From assembly GCA_905480425.1 (NCBI GenBank), contig CAJQQG010000008.1:1-45084 (forward strand): a DNA stretch of 45,084 nucleotides. Direction: 5' to 3'. Made by a program: the position numbers and the translations under genes. Below, piece after piece: positions 1 through 45,084 of this stretch (positions are counted from its first letter, which is position 1; each line of letters begins with the position of its first letter). The notes beneath the pieces are model-generated. The model was given only the letters and a program-made list of their open reading frames with translations, did not search any database and was not told the DNA's origin. This DNA is from an uncultured Flavobacteriaceae bacterium. GTDB taxonomy: Bacteria > Bacteroidota > Bacteroidia > Flavobacteriales > Flavobacteriaceae.

Positions 1-98
<98 letters not shown>

Positions 99-104
99 CC
101 TCGA

Positions 105-139
105 AGACCCATTCACAATCGTGAGTGGGTCTTTTTTTT
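105..139 (+). terminator. Rho-independent terminator of the rRNA operon
   Basis: A 12-bp stem (105-116 with 121-132, one G-T wobble) closes a four-base loop, AATC, and is followed by a run of eight T at 132-139. It sits directly after the 5S rRNA. Confidence 0.93.
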
Positions 140-202
140 GCCTAAAAGTTTGCTTTTTAAACTATAGATATAGCCAATCTGTAAAAAACATATATTGTTT
201 TA

Positions 203-886
203 CTATATAAAATAAGAGATTAAAAAAGCAAGAAGTATACTGAAAAGCTTTCTGATATTAAAAGCGTGTCCTTGATTACTTTCAAATAATATAGTTGTAG
301 CTATATGCAGTAGCATTCCTATTACTATAGCCGTAATTTGAGTCTGATAATTCTGTAAAGCATCATTATATTCTAATGTAATACTGCCGAAAGGACTCAT
401 GATAGCAAAAATAAAAAGAGCTGTTATTTTTAAAATTTTCGAGCTTTTAGTATCCCAAATCATATAAAACAGTACCATTCCTATTGGAATTTTATGAATA
501 AAAATCCCCCATACTAATGAAGATTCGTGTCCGAGTGGCAAACCTTCAATGAATGCATGCAGGCATAAACTTAGAAATAATACCCATGGTAAGTATTCAT
601 TTGACTTTATGTGACTATGACCATGTTCAGTTCCTTGTGATAAATATTCTAAAAGTATTTGTAATATGATTCCACTAACAATCCATAGTCCTGGTTTGTT
701 ATTAACCTTAGAAAATACTTCAGGCATTAAATGAAAAATTGTAACACCAAGAAGGAATGCTCCACTAAACGAAAGGATAAGTTTGAGTCCGTTTGATGAT
801 TTATCACGTATTTTATATCCAATACCCATACCTAAGACAGCACCAAGAAAGGGTAAAATATTATTCAAAGAATTAAAAATACTCAT
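203..886 (-). CDS. ZIP-family divalent metal transporter
   Basis: A 227-residue, very hydrophobic protein with about seven or eight membrane segments, the size of short prokaryotic ZIP permeases. Two metal-site motifs are visible: HAFIEGLPLG at about 110-119 (matching the HSxxEG motif of TM4) and HKIPIG at 131-136 (the HExP motif of TM5). A His-rich loop, HGHSH at 88-92, lies in the variable cytosolic region where ZIPs bind metal. The expected role is zinc or iron uptake across the inner membrane. The gene is monocistronic and faces the rRNA terminator. Substrate cannot be told from sequence; Lys replaces the Glu of the HE pair in TM5, which may alter selectivity. Confidence 0.85.
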   Translation of the reverse strand: MSIFNSLNNILPFLGAVLGMGIGYKIRDKSSNGLKLILSFSGAFLLGVTIFHLMPEVFSKVNNKPGLWIVSGIILQILLEYLSQGTEHGHSHIKSNEYLPWVLFLSLCLHAFIEGLPLGHESSLVWGIFIHKIPIGMVLFYMIWDTKSSKILKITALFIFAIMSPFGSITLEYNDALQNYQTQITAIVIGMLLHIATTILFESNQGHAFNIRKLFSILLAFLISYFI

Positions 887-949
887 GTGTTAATGCATCT
901 ATATTAATGGTCAATAAAATTAAAGTATTTTTGAAGGCTAATACTGCTC

Positions 950-2113
950 ATGGAACAAAATTTTAAAATGATAGCCAAAACTTTTTTTGGCTTTGAAGAA
1001 TTACTTGAAAAAGAATTAAAGCAACTTGGAGCTCAAGAGGTAGAAAAGGGAAATAGAATGGTCTCTTTTGTTGGTGATAAAGGGTTTATGTATAAAGCAA
1101 ATCTTTGCTTAAGAACAGCCTTAAAAGTATTAAAACCTATACATACCGCAACTGTTAAAGATGATCAAGCACTTTATCAATTGTTTTATGACTTTCCTTG
1201 GGGAGATTTTCTAAACGTTGATTCAAAATTTGTAATTGATAGTGTAGTTTTTGGTGAGAATTTTAACCATTCACAATATGCGTCTCAGAAGGCTAAAGAT
1301 GGTTTAGTTGATCAGTTTAGGGATAAATATAATGCTCGCCCAAGTGTAGATTTAAATAGACCCGACCTCCGAATAAACTTACATATTTATATGGATCAAT
1401 GTACTATTTCATTAGACAGCTCTGGGGCATCACTTCATCATCGAGGATATCGCATTGCAACGAATATTGCTCCTTTAAACGAAGTACTTGCAGCAGGATT
1501 AATTCAGCTTTCTGGATGGAAAGGGAATACTGATTTCTTAGATCCTTTATGTGGAAGTGGCACCATTTTAATTGAAGCTGCTCTTTTCGCTTGTAATATT
1601 CCAGCTAATATTAATCGTAAGCTTTTTGCTTTTGAAAAATGGAGTGATTGGGATTCAGAGTTGTTTGAAACCATAAAAAATAGTCAGCTCAAAAAAATCA
1701 TAAATCCAAATATTCAAATTAAAGGATCTGATAAAGCTCCTTCTGCAATTGAAAAATCAATTCAGAACATTGAAAATGCAAATTTGAGTGATTTTATTAA
1801 AGTTGAAAAAAAAGATTTTTTTCAAGTTGAAAAGGATACCGTTGGACCATTACATTTACTAACAAATCCTCCTTATGGAGAACGTTTAGAGGGAGATATG
1901 AATGTTCTTTATCAAGGGATAGGGGACTCATTTAAACAGAGTTTTCCAAACACACATGCTTGGATTATTAGCTCTAATATGGAAGCCATTAAACATGTAG
2001 GCTTGAGGCCTAGCAGGAAAATTAAATTATTTAATGGAAAGTTAGAGTCTAGATTGCTTTATTATCCAATCTATGAAGGGACTAAAAGGCTGCATAAATT
2101 AAAAGAAGAGTAA
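950..2113 (+). CDS. THUMP-domain class I SAM-dependent RNA methyltransferase (RlmL/YpsC type)
   Basis: 387 residues. The N-terminal half carries a THUMP RNA-binding region. The C-terminal half is a Rossmann methyltransferase with the SAM-binding motif DPLCGSGT at 198-205 and the N6/N2-guanine or adenine methyltransferase motif NPPYGERL at 306-313. The architecture matches the N-terminal methyltransferase of E. coli RlmL, which makes m2G2445 in 23S rRNA, and the stand-alone YpsC group. It lacks the C-terminal RlmK-like domain of E. coli RlmKL. Transcribed divergently from the ZIP gene, and its 3' end abuts the DUF6048 gene convergently (one base apart). Confidence 0.85.
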   Translation: MEQNFKMIAKTFFGFEELLEKELKQLGAQEVEKGNRMVSFVGDKGFMYKANLCLRTALKVLKPIHTATVKDDQALYQLFYDFPWGDFLNVDSKFVIDSVVFGENFNHSQYASQKAKDGLVDQFRDKYNARPSVDLNRPDLRINLHIYMDQCTISLDSSGASLHHRGYRIATNIAPLNEVLAAGLIQLSGWKGNTDFLDPLCGSGTILIEAALFACNIPANINRKLFAFEKWSDWDSELFETIKNSQLKKIINPNIQIKGSDKAPSAIEKSIQNIENANLSDFIKVEKKDFFQVEKDTVGPLHLLTNPPYGERLEGDMNVLYQGIGDSFKQSFPNTHAWIISSNMEAIKHVGLRPSRKIKLFNGKLESRLLYYPIYEGTKRLHKLKEE

Positions 2114-2114
2114 T

Positions 2115-2867
2115 TTATTTTTTTTTAAAAGAAAGCGGAATTTTATACGTTAGTGTATAATTAAATCCTGCACCAAATTTATTTTCATCTGTTTTTTGAT
2201 TAAAACCAGGTATGTATATATTATCAAAGTTTTCAGGTACCGTATCGTTAATCAATCTATTTAATCTAATACTTAATCCTAAATAGATGTTTTTAAGAAG
2301 TTGAACTTTAAATCCAGCTACAAATTCAAGCCATTGAGCATTTAGATCATCACGTTTACCGGTTGCAAAACCATTAGTTATTTCATTCGCTGAATTTGGC
2401 CAAAAAGGAGTTCGATCTAATAGAGTATACTTATTTAAAACATGAAGATAGTTACTAGTAGCAAATCGAAGCCCTAAATGTACTTGGTTGTTTAAGCCCG
2501 CTAAATTCTCATACATATTATAGTCAAAGCCAAGTTTGTAATAAGAACCGTCTGTCGTGAAATTAACTTGTTCCGACTGTTTTGTGGTTTCTTCTCTTCC
2601 AATTTCAACAGCAAGATAAAATTCTTTACTAATTTTAAAATCTCCAACTAACTCAAGACCACTATAATCATTTGAAAATTGTGTCAAACTAATTCGGTAA
2701 AGATCCAATCCAAAACGTAAACTAAGTGCTGCTTTTTTACTGGGGCTCATGCTGTTTTTCAAGACCTCTTTCTTAGAGCTTGATTCCTGATGTTCTTCCT
2801 GTGCTAGTATAGGAAACCCATACCCAAGAATACTAATGTAAAATACCCAAATGCGCAGCTTTTTCAT
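2115..2867 (-). CDS. DUF6048-type outer-membrane beta-barrel protein
   Basis: 250 residues. MKKLRIWVFYISILGYG and the following PILAQ form a clear Sec signal peptide, cleaved near residue 22. The mature part is rich in alternating aromatic and polar residues and ends with a hydrophobic strand closed by charged residues, as in small outer-membrane beta-barrels. Its position directly behind a DUF6452-like gene and rlmD is the usual arrangement in flavobacteria for DUF6048; the family name comes from that context plus general character. The start overlaps the upstream gene by 35 bases; the signal peptide supports this start. Function unknown. Confidence 0.72.
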   Translation of the reverse strand: MKKLRIWVFYISILGYGFPILAQEEHQESSSKKEVLKNSMSPSKKAALSLRFGLDLYRISLTQFSNDYSGLELVGDFKISKEFYLAVEIGREETTKQSEQVNFTTDGSYYKLGFDYNMYENLAGLNNQVHLGLRFATSNYLHVLNKYTLLDRTPFWPNSANEITNGFATGKRDDLNAQWLEFVAGFKVQLLKNIYLGLSIRLNRLINDTVPENFDNIYIPGFNQKTDENKFGAGFNYTLTYKIPLSFKKK

Positions 2868-3336
2868 CTGATACAGTGTCTTTTAATATGATAAATCCTT
2901 TAATCCAATTATTTCCTGAATTCAAAATGATTGCTGAGGGAGGTTCTAATATAAAGTTAGCGCGATAGCCACAGGCTCTATTGATGAATTTATCAATACG
3001 ATCATAATTAATTTGTAGAGTATCAATATTTTCATTTTCGCTCCCTGAATTTTGAATAAACTCAAATTGTGTTACTTTCTCTTGAAGATTTAGAGGAAGA
3101 GCTAAAGAATCATCACCGCTTTTTTGAATTTCTTTATCATTACCAATAGGTTTAATAATAAATCCAAGGGGAGATTTTCTTATTTCAGGATTTTGATGAT
3201 CTAGAAGCAGTATTACTAAATCAGGGGACTCTTCCACACTTGAAATACAGATATCATCTTTTTCACAGGTAAAAAAGAAACATCCAAAAATTAAAGTAAA
3301 AAATAATTTTATATTGAAGTTACTCATTGATTTCAT
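2833..3336 (-). CDS. DUF6452-type putative lipoprotein
   Basis: 167 residues when started at the ATG at 3334-3336 (sequence MKSMSNFN); an alternative ATG lies at 3325-3327. The upstream in-frame ATG at 3357 would add seven residues lying deeper inside rlmD and looks less likely. A hydrophobic stretch ends in FFFTCEKDD, a lipobox-like site of the relaxed Bacteroidota type, suggesting an envelope lipoprotein. It sits between rlmD (16-base overlap with this start) and DUF6048 (35-base overlap), so the three genes are probably co-transcribed. The DUF6452 name is from gene order and size. Function unknown. Confidence 0.7.
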   Translation of the reverse strand: MKSMSNFNIKLFFTLIFGCFFFTCEKDDICISSVEESPDLVILLLDHQNPEIRKSPLGFIIKPIGNDKEIQKSGDDSLALPLNLQEKVTQFEFIQNSGSENENIDTLQINYDRIDKFINRACGYRANFILEPPSAIILNSGNNWIKGFIILKDTVSDEKAAHLGILH

Positions 3337-4738
3337 TACGCTGTAAAAGTACAACATTTTCTACATGGTGAGTTTGTGGAAACATATCTACTGCCTGACT
3401 TTTAAGAACACTATAGTCGTTTTTCATTAATTCTAAGTCTCTTGCTTGTGTAGCACTATTACAGCTTATATACACAATTTTTTCTGGTCCTAATTTTAGT
3501 AATTGCTTGATAACATCTGTATGCATACCATTTCTTGGAGGGTCAGTAATCACGACATCTGCCTTACCATGTCGCTCAACGAATTCATCATTAAAGCAAT
3601 CTTTCATATCACCTACTTCAAAAGAAGTGTTTTCTATTTTATTAAAGATGGCATTCTCTATTGCAGCATCAATAGCTTCTGGAACTGATTCAACTCCAAC
3701 TACTTTAGCACAAGAATTTGCAATAGAAAGAGCAATTGTTCCAGTTCCCGTATACAAGTCATAGACCGTTTCGGATCCTTTTAAGTTTGCAAATTTCATT
3801 CCAATAGCATAAAGTGTCTCTGCTTGTTTTGGGTTCGTTTGGTAAAATGACTTAGCTGTAATCTTAAACTGTAATTTCCCAAGATGTTCTGTTATATAAT
3901 TTTGTCCATAAAAACAAAAAATGTTTTGATCATAAAGGCTATCATTTCCTTTATTATTTATGCAATAAAGGAGTGAGGTGATTGATGGGAAACGTTCTTT
4001 CAAGAAGCTTAAGAGGTGTGTTCTTTTTTCTTTTTGTTCTTTATAAAACTGGAGTAAAACCATTAGCTCTCCTCCAAGGGTATTCCGAATCATTAAAGTG
4101 CGTAAAAAACCTTTTTGTGCACGTGGATCATAGAACTCAAGCTTATGTTCAATGGCAAAAGTTCTAACGGCGTTTCTAATTTCATTTGAAGGATCTGCTT
4201 GAAGATGACACTTATTAATATCAACAACTTTATCCCACATATTAGGTTTATGAAATCCTAATCCGTTCCTTTCAATTTCATTTTCACTAGAAATTTCCTC
4301 TGAAGTTAGCCAACGTTTATTTGAAAAAGAAAACTCCATCTTATTTCGATAATAGTAAGGATTTTCAACCCCAAGAATTGGGAGGACCTCTTTAATATCA
4401 AGTTTTCCTATATTTTTTAAATTATGAAGCACACCTTTTTCTTTAAAAGAAAGTTGAGCTTCATAGTCTAGATGTTGCCATTTACAGCCTCCACAAACAC
4501 CAAAATGTTCACAAGGTGGGGTGACTCTGTATTTAGAAGTCTTAACCCATTTTAGCGGTTCTGCTTCAAAATATCCTCTTCTTTTTTTATAAACCCTTAC
4601 GTCCACAACATCATCAGGAACTACATTTTTTATAAAAAAAACAGCCCCTTCTTCATTTTTTGCAACACCCATGCCTTTTGCATTGATGTCATGTATTTTT
4701 AATCCGGTTTCAGTCCGATCAATTTTTTTTCTTGACAT
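3320..4738 (-). CDS. rlmD: 23S rRNA (uracil-1939-C5)-methyltransferase RlmD
   Basis: 472 residues with the full RlmD/RumA layout. An N-terminal TRAM domain (about 10-65) is followed by the Fe-S cysteines C76, C82 and C85 in CEHFGVCGGCKWQHL, with the fourth ligand probably C177. The methyltransferase domain has YDLYTGTGT at 326-334 (SAM binding), DPPRNGM at 399-405 and the catalytic cysteine C426 in YISCNSAT. It methylates a uridine of 23S rRNA using SAM. It is the first gene of the rlmD-DUF6452-DUF6048 unit and is divergent from rocD. Paralogous RlmCD-type specificity cannot be excluded from motifs alone. Confidence 0.93.
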   Translation of the reverse strand: MSRKKIDRTETGLKIHDINAKGMGVAKNEEGAVFFIKNVVPDDVVDVRVYKKRRGYFEAEPLKWVKTSKYRVTPPCEHFGVCGGCKWQHLDYEAQLSFKEKGVLHNLKNIGKLDIKEVLPILGVENPYYYRNKMEFSFSNKRWLTSEEISSENEIERNGLGFHKPNMWDKVVDINKCHLQADPSNEIRNAVRTFAIEHKLEFYDPRAQKGFLRTLMIRNTLGGELMVLLQFYKEQKEKRTHLLSFLKERFPSITSLLYCINNKGNDSLYDQNIFCFYGQNYITEHLGKLQFKITAKSFYQTNPKQAETLYAIGMKFANLKGSETVYDLYTGTGTIALSIANSCAKVVGVESVPEAIDAAIENAIFNKIENTSFEVGDMKDCFNDEFVERHGKADVVITDPPRNGMHTDVIKQLLKLGPEKIVYISCNSATQARDLELMKNDYSVLKSQAVDMFPQTHHVENVVLLQRNEINE

Positions 4739-4855
4739 TTTACAAATGTAACGGGCTTCATAAAATAAATCGTTATTTACGCTAGGTTTTTGGAATAGAT
4801 ATTGATTACTTTTGAATCATAAGCTACTTCAGAAAAGTAATTAAATTAATTTTAG

Positions 4856-6133
4856 ATGGAAACAATCATAAACGCTAATCATTTTATAGAGCTTGAGCAA
4901 AGACATGGTGCGCATGATTATCATCCATTACCTGTTGTCTTAGAGCGTGGTGAAGGTGTTTATTTATGGGATGTTGAAGGAAAAAAATATTTTGATTTTC
5001 TTTCTGCATATTCTGCAGTCAATCAAGGACATTGTCATCCTAGAATAGTAAATGCATTACAAAAACAAGCTCAAGTTTTAACGTTAACTTCTCGTGCTTT
5101 TCACAATAATAAGTTGGGAAAGTACATGGAATATGTTACCAAATACTTTGATTTTGAAAGATTGCTTCCATCTAACACCGGTGCTGAAGCTGTAGAAGCT
5201 TCAATAAAAATCACTCGTAAGTGGGGGTATACTGTCAAAAACATTCCTTCCGATAAAGCAGAAATTATTGTGTGTTCTCAGAATTTTCATGGACGTACTT
5301 CTACTATTATTTCTTTTTCAAGTGATTCAGAGTCCAAAGTTAATTTTGGTCCACATGCTTCAGGATTTATCACGATTCCTTATAATGATTTAGAAGCTCT
5401 AGAGGCTATTTTAGAAACGCACCCAAATATTGCTGGATTTCTGGTTGAACCAATTCAAGGTGAGGCTGGTGTATATACTCCAGATGAAAATTTTATTAGT
5501 AAAGCACGTTCATTATGTTCTGAATATAATGTACTTCTTATAGCAGATGAAATACAAACAGGAATAGGTCGAACAGGTTCTTTATTGGCTGTCTGTGGAA
5601 ATTGTTCATGTGCTGGTAATTGTGAACGTCAAGAAAATTCATACACACGACCAGATATATTGATATTAGGTAAAGCAATTAGCGGTGGTACTTATCCAGT
5701 TTCAGCTGTTTTATGTGACAGTTCTATTATGGATGTTATCCAGCCAGGACAACACGGAAGTACTTTTGGAGGAAATCCAATGGCGTGTAGTGTAGCTATG
5801 GAAGCCCTAGAAGTTATTCGTGATGAAAAATTAACTCAAAATGCACGTCATTTGGGAGAGCTTTTTAGAACTGCTATGCAAGAGTATATAGAAACAAGTA
5901 CTATTGTATTAAAAGTTCGTGGTAAAGGTTTACTAAATGCAATTGTTATTAATGATACAGAAACAAGTAACACTGCTTGGAATATTTGCATGCAATTGAA
6001 AGAGAATGGTTTGTTGGCTAAGCCAACTCACGGAAATATTATCCGTTTTGCTCCTCCTTTGGTTATTTCTGAAGACCAACTTTATGAGTGTGTTGAAATT
6101 ATCACAAAAACACTCAAAGCTTTCGAAAAATAA
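4856..6133 (+). CDS. rocD: Ornithine--oxo-acid aminotransferase
   Basis: 425 residues, a class III PLP aminotransferase that converts ornithine and 2-oxoglutarate to glutamate-5-semialdehyde and glutamate. Seen: [13 protein letters not shown] at about 106-118 (phosphate binding), the [13 protein letters not shown] segment at about 229-241, and the PLP lysine K273 in LGKAISGG. Between the last two is an insert with four cysteines (C247, C250, C252, C256; spacing C-x2-C-x-C-x3-C) where most bacterial and eukaryotic enzymes have a short loop. A TAnnTTTG-like box at 4807-4814 may be its promoter. The cysteine desulfurase follows 21 bases downstream and may share the transcript. Confidence 0.95.
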
Positions 6134-6154
6134 TAATCCTTAAAGACTATTAAA

Positions 6155-7297
6155 ATGAATGTGTATTTTGATAACGCTGCAACCACGCCTATTAGAACAG
6201 AAGTGATTCAAGTAATTTCTTCTGTTATGGAAAATTGTTTTGGAAATCCATCTTCAGTTCATGCTTATGGAAGAACAGCTAAAACAAATCTTGAAACTTC
6301 CAGAAAAGGAATTGCTGCTGCATTAAATGCTGCTCCTCAAGAAATCATCTTTACTTCTGGTGGAACAGAGTCTGATAATATGATATTGCATAGTGCAGTT
6401 AAAGATTTAGGAGTTAAGACGATCATTTCATCTTCTATTGAACATCACGCTATACTTCATGCAATGGATGCTTTGAAACTATTACATGGTATAGAAGTGT
6501 TATTTGTAAATCTTTTGGATGATGGTTCAATAGATTTAAAAAATCTTGCTTTTTTATTACAAAAAGATAATTCTAAAAAATTAGTTTCCTTAATGCATGT
6601 TAATAATGAAATAGGAAATATATTGGATTTAAAAAAAGTAGGGAAGTTATGTCACGCCAATGACGCATTATTTCACACCGATGCTGTTCAAGGAGTTGGA
6701 CATTATGTGTTTGATATGAAAGAACTTCCTATTGATTTTTTATCTGCAGCTGCACATAAATTCCATGGACCTAAAGGAGTTGGATTTTCTTTTATACGAA
6801 AAAATTCTGGGCTTCAACCATCCATTTATGGAGGATCACAAGAACGAGGACTTCGTGCTGGAACAGAATCAGTTCACAATATTGTTGGAATGTTTAAAGC
6901 GCTTGAAATAGCTTACGCTAATTTAGCCTTTGAAAAAAAGAAGATATTAGGAATAAAAAAATATTTTATTAAAGAATTAAGTAAGCTTTTCCCAAATATA
7001 GTTTTTAATGGACTTTCAGGTTCTGACAACGGAAGTACTTTTACACTTGTAAATGTGTCTTTCCCTATTTCTAAAGAAAAAGCATCATTATTAGATTTTC
7101 ATCTTGACTTAAAAGGAATTGCCTGTTCTAAGGGAAGTGCATGTCAGTCAGGAACTGGATCAGGCTCACATGTTTTAAATGCTATTCAACGTGCACCCAT
7201 AAACAATTGGCCCTCTTTACGATTTTCATTCTCCATTTATAATTCCAAAAAAGAAGTAGATTACCTGATTGAGGTTTTTAAAGAGTTTAAAAATTAA
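6155..7297 (+). CDS. Cysteine desulfurase (NifS/IscS-type class V aminotransferase)
   Basis: 380 residues. Family marks in order: YFDNAATTP at 4-12, SGGTESDN at 68-75, EHHA at 96-99 (His stacks on PLP), the HTDAVQG segment at 174-180, and the PLP-lysine K202 in AAAHKFHGPKG. The active-site cysteine region GSACQSG contains C330. The enzyme moves sulfur from cysteine to a persulfide for Fe-S clusters or tRNA thiolation. No iscU/sufE neighbour is present; it follows rocD, a setting that does not show which sulfur pathway it serves. The C-terminus has no long extension. Confidence 0.9.
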   Translation: MNVYFDNAATTPIRTEVIQVISSVMENCFGNPSSVHAYGRTAKTNLETSRKGIAAALNAAPQEIIFTSGGTESDNMILHSAVKDLGVKTIISSSIEHHAILHAMDALKLLHGIEVLFVNLLDDGSIDLKNLAFLLQKDNSKKLVSLMHVNNEIGNILDLKKVGKLCHANDALFHTDAVQGVGHYVFDMKELPIDFLSAAAHKFHGPKGVGFSFIRKNSGLQPSIYGGSQERGLRAGTESVHNIVGMFKALEIAYANLAFEKKKILGIKKYFIKELSKLFPNIVFNGLSGSDNGSTFTLVNVSFPISKEKASLLDFHLDLKGIACSKGSACQSGTGSGSHVLNAIQRAPINNWPSLRFSFSIYNSKKEVDYLIEVFKEFKN

Positions 7298-7315
7298 TTA
7301 GATCTAATAAATTCG

Positions 7316-8977
7316 TTATTTTTTTCTGTAAAACTCAATGGAATACTCAGTCTTATTTCCAACAAGATCTTCGGCTTCAATCGTTAATTGGTGTAATGCT
7401 TTATCAGAAGTAAGGTCGTTAAGATCATAGATTAATGTTTTGTTTTTTGGTTCGTATTCTAATAGAATCCATTCACCGTCCAGTTCACCTCGATATGATT
7501 TTATTCCTGTAAAATCATCATCAATTTTAAGTTTAAGAAAATTATAATTTGTGAGCCATTGCTTGTTTTTGAAATTAACAGGCACAATTTTTGGAGCTAC
7601 ACTATCTCTTAAAATCATGAAGCTTCCAAGGGTTTTCGAAGATCCTTCCAAAACCCCATTTTTAATTTTATTACTTAAAAATCGAAATTTTCCTTTTGAG
7701 TCTAATTTAGCAATAAAAGACTGAGCACTTTTCAAACTGTCCATTTTAGGTATACTAAAACTTACTTCAAATGACTTTTTGAGTGGGATAATATCTTTAC
7801 CAACTTTTAAGGTATCTCCAACTTGTTCTGAATAAACAGATACTTCTTTGTAAAAAGCTTCTTTTGGGAAATAAACACTACTTGATTTAAATTCATAGGA
7901 GTAGTCCATAATAGGATTCATTAAGCTTATGGATTTTTTTTTAGGTAACAAAAGTTTTGACACACCTAATATATAACTCTCTACATAACTTGTATTCCCT
8001 TTAAAATCACTTATTTTTAATATTAGTTGGTATGAGTTGTTGGGTTTAATGTTTAATTCTCCATTCTGTTTTTTAGAATCAACAAAACTAAAATCAGAAT
8101 CTTCTATATTAGCAAAACGTTGAATTCTTCTTTTATCTTTTTTGAGTGTTTCATAATCAATCATTAAATTAATTTTATCCGAATCATTAAATGATATTGT
8201 ATCCATGGTAAAAGAAAATTTCTCTTTACCATTTAAAAGAACGGATGCTTTGTAAATTCCGTTTTTATTAAAAGAAAAATCTTGTCTATCAAATAGACTT
8301 AATCCAACATGAATAGAACCTTCGGTGTTAATGGTTGGAGTTGAATAAACACTATCGTTTTTACGAATAAGAGAATATTCTTTTTTTATGTAGTCATTTT
8401 CATTTGATGTAAATAAATAGAAATTTTTAATTTGAGGTCGCTGTGTATCTTCAATTTTAAAAGGAAACAACATCGGATTAATAGGACTTTGATCTTTAGA
8501 GTTTCGTATTTCAAAATGAAGGTGAGGTCCATTAGATCCACCTGTATTTCCTGAATACCCAATTATTTCACCTTGATCAATATTTAATTTATTCCCTTTT
8601 GGAAAAATTTGAATTGTATATGTTTCTTTAAGGTATTGTTGCTCTTTAACATAAGCCTCTATTCTAGGCGAAAATTTTTTAAGATGTCCATAAACAGAAG
8701 TAGTTCCATCAAGGTGCTCTATGTAAAGCGCTTTTCCATAGCCACTGGTGCTTACACGAATACGATTTATTTTGCCAGACTTAACGCTTCCTATTTTAAC
8801 ACCCTCACGACCTTGAGTTCTAATATCAATTCCAGCATGAAAATGATTACCCCTTAATTCTCCAAAAGTTCCTGAAAGTCTAAGCGGGATGTCAAGAGGG
8901 ACAACAAAATTATTTTTTTCCTGACTTACTAATATTTTAGAAATTAACAGGATAATTAAAAAACGTTTTAAAATCAA
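7316..8977 (-). CDS. M23-family metallopeptidase (LytM domain), secreted
   Basis: 553 residues. Residues 1-18 form a signal peptide (MILKRFLIILLISKILVS). The zinc-site motifs of LytM peptidases are present: H47-x3-D51 in NHFHAGID and HLHFE with H152 and H154, plus YGHL near 96-99. The catalytic domain is N-terminal (about 30-165), and the remaining roughly 380 residues look like several beta-sandwich domains. The likely job is peptidoglycan hydrolysis in the periplasm during growth or division. Large M23 proteins with this order are common in Bacteroidota. It is convergent with the cysteine desulfurase and divergent from the zapA unit. Confidence 0.9.
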   Translation of the reverse strand: MILKRFLIILLISKILVSQEKNNFVVPLDIPLRLSGTFGELRGNHFHAGIDIRTQGREGVKIGSVKSGKINRIRVSTSGYGKALYIEHLDGTTSVYGHLKKFSPRIEAYVKEQQYLKETYTIQIFPKGNKLNIDQGEIIGYSGNTGGSNGPHLHFEIRNSKDQSPINPMLFPFKIEDTQRPQIKNFYLFTSNENDYIKKEYSLIRKNDSVYSTPTINTEGSIHVGLSLFDRQDFSFNKNGIYKASVLLNGKEKFSFTMDTISFNDSDKINLMIDYETLKKDKRRIQRFANIEDSDFSFVDSKKQNGELNIKPNNSYQLILKISDFKGNTSYVESYILGVSKLLLPKKKSISLMNPIMDYSYEFKSSSVYFPKEAFYKEVSVYSEQVGDTLKVGKDIIPLKKSFEVSFSIPKMDSLKSAQSFIAKLDSKGKFRFLSNKIKNGVLEGSSKTLGSFMILRDSVAPKIVPVNFKNKQWLTNYNFLKLKIDDDFTGIKSYRGELDGEWILLEYEPKNKTLIYDLNDLTSDKALHQLTIEAEDLVGNKTEYSIEFYRKK

Positions 8978-9112
8978 AGGAAATAACTCTTTAAAGATTA
9001 TGATGATTGATATGCAATATAAAAAATCAAATATTTACAAGCTATTTTAATTAAATAAAAAAAGTATAATGAGTAGGTTTATTAAATTATTTAAAACGAT
9101 GTTAGCTTCTGG

Positions 9113-9141
9113 TTTGAATTCAAAAAGATTGAATAACTTTG
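9113..9141 (+). promoter_or_regulatory. Bacteroidota-type promoter for the zapA unit
   Basis: TTTG at 9113-9116 and TAACTTTG at 9134-9141 are separated by 17 bases, matching the flavobacterial sigma-70 consensus TTTG-N17..21-TAnnTTTG. The first ATG of the unit is at 9169, giving a short A/T-rich leader. Confidence 0.75.
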
Positions 9142-9168
9142 TTTAGGTGAATTATTATATTAATAAAA

Positions 9169-9465
9169 ATGCAAGAAAATAAATCAGAGATTATAATTTT
9201 AGAAGAAAAAATTATTGGGCTACTCAATAAACTAAAAGGGAATCACTTAGATTTACTTAAACTTAAGGAACAAAACGATATTTTAGAATTTAAATTTAAA
9301 GAGATTAATCAAAAATATGCTATTCTTGAGAGTGAAAACAAGTCATTGAAAATTGCAAATAATTTACTTGGCAGTAATGAAGGAAATCAAGAAACAAAAA
9401 GTAAGATAAATAGTTTAATAAAAGAAGTTGATTTTTGCATTCAACAAGTTTCAGAAATGAATTGA
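9169..9465 (+). CDS. Small coiled-coil protein upstream of zapA
   Basis: 98 residues with strong heptad character over most of the length (repeating Leu/Ile with Glu/Lys) and no membrane segment. I do not recognise a named family. Flavobacteria commonly carry a short coiled-coil gene immediately before zapA, so a role at the division ring, as a ZapA partner, is plausible but inferred only from position and structure. The gene ends five bases before the preferred zapA ATG at 9471, so the two are surely co-transcribed from the promoter at 9113-9141. Confidence 0.75.
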   Translation: MQENKSEIIILEEKIIGLLNKLKGNHLDLLKLKEQNDILEFKFKEINQKYAILESENKSLKIANNLLGSNEGNQETKSKINSLIKEVDFCIQQVSEMN

Positions 9466-9470
9466 GAATT

Positions 9471-9767
9471 ATGAGTGATTTATTAAAAATAAAGATAACA
9501 ATCGCAAATAGGGTTTATCCTCTTTCGGTTGCTCCTGAACAGGAAGCCTCCCTAAGAGCCTCTGCAAAAAAAATTGAAACTACCATACAACAACTTGAAA
9601 AGAATTATGCTGTTAGAGATAAGCAAGATGTCCTTGCTATGTGTGCCCTTCAATTTGCAGCTCAATCTGAACAATCAAAAGGAAATACAAGTTCTATCAA
9701 AGATGAATCGAAAGAGAAGGTAAAAGAACTCATTGATATGATTGAGGTCCATATGGCGGCATATTAA
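9471..9767 (+). CDS. zapA: Cell division protein ZapA
   Basis: 98 residues starting at the ATG at 9471 (MSDLLKIKITIANRVYPL). A longer reading from 9435 overlaps the preceding gene and adds non-conserved residues. The N-terminal beta-strand region with the I-x-NRVYPL segment and the long C-terminal helix are typical of ZapA, which bundles FtsZ filaments at mid-cell. The 6S-like RNA begins 22 bases after the stop, the same zapA-ssrS order known from proteobacteria and reported for other bacteria. Confidence 0.88.
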   Translation: MSDLLKIKITIANRVYPLSVAPEQEASLRASAKKIETTIQQLEKNYAVRDKQDVLAMCALQFAAQSEQSKGNTSSIKDESKEKVKELIDMIEVHMAAY

Positions 9768-9789
9768 GTTTTAATAAAATTATAACACT

Positions 9790-9950
9790 ACCTGTATTAG
9801 TATTTTTTTGATAAACTCAACGAGCTTTTAATTCAGAAAGGCGAGTTTCTATTGCTAAAGCATGCTGCCTTGAGCAGATCCTTGAACAGTGGAGTAGCCT
9901 TAAACGTGATTTTTAGGAGTTTATACAAAAGGCACGCTAATACAGGTTTT
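9790..9950 (+). ncRNA. ssrS: 6S RNA (6S-Flavo type)
   Basis: The 160-base stretch after zapA has no ORF but folds as a long rod. ACCTGTATTAG at 9790-9800 pairs perfectly with CTAATACAGGT at 9937-9947, and ATAAACTC at 9811-9818 pairs with GAGTTTAT at 9917-9924. The remaining centre (about 9819-9916) forms the bulged part and inner hairpins. A T-run after the closing stem (9947-9952) can act as the terminator. Length, rod shape and position behind zapA match 6S RNA, which binds RNA polymerase and mimics an open promoter. Boundaries are approximate. Confidence 0.85.
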
Positions 9951-10700
9951 TTAAAAAGAAGCAATAATTGAATAAAGTAATCCTGCTATACTTCCCCCTA
10001 TGAAAGGGCCTACTATTGGCACCCAAGCATAAGACCAATCTGCATTTTTATTTTTTCTAGGAAGCATTTGATATACTAAACGTGGACCAAAGTCACGTGC
10101 AGGATTAATCGCATAGCCAGTAGTTCCACCAAGTGCAATTCCAATTACCCAAACCACAATTCCAATGGGTAATGCATCAAGGGCACCTAAGCCAAAATTT
10201 TCTACTTCTGTCCCTGCAATTTCTATATTAGGACTTACAATAAATAGTGCTCCAAATACCAATAAGAATGTTCCAATACCTTCACTAAATAAATTATTTT
10301 TTATATTTCTAATGGCAGGCCCAGTACAAAATGTACTTCTAACGACATCTTCGTCTTTGGTAGCTTTATAGTGATCAATGTAGGTTAAATAAGCAAGCCA
10401 ACTTCCTAGCATTGCTCCTAATAATTGTGCACCAAAGTACATCGGAACTAAAGACCAAGAAAATTTTCCGGCCATTGCTAATCCAACTGTAACAGCAGGG
10501 TTTAAATGGGCACCACTTGATTGTGCACTTATAAAAACACCTACGAATACTGCAAATCCCCATGCACTAGTGATTAATATCCAGGGATTCTGTGCTTCAG
10601 CTATTGTTTTCTTTAATTTTACATTTGCTACAACTCCTGCTCCAAGAAGGAGTAAGATAGTAGTCCCTATAAATTCAGCAATGAATGGATGCATAATCAT
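9951..10700 (-). CDS. glpF: Glycerol uptake facilitator (MIP/aquaglyceroporin)
   Basis: 249 residues with six membrane segments and two half-helices bearing the NPA boxes: HLNPAVTVG in the first half and AINPARDFGPR in the second. The Asp directly after the second NPAR is the mark of glycerol-conducting members rather than strict water channels. It passes glycerol across the inner membrane for trapping by GlpK. The start codon overlaps the glpD stop (ATGA), so it is the last gene of glpK-glpD-glpF. Its stop codon touches the end of the oppositely oriented 6S RNA. Confidence 0.93.
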   Translation of the reverse strand: MIMHPFIAEFIGTTILLLLGAGVVANVKLKKTIAEAQNPWILITSAWGFAVFVGVFISAQSSGAHLNPAVTVGLAMAGKFSWSLVPMYFGAQLLGAMLGSWLAYLTYIDHYKATKDEDVVRSTFCTGPAIRNIKNNLFSEGIGTFLLVFGALFIVSPNIEIAGTEVENFGLGALDALPIGIVVWVIGIALGGTTGYAINPARDFGPRLVYQMLPRKNKNADWSYAWVPIVGPFIGGSIAGLLYSIIASF

Positions 10701-12247
10701 AATTGATACGTTTTTATTAATTCATTAAATTGTTTTACTTGTTTTTCTTCCCAAGTCTTTTCAAAACCGAGTGTTTTAGACATTATTTCAGCAACTTTAG
10801 GTGCTATAATTCCAGTTTCTTTGGCGTCAAGAAATAAACAACGAGTCCTTCGAGCTAAAACATCCTCTAAGTTAAGCGCCATTTCTTGTTGGATGGCCCA
10901 TATAATTTGATTTTCTGAAATAAAAAAATTTTTTGATAATGACGTGCCTGCTTTTTCAGGATTAATGGCTTTAATCTTGAGAGCTTCTGTTCCATAAAAG
11001 TACAGAGGGTCTGTCCATTTTGATTTGTGATCATGTCCAAAAATGGGCAGGTGTTCCGTATTACACTTTCTTTCAGGTAATCCACCAACTGCTTGTGCTT
11101 TATTTAAAGTATCTTCAGCAATTTTCCTGTAAGTTGTCCATTTACCACCCAAGATACTTACTAGTCCACTATTACTAATGTTTATTTTATGGCTTCTTGA
11201 AATTTCTTTTGTTTTTTCTGAATCTCCTTTTGAAGCAGCTAAAGGTCTAAGTCCAGTAAAGACACTTTTTACATCTTTTCTAGTTGGTTTTTTTGTCATA
11301 TATACTCCAGCATTTTCAAGAATAAAATCAATTTCACTTTCCATAGCAATAGGTTCATCTAAAGCTAATTTTACAGGGGTATCTGTTGTTCCTAAAACAA
11401 CATAACCATTCCATGGGACAGCAAAAAGAACACGTCCATCTGAAGTGTGGGGAACCATAATTGCATGTGGACCGTCTAAAAATGTTTTATCAATAACTAA
11501 ATGAACTCCTTGGGAAGGACGTATCTTAGGTTTTGATTCAGGAAAATCTAGAGCAACTATTTCATCAGAGAAAACTCCGGTTGCATTTATAACTACTTTT
11601 CCCTTAATTTCTTTTTCTAAATCACCACATTCATCTCTGATTGTCACTCCTGTTATCAGGTTATTTTCTTTATTAATTCCTATTACATTAATATAATTTA
11701 GGAGGCAAGCTCCTTCTTGTGATGCAGTTAGTGCTAGGCTTATGGCCATTCTGGCATCATCAAACTGGCCGTCTTGGTAAATTACTCCACCTTTTAAACC
11801 CTTTTTATTAACATTGGGTATTAATGAAATTGTTTCTTTTCGATCTAAAATTGTAGAGGGACCTAAACCTAATTTTCCTGACATCATATCATAAATTTTT
11901 AATCCTAAGCCATAAAATGGACTGGTCCACCAATCATATGAAGGAATTACAAAACTCATGTCGTGAACTAAATGCGGTGCATTTTTTCTCATAATACCAC
12001 GTTCTTTTAAAGCTTCTATAACAAGCGAAACATCTCCATTTTGAAGGTATCTAACCCCGCCATGAACTAATTTTGTACTTCGTGATGAAGTACCTTTGGC
12101 AAAATCATTTTTTTCTAAGAGTAGCGTTTTGAATCCCCGATTTGCTGCATCAACTGCTACTCCTAAGCCCGATGCTCCTCCGCCAATAATAATTACATCC
12201 CATTGTATAGTTTCATCAAGTCGTTTTAGGTTAATAGTTCTATTCAT
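10697..12247 (-). CDS. glpD: Glycerol-3-phosphate dehydrogenase, FAD-dependent
   Basis: 516 residues from the ATG at 12245-12247 (MNRTINLKRL), which overlaps the glpK stop by eight bases; a longer frame from 12295 would run deep into glpK and lacks support. The FAD fingerprint GGGASGLG lies at 22-29 after a hydrophobic strand. SSRSTKLVHGGVRYL and the GLRPLAA segment are typical of GlpD/GlpA. The enzyme oxidises sn-glycerol-3-phosphate to dihydroxyacetone phosphate at the inner membrane and passes electrons to quinone. It is coupled to glpK upstream and glpF downstream. Confidence 0.94.
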   Translation of the reverse strand: MNRTINLKRLDETIQWDVIIIGGGASGLGVAVDAANRGFKTLLLEKNDFAKGTSSRSTKLVHGGVRYLQNGDVSLVIEALKERGIMRKNAPHLVHDMSFVIPSYDWWTSPFYGLGLKIYDMMSGKLGLGPSTILDRKETISLIPNVNKKGLKGGVIYQDGQFDDARMAISLALTASQEGACLLNYINVIGINKENNLITGVTIRDECGDLEKEIKGKVVINATGVFSDEIVALDFPESKPKIRPSQGVHLVIDKTFLDGPHAIMVPHTSDGRVLFAVPWNGYVVLGTTDTPVKLALDEPIAMESEIDFILENAGVYMTKKPTRKDVKSVFTGLRPLAASKGDSEKTKEISRSHKINISNSGLVSILGGKWTTYRKIAEDTLNKAQAVGGLPERKCNTEHLPIFGHDHKSKWTDPLYFYGTEALKIKAINPEKAGTSLSKNFFISENQIIWAIQQEMALNLEDVLARRTRCLFLDAKETGIIAPKVAEIMSKTLGFEKTWEEKQVKQFNELIKTYQL

Positions 12248-13733
12248 TCTTATTAGTATTGGTGACTTGAACAATCCTTTTTTGCCATGATTCAATAATT
12301 TTTTGATTTTCTATTTCTTGAACGGGATTAAATTTCTTATCAATTTTCCAAATACTAGCAAGACTTTCTAATGAGGGCCAATAACCACTAGCTAATCCTG
12401 CAAAAAAAGCAGCTCCCAATGCGGTTGTTTCAGTTGTTTTAGGTCGAATAACCTTAGTTTGAAGAAGGTTCGATTGGATTTGCATTAAGAGGTCGTTTGT
12501 ACTTCCGCCTCCATCTACCTTTAAACTTTCAAAGGTAGTGTTGGCATCTTTTTGCATTTCTATTATAATCTCCCTTGTTCGCATTGCGATAGCTTCAAGT
12601 GCAGCTCTTGCTATATGTCCTTTTTGCGTACCTCTGGTAATTCCTAATATAGTACCAGTGGCATGTGGATCCCAGTAAGGCGCACCAAGTCCAGAAAGTG
12701 CAGGAATAAAAGTAACACCTCCGTTATTTTCAACAGTTTTAGCCAATACTTCTATTTCAGGGGCAGAGGAGATAATACCCATTTGATCTCTTAGCCATTG
12801 GACTACTGCTCCTGCAATAAATACACTTCCTTCTAGTGCATAGGTCACTTTTCCGTTTAGTTGATACCCAATTGTGGTGAGCATTTTATTTTTAGATTGA
12901 ACAGGTTTTTCTCCTGTGTTCATTATACAAAAACATCCTGTTCCGTAGGTGTTTTTCACATCACCAGGATTGATACACATTTGACCAAATAAAGCTGCTT
13001 GTTGATCCCCAGCAATTCCAGAAATTAATATTTCATGTCCAAAAAGATTAAAAGAAGTTACCCCTACTTTTTCTGAGGAAGAAACTACTTCGGGAAGAAG
13101 TGCTGCTGGAATATCCAGAATGTCAAGTAATTCTTTATCCCATTTTAAGGTATGAATATTAAATAAAAGGGTTCTGCTAGCATTGGTAACATCTGTTACG
13201 TGTACTTTTCCATTGGTTAAATTCCAAATTAACCAACTATCTATAGTTCCGAAAGCTAGCTCTCCATTTAAAGCTTGTTTTTTTAGTACAGGATCTTGAT
13301 CTAAAATCCATTTTATTTTTGTTCCAGAAAAATAGGCATCTAATAAAAGTCCAGTTTTTTCATAAAAAACAGAAGCTTTTCCTGATTTTTTTAATTCATC
13401 ACAAATAAAAGCAGTTCTTCTGTCTTGCCACACAATTGCTTTATGAACAGGTTTTCCAGTGTAGCGGTTCCAAAGAACTGTGGTTTCTCTTTGGTTAGTT
13501 ATCCCTATTGCATGAATTTGGGAGGCTTTAGTATCGGTTTTTTCTAGTACTTCTCTTATGGCCAATAATTGAGTATCCCATATTTCTAGGGCATCGTGTT
13601 CAACCCAACTTTCTTTTGGAAAATGTTGTGTAAATTCATGTTGTGATGTTCCAATAGTGGTGCCATTTCGGTCAAATATAATTGCTCTAGAACTAGTCGT
13701 ACCAGCATCTACAGCTAAAATAAAATCTTTCAT
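12240..13733 (-). CDS. glpK: Glycerol kinase
   Basis: 497 residues, the normal length. The FGGY-kinase ATP-binding start AVDAGTTSSRAIIFD is at about 6-20; RETTVLWNRYTGKPV and the GDQQAALFGQ segment are typical of glycerol kinases. It phosphorylates glycerol to glycerol-3-phosphate. It heads the glpKDF cluster; no glpR-like regulator is beside it. The preceding gene (subunit 3 of the GMC enzyme) ends 55 bases upstream on the same strand, so glp may be read from an internal promoter or as part of a longer transcript. Confidence 0.95.
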   Translation of the reverse strand: MKDFILAVDAGTTSSRAIIFDRNGTTIGTSQHEFTQHFPKESWVEHDALEIWDTQLLAIREVLEKTDTKASQIHAIGITNQRETTVLWNRYTGKPVHKAIVWQDRRTAFICDELKKSGKASVFYEKTGLLLDAYFSGTKIKWILDQDPVLKKQALNGELAFGTIDSWLIWNLTNGKVHVTDVTNASRTLLFNIHTLKWDKELLDILDIPAALLPEVVSSSEKVGVTSFNLFGHEILISGIAGDQQAALFGQMCINPGDVKNTYGTGCFCIMNTGEKPVQSKNKMLTTIGYQLNGKVTYALEGSVFIAGAVVQWLRDQMGIISSAPEIEVLAKTVENNGGVTFIPALSGLGAPYWDPHATGTILGITRGTQKGHIARAALEAIAMRTREIIIEMQKDANTTFESLKVDGGGSTNDLLMQIQSNLLQTKVIRPKTTETTALGAAFFAGLASGYWPSLESLASIWKIDKKFNPVQEIENQKIIESWQKRIVQVTNTNKNE

Positions 13734-13788
13734 ATTTTATGTTATTTTTTGCTCTATTTAAAAAGCAACATTTTACTAGGATTATGTT

Positions 13789-14484
13789 TTATGACAATAA
13801 ATTACCTTCTTCATCCCATTCAGCCATATCATTGCGTTTAGATTGGTCAACAAATTTCGGCATCCATGAAGCATCATAAGACATTCCGTGATCTTTCAAA
13901 ACATCTTCCGGCACACCATCCCAAACATTTGGTTGATTTCCTTTATATCCTAATTCTTTAATCCCAACTGCAGAAGTAAAATAACCAGTCATGACTAAAT
14001 TTCTCATTAAGGAAAAGAATTTAACTTCTTGTTTTTGCTCTCCTTTTGACTCAGGATAGGCTATTTGATCTAAAATCTCATGTTGCTGGTCTTCGGTAAT
14101 ATTTATAAAATCATTATCAAAATGTCTATTAGCATGATTATCAAGCCACATAATCCCACCTCTTATTGGTGTTTGAAGTCCAGGAAAATCTTTAGCCATA
14201 AACTCTATAAATTTAGGCACGCCAGCATCTTCAATTGTCCCATCAGTAGTTGGAGGTAAAATTAAACTTGCGAGTCGAGTGATTACATTTATTTCGGTAT
14301 TTTCAAAATATTGGGTAGCAAGTAATTTTTCATCTCTCGCGGCTTCCTCTGGAGTTCGTCCATATTGATATTCCCATATTTTTTCATTAATTGTTTCTTC
14401 AGATGCTGATATACAACTTTCAAGGGCCAATCCTCCCGCCATGCTTCCTAAAAAAAGGGAACGTATACTATCTCTTCTATTCAT
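13789..14484 (-). CDS. Gluconate 2-dehydrogenase subunit 3 family protein (Tat-exported partner of the GMC oxidoreductase)
   Basis: 231 residues. The N-terminus has a twin-arginine signal (R3-R4 in MNRRDSIRSLF) followed by a short hydrophobic stretch ending in ALESC, where C24 is a possible lipidation site. The rest resembles gluconate 2-dehydrogenase subunit 3 / gamma subunits of FAD-dependent sugar dehydrogenases, including the DAGVPKFIEFM segment. In characterised FAD-glucose dehydrogenases this subunit carries the Tat signal and exports the catalytic subunit with it. Here the catalytic GMC gene is two bases upstream, which fits that role. It is placed before glpK on the same strand. Confidence 0.85.
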   Translation of the reverse strand: MNRRDSIRSLFLGSMAGGLALESCISASEETINEKIWEYQYGRTPEEAARDEKLLATQYFENTEINVITRLASLILPPTTDGTIEDAGVPKFIEFMAKDFPGLQTPIRGGIMWLDNHANRHFDNDFINITEDQQHEILDQIAYPESKGEQKQEVKFFSLMRNLVMTGYFTSAVGIKELGYKGNQPNVWDGVPEDVLKDHGMSYDASWMPKFVDQSKRNDMAEWDEEGNLLS

Positions 14485-14486
14485 GA

Positions 14487-16205
14487 CTATATATTTTGTT
14501 TTTTTAATTCTTCAATAATAAATTCTGAGGTTCTCCACGAAAGTGCCATAATTGTCCAAGTTGGATTTTTATCTGCTTGTGAAACAAACGGTCCAGCATC
14601 AACAACAAAGACATTATCAACATCGTGAAGTTGTTCAAATTCATTTACAACTGATGTTTTAGGATTACTCCCCATTCTTGTAGTACCCACCTCATGTATT
14701 ATCCTACCTGGATTAAGTAAACCATAATCTTTATCAGCTCCAGGCTTATCTCCTAACACAACTCCTCCCATGTTATGAATTATTTCTTCAAATGTTTCAT
14801 GCATGTGACGAGCCTGCTTTCTTTCGTGGTCAGACCAACTATAGTTGAACCTTAACACTGGAATTCCAAATTCATCCACAGTTGTAGGATCAATTTCACA
14901 ATAGTTATTGACACTAGCAATAGATTCTCCACGTCCTGACATTCCCATGACAGAACCATAGAATTTTTTCACATCTTCACGTAATCCATTTCCGTAGCCA
15001 CCAACTTTAAGACCAAGATGTTTATTTAAGCTATTTGGATCAAATCCGGTCCCATAACTTGGCATACCTAAACCACCCCATACCTCAATATGGTAACCTC
15101 TAGGAAAGTCTAATTTTTTATTATCAAGCCACCACGGTGAATATAAGTGCATTCCTCCAACTCCATCTTCGTTATAGCGTTTTCTATTCATCATTTCTGG
15201 AACAAATGCCATGCGATCACTTCCTGTAGAATCATGTACATATTTTCCTACCATATTACTGCTATTACCAAGACCGTTTGGATGCTGGGGACTTTTTGAG
15301 TTAAGTAAAATTCTTGCAGTACTGCAGGCAGAAGCTGCTAATACAACCACTTTTCCTGTGATACGGTATTCTTTTCGGTCCTCCTTATTAATATATAATA
15401 CACCTGTAGCTTTTCCTTCATCATTCACGGTTACTTCACGCACCATACTATTTACATAAAGATCAACTTGTCCACCAGATTTTTGAGCAGGAAAAATCAA
15501 ACAAGAGCCTGCAGAAAAGTCACCATATACAGAACAAGATCTACTACACTGGTTACAATAAAAACAAATACCACGTTCATTGTTAATCCTTTTGGTTAAA
15601 ATAGAAAGTCTTGAAGGCATTACTTTAACTCCAGATTTTTCAGCACCTTTTTTGTAATATAATTCGTGTAGTCTTGGTTTGGGAGCAGGTAAGAAAAAAC
15701 CATCGGGTTCATTATACATTCCCTCTTTACTTCCGAAAACACCAATAAGTTTATCTACTTTATCGTAATAAGGTTTTACATCCTCATAGCTAATTGGCCA
15801 GTTTTCTCCCAAACCATCCCTATCTTTCCCTTTAAAGTCTCGAGGGCCAAAGCGTAAAGAGATACGCCCCCAGTGATTTGTTCTTCCACCTAGCATACGT
15901 GATCGAAACCAATCAAACTGTGAATCACCTACTTGATTATAAGGTTCTCCTTCAATTTCCCAACCGCCATAGGCCATGTCAAATTCTCCAAAAGCACGTG
16001 TAGTTCCAGCCCCTCTTCTTGGTGATTCATGTGGCCATTTAAGCTGAGTTTGTTGTGCTGGATTTGCTGGATCAAAGTAGGGACCAGCTTCAATTACTGC
16101 TACTTTTAAACCAGCTTCAGATAATATTTTAGTCGCCATTCCACCTCCTGCTCCAGAGCCAACAATAACTACATCGTATTTTTTTTCATTTTCAATTATT
16201 TCCAT
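14487..16205 (-). CDS. GMC-family FAD oxidoreductase (catalytic subunit)
   Basis: 572 residues. The FAD-binding GSGAGGG is at 16-22, MLGGRTNHWGR at about 104-114 is the GMC signature region, and the C-terminus has HEVGTTRMGSNP and the NPTWTIMALSWR block with the usual active-site area. A cysteine group C214, C217, C220, C224 (C-x2-C-x2-C-x3-C) lies mid-protein, where FAD-glucose dehydrogenases carry a 3Fe-4S cluster. There is no signal peptide; export is probably by hitch-hiking on subunit 3, encoded two bases downstream. The substrate is likely a sugar, polyol or alcohol in the periplasm. No cytochrome c partner is nearby. Confidence 0.87.
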   Translation of the reverse strand: MEIIENEKKYDVVIVGSGAGGGMATKILSEAGLKVAVIEAGPYFDPANPAQQTQLKWPHESPRRGAGTTRAFGEFDMAYGGWEIEGEPYNQVGDSQFDWFRSRMLGGRTNHWGRISLRFGPRDFKGKDRDGLGENWPISYEDVKPYYDKVDKLIGVFGSKEGMYNEPDGFFLPAPKPRLHELYYKKGAEKSGVKVMPSRLSILTKRINNERGICFYCNQCSRSCSVYGDFSAGSCLIFPAQKSGGQVDLYVNSMVREVTVNDEGKATGVLYINKEDRKEYRITGKVVVLAASACSTARILLNSKSPQHPNGLGNSSNMVGKYVHDSTGSDRMAFVPEMMNRKRYNEDGVGGMHLYSPWWLDNKKLDFPRGYHIEVWGGLGMPSYGTGFDPNSLNKHLGLKVGGYGNGLREDVKKFYGSVMGMSGRGESIASVNNYCEIDPTTVDEFGIPVLRFNYSWSDHERKQARHMHETFEEIIHNMGGVVLGDKPGADKDYGLLNPGRIIHEVGTTRMGSNPKTSVVNEFEQLHDVDNVFVVDAGPFVSQADKNPTWTIMALSWRTSEFIIEELKKQNI

Positions 16206-16216
16206 TTATTTTGGAA

Positions 16217-17194
16217 TTAAAACATTGCTTTTGAAGTAATGTTATGATTTGTTTTATTTTTATACTTGGTAAAGGAAAATCCTTTATGGATACTATAGGC
16301 TCCTGTGTCACCTTTTTTATTTGTTGCTAAATACGCTACTTGAAAATCAGGTTTACCGTTTTGTTTTTCAACAATTCTTCCTACGGCTTCCTCACAGGCT
16401 TCTTGTGGTGTTCTGCCTTGTCTCATAAGTTCTACTATAAGAAAACTTCCTACTGTTTTTATAACTTCTTCGCCAAGACCAGTTGCAACTGCTCCTCCTA
16501 TGTTGTTATCTATGAATAGACCTGAACCAATAATAGGGGAGTCTCCAACGCGACCTTTCATTTTATAAGCAAGACCACTAGTTGTACAGACACCCGATAG
16601 CAAACCTTCCTGATCACAGCAAAGCATTCCAATGGTATCATGATTTTCTATATTAATTTCAGGGCGATAGTTTCCATTTTCTAACCATTTTCTCCAAGCT
16701 TTTTCTCCTTCATCACTCAATAAGTTTTCAGGAAGATATCCTTGACTGATAGCAAAAGTTCGAGCACCTACACCCGCTAATATAACATGTGGTGTTTTTT
16801 CCATAACCTCTTTGGCTAGTGAAGCAACATGAGTGATATCTTCAACAGCAAGAACGGATCCACAGTCACCTTTATGATTCATTACACAAGCATCTAAAGT
16901 TACTGAGCCGTCCCTATCAGGTGTTCCACCTCTACCCACAGTTGTATTTAAAATATTAGACTCTTCAAAAGCCACGCCTTTAACAGCAGCATCAAGGGCA
17001 TTAGCACCATTATCTAAAGCTTCACCTGCAATTTTAGTTGCCTGCGGAACATTCCAAGTGCTAATTGCATATGAAATGTGTATGTTGTTAGTGGTTAAGG
17101 GTTTGACTATTTTTTTTTCTTTCAGGATGCTCGGAGCAACTAAAACACCTAGAGTGGCTAATGAACTTTGTCCTAAAAAAAGCTTTCTTTTCAA
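16217..17194 (-). CDS. N(4)-(beta-N-acetylglucosaminyl)-L-asparaginase (glycosylasparaginase, Ntn hydrolase)
   Basis: 325 residues. The Ntn-hydrolase autoprocessing site HDTIGM is at 185-190, so T187 would become the N-terminal nucleophile of the beta chain after self-cleavage. GRVGDSPIIGSG at about 214-225 and GGAVATGLGE at 233-242 are substrate-pocket segments of this family. An N-terminal hydrophobic stretch after MKRK suggests export. The enzyme splits the GlcNAc-Asn bond of N-glycopeptides; in flavobacteria it probably helps degrade glycoprotein debris. It is first in a run of six minus-strand genes (GMC oxidoreductase 11 bases downstream) and divergent from cutC. Confidence 0.92.
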   Translation of the reverse strand: MKRKLFLGQSSLATLGVLVAPSILKEKKIVKPLTTNNIHISYAISTWNVPQATKIAGEALDNGANALDAAVKGVAFEESNILNTTVGRGGTPDRDGSVTLDACVMNHKGDCGSVLAVEDITHVASLAKEVMEKTPHVILAGVGARTFAISQGYLPENLLSDEGEKAWRKWLENGNYRPEINIENHDTIGMLCCDQEGLLSGVCTTSGLAYKMKGRVGDSPIIGSGLFIDNNIGGAVATGLGEEVIKTVGSFLIVELMRQGRTPQEACEEAVGRIVEKQNGKPDFQVAYLATNKKGDTGAYSIHKGFSFTKYKNKTNHNITSKAMF

Positions 17195-17269
17195 TTGGTT
17201 AACAAGATAAAAAGATTTTTTTTAATAGAAAATTTGTTGTCAATAAAACATCTTTTTAGAGAGTTATTT

Positions 17270-17277
17270 TAACTTTG
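17270..17277 (+). promoter_or_regulatory. Putative -7 element for cutC
   Basis: TAACTTTG at 17270-17277 fits the TAnnTTTG flavobacterial -7 box and lies 23 bases before the cutC ATG. No well-spaced upstream TTTG box was found, so this is only half a promoter match. Confidence 0.5.
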
Positions 17278-17299
17278 TTTAAGTTAATAAAAATGAATT

Positions 17300-18022
17300 A
17301 TGATTGTAGAAGTTTGTGCAAGTTCAATTGCCTCTGTTAAAAATGCTGCACAAGCAGGTGCAGATCGCATTGAATTGTGTAGCGCTCTAGGAGTCGGAGG
17401 AATTACACCTTCAAAAGGTTTAATAGCTGAGGCAGTTGCTTTGGATTTATTGCCTATTTATTGCTTAATACGACCTAGAGAAGGTCATTTTATATATACA
17501 GATTCAGAAGTTAACGTTATAAGTCAAGATGTCTTACTTGCTAAAGAAATGGGCTGTAAAGGTATTGTTTTAGGGGCACTAACTCAAAATTTTAATTTAG
17601 ACAAGAAACGTTTGAAGCATTGGATTTCATTGGCCGGTTCTATGAGTTTAACATTTCATAGAGCTTTTGATGTGGTTACCAGCCCAATGGAAGCTTTACA
17701 AATCTTGATAGATTTAGGGTTTAATTCTGTCTTAACTTCGGGACAAGAAGAGAAGGCAATCGATGGTCTCGTTAATTTAAAAAACTTGCATAATAATCTA
17801 GGTGCACAAATAACAATTATGCCGGGAAGTGGAATAAATGCTTCAAATTGTTTAGAATTTAAAAAATATGGTTTTAAAGCGCTTCATCTTTCAGGCTCTA
17901 AATTATTACCTTCCATTTCAATTCCTGAAAAAGTAAATTCAAAAATATCATTCTTACATCAGAAAATAGGAGAAAGTAATCAGAAAAATATTCGAGCAGT
18001 TGTCGATAAATTGACTAATTAA
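17300..18022 (+). CDS. cutC: CutC family protein (copper homeostasis / TIM-barrel)
   Basis: 240 residues. The N-terminus EVCASSIASVKNA and the segment GADRIELCSALGVGGITPS are diagnostic of CutC, as are RPREGHF and MTFHRAFD-like SLTFHRAFD near the middle. CutC is a TIM-barrel protein historically linked to copper tolerance, but its biochemical activity is not firmly known. It is divergent from the glycosylasparaginase gene and its 3' end overlaps the TauE-type gene by eight bases, tail to tail. Confidence 0.93.
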   Translation: MIVEVCASSIASVKNAAQAGADRIELCSALGVGGITPSKGLIAEAVALDLLPIYCLIRPREGHFIYTDSEVNVISQDVLLAKEMGCKGIVLGALTQNFNLDKKRLKHWISLAGSMSLTFHRAFDVVTSPMEALQILIDLGFNSVLTSGQEEKAIDGLVNLKNLHNNLGAQITIMPGSGINASNCLEFKKYGFKALHLSGSKLLPSISIPEKVNSKISFLHQKIGESNQKNIRAVVDKLTN

Positions 18023-18755
18023 ATAAAATGGTAATACCTCCTATAGCAGTGAAAAATAAAATCAGCTTGCGGTAGTTATCATCTTTAATTTTTTTAACAA
18101 TAAAAACTCCTGAAAATAATCCAATAATGACAAATGGTACAAGCTCAATACTTTTTAGAATAGAAACTTCGTTTATAGTTTCCCAACTCCAAATGTGAAA
18201 AGGCAATTTAAATGTATTTATCAAAAAAAAAAGCCATGCAGCTGTTCCAATGAAAGTATTTTTAGGAAGGCGCATCGCTAAAAAATAAATATTAGAAAAT
18301 GCCCCTGCTAAATTTCCTATCATGGTTGTAAAGCCCGCAAGAATACCCATAGAACTAGCGAAAGTCCAATGCGAGGGTATAGTTTTATCTTTTTTATTTT
18401 CCCAATAATACATTAAGGCAACGCTAAAAAGAATGATTGAAGCCATCCCATATTTAAAAATATCCTCTGAGATAAATTTTCCGCCAAGAACTCCCATAAG
18501 AACACCTGCAATCATCCAGGGTAGTAGTTTGGCTATATATTTCCATTTCACATGCCTTTTGTAATAGATAATTGCAAAAACATCTCCCACTAATAAAAGA
18601 GGCATTAGTACACCTGTTGAATTTCGTGCATCATACACTAATGCAAAACCAGTAACTATTAATGCTGCAATACCCTTGAGGCCAGATTTTGAAATACCAA
18701 GTAAAAAAGCACAAAAAGCAGCAAGTGCAAAATTAAAAAGAGAAAGTGAACCCAA
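18015..18755 (-). CDS. TauE/SafE-family permease (putative sulfite/anion exporter)
   Basis: 246 residues with about seven or eight membrane segments. The two repeated halves of the TauE/SafE fold can be seen, with GISKSGLKG in the first and GNLAGAFSNIYFLA in the second. Family members export sulfite, sulfoacetate or related organosulfur anions; substrate is not predictable here. The gene stands alone between cutC (convergent overlap) and the EamA transporter (divergent, 107 bases). Confidence 0.87.
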   Translation of the reverse strand: MGSLSLFNFALAAFCAFLLGISKSGLKGIAALIVTGFALVYDARNSTGVLMPLLLVGDVFAIIYYKRHVKWKYIAKLLPWMIAGVLMGVLGGKFISEDIFKYGMASIILFSVALMYYWENKKDKTIPSHWTFASSMGILAGFTTMIGNLAGAFSNIYFLAMRLPKNTFIGTAAWLFFLINTFKLPFHIWSWETINEVSILKSIELVPFVIIGLFSGVFIVKKIKDDNYRKLILFFTAIGGITILFN

Positions 18756-18862
18756 AAGACATCATTTTTTAATGAATTTCGAAGATACTACTTATTTTAT
18801 CTAGTGATAAAACCTTTACTAAATCACTCAATTTATCCATATTTGCAAAAAATAATCATTAA

Positions 18863-19738
18863 TTGAATTCAACTTTTTATAAGGCCGTAAAATATATGTT
18901 ACTTAGTACATTATCATTTGCTTTTATGAATGCTATTGTAAAGTATTTAGTAAATTTTTCAACCTTTCAACTCGTTTTTTTTAGGTCAATAGGTTCATTG
19001 CTAATAACGTATAGTTTTCTGAAATCTCAAGGGATTCCGCAGTGGGGAAATCAAAAGAAATTATTGATCCTTAGATCTTTAGTGGGTGTAACTTCAATGA
19101 TTTTATTTTTTTGGGGATTACACTATATATCTATTGGAAGTGCAGTAACTCTTCGCTATGTATCTCCTATTTTTGCTGCTTTATTGGCTGTAGTATATCT
19201 TAAAGAAGTAATCAAACCCATACAATGGATTTTCTTTTTTATGGCGTTTACAGGAGTTTTTCTAATAAAAAGTTATGATAGCTCTGGATCAAGTTTTGGA
19301 GTTTTTCTTGTCTTATTAGCTGCTTTTTTTTCTGCCATCGTTTACATTTTAATTGCAAAAATTGGAAGTGGAGACCATCCCGTAGTTGTTGTTCATTATT
19401 TTATGTTACTCGCAACAGTTGTTGGAGGAATTGGAAGTTTTTTTTCCTGGAAGACCCCTTCTGGTGAAAATCTATTTCTTTTAATTAGCCTAGGTTTTTT
19501 TGGTTTTTTTGGACAATTATTTATGACTAAAGCTTTTCGAAATGTAGAGGCACACATGGTGGCACCTTTTAAGTATGTAGAGGTATTATTTACTTTATTG
19601 TTTGGTTTCTTTGTGTTATCAGAACAGTATGAGTTTTTTCAATTAGTGGGGACTTTCTTAGTTATTTTTGGCTTGGTTTTTAATATCATATATAAAAGTT
19701 ATCTTAAAAAAGAGCAAAAAAAAACCACTCTAAAGTGA
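18863..19738 (+). CDS. DMT/EamA-family transporter
   Basis: 291 residues with ten membrane segments and two EamA repeats, the standard drug/metabolite transporter layout. The reading frame is closed by a TAA just before a TTG at 18863, and the first ATG is at 18896, which would start inside the first membrane helix (MLLSTLSFAF). A TTG start, giving the usual short cytosolic N-terminus, is therefore preferred. Substrate unknown. The 3' end lies in a bidirectional terminator shared with the DUF2911 gene. Confidence 0.87.
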   Translation: MNSTFYKAVKYMLLSTLSFAFMNAIVKYLVNFSTFQLVFFRSIGSLLITYSFLKSQGIPQWGNQKKLLILRSLVGVTSMILFFWGLHYISIGSAVTLRYVSPIFAALLAVVYLKEVIKPIQWIFFFMAFTGVFLIKSYDSSGSSFGVFLVLLAAFFSAIVYILIAKIGSGDHPVVVVHYFMLLATVVGGIGSFFSWKTPSGENLFLLISLGFFGFFGQLFMTKAFRNVEAHMVAPFKYVEVLFTLLFGFFVLSEQYEFFQLVGTFLVIFGLVFNIIYKSYLKKEQKKTTLK

Positions 19739-19747
19739 TTTTTTTTT
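19716..19747. terminator. Bidirectional Rho-independent terminator
   Basis: A run of nine A (19716-19724), CACT (19726-19729), loop CTAA, AGTG (19734-19737) and nine T (19739-19747) form a stem with one mismatch. It serves the plus-strand EamA gene, whose last codons lie inside it, and the convergent DUF2911 gene. Confidence 0.85.
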
Positions 19748-19760
19748 AAAGGGTTTATTA

Positions 19761-20597
19761 TTACTTAGACCATTCTTCAATGGATTTAGTATTTAAACGA
19801 ATATAGTCATTATTACCCGCCTCTTCCGCTAACTTTAAAGAGGTTTTCGCAGCTACAATGGCAGCTTCTGTTTCTTTTAATTCTGCAAGTATAAGTGATT
19901 GTTGACGATACATCCAGTATTTCCCTTCATCAAGATCAATTGATTTAGCAATCCATTTCTTAGCTTGTCTTAAATCCTTTCCAGTTTCTCTATAATAAAT
20001 GGCAGCACTATAGTAATCTCTAGATTTGGGGGATCCTTTCATGGTTTCCTTTATTGAAGCCATTGTTTTTTTATCTGTAGGTACTTTAAAAGGAATTTTA
20101 ACCTCGGTGTTTTCCCATTTAATATTTAAAGTAGCTCCAGTATTATTAAGATCATCAATTGAAATAGTAAAAGATTCCCAGGTAGTTTCAGTTGTATGAG
20201 GAACAACTTCCGCAACCGCTACAATTAAGTTCGTATTCCAGTTTTTTGGGAGCCCTGAATTTTCAGTATTACTGTAGAAAAAAACCTCCCATAAGGTTTT
20301 GCCTGGACGAATAAATAAAGCATAATTTCCTTTAGCTATTTTGGTGCCATCTAAAATTACATCATCAGAAAAGTTGATCATGGTATTTTTGTTTGCACCA
20401 GCTCTCCATAGTTCACCGTAAGGGACTAGATCACCCATTACAGTTCTACCCCGTAGTGCAGGTCTAGAATATTCAATAGTCACTTCAGTTAACCCAACAG
20501 TTTGTTGAATTTTACTATATGGGCTAGGTTGTGGCGTTAAGATTTGAGCAAATCCAAAAGAGCTTATCAAAAGCACTAAATATTTCAATTTTTTCAT
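19761..20597 (-). CDS. DUF2911 domain-containing secreted protein
   Basis: 278 residues. A short signal peptide (MKKLKYLVLLISSFGFAQ) is followed by the DUF2911 region: SPYSKIQQTVGLTEVTIEYS, RPALRGR, LWRAGANKNT and the TLWEVFFYSNT segment, which recur in this Bacteroidota family. The C-terminal about 80 residues contain helical repeats resembling TPRs. The protein is probably periplasmic; its function is unknown. A TATATTTG -7 box lies on the minus strand at 20616-20623, and the gene is monocistronic. Confidence 0.9.
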   Translation of the reverse strand: MKKLKYLVLLISSFGFAQILTPQPSPYSKIQQTVGLTEVTIEYSRPALRGRTVMGDLVPYGELWRAGANKNTMINFSDDVILDGTKIAKGNYALFIRPGKTLWEVFFYSNTENSGLPKNWNTNLIVAVAEVVPHTTETTWESFTISIDDLNNTGATLNIKWENTEVKIPFKVPTDKKTMASIKETMKGSPKSRDYYSAAIYYRETGKDLRQAKKWIAKSIDLDEGKYWMYRQQSLILAELKETEAAIVAAKTSLKLAEEAGNNDYIRLNTKSIEEWSK

Positions 20598-20615
20598 GAT
20601 GTTTTTTTAGTTTGT

Positions 20616-20623
20616 CAAATATA
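20616..20623 (-). promoter_or_regulatory. Putative -7 element for the DUF2911 gene
   Basis: On the minus strand the sequence reads TATATTTG, a match to TAnnTTTG, 19 bases upstream of the ATG. No clear -33 TTTG is seen at the expected distance. Confidence 0.5.
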
Positions 20624-20680
20624 ATTTATTAACGGATGTTTTTTATTTATTATTCTAAATTAAATCAACTGAATATTTGT

Positions 20681-20723
20681 TGTTTAACCATGTGTTATAA
20701 TATTTAAACATTTAGTAGATTTG
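20681..20723 (+). promoter_or_regulatory. Promoter region with inverted repeat before the photolyase operon
   Basis: TAGATTTG at 20716-20723 fits the flavobacterial -7 box, 18 bases before the SRPBCC ATG. Just upstream, TGTTTAA (20681-20687) and TTAAACA (20704-20710) form a 7-bp inverted repeat with a 16-base gap, covering the place where the -33 box should be. A good TTTG -33 match at normal spacing is absent. This could be an operator for an activator or repressor; no regulator gene is nearby. Confidence 0.5.
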
Positions 20724-20740
20724 TTTTTATAAAAAAATAA

Positions 20741-21217
20741 ATGAAAATATATCGTTTAAAAACGGTTCAAAACCTTCCAATTTCTCAAAAAAAAGCATGG
20801 GATTTTCTTTCTGATCCAAAAAATTTAAAAAGGATTACTCCTGACTATATGAGCTTTAATATTTTAGAAGGAGCCGCAGATAAAATGTATGCAGGACAAA
20901 TCATTCAATACATTGTTACGCCATTATTAAATATACCAACAAAATGGGTCACTGAAATAACTCATGTTGATGAGGGAAATTATTTTGTAGATGAGCAACG
21001 TTTTGGCCCATATGCACTATGGCACCATAAACATTTTATTAAACCCATAAAAAATGGAGTAGAAATGATTGATATTATTGATTATAAAATTCCATTAGGA
21101 ATTTTAGGTCAATTATTCCATCCAATTATAGTGGCACCCAAATTAAAAGAAATTTTTGAATACAGAGAAAAAGCACTTATTAACCTTTTTGGAGAATATA
21201 CAAATGATGAAAAATAA
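20741..21217 (+). CDS. SRPBCC (START/Bet v1-like) family protein, first gene of the photolyase operon
   Basis: 158 residues. The opening beta-strand, the KAWDFLSDPKNLKRITP helix-grip segment and the long C-terminal helix with FEYREKALINLFG are those of SRPBCC ligand-binding proteins. Proteins of this type often sit directly in front of photolyase genes in marine bacteria and cyanobacteria, but the ligand is unknown to me. It has no signal peptide and should be cytosolic. It overlaps the SDR gene by 11 bases, so translation is coupled. Confidence 0.85.
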   Translation: MKIYRLKTVQNLPISQKKAWDFLSDPKNLKRITPDYMSFNILEGAADKMYAGQIIQYIVTPLLNIPTKWVTEITHVDEGNYFVDEQRFGPYALWHHKHFIKPIKNGVEMIDIIDYKIPLGILGQLFHPIIVAPKLKEIFEYREKALINLFGEYTNDEK

Positions 21218-21905
21218 AAATATATTAGTGATCGGTGGAAGTTCAGGCATTGGTCTAGCTTTAGTTACATTATTATCACCAGATAATAATGTTTATGTTG
21301 CAAGTCGTTCTAACGAGGGAATTGCTGGTCTGAAGGTTAATTACATTCCTTTTGATGCTACTAAAGATACAATTGACACCTCACTTTTACCTGAAATTTT
21401 AGACGGTTTTGTATACTGTCCAGGGTCCATTAACTTAAGGCCCTTTAAGGGGCTGAAAATTGAAGCCTTTACAGATGATTTTGAGATTAATGTTATGGGA
21501 GCTATTAAGTCCTTGAAATCAGTCTTAGGATTGTTGCAAGCAAGTGCTAAAGCTTCAGTTGTTTTTTACAGTACTGTAGCCGTCCAAACGGGAATGCCCT
21601 TTCACAGTTCTATTTCTGCTTCAAAAGGTGCTATAGAAGGATTAACTAGGTCTTTAGCAGCAGAGTTTGCTCCTAAGATTAGGGTAAATGCGATTGCACC
21701 TTCAATCGTTGACACTCCCTTAGCCTCAAAGTTTTTAAATAACGATATTAAAATGGAAAAAGCTAATGAGCGTCATCCGCTAGGAAGAATTGGTACCGCT
21801 GAGGAGTTAGCAGATGTAACAGCTTTTTTATTAGGTGATAAGAGTAGTTGGATGACTGGAAGAATATTACAAATTGATGGCGGAATTGGTAATTTAAAAA
21901 CATAA
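21207..21905 (+). CDS. SDR-family protein lacking the catalytic tyrosine
   Basis: 232 residues from the ATG at 21207 (an ATG at 21204 adds one Met; a longer frame from 21156 lies inside the SRPBCC gene). The Rossmann NAD(P) motif GGSSGIG is at 10-16, and the IRVNAIAPSIVDTPL block and C-terminal DGG are classical SDR features. The catalytic centre is altered: in SSISASKG the position of the YxxxK tyrosine is I136, with K140 kept and T123 at the usual Ser site. It may bind NAD(P) without normal oxidoreductase chemistry. It lies between SRPBCC and the first photolyase, eight bases before the latter. Confidence 0.87.
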   Translation: MKNKNILVIGGSSGIGLALVTLLSPDNNVYVASRSNEGIAGLKVNYIPFDATKDTIDTSLLPEILDGFVYCPGSINLRPFKGLKIEAFTDDFEINVMGAIKSLKSVLGLLQASAKASVVFYSTVAVQTGMPFHSSISASKGAIEGLTRSLAAEFAPKIRVNAIAPSIVDTPLASKFLNNDIKMEKANERHPLGRIGTAEELADVTAFLLGDKSSWMTGRILQIDGGIGNLKT

Positions 21906-21913
21906 ACACATTA

Positions 21914-23218
21914 ATGGAAAAAATCACGTTATTTTGGTTCAGAAGAGATCTTAGGATTGAAGATAATTGTGGATTATTTCATGCTTTGAACGGTAAAAAC
22001 AAAGTATTGCCGATCTTTATTTTTGATAAAAAAATTCTTAAAAAACTTCCAAAGCAAGACGCTCGCCTTGAATTGATATTAATGTCCTTGAACAATATTG
22101 ATCTTGCTATGAAGACCAAACGATGTTCTGTTAGAAGATTTCATGGTAATCCAAAGACTATTTTCCCAGAGTTAATAAACAAATGGAGGGTTGAAAAAGT
22201 TATTTGTAATGAAGACTATGAACCTTATGCTACCAATCGAGACGCTGAAATTCATCGACTATTAGAAAAAGAGGGGGTAGCTTTTGAAATGTATAAGGAT
22301 CAGGTAATTTTTGCAAAAGATGAAATCGTTAAAAAAGATGGTAGCCCTTATAAAGTTTATACACCATTTTCAAGAAAATGGCTTGAACGTTTTGAAGAGA
22401 ATCCATTAAAAACATATCCTTCAGAAACTTTATTAGGAAATTTAACTTTAAACGAATCGTTCCCTAAAATCAATCTTGCTGACTTAGGATTTGATAAAAG
22501 TATTATTGTAGAGCCAAAATATTCCTTTGATAATAAAGTTATTGATGAATATGAAGAGACAAGAAATTTTCCTTCATTAAACTCAACTTCTAGATTAGGA
22601 TCTTATTTGCGTTTTGGAATAGTTAGTGTTCGTGCTTTGGTTCAAAAAGCAGCTTCGCGTCCTAACAATATTTTTTTAAAAGAATTGATTTGGCGTGAAT
22701 TTTTCATGCAAATATTATGGCATTTTCCCCATACGTCTTATAAAAGCTTTAAGCCACAATACGATAAAATTGAATGGTTAAACAATCCAGCGGATTTTGA
22801 AAAGTGGTGTAAAGGTGATACTGGTTATCCTCTTGTTGATGCAGGGATGCGTCAGTTAAATCAAACTGGTTTTATGCACAATAGAGTGCGAATGCTTGTA
22901 GGTAGTTTTCTGTGTAAACACTTATTAATTGATTGGCGTTGGGGGGAAGCATATTTTGCTGAAAAACTACTAGACTATGAAATGTCTAGCAACGTTGGGA
23001 ATTGGCAGTGGGTTGCAGGCTGTGGAGTAGATGCCGCTCCTTATTTTAGGATTTTCAACCCATCAGAGCAAGTTAAAAAATTTGATAAGGAGTTACGATA
23101 TATTCAAAAATGGGTGCCTAATTTTCAGGAAATTGATTATCCTGCTCCCATGGTAGATCATAAGAAGGCTCGTGAACGCTGTCTAATGGTTTATAAGACT
23201 GCCTTAAGTACTTTATGA
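21914..23218 (+). CDS. phrB: Deoxyribodipyrimidine photolyase, class I CPD type
   Basis: 434 residues. An N-terminal antenna domain ([13 protein letters not shown] at about 6-18) precedes the helical FAD domain with LIWREFFMQ at 258-266, [13 protein letters not shown] at 303-315, MHNRVRM at 321-327 and the FRIFNP end. All key residues align with E. coli PhrB: the FAD N5-contacting Asn (N360) and the electron-transfer Trp triad (W364, W341, W298). It should repair cyclobutane pyrimidine dimers with blue light. It overlaps DUF2256 by four bases (ATGA). Confidence 0.93.
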
Positions 23219-23349
23219 AAAGAGTATTAAAACAGCATCTACCTCAAAAAATTTGCCTTAGCTGTAAACGTTCGTTTCATTGGAGAAAAAAATGGGAACG
23301 AGACTGGGAATCTGTAAAATATTGTAGTAAAAAATGTAAAGGAGTATGA
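23215..23349 (+). CDS. DUF2256 zinc-ribbon microprotein
   Basis: A 44-residue gene hidden between two photolyases. It starts in an ATGA overlap with the upstream stop (23215-23218) and ends in an ATGA overlap with the CRY-DASH start (23346-23349). Four cysteines in two CxxC-like pairs (C14, C17; C37, C41) flank a basic, Trp-rich middle ([16 protein letters not shown]), the pattern of DUF2256. It probably binds one zinc ion. DUF2256 genes are repeatedly found beside cryptochrome/photolyase genes, but no function is established to my knowledge. Confidence rests on conserved motif, size and two-sided coupling. Confidence 0.88.
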
Positions 23350-24647
23350 AAACTGCTATTGTTTGGTTAAGAAATGATTTACGTTTTCAGGATCAGGAGT
23401 CTTTTTATAAGGCATGTAATGATTTTGATAGGGTAGTGGCTTATTATACATTTGAGCCTAAAGAATTTTTAAATACACAATGGGGTTTTCAAAAATCAGG
23501 AGCCTATAGAATTAATTTTATCCTTGAAACATTAGCTGCTTTAAAAATAGAACTACTTCAAAAAAACATAACACTAATTGTAGAAAATAAAACTGCAAGT
23601 GAGAGAATCCCTTATTGGGTAAATACAATTAACGCTTCCACTGTTTTTTATCAAAAAGAGTGGACTTCAGAAGAAAAATTTGTAACAGATTCTCTAATTG
23701 CCTCACTGCCAAAAAAAGTTATTTTAGATTCTCATTATGATCAATTTTTATTTCATCCTGAAGATCTTCCAATGACAATAGATTCAATCCCAGAGGTTTT
23801 TACTGTTTTTAGGAAACAATGTGAGAAATTTACTCAAGTAAGATCCTGTATTTCAAGTCCTAAACTATTGTCCAAAGATTCATTACTTGCCAAAACCTAT
23901 CCACTTCTTTCACTTAAATCTCTAGGATTTAATTCTTTTGAAACACCTGTAAATACAGCATTTCCTTTTTCTGGAGGTACAAATTCAGCAATAGACCGAC
24001 TAGATGATTATTTTTGGAAATCCAAACGGCTTTCATTTTATAAAAAAACAAGAAATGGAATGCTTGGTTCTAACTATAGCTCAAAATTTTCTCCCTGGCT
24101 TGCAAATGGATCACTTTCTGCTAAAACTATTTATTGGAGTATCAAAAAATATGAAAAAGAAGTTCATGAAAATGAATCAACTTATTGGTTAATTTTTGAA
24201 TTAATTTGGCGTGATTATTTTAAATACATCTCCTTGAAGCACGGCACTAAGATATTTAAGTTGGGTGGAATTTTATCACAAAAGTATACTTGGAAAACTA
24301 ACCATGAGATATATAAAAAATGGATAGAAGGTAAAACTTCAGAGCCTTTTGTTAACGCCAATATGATTGAACTTAAAAAAACAGGTTTTATGAGTAATCG
24401 TGGTAGGCAAAATGTAGCAAGTTATTTCACAAAAAATATGTTAATGGATTGGCGAATGGGTGCCGCATATTTTGAACAACAATTAATAGATTATGATGTT
24501 CATAGTAATTGGGGAAATTGGATGTATGTTGCTGGAGTAGGAAATGACCCTAGGGATCGAAAGTTTAACATTCAGTTTCAGGCAAGTAGATATGATGCTA
24601 AAGGCACATATCAAAAAAAATGGCTTCAAAATACCTTATTTAAATGA
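23346..24647 (+). CDS. DASH-family cryptochrome (CRY-DASH)
   Basis: 433 residues. The antenna domain begins [14 protein letters not shown]. The FAD domain shows [10 protein letters not shown] at 285-294, the DASH-typical [20 protein letters not shown] region at 335-354, [10 protein letters not shown] and [17 protein letters not shown] ending in FNIQFQA. N388 and the triad Trp W326, W369, W392 are in place. CRY-DASH proteins bind MTHF and FAD and repair CPDs in single-stranded DNA or act as blue-light sensors. Overlaps of four bases on both sides (DUF2256, FeS-BCP) show tight coupling. Confidence 0.93.
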
Positions 24648-26176
24648 TTTTAAGACTTATTCTTGGTGATCAACTCAATAGTCAACATTCTTGGTTTAAA
24701 GAAGTGAATCCCACTGTTTGTTACGTTATCATGGAAATGCGTCAAGAAACGGATTATGTAGATCATCACCTGCAAAAAGTTGTGGCATTTTTCAATGCCA
24801 TGAGACAATTTAAAATTACATTGGAAAGTCAAGGACATATGGTTAGATATCTTGCTTTGGATGCACCAGAAAACAAACAAAACCTATTATTAAATCTAAA
24901 CCTTCTAATTAAGGAATATAAAGTTTCACAATTTCAATACTTATATCCAGATGAATTTCGTTTGGACCAACAATTAAAAAAATTTTGTACTGCTCTTTCA
25001 ATTCCGTCACTGGCGTATGACACTGAGCATTTTATGACAACACGAATTTTTTTAACAAATTTTTTTGAAGGAAAAAAGCAATCAATAATGGAATTTTTCT
25101 ATCGAAGAATACGAAAGGATTTTCATTTGTTAATGGAGGGGGAAAAGCCTCTAGGAGGTGCTTGGAATTTCGATAAAAATAATCGTAATAAATGGAAAGG
25201 ATCTCCTGGAATTCCTGCACCTTTTATTCCCAATAAAGTTGCTTTAGAATCTTTAGTAAGCCTCTTGAAATCAAATGATGTCAATACATTGGGAACCATA
25301 GATTTAACAGCTTTTCTATATCCTTCAAATAGAGAAGAAGCCTTGCAACAACTACAGTATTTTAATGAGAATTTATTGCGTCATTTTGGCACCTATCAAG
25401 ATGCAATGAATACGAATGAAACCAACTTATTTCACTCAAGAATATCATTTGCTTTAAACACTAAAATGATAAATCCTTTAGAGGTTGTGGAGTCTGTTAT
25501 TAGCTATTATCACGACAATACTAAAGACATTGAACTATCACAAGTTGAAGGATTTGTTCGACAAATAATAGGATGGCGTGAATATATGAGGGGTATTTAT
25601 TGGCGTGAAATGCCAGAATATTCAAAAAAGAATGCGCTAGAGAATTATAATCCACTCCCTAATTTTTATTGGACTGCTGACACGAAAATGAATTGTCTAA
25701 ATACAAGCATACAAAATTCTTTAGATACTGGTTATGCCCACCATATTCAGCGTTTAATGATTACAGGTAATTTTGCTTTGCTAGCACAGGTAAATCCAGA
25801 TGAAGTTGATCGTTGGTATTTAGGTATTTACGCCGATGCTGTAGAATGGGTTCAGCTTCCAAACACTAGAGGTATGAGTCAGTGGGCAGATGGTGGAATT
25901 GTTGCCACTAAACCTTATGTTTCTGCCGCTTCATATATTAATAAAATGAGTAATTATTGTGATGAATGTATATATGATAAAAAGAAACGTGTTGGAGAAG
26001 ATGCTTGTCCATTTAACAGTCTATATTGGAATTTTTTAGATGATAAAAAACAATATTTTTATAAAAATAACAGAATGGGAATGATGTTACGATTATTAGA
26101 AAAAATATCTCCGGCAGATCTTGCTGATGTTAAAGAAAGAGCCTACAAAATTATTGCCAATCCTGATGCTTTTTAA
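24644..26176 (+). CDS. Iron-sulfur bacterial photolyase (FeS-BCP, PhrB/CryB type; (6-4) repair)
   Basis: 510 residues. The N-terminus [10 protein letters not shown] and the C-terminal region with [11 protein letters not shown] at 310-320 and [17 protein letters not shown] are typical of this prokaryotic clade. The four 4Fe-4S cysteines are C351, C439, C442 and C455, the same spacing as C350, C438, C441 and C454 of Agrobacterium PhrB. Two histidines at 366-367 (YAHHIQ) correspond to the active-site His of (6-4) repair. It is expected to bind FAD and a lumazine-type antenna and repair (6-4) photoproducts. It overlaps CRY-DASH by four bases and the next photolyase by eleven. Confidence 0.93.
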
Positions 26177-27635
26177 GCGCGAATCTTTAAATATTGTCTG
26201 GCTAAAACGTGATTTACGACTTTTAGATCATGAGGCTCTGCATGCAGCTTTATCTAGCAAGAGACCTTGTCTTTTATTATATGTTTTTGAAGATATACTT
26301 CAAACGGATTCTCATTATAGTCCGCGACATTTTGATTTTATAAAACAGTCCATAGTTCAGTTAGATTCTCAATTAGCTATTTTTAATTCTAAAGTTATGA
26401 CTGTAAAAGGTTCATTTTTAGATGTATTAGAAAACTTAAAAGAATTCTATAATTTCACCTTGTATTCACATCAAGAAACTGGAATTGGAATTACTTTTGA
26501 GCGTGATAAAAAAGTTAAATATTGGACAGATAAACATAAGGTTGTTTGGAATGAATATTTGCAACAAGGTGTTTTTAGAAGACTATCAAACCGAAAAAAA
26601 TGGATTCAACTTTGGTCTAAGCATATGAATCGTCCTTTATTTAATTTTTCTCCAGACAATGCACAACTTCTTTCTTTAAATGAAATTTCTAGACTAGAAG
26701 CTTTATTAACTCCTGTCTCTAAAGAAACAAATTCTTCAAAATGGTTTCAACCTGGAGGCGAGCAAAATGCACAACGGTATTTAAATTCCTTTTTTGATAA
26801 ACGATATTTAAATTATCAAAAACATATTTCAAAACCTGATTTGGCTCGTAAAAGTTGTAGTCGTTTATCTCCATACATAGCTTGGGGTAATATTTCAATG
26901 CGACAGATTTTACAACGTACAGAAGAGGAAAAAGAAAATGGGAAAAGGGGCAGGGCTCTTTCCTCTTTTGAATCAAGATTACGGTGGCAATCGCATTTTA
27001 TTCAAAAGTTTGAAATGGAGTGTGGTATGGAATTTAACAGTATAAACAAAGGATACCATAGTCTAGTAAAAGCGAAGCGTGCAGACTATTTGAAAGCTTG
27101 GAAAACTGGACAAACAGGAGTTCCAATGGTAGATGCTGCAATGCGATGTTTAATATCTACGGGTTATTTAAATTTTAGAATGCGTGCACTTGTCGTATCT
27201 TTTGTTATTCATCATTTGTGGCAGCCATGGCAAGCGATTTCCTCATTTTTAGCTTGCCAATTTCTTGACTTTGAACCTGGAATTCATTTTCCTCAAATTC
27301 AGATGCAGGCTGGAGAAACAGGAATTAATACCCTAAGAATTTATAATCCAGTTAAAAATGGTTTAGAGCATGACCCAGAAGGTGTTTTTGTTTTGCAATG
27401 GCTTCCAGAATTAAATAAACTACCAACTAATTTTTTACATACTCCGTGGGAATTAACCCCTATGGAAGCAGCATTGTATAATTTTGAATTGGGAGTAGAT
27501 TATCCAAAACCCATCATAGATCTTGAAGCAATGCATAAGAAAGCAAGTCAAATACTTTGGAACCTTAAAAAAAACACATTAGTAAAAAAAGAAAGTAAGC
27601 GCATATTAAACAAACACACTTTATCAACAAGATAA
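26166..27635 (+). CDS. Divergent cryptochrome/photolyase-family protein, FAD pocket altered
   Basis: 489 residues from the ATG at 26166, which overlaps the upstream stop by 11 bases (a longer frame from 26121 would add 15 residues from within the FeS-BCP gene). The antenna-domain start [17 protein letters not shown] and FAD-domain landmarks RWQSHFIQ at 273-280, W312 in [31 protein letters not shown] and RIYNP at 391-395 place it in the superfamily. But the FAD-contacting Asn is H374, the proximal triad Trp is I378 and the following Trp is M380. Classical photoreduction and repair are therefore doubtful; a sensory or structural role is possible. Confidence 0.88.
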
Positions 27636-27639
27636 TACC

Positions 27640-27924
27640 ATGAAAAAGAAACTTGAACTTAATGAAATTCAAATTGATCGTGTTATTGAAATGGCATGGG
27701 AAGATAGAACTCCTTTTGATGCCATTTTAATGCAATTTGGATTAAAAGAACAAGAGGTAATAACTTTAATGCGAACAGAAATGAAGGCTTCTAGTTTTAA
27801 AATGTGGAGAGCTCGTGTTCAAGGAAGAAAGACAAAACATAGTAAAAGTCGATCTGAAACTGTAGATCGTTTCAAGTGCACAAGACAACGTAATATTAAT
27901 AATAATAAAATTTCAAAACGTTAA
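27640..27924 (+). CDS. DUF2805 / TIGR03643 family protein
   Basis: 94 residues, starting four bases after the fourth photolyase. The first about 65 residues (the segments RVIEMAWEDRTPFDAI, FGLKEQEVI and FKMWRARVQGR) match the TIGR03643/DUF2805 group, small proteins known for sitting beside cryptochrome genes. A helix-turn-helix-like arrangement is possible but not provable by eye. The C-terminal 30 residues are strongly basic and low in complexity, compatible with nucleic-acid contact. It ends the eight-gene operon. Confidence 0.87.
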   Translation: MKKKLELNEIQIDRVIEMAWEDRTPFDAILMQFGLKEQEVITLMRTEMKASSFKMWRARVQGRKTKHSKSRSETVDRFKCTRQRNINNNKISKR

Positions 27925-27954
27925 TCTTTCACTTCTTTTTTTTAATTATTGAAG

Positions 27955-29271
27955 CTATTGTGTTTTAACACGTTTTATTTTAGCTCCAATTTTTCGTAGT
28001 CGATTTTCGATATCCTCATATCCTCTGTCGATTTGTTCAATGTTATGTATAGTACTTATACCTTTTGCAGAAAGTGCAGCGATAAGTAACGATACACCTG
28101 CGCGAATGTCTGGGGATGTTAATGTTGTTGCTTTAAGTTTTGATTTAAAATCATGTCCAATAACAGTCGCTCTATGCGGGTCACACAAAATTATTTTTGC
28201 TCCCATATCAATCAATTTATCAACAAAAAACAAACGACTTTCAAACATTTTTTGATGCACTAAAATACTTCCCCTGGCTTGAGTAGCAACAACTAAGATA
28301 ATACTTAAGAGGTCTGGAGTAAATCCTGGCCATGGCGCATCTGAAATAGTGAGAATAGATCCATCTATATAGCTTTGAACTTCGTAACCATCAGTATGGG
28401 CAGGAATATATATATCATCACCTTTTTGTTCTAGGGTAATTCCTAATTTTCTAAAAACACTAGGCATTTGTCCTAAGTATTCCCAACGTACATTTTTTAT
28501 TGTAATTTCACTTTGTGTCATTGCAGCTAAACCCACCCAGCTACCAATTTCAATCATGTCGGGAAGTATTGTGTGGACTGTTCCTTTAAGCTTCGTTATC
28601 CCATCAATAACTAATAGGTTGGATCCTATTCCACTAATTTTTGCCCCCATCCTGTTAAGCATATTACAGAGTTGTTGCAGATAGGGTTCGCAAGCAGCAT
28701 TGTATATGGTAGTTCTACCCTCTGCTAAAACTGCTGCCATAACAATATTTGCAGTTCCAGTAACTGAAGCTTCATCAAGTAGCATATCAGTTCCAGTCAA
28801 TTTTTTTGCCTCAACACTATAAAAATAATCTTCACGGTTATAGTTGAAAGTTGCTCCAAGTTTAATTAGTCCTTCAAAGTGGGTATCTAATCGGCGCCGT
28901 CCAATTTTATCTCCTCCAGGCCTAGGAATACTTCCTTTTCCAAACCTAGCAAGAAGCGGTCCTACGAGCATTATAGAACCACGCAGTCCTTTTCCGTCGT
29001 TTTTAAATTTATCAGAGCTTAGGTAGTCAAGATCAATACTATTTGCTTGAAAGCTAAAATGACCTTTGGAAATTTTCTTAACCAATACTCCGAAATTTTC
29101 AAGAAGTTTGATTAGTTTATTGACATCTACAATGTCAGGTATGTTGTGAATGTTAACAACTTCCGGCGTGAGTAACACTGCACACAAAATTTGTAAAGAT
29201 TCGTTTTTTGCTCCTTGGGGAGTTATTGATCCTTTTAGAGGTTGTCCCCCTTCAATGATAAATGATTCCAT
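27955..29271 (-). CDS. murA: UDP-N-acetylglucosamine 1-carboxyvinyltransferase MurA, Asp variant
   Basis: 438 residues from the second Met (MESFIIEGG); a Met codon directly before it could also be used. The enolpyruvyl-transferase repeats, QGAKNESL at about 19-26 and the active-site loop RPGGDKIGRRRLDTH at 117-131 identify MurA. It joins PEP to UDP-GlcNAc, the first committed step of peptidoglycan synthesis, in the cytosol. The catalytic loop Cys (C115 in E. coli) is Asp (D121), the change known to make MurA insensitive to fosfomycin. It is preceded by the DUF4290 gene, three to six bases upstream, an arrangement usual in Bacteroidota. Confidence 0.95.
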   Translation of the reverse strand: MESFIIEGGQPLKGSITPQGAKNESLQILCAVLLTPEVVNIHNIPDIVDVNKLIKLLENFGVLVKKISKGHFSFQANSIDLDYLSSDKFKNDGKGLRGSIMLVGPLLARFGKGSIPRPGGDKIGRRRLDTHFEGLIKLGATFNYNREDYFYSVEAKKLTGTDMLLDEASVTGTANIVMAAVLAEGRTTIYNAACEPYLQQLCNMLNRMGAKISGIGSNLLVIDGITKLKGTVHTILPDMIEIGSWVGLAAMTQSEITIKNVRWEYLGQMPSVFRKLGITLEQKGDDIYIPAHTDGYEVQSYIDGSILTISDAPWPGFTPDLLSIILVVATQARGSILVHQKMFESRLFFVDKLIDMGAKIILCDPHRATVIGHDFKSKLKATTLTSPDIRAGVSLLIAALSAKGISTIHNIEQIDRGYEDIENRLRKIGAKIKRVKTQ

Positions 29272-29277
29272 CAACTT

Positions 29278-29919
29278 TTAGTAACGTTTTCGTATGTTTC
29301 TCTTTTTTGCTTTATGCATGTTACTCTTAGGGCCATTACCATTTTTTGTTTTCAACTTTAATAAATCATTAGAATCTGTTAAAGGTAGTTGAGTAGCCAC
29401 AACTTTTAATTTTCCGACAGAGAGTTCATCCAAATGACCCATAATAATATCATCATCAACTGTATCTTTATTCCAGCCAAGGAAACATTTTTTCATATGG
29501 TTGGCAATTGTATATACTAACACCTCTTTCATTTCATTTTCTTCCCAGTGGATAGCCACATCAATCATACGTTTTATGTTATTTCCATAAAAACGGTATT
29601 TAGGATAGTTTTGAGGATAAGGAAGTTTCGCAGGTTTTGCATTAAGAATCTCTTTTTCTGGCATTTCAAAAGGACTTTCAACGTCAATGTCAAAATTGGC
29701 CATTATAAAAAATTGATCCCATAATTTGTGTTGAAAATCTGGAACATCTCTCAGGTGAGGATTAAGATTTCCCATAACCCCAATAATAGCTTTTGCTTTT
29801 TTATTGCGCTCCAGGGCATCTTCAGTTGCCATGGTTTGCTCTATCATAATGTGAATGTGCCTCCCGTATTCTGGGATGATTAATTGCTTGCGCTTTGTAT
29901 TGTACTGCAAGGTTTCCAT
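29278..29919 (-). CDS. DUF4290 domain-containing protein
   Basis: 213 residues. The start LQYNTKRKQLIIPEYGRHIH and the segment MGNLNPHLRDVPDF are conserved marks of DUF4290 in Bacteroidota. The C-terminus is a short basic tail (KKRNIRKRY). There is no signal or membrane segment. It is co-oriented with murA and directly upstream, so the two are probably one transcript. Function unknown; a tie to cell-wall synthesis is only suggested by this linkage. Confidence 0.9.
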   Translation of the reverse strand: METLQYNTKRKQLIIPEYGRHIHIMIEQTMATEDALERNKKAKAIIGVMGNLNPHLRDVPDFQHKLWDQFFIMANFDIDVESPFEMPEKEILNAKPAKLPYPQNYPKYRFYGNNIKRMIDVAIHWEENEMKEVLVYTIANHMKKCFLGWNKDTVDDDIIMGHLDELSVGKLKVVATQLPLTDSNDLLKLKTKNGNGPKSNMHKAKKRNIRKRY

Positions 29920-30007
29920 AAAAAAAAAGATTACTAATTACTTAGTGAAGTAAAATTATACTGCAAATTAATAAATTCAATTGAATCGCCACTACTTTAT
30001 TTAATAA

Positions 30008-30301
30008 TTACAAGGCCATTATGCCCTCTAGTAGACTTGCTTTTTTGTAAATCGAAATAACGGCATCTGCGCTTTTCATTTTTACTTTGATGGTTAAGCT
30101 AGTAAAAGTATTTTTTGAAGATAATTTCTCAAAGAATTTAGCCTGTTTTCCATTAAAATAAGATTTTAATGTTTCTAGATGAAGTGCTTCGGATTTCACT
30201 ACAAATTTAAACATATATATTCCAGGCCAGGCTTGTGATTCAAGAAGTTGAACATGAAATCTTGAATAAAATTCGTCGGAGTTAGTATTTTTTTGCAACA
30301 A
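30008..30301 (-). CDS. DUF493 family protein
   Basis: 97 residues with the beta-alpha-beta pattern of DUF493 (YbeD-like, ACT-related fold): WPGIYMFKFVVKSE near 20-35 and FTSLTIKVKMKSADAVISIYK near 66-86. The E. coli relative YbeD is of unsettled function. It is divergent from the AAA ATPase gene, 54 bases away, as in many flavobacteria. Confidence 0.88.
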   Translation of the reverse strand: MLQKNTNSDEFYSRFHVQLLESQAWPGIYMFKFVVKSEALHLETLKSYFNGKQAKFFEKLSSKNTFTSLTIKVKMKSADAVISIYKKASLLEGIMAL

Positions 30302-30355
30302 GGCAAGTATTTTTGTATAAAGATACTAGTTTTTACAATTGATTAAAAGTGCTTT

Positions 30356-30907
30356 ATGAAAAATAAAAGAATCGTAATTAGTGGTAGTCCTGGTGCAGGA
30401 AAAACAAGCATAATTAGAGGCCTTAAGGATAAAGGATATACTGTTTTTGAAGAGTATTCAAGAACCTTAATTGATGAAGGTAAAGCAAGTGGAAAAGCTA
30501 ATTTTTTTCTTTCGAATCCTGAAGAGTTTAGTAAACTCTTATTTACTGGAAGGAAAGCTCAGTATGATGCATCTTCCTCACTTTATGTTAATGCCGCAAA
30601 GCCTTTTGTCTTTTTTGATCGCGGTATTCTAGATATATACGCTTATTTACTTGCAGTAAACGAAAGAGACAATTCTTGGAAAAAAAGAATAATGCCTTTT
30701 AAATATGATCTTGTTTTTTTGGTTGAGCCTTGGAAAGAAATCTACAAAAAAGACATTCAAAGAATGGAAACATTTATTGAAGCTAAACGGTACTTTCCAT
30801 ATATTAAATACGTTTATGAGCAATCTCATTCTATTGTTACAGTTCCTAAAGACACGATAATAAATCGTGTTCTTTTTATTGAACATCACATGAAATTGAA
30901 TGGATAA
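30356..30907 (+). CDS. AAA-type ATPase / NadR-like P-loop protein
   Basis: 183 residues. The Walker A motif GSPGAGKTS is at 10-18, and FFDRGILDIYAYL near 84-96 resembles the Walker B/DRG region of nucleoside- or nicotinamide-riboside-kinase-like P-loop proteins. It matches the single-domain ATPase found next to recQ and DUF493 in flavobacteria. The substrate is unknown; kinase activity is possible. It overlaps recQ by eight bases. A TAnnTTTG-like box at 30308-30315 may drive it. Confidence 0.85.
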   Translation: MKNKRIVISGSPGAGKTSIIRGLKDKGYTVFEEYSRTLIDEGKASGKANFFLSNPEEFSKLLFTGRKAQYDASSSLYVNAAKPFVFFDRGILDIYAYLLAVNERDNSWKKRIMPFKYDLVFLVEPWKEIYKKDIQRMETFIEAKRYFPYIKYVYEQSHSIVTVPKDTIINRVLFIEHHMKLNG

Positions 30908-32792
30908 GGAAACACTCTTGAAAAAATATTGGGGCTTCACAACCTTTAAGCCATTACAAAAAGATATTATTAACTCTACAATGGCTGGACACGATACCGT
31001 TGGTCTACTCCCAACTGGAGGTGGGAAGTCATTGTGTTATCAATTACCATCATTACTTAAGGAAGGTTTTGTTTTGGTTATCTCACCTTTAATAGCACTT
31101 ATGGAGGATCAAGTTCAAGACTTGTTAAAACGTGATATTAAAGCCATGTATTTTGAATCGCATAAAAAAAGTATTTCTTTGACTCAGCAACTAGATAATT
31201 GCACCTTCGGTGATTATAAGGTAGTATATGTTTCTCCAGAGAAATTAACTAATACTTTATTTTTACAGCAAATTATTCATGCGCCAATTTCTTTGATAGC
31301 AATTGATGAAGCACATTGCATTTCTGAATGGGGCCATGATTTTAGACCATCATACCGAAAAATCAATTTATTACTTGAACTACTTCCTGAGATACCAATA
31401 TTAGCTCTAACAGCTTCAGCAACATCCAAAGTTGTTCGTGATATCCAGACTCAATTAATGTTAAAATCACCTAAACTATTTCAACAGTCGTTTGAACGTC
31501 CTAATTTATCGTATAACATATGGAAAACAGACGATAAGTTAAATGCTGTGATTCAAATTTTAACTCATTATAAAGGTAGTAGTATAATTTATTGTAACAC
31601 GCGCAAAATATCGGAGCAGTTGGCATACAAAATGATTCGCCATGGACTTGCTGCTGATTTCTTTCATGGAGGCCTTTTATTAAAAGATAAAAAGACAAAA
31701 CTAAGTGAATGGCAAAAAGGGACATTACTACATATGACCGCTACAAGTGCTTTTGGAATGGGAATAGATAAATCTAATGTTCGTACTGTAATTCACATGA
31801 ACCTTCCAGAAAGTATGGAACATTATTATCAAGAAACAGGAAGAGCAGGTAGAGACGGTGATTTAGCTAATACTTTTTTATTATTTAGTGGTTCGGATTC
31901 AGAGAAAACCAAACATCACCTTTTAAGTCAACTACCTTCGACTAAAGACTTAAAAGAAATCTATAAAGACTTGTGTAATTTTTTGCAGATTGCCTATGGA
32001 GAAGGCGAGGGCATATTGTATGAATTGAACTTTGAAAGTTTTTGTAGTCAGTATAACCGAAACTTTAGAAAAACATTATATTGTTTAGAGCAATTTGATA
32101 GAGAAGGGATTATATCCCTAAATGCATCTAATGAAAAGTATATTGATATTAAAACTAAATGTTCTGTACATCAAGCTACTGAATTTATTAAATCTCAAAA
32201 TACTTCCGCTAAAGTATTGGAATATTTAATGCGGAAAAACCCTTATTTTTTTAAAGAAAAAATTCAAATAAGTCCACCAAAAATAATTGACGCATTACAT
32301 CTTTCTTTTGATCAATTTACAGAAGCTTTAGAGAGGCTTCAGCGAAATGGAATATTAGATTTCACTGAGCAAAGAGCTTATTTTTATTACACTCCTAAAA
32401 CTCCAAGGGAAGATAGCTATACACTTCAAACTATAATTAAAAATAATACCACCTTACATCAACAGAAGAAGCGAAAAATTGATTCAATGATAGCGTTTGT
32501 GGAAGATGAGACTAACTGCAAGCGCAATAAAATTTTAACATATTTTGGAACTTTATTTAAAGGGAATTGTCATCAGTGCTCTTCTCGTTCTTGTTCTGAG
32601 TTATATATTACAGAAAATAATTTTGAAAAAAAATTAACACTTCTTCTAAAAGATCGTCCTCAATCAATTCAAGACCTAAATGAAAAGTTGTATTTTGAAC
32701 CAGCTGCTTTAAAAGAAGTTATAGAGAGATTACTAAAAACACAAAAAATTTATATTAATCACCTTCAACAATACCATTGGATCAATGAATGA
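30900..32792 (+). CDS. recQ: RecQ-family ATP-dependent DNA helicase
   Basis: 630 residues. Walker A is at GLLPTGGGKS (35-44), the DEAH box at 136-139 (IDEAHCISEWGHDFR), and the helicase C domain has GMGIDKSNVR and QETGRAGRDG. A zinc-binding cysteine set lies at CKRNKILTYFGT... with CHQCSSRSC, as in RecQ C-terminal regions. No clear HRDC domain is seen, so this is a short-tail RecQ. The enzyme unwinds DNA 3' to 5' in repair and recombination. It is coupled to the ATPase upstream and to fmt downstream by eight-base overlaps. Confidence 0.92.
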   Translation: MDKETLLKKYWGFTTFKPLQKDIINSTMAGHDTVGLLPTGGGKSLCYQLPSLLKEGFVLVISPLIALMEDQVQDLLKRDIKAMYFESHKKSISLTQQLDNCTFGDYKVVYVSPEKLTNTLFLQQIIHAPISLIAIDEAHCISEWGHDFRPSYRKINLLLELLPEIPILALTASATSKVVRDIQTQLMLKSPKLFQQSFERPNLSYNIWKTDDKLNAVIQILTHYKGSSIIYCNTRKISEQLAYKMIRHGLAADFFHGGLLLKDKKTKLSEWQKGTLLHMTATSAFGMGIDKSNVRTVIHMNLPESMEHYYQETGRAGRDGDLANTFLLFSGSDSEKTKHHLLSQLPSTKDLKEIYKDLCNFLQIAYGEGEGILYELNFESFCSQYNRNFRKTLYCLEQFDREGIISLNASNEKYIDIKTKCSVHQATEFIKSQNTSAKVLEYLMRKNPYFFKEKIQISPPKIIDALHLSFDQFTEALERLQRNGILDFTEQRAYFYYTPKTPREDSYTLQTIIKNNTTLHQQKKRKIDSMIAFVEDETNCKRNKILTYFGTLFKGNCHQCSSRSCSELYITENNFEKKLTLLLKDRPQSIQDLNEKLYFEPAALKEVIERLLKTQKIYINHLQQYHWINE

Positions 32793-33744
32793 ATCACCCT
32801 TATTTCCAAAAGTAATTTTTTATGGTACTCCAGAATTTGCCCGTTATTGTTTAGATGCATTAATTGTAGCTGGATATCCTATAGTTATGGTTATTACTGC
32901 TCCCGATAGAAGATCGGGAAGGGGAAAAAAAATAAACTCCTCTGCGGTTAAAGAATATAGTATTAAAAAAAAATTACCGCTTTTACAGCCAGTAAATTTA
33001 AAAGATTCAAATTTTATTTCTCGTTTAAAGAACCTTCAACCTGAAATTCAAATAGTAGTTGCCTTTAGAATGTTACCAAAAGTAGTGTGGAAAGTCCCTT
33101 CTTACGGGACTATAAACCTTCACGCCTCTCTTTTACCCAATTATCGTGGTGCTGCTCCTATTAATTGGGTGCTTATTAATGGTGAGAAAAGGACAGGGGT
33201 TAGCACCTTTTTAATTAATGAGAAAATTGATACAGGAGCTGTTTTATTACAAAAAGAAGTTTCTATTGGTAAAGAGTATAACGTGGGAATCCTTCATGAT
33301 ATACTTTTGAAACTAGGTGCACCACTAATTATAAAAACTATTGAAGGAGTGGTTTCAGGATCTCTAAGTGCAATAAGCCAAGAAATTTCAGGGCAAGAAA
33401 AAGAAGCACCAAAGTTAACAACTGAGAATACCCGTTTGGATTGGGCACTTCAAATTGAGGAGGTTCAAAATAAAATTAATGGGTTAAGTCCTAATCCTGG
33501 TGCATGGACAGTTTATAAGAATAAAGATGAGGAGGGTAGAATGAAAATTTTTAAAACTAAAATAGTTACCTCTTTACCCAATGAGTCAATAAATAAAATT
33601 GTTGTAAAACATGGTGAAATTTTAATTGTAACTAAAGGCGGCTATTTAAATTGTATTGAATTACAACTGCCAAATAAGAAGCGAATGACCGCTAGTGCTC
33701 TATTAAATGGGTATTCTTTTGATGAGAATGCAACTGTTTTATAG
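32785..33744 (+). CDS. fmt: Methionyl-tRNA formyltransferase
   Basis: 319 residues. The N-terminal FYGTPEFARYCL and the formyl-THF site NLHASLLPNYRGAAPI at 111-126 (N111, H113) are diagnostic, with the KIDTGAVLLQ segment carrying the catalytic Asp. The C-terminal beta-barrel is present. It formylates Met-tRNAfMet for initiation. The start overlaps the recQ stop by eight bases, an uncommon partner functionally but usual gene order in this lineage. HU follows after 130 bases with its own promoter. Confidence 0.95.
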   Translation: MNESPLFPKVIFYGTPEFARYCLDALIVAGYPIVMVITAPDRRSGRGKKINSSAVKEYSIKKKLPLLQPVNLKDSNFISRLKNLQPEIQIVVAFRMLPKVVWKVPSYGTINLHASLLPNYRGAAPINWVLINGEKRTGVSTFLINEKIDTGAVLLQKEVSIGKEYNVGILHDILLKLGAPLIIKTIEGVVSGSLSAISQEISGQEKEAPKLTTENTRLDWALQIEEVQNKINGLSPNPGAWTVYKNKDEEGRMKIFKTKIVTSLPNESINKIVVKHGEILIVTKGGYLNCIELQLPNKKRMTASALLNGYSFDENATVL

Positions 33745-33759
33745 TATTTACCCCCCTCA

Positions 33760-33791
33760 TTATTAACAAAACCCCTTACTTATTAACAAAA
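33760..33791 (+). repeat. Direct repeat upstream of the HU promoter
   Basis: TTATTAACAAAA occurs at 33760-33771 and again at 33780-33791, a 20-base period close to two helical turns. It ends 19 bases before the HU -33 box. Spacing on one DNA face suggests a protein-binding site; the binder is unknown. Confidence 0.6.
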
Positions 33792-33810
33792 GAGCTTATT
33801 TTCTAGCGTT

Positions 33811-33844
33811 TTTGATGTCTACTATCAAATTCCATATAAATTTG
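33811..33844 (+). promoter_or_regulatory. Promoter of the HU gene
   Basis: TTTG at 33811-33814 and TAAATTTG at 33837-33844 are separated by 22 bases, a near-consensus flavobacterial promoter. The ATG is 30 bases downstream. Confidence 0.7.
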
Positions 33845-33874
33845 TTAAATAACCTTAAATAAACATAAAATATT

Positions 33875-34147
33875 ATGAACAAAACAGATTTAATTGACGC
33901 AATGTCAGCAGATGCTGGTATTTCTAAAGCAGCAGCAAAAAAAGCACTTGAATCATTCTTAGGAAGTGTAGGCGGAACTCTTAAAAAAGGTGGACGTGTT
34001 TCTCTAGTAGGTTTCGGATCTTGGTCAGTATCCAGAAGAGCAGCACGTGATGGAAGAAATCCTCAAACAGGAGCTACTATCAAAATTGCAGCTAAAAACG
34101 TTGTAAAGTTTAAAGCAGGTGCTGAATTATCAGGTTCTGTAAACTAA
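33875..34147 (+). CDS. HU-family DNA-binding protein
   Basis: 90 residues, standard HU length. N-terminal helices (NKTDLIDAMSADAG) and the DNA-binding arm region GFGSWSVSRRAARDGRNPQTG with KIAAKNVVKFKAG identify a nucleoid-associated HU. Codons are noticeably more optimal than in neighbouring genes, as expected for an abundant protein. It has its own promoter and a strong terminator, hence is monocistronic. Confidence 0.96.
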   Translation: MNKTDLIDAMSADAGISKAAAKKALESFLGSVGGTLKKGGRVSLVGFGSWSVSRRAARDGRNPQTGATIKIAAKNVVKFKAGAELSGSVN

Positions 34148-34166
34148 ATTTTTATATTACTCATAC

Positions 34167-34193
34167 AAAAAGCTCCCTTGTGGAGCTTTTTTT
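34167..34193 (+). terminator. Rho-independent terminator of the HU gene
   Basis: AAAAAGCTCC at 34167-34176 pairs with GGAGCTTTTT at 34182-34191 over a five-base loop (CTTGT), followed by T. A clear 10-bp terminator 20 bases after the HU stop. Confidence 0.93.
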
Positions 34194-34205
34194 ATATTAG
34201 AATTT

Positions 34206-34751
34206 ATGAAATCTGGAAAATTTCTTATTGCAACCCCCTCTATTATGAGTGACACTAACTTTCATCGGGCCGTTATTCTTTTAGTAGATCATAAAACCAG
34301 TGGCACCATTGGTTTTATTATTAACAAGAAATTAGAATATACATTAAACGATGTAATGGATGGGATTAATTTTGAAATCCCTCTTTATTTTGGAGGTCCT
34401 GTAGAGGATGATAATCTATTTTTCATCCATCGTGCTTCGCACTTAATTCCAAATAGTATTTGCATAGAAAAAGATCTTTATTGGAGTGGTGACTTTAAAA
34501 CTGTCATCACCCAAATTAATAATGGGACACTCACTAAAAATGAAATCCGTTTCTTTTTAGGATACTCAGGTTGGACTAAAGCACAATTAAAAGATGAAAT
34601 ATCTTTAAAATCTTGGAGAGTTGTAGATGATATAACAAATAACACTTGGCTCAAAAAAAATGCAATTAATTTATGGAAAGAGCATATGAAAGCAATAGGG
34701 GGTAACTATTTAATCTGGTCAAATGCTCCAAAAAATCCAAATTGGAATTAA
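34206..34751 (+). CDS. YqgE/AlgH family protein
   Basis: 181 residues. GKFLIATPSIMSDTNFHRAVILLVDH at the N-terminus, the NKKLEYTLND segment, YFGGPVEDDNLFFIHR and FFLGYSGWTKAQL are characteristic of the YqgE/AlgH (UPF0301) family. The biochemical function is unknown. The gene is 13 bases beyond the HU terminator and its stop overlaps the class IV aminotransferase homologue by four bases, tail to tail. Confidence 0.93.
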   Translation: MKSGKFLIATPSIMSDTNFHRAVILLVDHKTSGTIGFIINKKLEYTLNDVMDGINFEIPLYFGGPVEDDNLFFIHRASHLIPNSICIEKDLYWSGDFKTVITQINNGTLTKNEIRFFLGYSGWTKAQLKDEISLKSWRVVDDITNNTWLKKNAINLWKEHMKAIGGNYLIWSNAPKNPNWN

Positions 34752-35563
34752 CCTAAGCTTTCTTTGAATTTTTCAAACAATGAAGCTGCCTTTCCTTTAT
34801 TGTAGGTTGTTTTTCTGTATTTTGTGATGTTTTGAACGCCCTGATTAATAGACAATACCATCAATTCATCTGATTTTTGTAATTCAAAAGGATTGATGGC
34901 TTGTTCCTTAAGAACATAAATAGTTTTTTTCTCTAAAATCCATTCATTAAAAGCTGCTCTTAAAGATAAATCTTGACAGCCAGACTCTATATTTGGAGTT
35001 AATATAGTATTACCCTGAAATAAGTAGAGCGTTCCTTTGATTGATTCTACTAGATTTTTTTTATCATTTAGTAAAATACAATCTTCTAAACCATTTTCAA
35101 TCGAATAACTTGTTGAAATAATTCGAAGCGAGTTGTTTGTATTTGTTAAATTTGAAAAGAATCCACTAGAAATAAACTCTTCTTTATAAAGGTCAACTGA
35201 ATAGTAGTCTGAAGGATTTATTGAAAATGGCAAAATATTAGTCGCTGATATAATGAATAAAATATTTTCTTGATGTTTAATAAACGTGATGCTTAAAAGA
35301 AAATCAGCTTGAGTAGAGACATTGTTTTTAATAGTTTTAATTAATTCATTTTCTAAATAAACAAGTGTATAACCAACTGGAATATTAAATCGATGTCTTC
35401 TAAGGGCAGCCATCATTCTGAAATAATGTAATTCCCAAAAAAGGAGATTATTTTTTTGATAACGAAGCGTTTCTTTTACGGTAAATCCAGTCAACAGGCT
35501 TTGTAAAATAGATTCTGAAGCTTCTGTAATACTAGGAATTAAGTTGCCATTACAATTAATCAT
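34748..35563 (-). CDS. Class IV aminotransferase-fold protein, catalytic lysine apparently missing
   Basis: 271 residues with the PabC/IlvE-type fold: LFWELHYFRMMAALRRH near 41-57, LEDCILLNDKKNLVE near 159-173 and NTILTPNIESGCQDLSLR near 185-202. By gap-free comparison with the pattern I recall from flavobacterial relatives (SxLKTxN...), the PLP lysine position is T140 in SNLTNTNN; no other nearby Lys fits. The N-terminal GDALFET-type motif is also degraded. It may be an inactive paralogue of an aminodeoxychorismate lyase or branched-chain aminotransferase. It precedes, tail-to-tail, YqgE and follows the START-like gene by nine bases. Confidence 0.75.
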   Translation of the reverse strand: MINCNGNLIPSITEASESILQSLLTGFTVKETLRYQKNNLLFWELHYFRMMAALRRHRFNIPVGYTLVYLENELIKTIKNNVSTQADFLLSITFIKHQENILFIISATNILPFSINPSDYYSVDLYKEEFISSGFFSNLTNTNNSLRIISTSYSIENGLEDCILLNDKKNLVESIKGTLYLFQGNTILTPNIESGCQDLSLRAAFNEWILEKKTIYVLKEQAINPFELQKSDELMVLSINQGVQNITKYRKTTYNKGKAASLFEKFKESLG

Positions 35564-35572
35564 TGAAAGGAA

Positions 35573-35965
35573 TTAACTAGCACCTAACACTTGTTTTAAA
35601 TCTGAAATAAGATTGTCCCATAACATTTTAGATTCTTCAATTTCATCTTCATCTGAAAAGTCTGATATAATTAATGAAACATCTTTTGTGATCTCATCTA
35701 CTTGAATTTTAAATTCGAAGTAGTATTTGTCTTGATCAGCATCATTATTTTGCCATTGAAAACGAACTTTATTATTATTTTTTTTTTGTATCATTTTAGC
35801 ATGCTCTTCTGAGTCATCCCATATGAAAGTGAACATTTCTCCCCTAGAGTTTACATTATCTGCAAACCATTCTGAAAGCCCAGAAGGGGTAGATAGGTAT
35901 TGAAATAATAACTGAGGTGATGAATGGAAATCATATTCTATGGAGTAACTTTTTTTATCGCTCAT
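35573..35965 (-). CDS. START-like (SRPBCC) domain protein
   Basis: 130 residues from the ATG at 35963-35965 (MSDKKSYSIEYDFHSSP); a longer frame to 36013 adds residues lacking the family start. The segments FQYLSTPSGLSEWFADNV and FTFIWDDSEEHA recall Bacteroidota START-like/AHSA1-type proteins that lie beside YqgE and a class IV aminotransferase. Acidic overall, cytosolic, ligand unknown. Probably co-transcribed with the aminotransferase-fold gene nine bases downstream. Confidence 0.85.
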   Translation of the reverse strand: MSDKKSYSIEYDFHSSPQLLFQYLSTPSGLSEWFADNVNSRGEMFTFIWDDSEEHAKMIQKKNNNKVRFQWQNNDADQDKYYFEFKIQVDEITKDVSLIISDFSDEDEIEESKMLWDNLISDLKQVLGAS

Positions 35966-36013
35966 GTTTAATTTTTCAAGTTCCCAATATATTGAAAAAA
36001 CATTAAGAAGCAT

Positions 36014-36390
36014 GTTTATTTTCTAATATTTTATTGATTTTATTATAAAGTTTATTTTCAAGACAATTAATAATTGGGCTATTATTATAAAGTTTATTTA
36101 TAATGAATTATTCATAATATATTTAGTCTTAAACAAAATATTTGAAGTTCAATATTCTTCAATACTTTTTGCTATTGTAGCAAAGAAATTTATTAGATAT
36201 TTCATTAATAAATCATCATTAATTTTTGTCTACTAAAAATTTAAGTGATTAAATTCGTCAAGAATGTTTAATTAAAAACACTAAAATCAGAATATTTAAT
36301 ACTTAAAATTAAACATAATAGTTTTTTATATGACTATATATGCATATCTTAAATTTATATTTAATAGGGAATTCACAAAAAATAATAATC
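36014..36390. other. AT-rich intergenic region with a direct repeat
   Basis: No convincing gene on either strand. A 16-bp direct repeat TATTATAAAGTTTATT occurs at 36041-36056 and 36083-36098 (42 bases apart). AAATTCGTCAAGAAT at 36251-36265 nearly matches a sequence at 37360-37374. Otherwise I see only very AT-rich spacer marking the entry into a sparser stretch. Confidence 0.5.
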
Positions 36391-36621
36391 ATGAATGAAT
36401 TTTTAATAACAATTGTATTTATAATAGTACTCGTTTTCAGTGTATATTCTTATGCTACTTATTTAACAAAATCTGGAAAAGCAGAAGATGCTGATGGAAA
36501 TTTTATACCAGATGCTTGGGAAGAAAAATTTGGTTGGTTTTTTTCGTCTAAGGGAATTATAATGTTAGTATTAGGAATTATTTTAGGATATGTCCTTGGT
36601 ATTTTATTCCCATATATTTAA
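36391..36621 (+). CDS. Small two-helix membrane protein with an acidic DxDxN loop
   Basis: 76 residues from the ATG at 36391 (MNEFLITIVFIIVLV); the frame extends to 36340 but the extra residues look like non-coding sequence. Two membrane helices, near 4-24 and 53-74, flank a polar loop with the segment EDADGNFIPDAWEEKFG. D-x-D-x-N-x-I-P-D-x-W-E resembles Ca-binding thrombospondin-3/dockerin-type loops seen in many flavobacterial proteins. I do not recognise a named family. The Cys-rich microprotein begins 12 bases after its stop. Confidence 0.7.
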   Translation: MNEFLITIVFIIVLVFSVYSYATYLTKSGKAEDADGNFIPDAWEEKFGWFFSSKGIIMLVLGIILGYVLGILFPYI

Positions 36622-36633
36622 TGATAATTCTTT

Positions 36634-36795
36634 ATGATAGAATGTAATTGTAATTGTATGCAATGTTTAAATGGTTGGTGTAAAAGTTGCACATGTGATA
36701 ATTGTGATTGCTTAGGTTGTGATTGTTCAAATAATATATTCATGTCTAGTAACGTTTCTAGTTATCATAAAACCTTCAATTTGGAGGTTTTATAG
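36634..36795 (+). CDS. Cys-rich 53-residue microprotein, possible metal binder
   Basis: A short open frame with eleven cysteines within residues 4-31, spaced mostly as C-x-C and C-x2-C (C4, 6, 8, 11, 16, 19, 21, 24, 26, 29, 31). So many in-frame TGT/TGC codons are unlikely by chance. The C-terminal 22 residues lack Cys. The pattern suggests a metallothionein-like metal thiolate protein or a Fe-S/zinc carrier, but it does not fit the known bacterial SmtA/BmtA sequence as I remember it. It lies 12 bases behind a small membrane protein gene, and a terminator overlaps its last codons. Expression is unproven. Confidence 0.65.
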   Translation: MIECNCNCMQCLNGWCKSCTCDNCDCLGCDCSNNIFMSSNVSSYHKTFNLEVL

Positions 36796-36805
36796 ATTTT
36801 TATTC
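36767..36805 (+). terminator. Rho-independent terminator overlapping the Cys-rich gene end
   Basis: ATAAAACCT at 36767-36775 pairs perfectly with AGGTTTTAT at 36785-36793 over a nine-base loop, followed by a T-rich stretch. It would end a transcript containing the small membrane protein and the Cys-rich gene. Confidence 0.75.
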
Positions 36806-36888
36806 TTTTATAGCCATTATCATTCAAGTTGAATCAAACTAGTCACCTGATTCAAAAACTTTTAACTTTTAAATAGTTAAGATTATTC

Positions 36889-37257
36889 TTAATTATTGAT
36901 TTTGATTTTATTTCCATTTTCATCAATTGCAACAAAGACAATAAAACATTCACAATTTTTTTTCAAACTATTTTTTATTAAATTTTCACTATTAACTATA
37001 ATTTTAATTCTTAATGATGAAACGCCAACTTTAATTATTTCAGCATCTAATTTCACTAAATCCCCAATATTTATTGGTTTTAAAAATTCAATATCATCTA
37101 CAAACTTTGTAACACAATATTTCTTTGTGTATTTTACAGATAATGCATATCCAATTTCATCAATCCATTTCATGACCTTACCACCATGAACATTTCCTTT
37201 ATAATTAGCATCATTTGGTTCGGCTAAAAATGACATTTCCATTTTTTTTTCTGACAT
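36889..37257 (-). CDS. Acyl-CoA thioesterase, hotdog fold (YciA-like)
   Basis: 122 residues. The hotdog helix segment NVHGGKVMKWIDEIGYALS at about 22-40, FVDDIEFLKPINIGDLV, and a DAEIIKVGVSSLRIKI strand pair match the YciA/ACOT group of acyl-CoA thioesterases, which hydrolyse acyl-CoAs to free acids and CoA. It is shorter than many relatives, ending just after the last beta-strand with a basic tail. The gene is very AT-rich and stands alone between terminator and spacer. Confidence 0.87.
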   Translation of the reverse strand: MSEKKMEMSFLAEPNDANYKGNVHGGKVMKWIDEIGYALSVKYTKKYCVTKFVDDIEFLKPINIGDLVKLDAEIIKVGVSSLRIKIIVNSENLIKNSLKKNCECFIVFVAIDENGNKIKINN

Positions 37258-37496
37258 AATTAATGATTTTTATTGATTAAAAAATATTTGAAATGCACTA
37301 AAAACTTTTTAATAACATTCGAATTTGTACAGCTATTTTAGAGAATATTATTTTGGTTAAAATTTGTCAAGAATCAAGTCTAAAAATAATTAATTAAATC
37401 ATGAATATCATTTTTTTTAGCATATGTTTTCTTTAAAACCCATTTGATTTTTTTTATAGTTTTAAGTTATTCAATTTTTTGTAAATTTAAATTATC

Positions 37497-37751
37497 ATGT
37501 TTAAAAAATATTTAAAGGACCCCTTGTCAACTATTGCTATTAATACAACTTTTTTTATATTGGGATGTCTTTTTTTCGGTTCTATTGCTTTATTTGGAAT
37601 TGCTTCTGAATTAATTAGAGACAGTAATAATGCGCCTATAAATACTAGAATTCAACACATTCAACAACACGCAGATGAACAAGTCAAGTTTGATAAAATG
37701 ATTCAGTTACTTGATTCAATAAATCTTAAATCAAAAAAGTTCAAAGACTAA
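37497..37751 (+). CDS. Small membrane protein of unknown function
   Basis: 84 residues: a basic N-terminus (MFKKYLKDP), one long hydrophobic helix at about 12-38, then a polar tail predicted helical (QHIQQHADEQVKFDKMIQLL). I recognise no family. The start codon lies in a very AT-rich leader. It is 59 bases before the next gene on the same strand. Confidence 0.6.
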   Translation: MFKKYLKDPLSTIAINTTFFILGCLFFGSIALFGIASELIRDSNNAPINTRIQHIQQHADEQVKFDKMIQLLDSINLKSKKFKD

Positions 37752-37810
37752 ATCTCGTGTATTTAATCACATTCAAAGAACTATAAGATTTGTTATAAAT
37801 AGTTTGTTTT

Positions 37811-38299
37811 ATGAAAAAATATCTTTTTATGGTTTGTATTCTATCACAAATATGTTGCAAAAAAGATTTGATAATAAAAACTATAGATTTTACAGAAGAT
37901 ACAAGTTGGCTTGCTCGTTATAAATTATTGAACTGCCCGACTTATGACCAGATAACAAACACAACTTGGGATTTAAATGGGTTTATGCTTTTTCATACAG
38001 ATGGTTTAAGACAAATGGCTCTTAGTGGAATTGTAGATCGTTTAAATGAAGAATATTGCAATTTTGGATTATATGATGACAATATTCCAGGTGGAATGGG
38101 TGATGATTTTCAAGAAGTTGGCTATTCGGAAAGTCTAAATTTAAATGGTTGGTTAATAGCAAAATACACTTCAACTGAACTATATCCTGATAATTGGATA
38201 CTTTATCGTATTTCAGATGGTTATTGGGAACGTTGGGATTTAGCAGAAAATGAACCTGGTGAACCCGTACCTTTTTTATTGAGTAACAGTATGGAATAA
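37811..38299 (+). CDS. Putative lipoprotein of unknown function
   Basis: 162 residues. MKKYLFMVCILSQICCKKD looks like a lipoprotein signal, with the mature Cys at 15 or 16. The mature part is acidic and aromatic-rich (segments WDLNGFMLFHTDGLRQM, NWILYRISDGYWERW), suggesting a beta-rich secreted domain. I do not recognise the family. Length and a normal start support a real gene. Confidence 0.65.
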   Translation: MKKYLFMVCILSQICCKKDLIIKTIDFTEDTSWLARYKLLNCPTYDQITNTTWDLNGFMLFHTDGLRQMALSGIVDRLNEEYCNFGLYDDNIPGGMGDDFQEVGYSESLNLNGWLIAKYTSTELYPDNWILYRISDGYWERWDLAENEPGEPVPFLLSNSME

Positions 38300-38426
38300 A
38301 CTAACTAATATTAAATTTAATTTATATCCAACATTTAGGTAAAATTTGCGAATAATACATAGATAAAAAACTTATGAAACTCTGTGTTGACGACCAATTG
38401 ATAATTTCCAATATTTCATACTGTCA

Positions 38427-38458
38427 GTTTTTACTGTCAGTAATATATTATATATTTG
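38427..38458 (+). promoter_or_regulatory. Promoter of the tRNA-Met gene with adjoining direct repeat
   Basis: TATATTTG at 38451-38458 matches TAnnTTTG, with a GTTT(T) -33-like element at 38427-38431. The 10-mer TACTGTCAGT occurs at 38419-38428 and 38432-38441, straddling the -33 region. The tRNA starts 12 bases after the -7 box. Confidence 0.6.
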
Positions 38459-38469
38459 CCACCTTAAAT

Positions 38470-38543
38470 GGCGAGGTAGCTCAGCTGGTTAGAGCGTCGG
38501 ATTCATAACCCGGAGGTCGGGGGATCGTGCCCCCCTCTCGCTA
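38470..38543 (+). tRNA. tRNA-Met (CAT anticodon)
   Basis: A full 74-base cloverleaf without encoded CCA: acceptor GGCGAGG with TCTCGCT, D-arm GCTC-N9-GAGC, anticodon loop TTCATAA (anticodon CAT), T-stem GGGGG/CCCCC. The T-loop reads ATCGTGC, so position 54 is A and 58 is T, a swap of the near-universal T54-A58 pair. The anticodon stem has an A31-C39 mismatch. CAT could be elongator Met, initiator or tRNA-Ile2; the lack of three G-C pairs argues against initiator. Confidence 0.9.
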
Positions 38544-38551
38544 CATTATAC

Positions 38552-38585
38552 AAACCTTTCAATTATTTGAAAGGTTTATTTGTTA
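38552..38585 (+). terminator. Terminator after the tRNA gene
   Basis: AAACCTTTCAA at 38552-38562 pairs with TTGAAAGGTTT at 38567-38577 over a four-base loop, followed by ATTTGTT. An 11-bp stem eight bases past the tRNA. Confidence 0.85.
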
Positions 38586-38688
38586 AAACTCTATTTTCTT
38601 AAAGACCTTTTTTTATGAATTAAAATTTAATTAATAATTTAAATAAAAAGGAAAACTCATTTAGCACTTAAATTTTAGTGTTAATAAA

Positions 38689-39915
38689 TTATGTTTCTAA
38701 TTGTCCTGCAACAAAACCAGTAGTCCAAGCTGATTGAAAATTATATCCGCCTGTAATTCCATCAATATTTAGTACTTCACCTGCAAAGTAAAGTCCTGGT
38801 GAGGCTTTGCTTTGCATTGTTTTTAGATTAATACTTGAAAGCGAAACCCCTCCACAAGTAACAAATTCATCTTTAAAAGTTGTTTTTCCAGAAACGAGAT
38901 ACTTATCATTAACCAAACATTCAACAAACTTACGACCTTCTTTTTTACTTAAATCAATCCATTTTTTAGTTTGAGGAATGTTATTTTTTTGAACTAGAAA
39001 TTGCCATAATCGTTGGGGGAGTGAAAATATTTTCTGATTAAAGACTGTCTTTTGAGGATTTTGTTTTGCAAAGGCCTGAAGTTGATTGAAAAGTATTGTC
39101 GTGTTTTTTTCTCCAACCCAATTTATTAGTAGTTCAAATTGATATTGACATTTAGCAAGTTTCTGGGCGCCAAAAGCAGATCCTTTTAAAATAGTAGGTC
39201 CGCTCATTCCCCAATGAGTAATTAGTAATGGACCAGTGACTTCTATGCCATGTTCTTTAATTTTTATAAAAACATTTTCAACCGTTACTCCCATGAGTTC
39301 TGTGATCTTTTCATTGGGCATATTAAAGGTAAAAAGTGATGGTACCGGAGCAATAATTTTATGATTTAGAGTTTTTAGCCAATCAAATCCAGAGATCTTA
39401 GGATTACCTCCAGTTGCGATAACTACAGTATTGAAGTTTTTGGTTGCTGTTTCATTTTTAATAGATAGATTCCACAGTATTCCATCTTTTTTTAATGATG
39501 TAATCGTTTTATTATAATAAAGATCAATACCTAAATCTTCAGCCTCTTGCATTAAGCAATCAATAATACTTTGTGACTTATTAGAGACGGGAAATACTCT
39601 TCCATCAGCTTCTGATTTTAAAGGTATCCCTCGAGATTTAAACCATTCTTGTGTGTCGGTTGTGTTAAAACGATAAAACAGATTTCTTAATTGCTTTCCT
39701 CCCCTTGGATAGGCCATACACAAGGTGTTAATGTCACTGTCTGAATTTGTTACATTACAACGACCACCACCAGATATTTTAACTTTAGCAAGTACCTTTG
39801 TTGTTTTTTCATAAAGTATAACCTTCGCCTGTGGATGGTGTTTTTTTACTGAAAGTGCTGCAAAAAAACCTGCAGCTCCGCCCCCTAATACAGCTACATT
39901 ATTAATTTCTTTCAT
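38689..39915 (-). CDS. HI0933/YhiN-family FAD-dependent flavoprotein
   Basis: 408 residues. The Rossmann motif GGGAAGFFAAL is at 11-21, GGGRCNVTNSD near 50-60, and the C-terminus has GLYFAGEVLNIDGITGGYNFQSAW, all typical of the HI0933 family (BaiN-like flavoproteins). These are oxidoreductases of mostly unknown substrate. It is co-oriented with DUF1569 (34 bases upstream) and the symporter unit. Confidence 0.9.
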   Translation of the reverse strand: MKEINNVAVLGGGAAGFFAALSVKKHHPQAKVILYEKTTKVLAKVKISGGGRCNVTNSDSDINTLCMAYPRGGKQLRNLFYRFNTTDTQEWFKSRGIPLKSEADGRVFPVSNKSQSIIDCLMQEAEDLGIDLYYNKTITSLKKDGILWNLSIKNETATKNFNTVVIATGGNPKISGFDWLKTLNHKIIAPVPSLFTFNMPNEKITELMGVTVENVFIKIKEHGIEVTGPLLITHWGMSGPTILKGSAFGAQKLAKCQYQFELLINWVGEKNTTILFNQLQAFAKQNPQKTVFNQKIFSLPQRLWQFLVQKNNIPQTKKWIDLSKKEGRKFVECLVNDKYLVSGKTTFKDEFVTCGGVSLSSINLKTMQSKASPGLYFAGEVLNIDGITGGYNFQSAWTTGFVAGQLET

Positions 39916-39949
39916 ACCTTTATATGTATTGACTTTTCTGTTATCTAGC

Positions 39950-40378
39950 CTAAGTATTAAACTGTCTTAAGTGATGATGTAAATGATAGATTGAAGTTTC
40001 ATTCCATTGTACTCGTGTTAAAAAGCCAAAATAAAAATGCGAATGAAATTCTACTTTTTTAGGTGAATTAAAAAATAAAGTCATTTTTTCTTTTAAAAGG
40101 CGAATGTCATTTTGAAAGTTTGTAAGTTTAGTTCCTTTTCCAGCGACTTGATTTATGTCTTTTGGGGCTGGAACTGTTTTCCGTTCTTTTGCTAATATTA
40201 GCACTTCTTCTTTTGAAAGCTTAGGAGTTTCTGTTAGGGTAAGCTCCTCCAAAGCAATACGATAAAAATCTGAGTAATGACATACCATTTGATGTACATT
40301 CATTTTACCATATTTTGCTTTATGATTTGGCGTTAAGCTATCTATACGCGTCAAAAAGTGTAATAATTTTTCATTCAT
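39950..40378 (-). CDS. DUF1569 domain-containing protein (DinB-like)
   Basis: 142 residues. SLTPNHKAKYGKMNVHQMVCHYSDFYRIAL and a C-terminal HLHHHLRQFNT (with two metal-ligand-like His) match DUF1569, a DinB/YfiT-like four-helix fold. Function unknown; a metal site formed by the His residues is plausible. It overlaps the symporter stop by eight bases. Confidence 0.87.
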   Translation of the reverse strand: MNEKLLHFLTRIDSLTPNHKAKYGKMNVHQMVCHYSDFYRIALEELTLTETPKLSKEEVLILAKERKTVPAPKDINQVAGKGTKLTNFQNDIRLLKEKMTLFFNSPKKVEFHSHFYFGFLTRVQWNETSIYHLHHHLRQFNT

Positions 40379-42032
40379 TTTTAGTAGAAATTATTATTTG
40401 TAAAAGAAGTGCAAAAAGAACTGTAAGTATAGCCCCAATTAAATTAAGCCATAAAAAGCTAACCACGTCATTTGAAAAAAGCGATAAAACAATTCCTTCT
40501 GAAATAATTGCTGCCCAAAAAACAGCCGTTCCTTTCACATGCTTTATGAAAATTGCTATTAGAAAAATTCCTAAAATTGTTCCATAAAAAACAGAGCCAA
40601 TTATGTTTACCAATTGAATAAGGTTTTCAAATAAATTTCCAATACTTGCAAATAATATGGCAATTATACCCCATAACAATGTAAATCCTTTGGAGACAGT
40701 TACATAATGTGCTGGTGATTTTTCAACAACATTTCTTTGATATAAATCAATTGTTGTTGTTGCTGCCAATGCATTAAGCTCTGAAGCAGTAGAACTCATT
40801 GCAGCAGAAAAGATAACAGCCAGTAATAAGCCAATGAGACCTGTTGGGAGATGACCTAAAATAAATGAGATAAAGACATAATCTTTATCATTTGTTTCTA
40901 ATGATGAATTCACTGACTTAATAAGGTTTTTAGCTTCTTGTCTTTGCGCTTTTTCAATTGTACTAAGTTGTGTTATTTCTTCTTGAAAAGAAACACTTAA
41001 AGTCTTATTCAAAAGCTTTGTTCTTATTTCCTTTTGGGTAGCTTTATTTTTAAGTTCTAATAAATTGAAAGCTTCAGCTACTTCAGATTTTTTAACGGCA
41101 GCAATAGCTTTAGGATTAAAGTTTATTGGTGAAGGCTCAAATTGATAGAATATAAATACCATGACTCCAACAAGGAGAATGAAAAATTGCATTGGAATTT
41201 TCAAAACACCATTCATTACAAGTCCCATTTGACTTTCCTTTAAGGATTTTCCTGAAAGATAACGTTGAACTTGTGATTGATCTGTACCAAAATATGAAAG
41301 TGCTAAGAAAAATCCTCCCGTTAAGCCACTCCAAAAGGTATATCTACTGTTTAGATTAAAACTAAAATCAAGCACATTTAATTTTCCAGCTTTTCCTGCA
41401 ATTTGAATTGCTTCATGAAAACCAATGCCTTCAGGGAATTGTTTAATTATAAAACCGAAGGCAAGAAACATTCCTAGAAATATGATAAACATTTGCTGTT
41501 TTTGCGTCACATTTACAGCTTTTGTTCCTCCAATCATTGTGTAGGTAATTACTAAACTTCCTACAAGTAAAACCAATACTTTTAAATTCCACCCAAGCAC
41601 TACACTTAAAATAATAGCGGGAGCATATATTGTAATTCCTGCAGCAAGTCCTCTTTGAATTAAAAACAATAAGGCGGTAAGGGTTCTCACTTTGAGGTCA
41701 AAACGTTTTTCTAAAAACTCATAAGCAGTGTAGACATTTAGACGGTGATATACTGGAATAAAAAACAAGCATATAATTAGCATCGCAAAAGGCAATCCAA
41801 AATAAAATTGAACAAAACCCATTCCATCATGGAAAGCTTGTCCAGGAGTTGATAAAAAAGTGATGGCACTAGCTTGTGTAGCCATTACTGATAGACCCAC
41901 AGTCCACCAACGAGCTTCATTACCACCCTTTAAATATTCTTTAATGTTTTCATGACTATTATTTTTCCATATACCATAGAGTACAATAAAAGTTAAGGTT
42001 ACACCTAAAATGATCCAATCGAATATCTGCAT
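40371..42032 (-). CDS. Sodium:solute symporter (SSS family)
   Basis: 553 residues with about 13-14 membrane segments. The segment YLKGGNEARWWTVGLSVMAT near 33-52 and TQASAITFLSTPGQAF belong to the SSS family; GLAAGITIYAPAI lies in the core. A polar stretch of roughly 65 residues (around 320-390) interrupts the membrane helices. It imports a solute with Na+. The start ATG shares one base with the stop of the 28-residue peptide gene (TAATG), and the PIG-L deacetylase comes just before that, hinting that the solute is a product of that enzyme's substrate. Confidence 0.92.
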   Translation of the reverse strand: MQIFDWIILGVTLTFIVLYGIWKNNSHENIKEYLKGGNEARWWTVGLSVMATQASAITFLSTPGQAFHDGMGFVQFYFGLPFAMLIICLFFIPVYHRLNVYTAYEFLEKRFDLKVRTLTALLFLIQRGLAAGITIYAPAIILSVVLGWNLKVLVLLVGSLVITYTMIGGTKAVNVTQKQQMFIIFLGMFLAFGFIIKQFPEGIGFHEAIQIAGKAGKLNVLDFSFNLNSRYTFWSGLTGGFFLALSYFGTDQSQVQRYLSGKSLKESQMGLVMNGVLKIPMQFFILLVGVMVFIFYQFEPSPINFNPKAIAAVKKSEVAEAFNLLELKNKATQKEIRTKLLNKTLSVSFQEEITQLSTIEKAQRQEAKNLIKSVNSSLETNDKDYVFISFILGHLPTGLIGLLLAVIFSAAMSSTASELNALAATTTIDLYQRNVVEKSPAHYVTVSKGFTLLWGIIAILFASIGNLFENLIQLVNIIGSVFYGTILGIFLIAIFIKHVKGTAVFWAAIISEGIVLSLFSNDVVSFLWLNLIGAILTVLFALLLQIIISTKNE

Positions 42033-42118
42033 TAGTTATACATATTCATAAATTGATAAAACACTACCCAATACAGTAAATTTATTACGATTAATAAAAT
42101 ATATGTAGATTTCTTCAT
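42032..42118 (-). CDS. 28-residue single-helix membrane peptide between PIG-L and the symporter
   Basis: A short gene starting in an ATGA overlap with the PIG-L stop and ending in a TAATG overlap with the symporter start. The product is basic at the N-terminus (MKKSTY), then one hydrophobic helix of about 18 residues (ILLIVINLLYWVVFYQF) and a short polar end. The tight coupling to both neighbours argues for a real gene and for a small accessory subunit of the symporter. I recognise no family, and nothing proves it is translated. Confidence 0.72.
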   Translation of the reverse strand: MKKSTYILLIVINLLYWVVFYQFMNMYN

Positions 42119-44571
42119 TGTCCATAAGAAATTATATTGGCAAACAATCTGTATGCCCCAGGAACTCCAGCAGGAAGTTGTCTAAAAAAACTAAGTCCTG
42201 TAAAAATAAATTTACCTTTTCCGTGATCAGCTACTAAAAGGCTTCCCTTTTTGGGAGTTTCTCCTTTGTCATTCATTGATAAAAGAGGTTCATACTTAGC
42301 ATCCCATTCATCAGAGAAATATAAGCCACGTTCTTGAACCCAACCATCAAAATCATTATTAGTAATTTTATTGGGTTTGTTTAAAAGGGGGTGCAAAGAG
42401 TTTAATAGGGTAACCTTTGAATTTTCATTTGTAACACGATCTCTATTGAAACTTATTGGATATGGACCAGCTAAATCACTGTTAAACCCTCTACTGGTAT
42501 TGTATTGTACAACCACTGTTCCACCTTGCTTGACATAATCCCAAAGTATTTGATTTTTAAATGTAAGGTCTTTATGAACATTAAAAGCACGAATCCCTAC
42601 AACTAGAGTTGGAAAGTTTATTAGACGTTCCAAACGAAGGTTGGTTATATTAAATTCTGTTACTTCTATCCCAATATTTCGCAGATTTTCTGCTATTTTA
42701 TCTCCTGCTCCTTTAAGGTATGCGATGTGATTTACATTTGTTTTAAGATCTATTTTAACAACTTTTGTTTCATTGGGAGTTAATAGATATTGTTTTGAAA
42801 TATGGGGGTAGGATATTTCGTTTAATTGCATATTATAATTCTGATCTCCTTGCGTTACAAGTGATGTAAATAGCCCAGTAGTATTTCCTTCTGGAGGGGT
42901 AACTTCAAAGATAAATTCTTGTGAAACCTCTGCCATGGGAATATCAAAATCTTGTGATGTAGGATTGATTTTCCAGTGTTTTGGAGTAGAAAGAGTCACA
43001 ATTCCTTTTAAATTTTCAGTATGTGATGTGACAATTAAACTAACCTTTTTTGGAGCGTTTTCTTTAAAGAGGATTACCCGTTCATTAATTTGTGTGGTTA
43101 TTTTAGGAACTAATTGAAAGTTTTCTACAACTTCACCCTTAACTCGATCCGTGGATCGGAAGGTGAGGGGAACATTAATTAAAATCAGATTACCATCTAT
43201 ATTTAATTCAAAAATAGCTTGAATAGGGTTAGGTGTTTCTGCTAATCCTTTTAAATCAGGATTACTAACTTTATAGTTTCCTATATCTCCTTTTTCAATT
43301 AACCAATAAGGAGTAGTTTGTACTTTAGGTAAAAGTATAGACTTAATTTCTTGCCACGCTTTGTTTTTAGACAATGATAGCTTTGTGTCAAGATTTACTG
43401 CTCCTACTATTTTCTCTATTGACACCTTAATTGGACTTGGATTTAGTGCTTTTAAAGTTATTTCGGTTAAAGTATTGGCAACACCTATTGGTTTAGAGGT
43501 GTTGAATTGTAATCTAAGACCTAAGCAATATTGAACAAGGTTGGTCACTTCCTTGAGTTTTACTGTGCGCCAATGGCCGGGTTTTAAAGCTTTAATTTTA
43601 GAGTGAATCTTCAATAATTGTTGGATACTTTTATAAGGTTTTTCAAAATTAAAATCAGCAAGTATCTCTTCAATAAGTAAGCCAATAGCTTTGCCTCCTT
43701 TAACTCTACTCCAGTTAGTATCAATTCCTTGAAAAGGGTTGTTTTTTTTTGGAATACTTCCGTTAATGAGTTCTAAATATTCTTCTTGACTTCCAAGGCC
43801 AGGAGAGCTTCCAAACCCCTGTGATTTATGCTGACTTCTACTTTTAGAAGCAATCTCAGCATTCGAGCGACCTAATAAATTATTAATGGGATTACTTTCT
43901 AGAGTAATCATATTTGATTTGTCAGCATTTTTAAATTTTTCTCTACTACCATAAGCCCACCATGAAGTGTTATAAAATTGGCGAGTAGGTTGCCAAATAG
44001 CAACATCATTTAATTGCTCAGGATATGCTTTTGGATTGGCTGCAAGCGAAAAGGCTATTTCACTTAAAATAGCAGAACTACTATGATGTCCGTGAGTACT
44101 TCCAGGAGTTCTATGGTCAAATCGATTAATAATAACATCAGGTTTAAATTCCCGGATACGAAAAACAATTTGTGCTAAAATCTCGTTTTTATTCCAAATT
44201 TCAAGTGTTTCGTCAGGATGTTTAGAATATCCAAAATCATTAGCAGTAGTGAAAAATTGCTGTCCTCCATCTATTTTTCTTGCCTCTAAAAGCTCCTGTG
44301 TTCTTATGAGTCCTAGACTTTCTCGGAGTTCTGTTCCAATTAAATTTTGTCCCCCATCTCCTCGGGTCATTGAAAGGTAAGCTGTATTGTAATTGTATTG
44401 ATTTGAAAATAACGAAATTAATCTAGTATTTTCATCATCTGGATGTGCTGCAACATATAGCACTGATCCTAGAGTATTTAGTTTTTGTATTTTTTTATAG
44501 ATCTCTGAGCTACTTTGTCCACTAACAGAAGTTACAGCAATCATAAGAAATATGTATATTCTTTGTTTCAT
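42115..44571 (-). CDS. PIG-L (LmbE-type) family deacetylase, large secreted form
   Basis: 818 residues. A signal peptide (residues 1-19) precedes the LmbE domain with AAHPDDE at 41-47 (Zn site, general base) and HGHH at 160-163 (third Zn ligand). RGDGGQNLIG near 70-79 is typical. The C-terminal half has NEW3/Ig-like beta domains and a Rossmann-like end similar to glutamine-amidotransferase-like folds. Members remove N-acetyl groups from sugars such as GlcNAc; this large type is common in Bacteroidota. It is coupled to the membrane peptide and symporter, suggesting uptake of the deacetylated product. Confidence 0.9.
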   Translation of the reverse strand: MKQRIYIFLMIAVTSVSGQSSSEIYKKIQKLNTLGSVLYVAAHPDDENTRLISLFSNQYNYNTAYLSMTRGDGGQNLIGTELRESLGLIRTQELLEARKIDGGQQFFTTANDFGYSKHPDETLEIWNKNEILAQIVFRIREFKPDVIINRFDHRTPGSTHGHHSSSAILSEIAFSLAANPKAYPEQLNDVAIWQPTRQFYNTSWWAYGSREKFKNADKSNMITLESNPINNLLGRSNAEIASKSRSQHKSQGFGSSPGLGSQEEYLELINGSIPKKNNPFQGIDTNWSRVKGGKAIGLLIEEILADFNFEKPYKSIQQLLKIHSKIKALKPGHWRTVKLKEVTNLVQYCLGLRLQFNTSKPIGVANTLTEITLKALNPSPIKVSIEKIVGAVNLDTKLSLSKNKAWQEIKSILLPKVQTTPYWLIEKGDIGNYKVSNPDLKGLAETPNPIQAIFELNIDGNLILINVPLTFRSTDRVKGEVVENFQLVPKITTQINERVILFKENAPKKVSLIVTSHTENLKGIVTLSTPKHWKINPTSQDFDIPMAEVSQEFIFEVTPPEGNTTGLFTSLVTQGDQNYNMQLNEISYPHISKQYLLTPNETKVVKIDLKTNVNHIAYLKGAGDKIAENLRNIGIEVTEFNITNLRLERLINFPTLVVGIRAFNVHKDLTFKNQILWDYVKQGGTVVVQYNTSRGFNSDLAGPYPISFNRDRVTNENSKVTLLNSLHPLLNKPNKITNNDFDGWVQERGLYFSDEWDAKYEPLLSMNDKGETPKKGSLLVADHGKGKFIFTGLSFFRQLPAGVPGAYRLFANIISYGQ

Positions 44572-44679
44572 AGCGAATTATTTTTTGCTGAATAATTAAC
44601 AAAAACCTCTTCTACGAGATTTTTTAATCATCCTGTTTGGTAATTTAAGTGTTTTATTTTTTTTACTAAAATAAATGCT

Positions 44680-45084
44680 TTAAGATGATTTTTTTAGATG
44701 ATTAATTTTTATTATTTCTTGTAATTTTTTATATACATGTGACACAGGAAGACCAATGATATTAGTATAACTTCCAGAGATTGATTCAATATATAAAGTG
44801 CCAAATAAGTCTTGTATGCCATATGCACCTGCTTTATCCATTGGGGAGCCTGTGGCAATATAATCTTGGATCGCTTTTTTGGAGACGAGACCAAAGGTTA
44901 CTTCAGAAACAACATTAATACATTCCCAAGTTTCTTTTTGTAAGAACCCTACAGCAGTTATTACTTGATGTGTATCGTCAGAAAGTGTCTTTAGAATTTC
45001 TTCAGCATTTTGGATAGAGGTTGGTTTTCCTAGACATTTATTTCGATGCCAAACAATAGTGTCTGCAGTAATTATGATTTCATT
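44680..45084 (-). CDS. maf: Maf-like nucleotide pyrophosphatase, C-terminal part
   Basis: The 134 C-terminal residues of a Maf/YhdE protein; the 5' end lies beyond the window. Visible marks are ITADTIVW, GKPTS, QVITAV, TGSPMDKAGAYGIQ near the middle and SGSYTNIIGLPV near the end, all core Maf features (nucleoside triphosphate pyrophosphatase acting on dTTP/UTP or modified nucleotides). The tail ends with HLKKSS. Located 108 bases upstream of the PIG-L gene on the same strand. Confidence 0.93.
   Translation of the reverse strand, partial: NEIIITADTIVWHRNKCLGKPTSIQNAEEILKTLSDDTHQVITAVGFLQKETWECINVVSEVTFGLVSKKAIQDYIATGSPMDKAGAYGIQDLFGTLYIESISGSYTNIIGLPVSHVYKKLQEIIKINHLKKSS

Follow-up and report, generated by a model that had tools for sequence, protein, structure and literature searches.

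The main new finding about the eight-gene photolyase operon in this flavobacterial DNA (the window, a stretch of 45,084 nucleotides) is a putative light switch in front of it, consisting of the dyad TGTTTAA-N16-TTAAACA and a promoter-like box. The dyad is located 30 bp 5' of the first ATG, and no other perfect copy was found in the 1.85-Mb, 85%-complete genome that holds the operon and also encodes a rhodopsin. In our model, to which we assign a probability of about 0.78, the operon serves photorepair within a light regulon and is repressed by a LitR-type protein in the dark and released by light. The features are listed in Table 1.

Table 1. Features of the operon region and the candidate regulator (positions in the window unless a locus is given)
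Feature	Position	Strand	Basis or remark
Flanking gene, presumably DUF2911-type	19761..20597	-	Conserved left cluster border, outside operon
Dyad TGTTTAA-N16-TTAAACA, putative LitR/CarH-type binding site	20681..20710	+	Sole perfect genome copy
TAGATTTG, fits TAnnTTTG	20716..20723	+	5 bp 3' of dyad
Eight-gene photolyase operon	20741-27924	+	ORF list and profile matches
SRPBCC (START/Bet v1 fold) protein, 158 aa	20741..21217	+	AlphaFold model and Foldseek
SDR-like protein, catalytic Tyr to Ile	21204..21905	+	PF13561 and alignment
Class I-type CPD photolyase, 434 aa	21914..23218	+	Profiles, PDB match, alignment, tree
DUF2256, 44 aa, CxxC...CxxxC (zinc-ribbon-like)	23215..23349	+	Pfam 72.8 bits, cut-off 25
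CRY-DASH photolyase/cryptochrome	23346..24647	+	TIGR02765 487 bits, cut-off 317
FeS-BCP/CryPro-type (6-4) photolyase, four Cys	24644..26176	+	PF04244, PDB match, alignment
PHR4, separate-class photolyase (His at FAD-N5 position, no proximal Trp)	26166..27635	+	Alignment, tree
DUF2805/TIGR03643, predicted four-helix core, basic tail	27640..27924	+	Pfam 125.6 bits, cut-off 22.5
Flanking gene, presumably MurA-type	27955..29274	-	Conserved right cluster border, outside operon
LitR/CarH-like MerR-B12 regulator	L372:2710-3633		Elsewhere in genome, before crtB and crtZ

The dyad, its promoter box and the LitR-type regulator

The motif TAnnTTTG downstream of the dyad is what we take to be the Bacteroidota -7 box. 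In the 215 loci fetched, 179 dyad sites (174 as distinct sequences in the final recount) had a spacer of 16, against 1-18 for spacers of 10-15 and 17-22. The spacer-17 copies, 18 in number, may be partly real. TAnnTTT[GA] was present in the 22 bp 3' of the dyad at 138 of 143 cluster sites, and at exactly 5 bp from it at 96 of them, as compared with 12% for shuffled downstream stretches. A sigma-70 promoter scan gave 42 sites, versus 48 in shuffles, and therefore no signal. The shared control of the eight genes, which the sequence-only reading had supposed, is supported by one putative promoter-operator, from this geometry and from the co-distribution with LitR-type regulators described below.

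Over 100 Flavobacteriaceae genera, 242 perfect dyads were detected, while the reversed-pattern control gave 13, and 72 of the 100 contained at least one. The dyads stand upstream of crtI, fasciclin and TetR-UbiB genes as well as photolyase clusters, and in a single case within the rhodopsin-blh interval. Outside the photolyase clusters, 43 sites in 40 regions were picked by hand among the matches listed. crtI adjoined the dyad in nine of these regions, in all of which a LitR gene directly preceded crtI; the other neighbours were fasciclin (9), TetR (4) and rhodopsin/blh (1). In the rhodopsin/blh spacer of the operon's own genome, the best dyad has three mismatches, which is the chance level. 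Literature searches returned, among the matches listed, no account of a TGTTTAA-N16-TTAAACA operator.

No PF02310 B12-binding domain was matched in the operon's genome at E<=0.001, nor in the LitR protein itself. The absence of a B12 regulator that this had indicated was overturned when the crtI loci exposed LitR, which is detected by PF02607. The protein carries a B12-binding_2 domain besides MerR_1 (PF13411, 46.5 bits; PF02607, 43.5 bits; each above its cut-off), and it contains Wx9EH as WQTGAISPTHEH and ExHxxG as EIHELG, presumably the cobalamin motifs.

Among the 100 genomes, a strong LitR was encoded in 67 of the 72 with the dyad and in 2 of the 28 without it (p=8e-17). Likewise, a dyad with at most one mismatch was found in 56 of 64 photolyase-linked loci from genomes with a strong LitR, eight lacking it, and in 1 of 16 from genomes without. 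The exceptions were two genomes, each about 80% complete, with the dyad and no LitR (G003 and G079), three with the dyad and only a divergent LitR (G007, G025 and G028), and two with LitR and no perfect dyad (G020, which has a one-mismatch site, and G092). An altered dyad, defined post hoc and by eye from G040, one of the nine divergent-LitR genomes, was present in five of these nine and in 3 of the 91 others, and upon exclusion of G040 in four of eight (p=6e-4). The copies in the five genomes lie mostly upstream of the same genes as the standard dyad, whereas the three in the other genomes all fall in unrelated ORFs; over all genomes there were 10 copies versus 4 reversed controls. A systematic scan of the nine divergent-LitR loci for alternative dyads gave none common to more than two. 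The presence of the dyad tracks LitR, and its sequence partly co-varies with it.

The dyad could instead be bound by the TetR-like regulator (PF17931) whose gene heads larger relatives of the operon, with LitR co-occurring merely as a common gene. The dyad stands upstream of the TetR gene itself at 50 sites, and TetR also tracks it (56 of 72 genomes with the dyad, 6 of 28 without; p=4e-7). The operon's genome, too, encodes a PF17931 TetR with a one-mismatch dyad upstream of its gene. However, in genomes that encode a single one of the two regulators, the dyad was present in 14 of 15 with LitR only and in three of eight with TetR only. Moreover, it precedes crtI beside litR, and the altered dyad turned up in genomes selected for divergence of LitR. 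We consider TetR binding very unlikely, and LitR is the preferred candidate.

Gene content and conservation of the operon

The sequence-only reading had described eight genes, four of them of different photolyase-superfamily classes, and both the ORFs, all on one strand, and the profiles agree with this description. Pfam and NCBIfam assigned the SDR (PF13561), three photolyases (PF00875/PF03441), one DPRP/FeS-BCP (PF04244), DUF2805 (PF10985/TIGR03643) and DUF2256 (PF10013). The reported junctions, overlaps of 4-11 bases and gaps of 4-8 bases, were also reproduced, except that the SRPBCC and SDR genes overlap by 14 bp (11 bp if translation begins at the later of two ATGs). A gap of 8 separates the SDR and CPD photolyase genes, and the remaining junctions are three 4-bp overlaps, one 11-bp overlap and one gap of 4. 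Judging from the sequence, the eight genes are probably carried on a single transcript.

When the gene order was searched for in Flavobacteriia, as had been proposed, 10 other distinct records proved to have all eight genes in the identical order, more than expected by chance (11 loci were fetched, but two of them are one record). Both flanking genes were present in seven of the 10, and one flanking gene in three. NG86 dN/dS was 0.03-0.15 in every computable case; all eight genes yielded one or more values, that of CRY-DASH coming from a partial gene copy. Flavobacteria also have a larger light cluster, of which the operon is a compact version and in which FolE, glutathione peroxidase and TspO genes stand between SDR/SRPBCC and the photolyases. 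In the compact clusters, the dyad precedes the SRPBCC gene. We compared 80 Flavobacteriaceae SRPBCC loci, obtained from 84 genomes with a match by omitting the operon's own genome and three with weak and partial matches (G016, G022 and G051). Within 9 kb of the SRPBCC gene, a CPD photolyase was located in 69 of them and an SDR, in one case an unrelated one, in 59. This locus set and that for PHR4 share some records.

Streamlining might have packed unrelated light-stress genes together, leaving SRPBCC, SDR, DUF2256 and DUF2805 functionally independent of the photolyases. The genes intervening in the larger relatives are in line with this explanation, and so is DUF2805, which is frequently unlinked to photolyases outside Flavobacteriaceae. 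Using four HMMs and a 9 kb window, a photolyase was detected in 12 of 40 such Bacteroidota loci (from 41 genomes; G292, a likely twin of G245, was omitted), and a general tie between DUF2805 and photolyases was rejected beyond the family on this count. On the other hand, the CPD photolyase accompanies SRPBCC in most loci as counted above, DUF2256 lies immediately 3' of PHR4 in Salinivibrio and Tritonibacter, and the gene overlaps are conserved among the same-order loci; we regard independent packing as unlikely. As for the dedicated light-dependent system proposed earlier, a conserved light-related unit with uncharacterised parts stands, whereas DUF2805 as a strict photolyase partner does not.

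Plasmid regions reached through a DUF2805 match contained a photolyase in two of seven cases, and the Tolypothrix and Nostoc plasmid regions, the sole cyanobacterial loci compared, contained none. Our literature searches found no paper pairing DUF2256 with photolyase, and none joining any two among DUF2805, TIGR03643 and photolyase.

Properties of the encoded proteins

The SRPBCC protein had no match in Pfam or NCBIfam and no PDB sequence match at E<=10. Its label from the sequence-only reading stands because the AlphaFold model (mean pLDDT 93.8) shows a predicted START/Bet v1 helix-grip fold; Foldseek gave 337 PDB matches at E<=0.001, with TTHA0849 at the top (1.2e-8). The SDR-like protein retains the Rossmann motif (GGSSGIG; GGSxGIG in the family) and the Lys of YxxxK, and an invariant His is located three residues before the lost Tyr. 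The loss of this Tyr was borne out and extends to the family: of 129 distinct sequences, 128 have Val or Ile in its place, and the remaining one is an unrelated SDR admitted to the profile. It is not special to the operon, since some Bacteroidota have a Tyr-less SDR near DUF2805 with no photolyase detected (L254, L258 and L259). A plasmid search with the SDR gave at least one clear relative, in Spirosoma, with no photolyase annotated close by.

The CPD photolyase contains the lesion helix ELIWRE and NVGNWQW (N5-Asn and Trp-x-Trp), and its N, W, W and E are invariant in 70/70 sequences, while it scored below the NCBIfam cut-offs (TIGR03556, 357 vs 884.6 bits; PRK10674, 329 vs 506). The predicted cluster ligands of the FeS-BCP protein are C351, C439, C442 and C455, with C439 and C442 absent from 8 of 22 aligned sequences. 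Its best PDB match, 7ykn (501 bits), is named a 6-4 photolyase, and (6-4) repair is putative. The DUF2805 model is confident at residues about 10-60 only and had no PDB structure match at E<=0.001; a DNA-binding role is for these reasons a guess.

PHR4 lacks the FAD-contacting Asn and the proximal Trp, as noticed earlier, and this holds across the class, which spans Bacteroidota to Deinococcus; according to the alignments, the residue losses of both SDR and PHR4 are family traits. In a tree whose references were E. coli and collected sequences, excluding plant and animal cryptochromes, NewPHL and other classes, 19 PHR4-class rows fell on one side of a branch (100/100 and 200/200 bootstraps), joined by two ungrouped long rows, Marinobacter and Halomicrobium, and PHR4 was not inside the class I, DASH or low-scoring photolyase clade. 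PHR4, together with CRY-DASH, might serve as a cryptochrome photoreceptor in a mainly light-sensing operon. Consistent with this, PHR4 also lacks the residues aligned with the class I lesion-contacting Glu and Asn, and plant cryptochromes rank highest among its PDB matches, CRY2 scoring 137 bits as compared with 111 for E. coli photolyase. However, PHR4 is fused with uracil-DNA glycosylase in two Deinococcus records, which suggests a role in DNA repair; it has no output domain, and the regulon already owns a light-sensor-type regulator in LitR. A mainly sensory operon is, in our estimate, quite improbable.

Proposed circuit and comparison with known systems

The photorepair model starts from what was observed directly, namely the genes and their conserved order, the geometry of dyad and promoter box, the genome-wide enrichment of the dyad, and the way it co-occurs, and in part co-varies, with LitR. 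Binding to the dyad, dark repression and light release are what we infer for LitR. In the dark, this LitR/CarH-type MerR regulator would sit on the dyad, overlapping the promoter, and keep the operon off; light would destroy its adenosylcobalamin, and LitR would leave the site. A single coupled mRNA would then yield the CPD photolyase, CRY-DASH, the (6-4) FeS-BCP, PHR4 and four accessory proteins, and photorepair capacity would thus increase along with DNA-damaging light. The repair specificities are predicted from family membership, and every function assigned to SRPBCC, SDR, DUF2256, DUF2805 and PHR4 in the operon is presumptive. A wider joint reading, which we hold to be doubtful, is a B12-light-sensor regulon of Flavobacteriaceae with its own operator, covering photorepair, carotenoids, fasciclin proteins and, in some members, proteorhodopsin/blh, together with PHR4 as a His-flavin class for uracil-bearing dimers; PHR4 would split a deaminated pyrimidine dimer and leave uracil for uracil-DNA glycosylase.

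With these results, a list of linked genes becomes a testable circuit of one regulator, one 30-bp operator and named targets in a main group of sunlit-sea bacteria, and provides a handle on how rhodopsin-bearing flavobacteria adjust DNA repair and pigments to light. Two puzzles are now open to direct tests: the His that replaces the flavin-contacting Asn of PHR4 over its whole range, and the SDR family in which the catalytic Tyr has been lost and an invariant His gained, while the nucleotide-binding motif persists.

According to the accessible text of PMC9758184, class II LitR of Pseudomonas represses a light-inducible phrB and SDR cluster via TGTACA-N12-TGTACA. This LitR/PplR/PmlR system and the flavobacterial one share a LitR/CarH-family regulator, a photolyase (phrB there), an SDR, a regulon that includes cryB and folE-type genes, overlaps between genes, and dark repression from a promoter-overlapping site, the last presumed for the flavobacteria. 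The flavobacterial operator, however, differs in sequence and spacing and is joined to a Bacteroidota promoter; the operon has four photolyases, SRPBCC, PHR4 and DUF2805; and the site also fronts crtI and fasciclin genes, as well as rhodopsin/blh in one genome. In the CarH/LitR carotenoid control of Myxococcus and Thermus, as cited in the accessible part of PMC7064467, a MerR and B12-binding regulator likewise lies beside crt, but the nine flavobacterial crtI loci use the same operator as the photolyase clusters. In proteorhodopsin-bearing marine Flavobacteriia, photolyase and related genes were described as clustered and enriched in rhodopsin genomes (Kumagai 2018, PMC5932025). Our operon, with its photolyase genes together in a rhodopsin-encoding genome, fits this description. 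Unlike the present analysis, the portion of that text available does not deal with an operator, a regulator, the SDR or PHR4. The UV-B operon of Synechococcus PCC 7335, in the part of PMC9649867 available, is UV-inducible and also has overlapping photolyase genes with an 11-bp overlap. That study knew just two prior reports of photolyases in operons, and its operon comprises two photolyase genes, as compared with the eight genes described here.

Conservation of the eight-gene operon

The operon consists of eight forward-strand ORFs, overlapping or almost touching one another, in the order SRPBCC, SDR, CPD photolyase, DUF2256, CRY-DASH, FeS-BCP, PHR4 (the fourth photolyase-superfamily protein) and DUF2805. 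The gene families named in the sequence-only reading were borne out by Pfam and NCBIfam, and its SRPBCC label for the first gene, which had no family match, is upheld by a confidently predicted SRPBCC fold. The source genome (85% complete, 1.85 Mb, 79 contigs) carries a rhodopsin gene, and the operon's three PF03441 genes were the only ones found in a genome-wide PF03441 search. The features located are listed in the table, including three RNA genes of the window.

Positions of the features in the window and in fetched loci
Feature	Position	Sequence	Remark
Eight-gene operon	20741-27924	window	forward strand
Putative dyad operator	20681-20710	window	sole perfect copy in source genome
TAnnTTT[GA]-type box	20716-20723	window	downstream of dyad; first ATG at 20741
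5S rRNA gene end	1-100	window	
6S-Flavo RNA	9815-9922	window	
tRNA-Met	38470-38544	window	
1-mismatch dyad	1953	L375, source genome	just upstream of Rieske-domain gene
u14-like gene	5117-5590	L373, source genome	~2 kb from rhodopsin/blh pair; without Pfam match
PHR4-UDG fusion	5998-8271	L197, Deinococcus plasmid	
PHR4-UDG fusion	4007-6328	L283, Deinococcus plasmid	

Gene order was compared in the SRPBCC surroundings from 80 other Flavobacteriaceae genomes and in 80 PHR4 loci of named genomes, taken from a larger match set. The joint unit read from the window recurs in this family: the exact eight-gene order was found at 11 loci, 10 of them distinct, and the order is also kept in L118, where CRY-DASH is split. 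The genes that flank the operon, DUF2911-type on the left and MurA-type on the right were both present in 7 of the 10 distinct loci, and one of them in the other 3. Several exact-order loci have marine record titles (North Sea, Fram Strait), and we infer a marine clade. The proposed linkage of SRPBCC to photolyases was also sustained, with a CPD photolyase within 9 kb of SRPBCC in 69 of the 80 loci; an SDR lay within this distance in 59, one of them unrelated. The dN/dS values (NG86, against three relatives), at least one for each operon gene, were 0.03-0.15 wherever computable, with synonymous sites often saturated.

Many relatives contain a longer run of TetR, UbiB, flavin reductase, atypical SDR, DUF2256, CRY-DASH, FeS-BCP, PHR4, the hypothetical gene u14, DUF2805, FolE, the hypothetical gene u15, SDR, glutathione peroxidase, TspO, SRPBCC and CPD photolyase, in which we assigned the labels of the extra genes, all but TetR, from sequence. 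The window operon is a compact form of this larger flavobacterial cluster. Dokdonia pacifica (L187) has a run of DUF2256, CRY-DASH, FeS-BCP, PHR4 and DUF2805, and passages of PMC9040609 describe light-responsive cryptochrome and photolyase transcripts in Dokdonia MED134. Low-scoring FeS-BCP relatives occur in light clusters (L045, L074, L083, L085, L087, L094, L098), and of the 22 FeS-BCP sequences in the alignment, 8 lack two iron-sulfur cysteines. Another family of low-scoring photolyase-like proteins, about 365-417 aa long (L248, L251, L252, L253, L261, L249, L239), forms its own clade and adjoins DUF2805 in six of these seven loci.

Two unusual operon proteins, SDR and PHR4

The operon SDR had been read as lacking the catalytic Tyr, and this is a family trait: GGSxGIG and the active-site Lys are kept, and 128 of 129 distinct members have Val or Ile at the Tyr position and His three residues before it. 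Low-scoring SDRs outside this family have the Tyr in 12 of 14 cases. At L254, L258 and L259, a Tyr-less SDR lies near DUF2805, with no photolyase detected by four HMMs within 9 kb.

The absence from PHR4 of the flavin-contacting Asn and of the proximal Trp was likewise confirmed. Its residues are compared here with those of E. coli photolyase (K-12 numbering with Met as 1, one above the usual published numbers). PHR4 has His374 in place of the N5-contacting Asn, Arg271 and Phe337 at the lesion-contacting Glu and Asn, and Ile378 and Met380 in place of the two Trp; it retains Trp274 and Trp355. All 19 PHR4-class rows have GIH in the N5 block, and the class forms one clade (100/100); members occur in Bacteroidota, Vibrio, Salinivibrio, Pseudoalteromonas, Duffyella, Tritonibacter, Novosphingobium and Deinococcus. 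DUF2256 directly follows PHR4 in Salinivibrio and Tritonibacter. On two Deinococcus plasmids the photolyase is fused to a uracil-DNA glycosylase (UDG) domain; further Deinococcus matches overlap genes annotated ung.

The dyad, its proposed regulon and its probable regulator

The compact clusters have an upstream dyad in common, TGTTTAA-N16-TTAAACA. With at most one mismatch, spacer 16 gave 179 sites (174 distinct) in 215 fetched loci, against 1-18 for each of the other spacers (10-15, 17-22). Among 143 sites upstream of SRPBCC (46), TetR (50) and u14 (47), 138 were followed within 22 bp by a TAnnTTT[GA] box, exactly 5 bp away in 96; the rate in shuffled stretches was 12%. The perfect dyad occurs in 72 of 100 Flavobacteriaceae genera, with 242 copies against 13 of the reversed pattern.

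In 40 non-photolyase regions (43 sites), chosen among the matches listed, the neighbours included crtI (9), fasciclin (9), TetR (4), the rhodopsin/blh spacer (1) and an FA_desaturase-type gene (1), probably a carotene ketolase. The fasciclin-type genes (L330, L332, L335, L338, L343, L346, L350, L351, L363) are of secreted type. The gene directly 5' of crtI encodes a MerR-type protein with LitR/CarH cobalamin motifs in all nine crtI regions. In the source genome, LitR precedes crtB and crtZ, with a 2-mismatch dyad at its ATG; its frame is open from ATG to stop, though the profile search counted stops in the match range. The TetR-UbiB operon there has a 1-mismatch dyad followed by the box TATATTTG, and the best site in the rhodopsin/blh spacer has three mismatches.

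A profile built from the LitR proteins of the crtI regions was run on 100 Flavobacteriaceae genomes, where matches were strong in 69 (best E at most 1.5e-94), weak in 9 (best E between 1.5e-64 and 1.0e-55) and absent from 22. Strong LitR was present in 67/72 genomes with the dyad and 2/28 without it (p=8e-17), and in 59/62 against 2/19 when the 81 genomes at least 90% complete were counted. At the 80 SRPBCC loci, the dyad was found in 56/64 with strong LitR and 1/16 without. TetR, an unlikely rival as the regulator, also tracks the dyad (56/72 genomes with, 6/28 without); in genomes with one regulator, the dyad was present in 14 of 15 with LitR only, compared with 3 of 8 with TetR only. An altered dyad, TGTCTAA...TTAGACA, was first spotted upstream of TetR in G040, a weak-LitR genome, and was found in 5/9 weak-LitR genomes against 3/91 others (p=8e-5), or 4/8 with G040 removed (p=6e-4); the 100 genomes hold 10 copies and 4 reversed controls. 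In three of the five weak-LitR genomes it lies directly 5' of fasciclin, with LitR on its other side in two of these, and in the remaining two directly 5' of TetR-UbiB; one of the five also has it no more than about 0.6 kb from FolE and from the SDR. The copies of the three genomes outside the weak-LitR group lie inside unrelated ORFs. Because regulator and site change together, there is good, though post hoc, evidence that LitR reads the dyad.

Proposed working and known systems

Most likely, LitR with adenosylcobalamin would occupy the dyad over the promoter in the dark. Light would break adenosylcobalamin, the operon would then be read as a single coupled message, and photolyases of differing lesion preference would be made when light is present. 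Both the distribution of LitR and dyad and their co-variation speak for this pairing; dark repression, light release and the repair specificities would follow from the named families. The FolE and flavin reductase of the larger clusters suggest that folate for the antenna and reduced flavin are provided, and our guess is that SDR and SRPBCC may take part in the chemistry of cofactors or lipids.

A photolyase cluster under LitR control is described for Pseudomonas in parts of PMC9758184, but the operator given there differs from the flavobacterial dyad. Excerpts of PMC7064467 report light-induced carotenoids and a suspected LitR-like regulator in Chryseobacterium, and sections of PMC5932025 a photolyase proximity cluster in rhodopsin-bearing Flavobacteriia. 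As far as the literature searched shows, neither the dyad operator with its Flavobacteriaceae regulon nor the Tyr-less SDR or the class of PHR4 had been described before.
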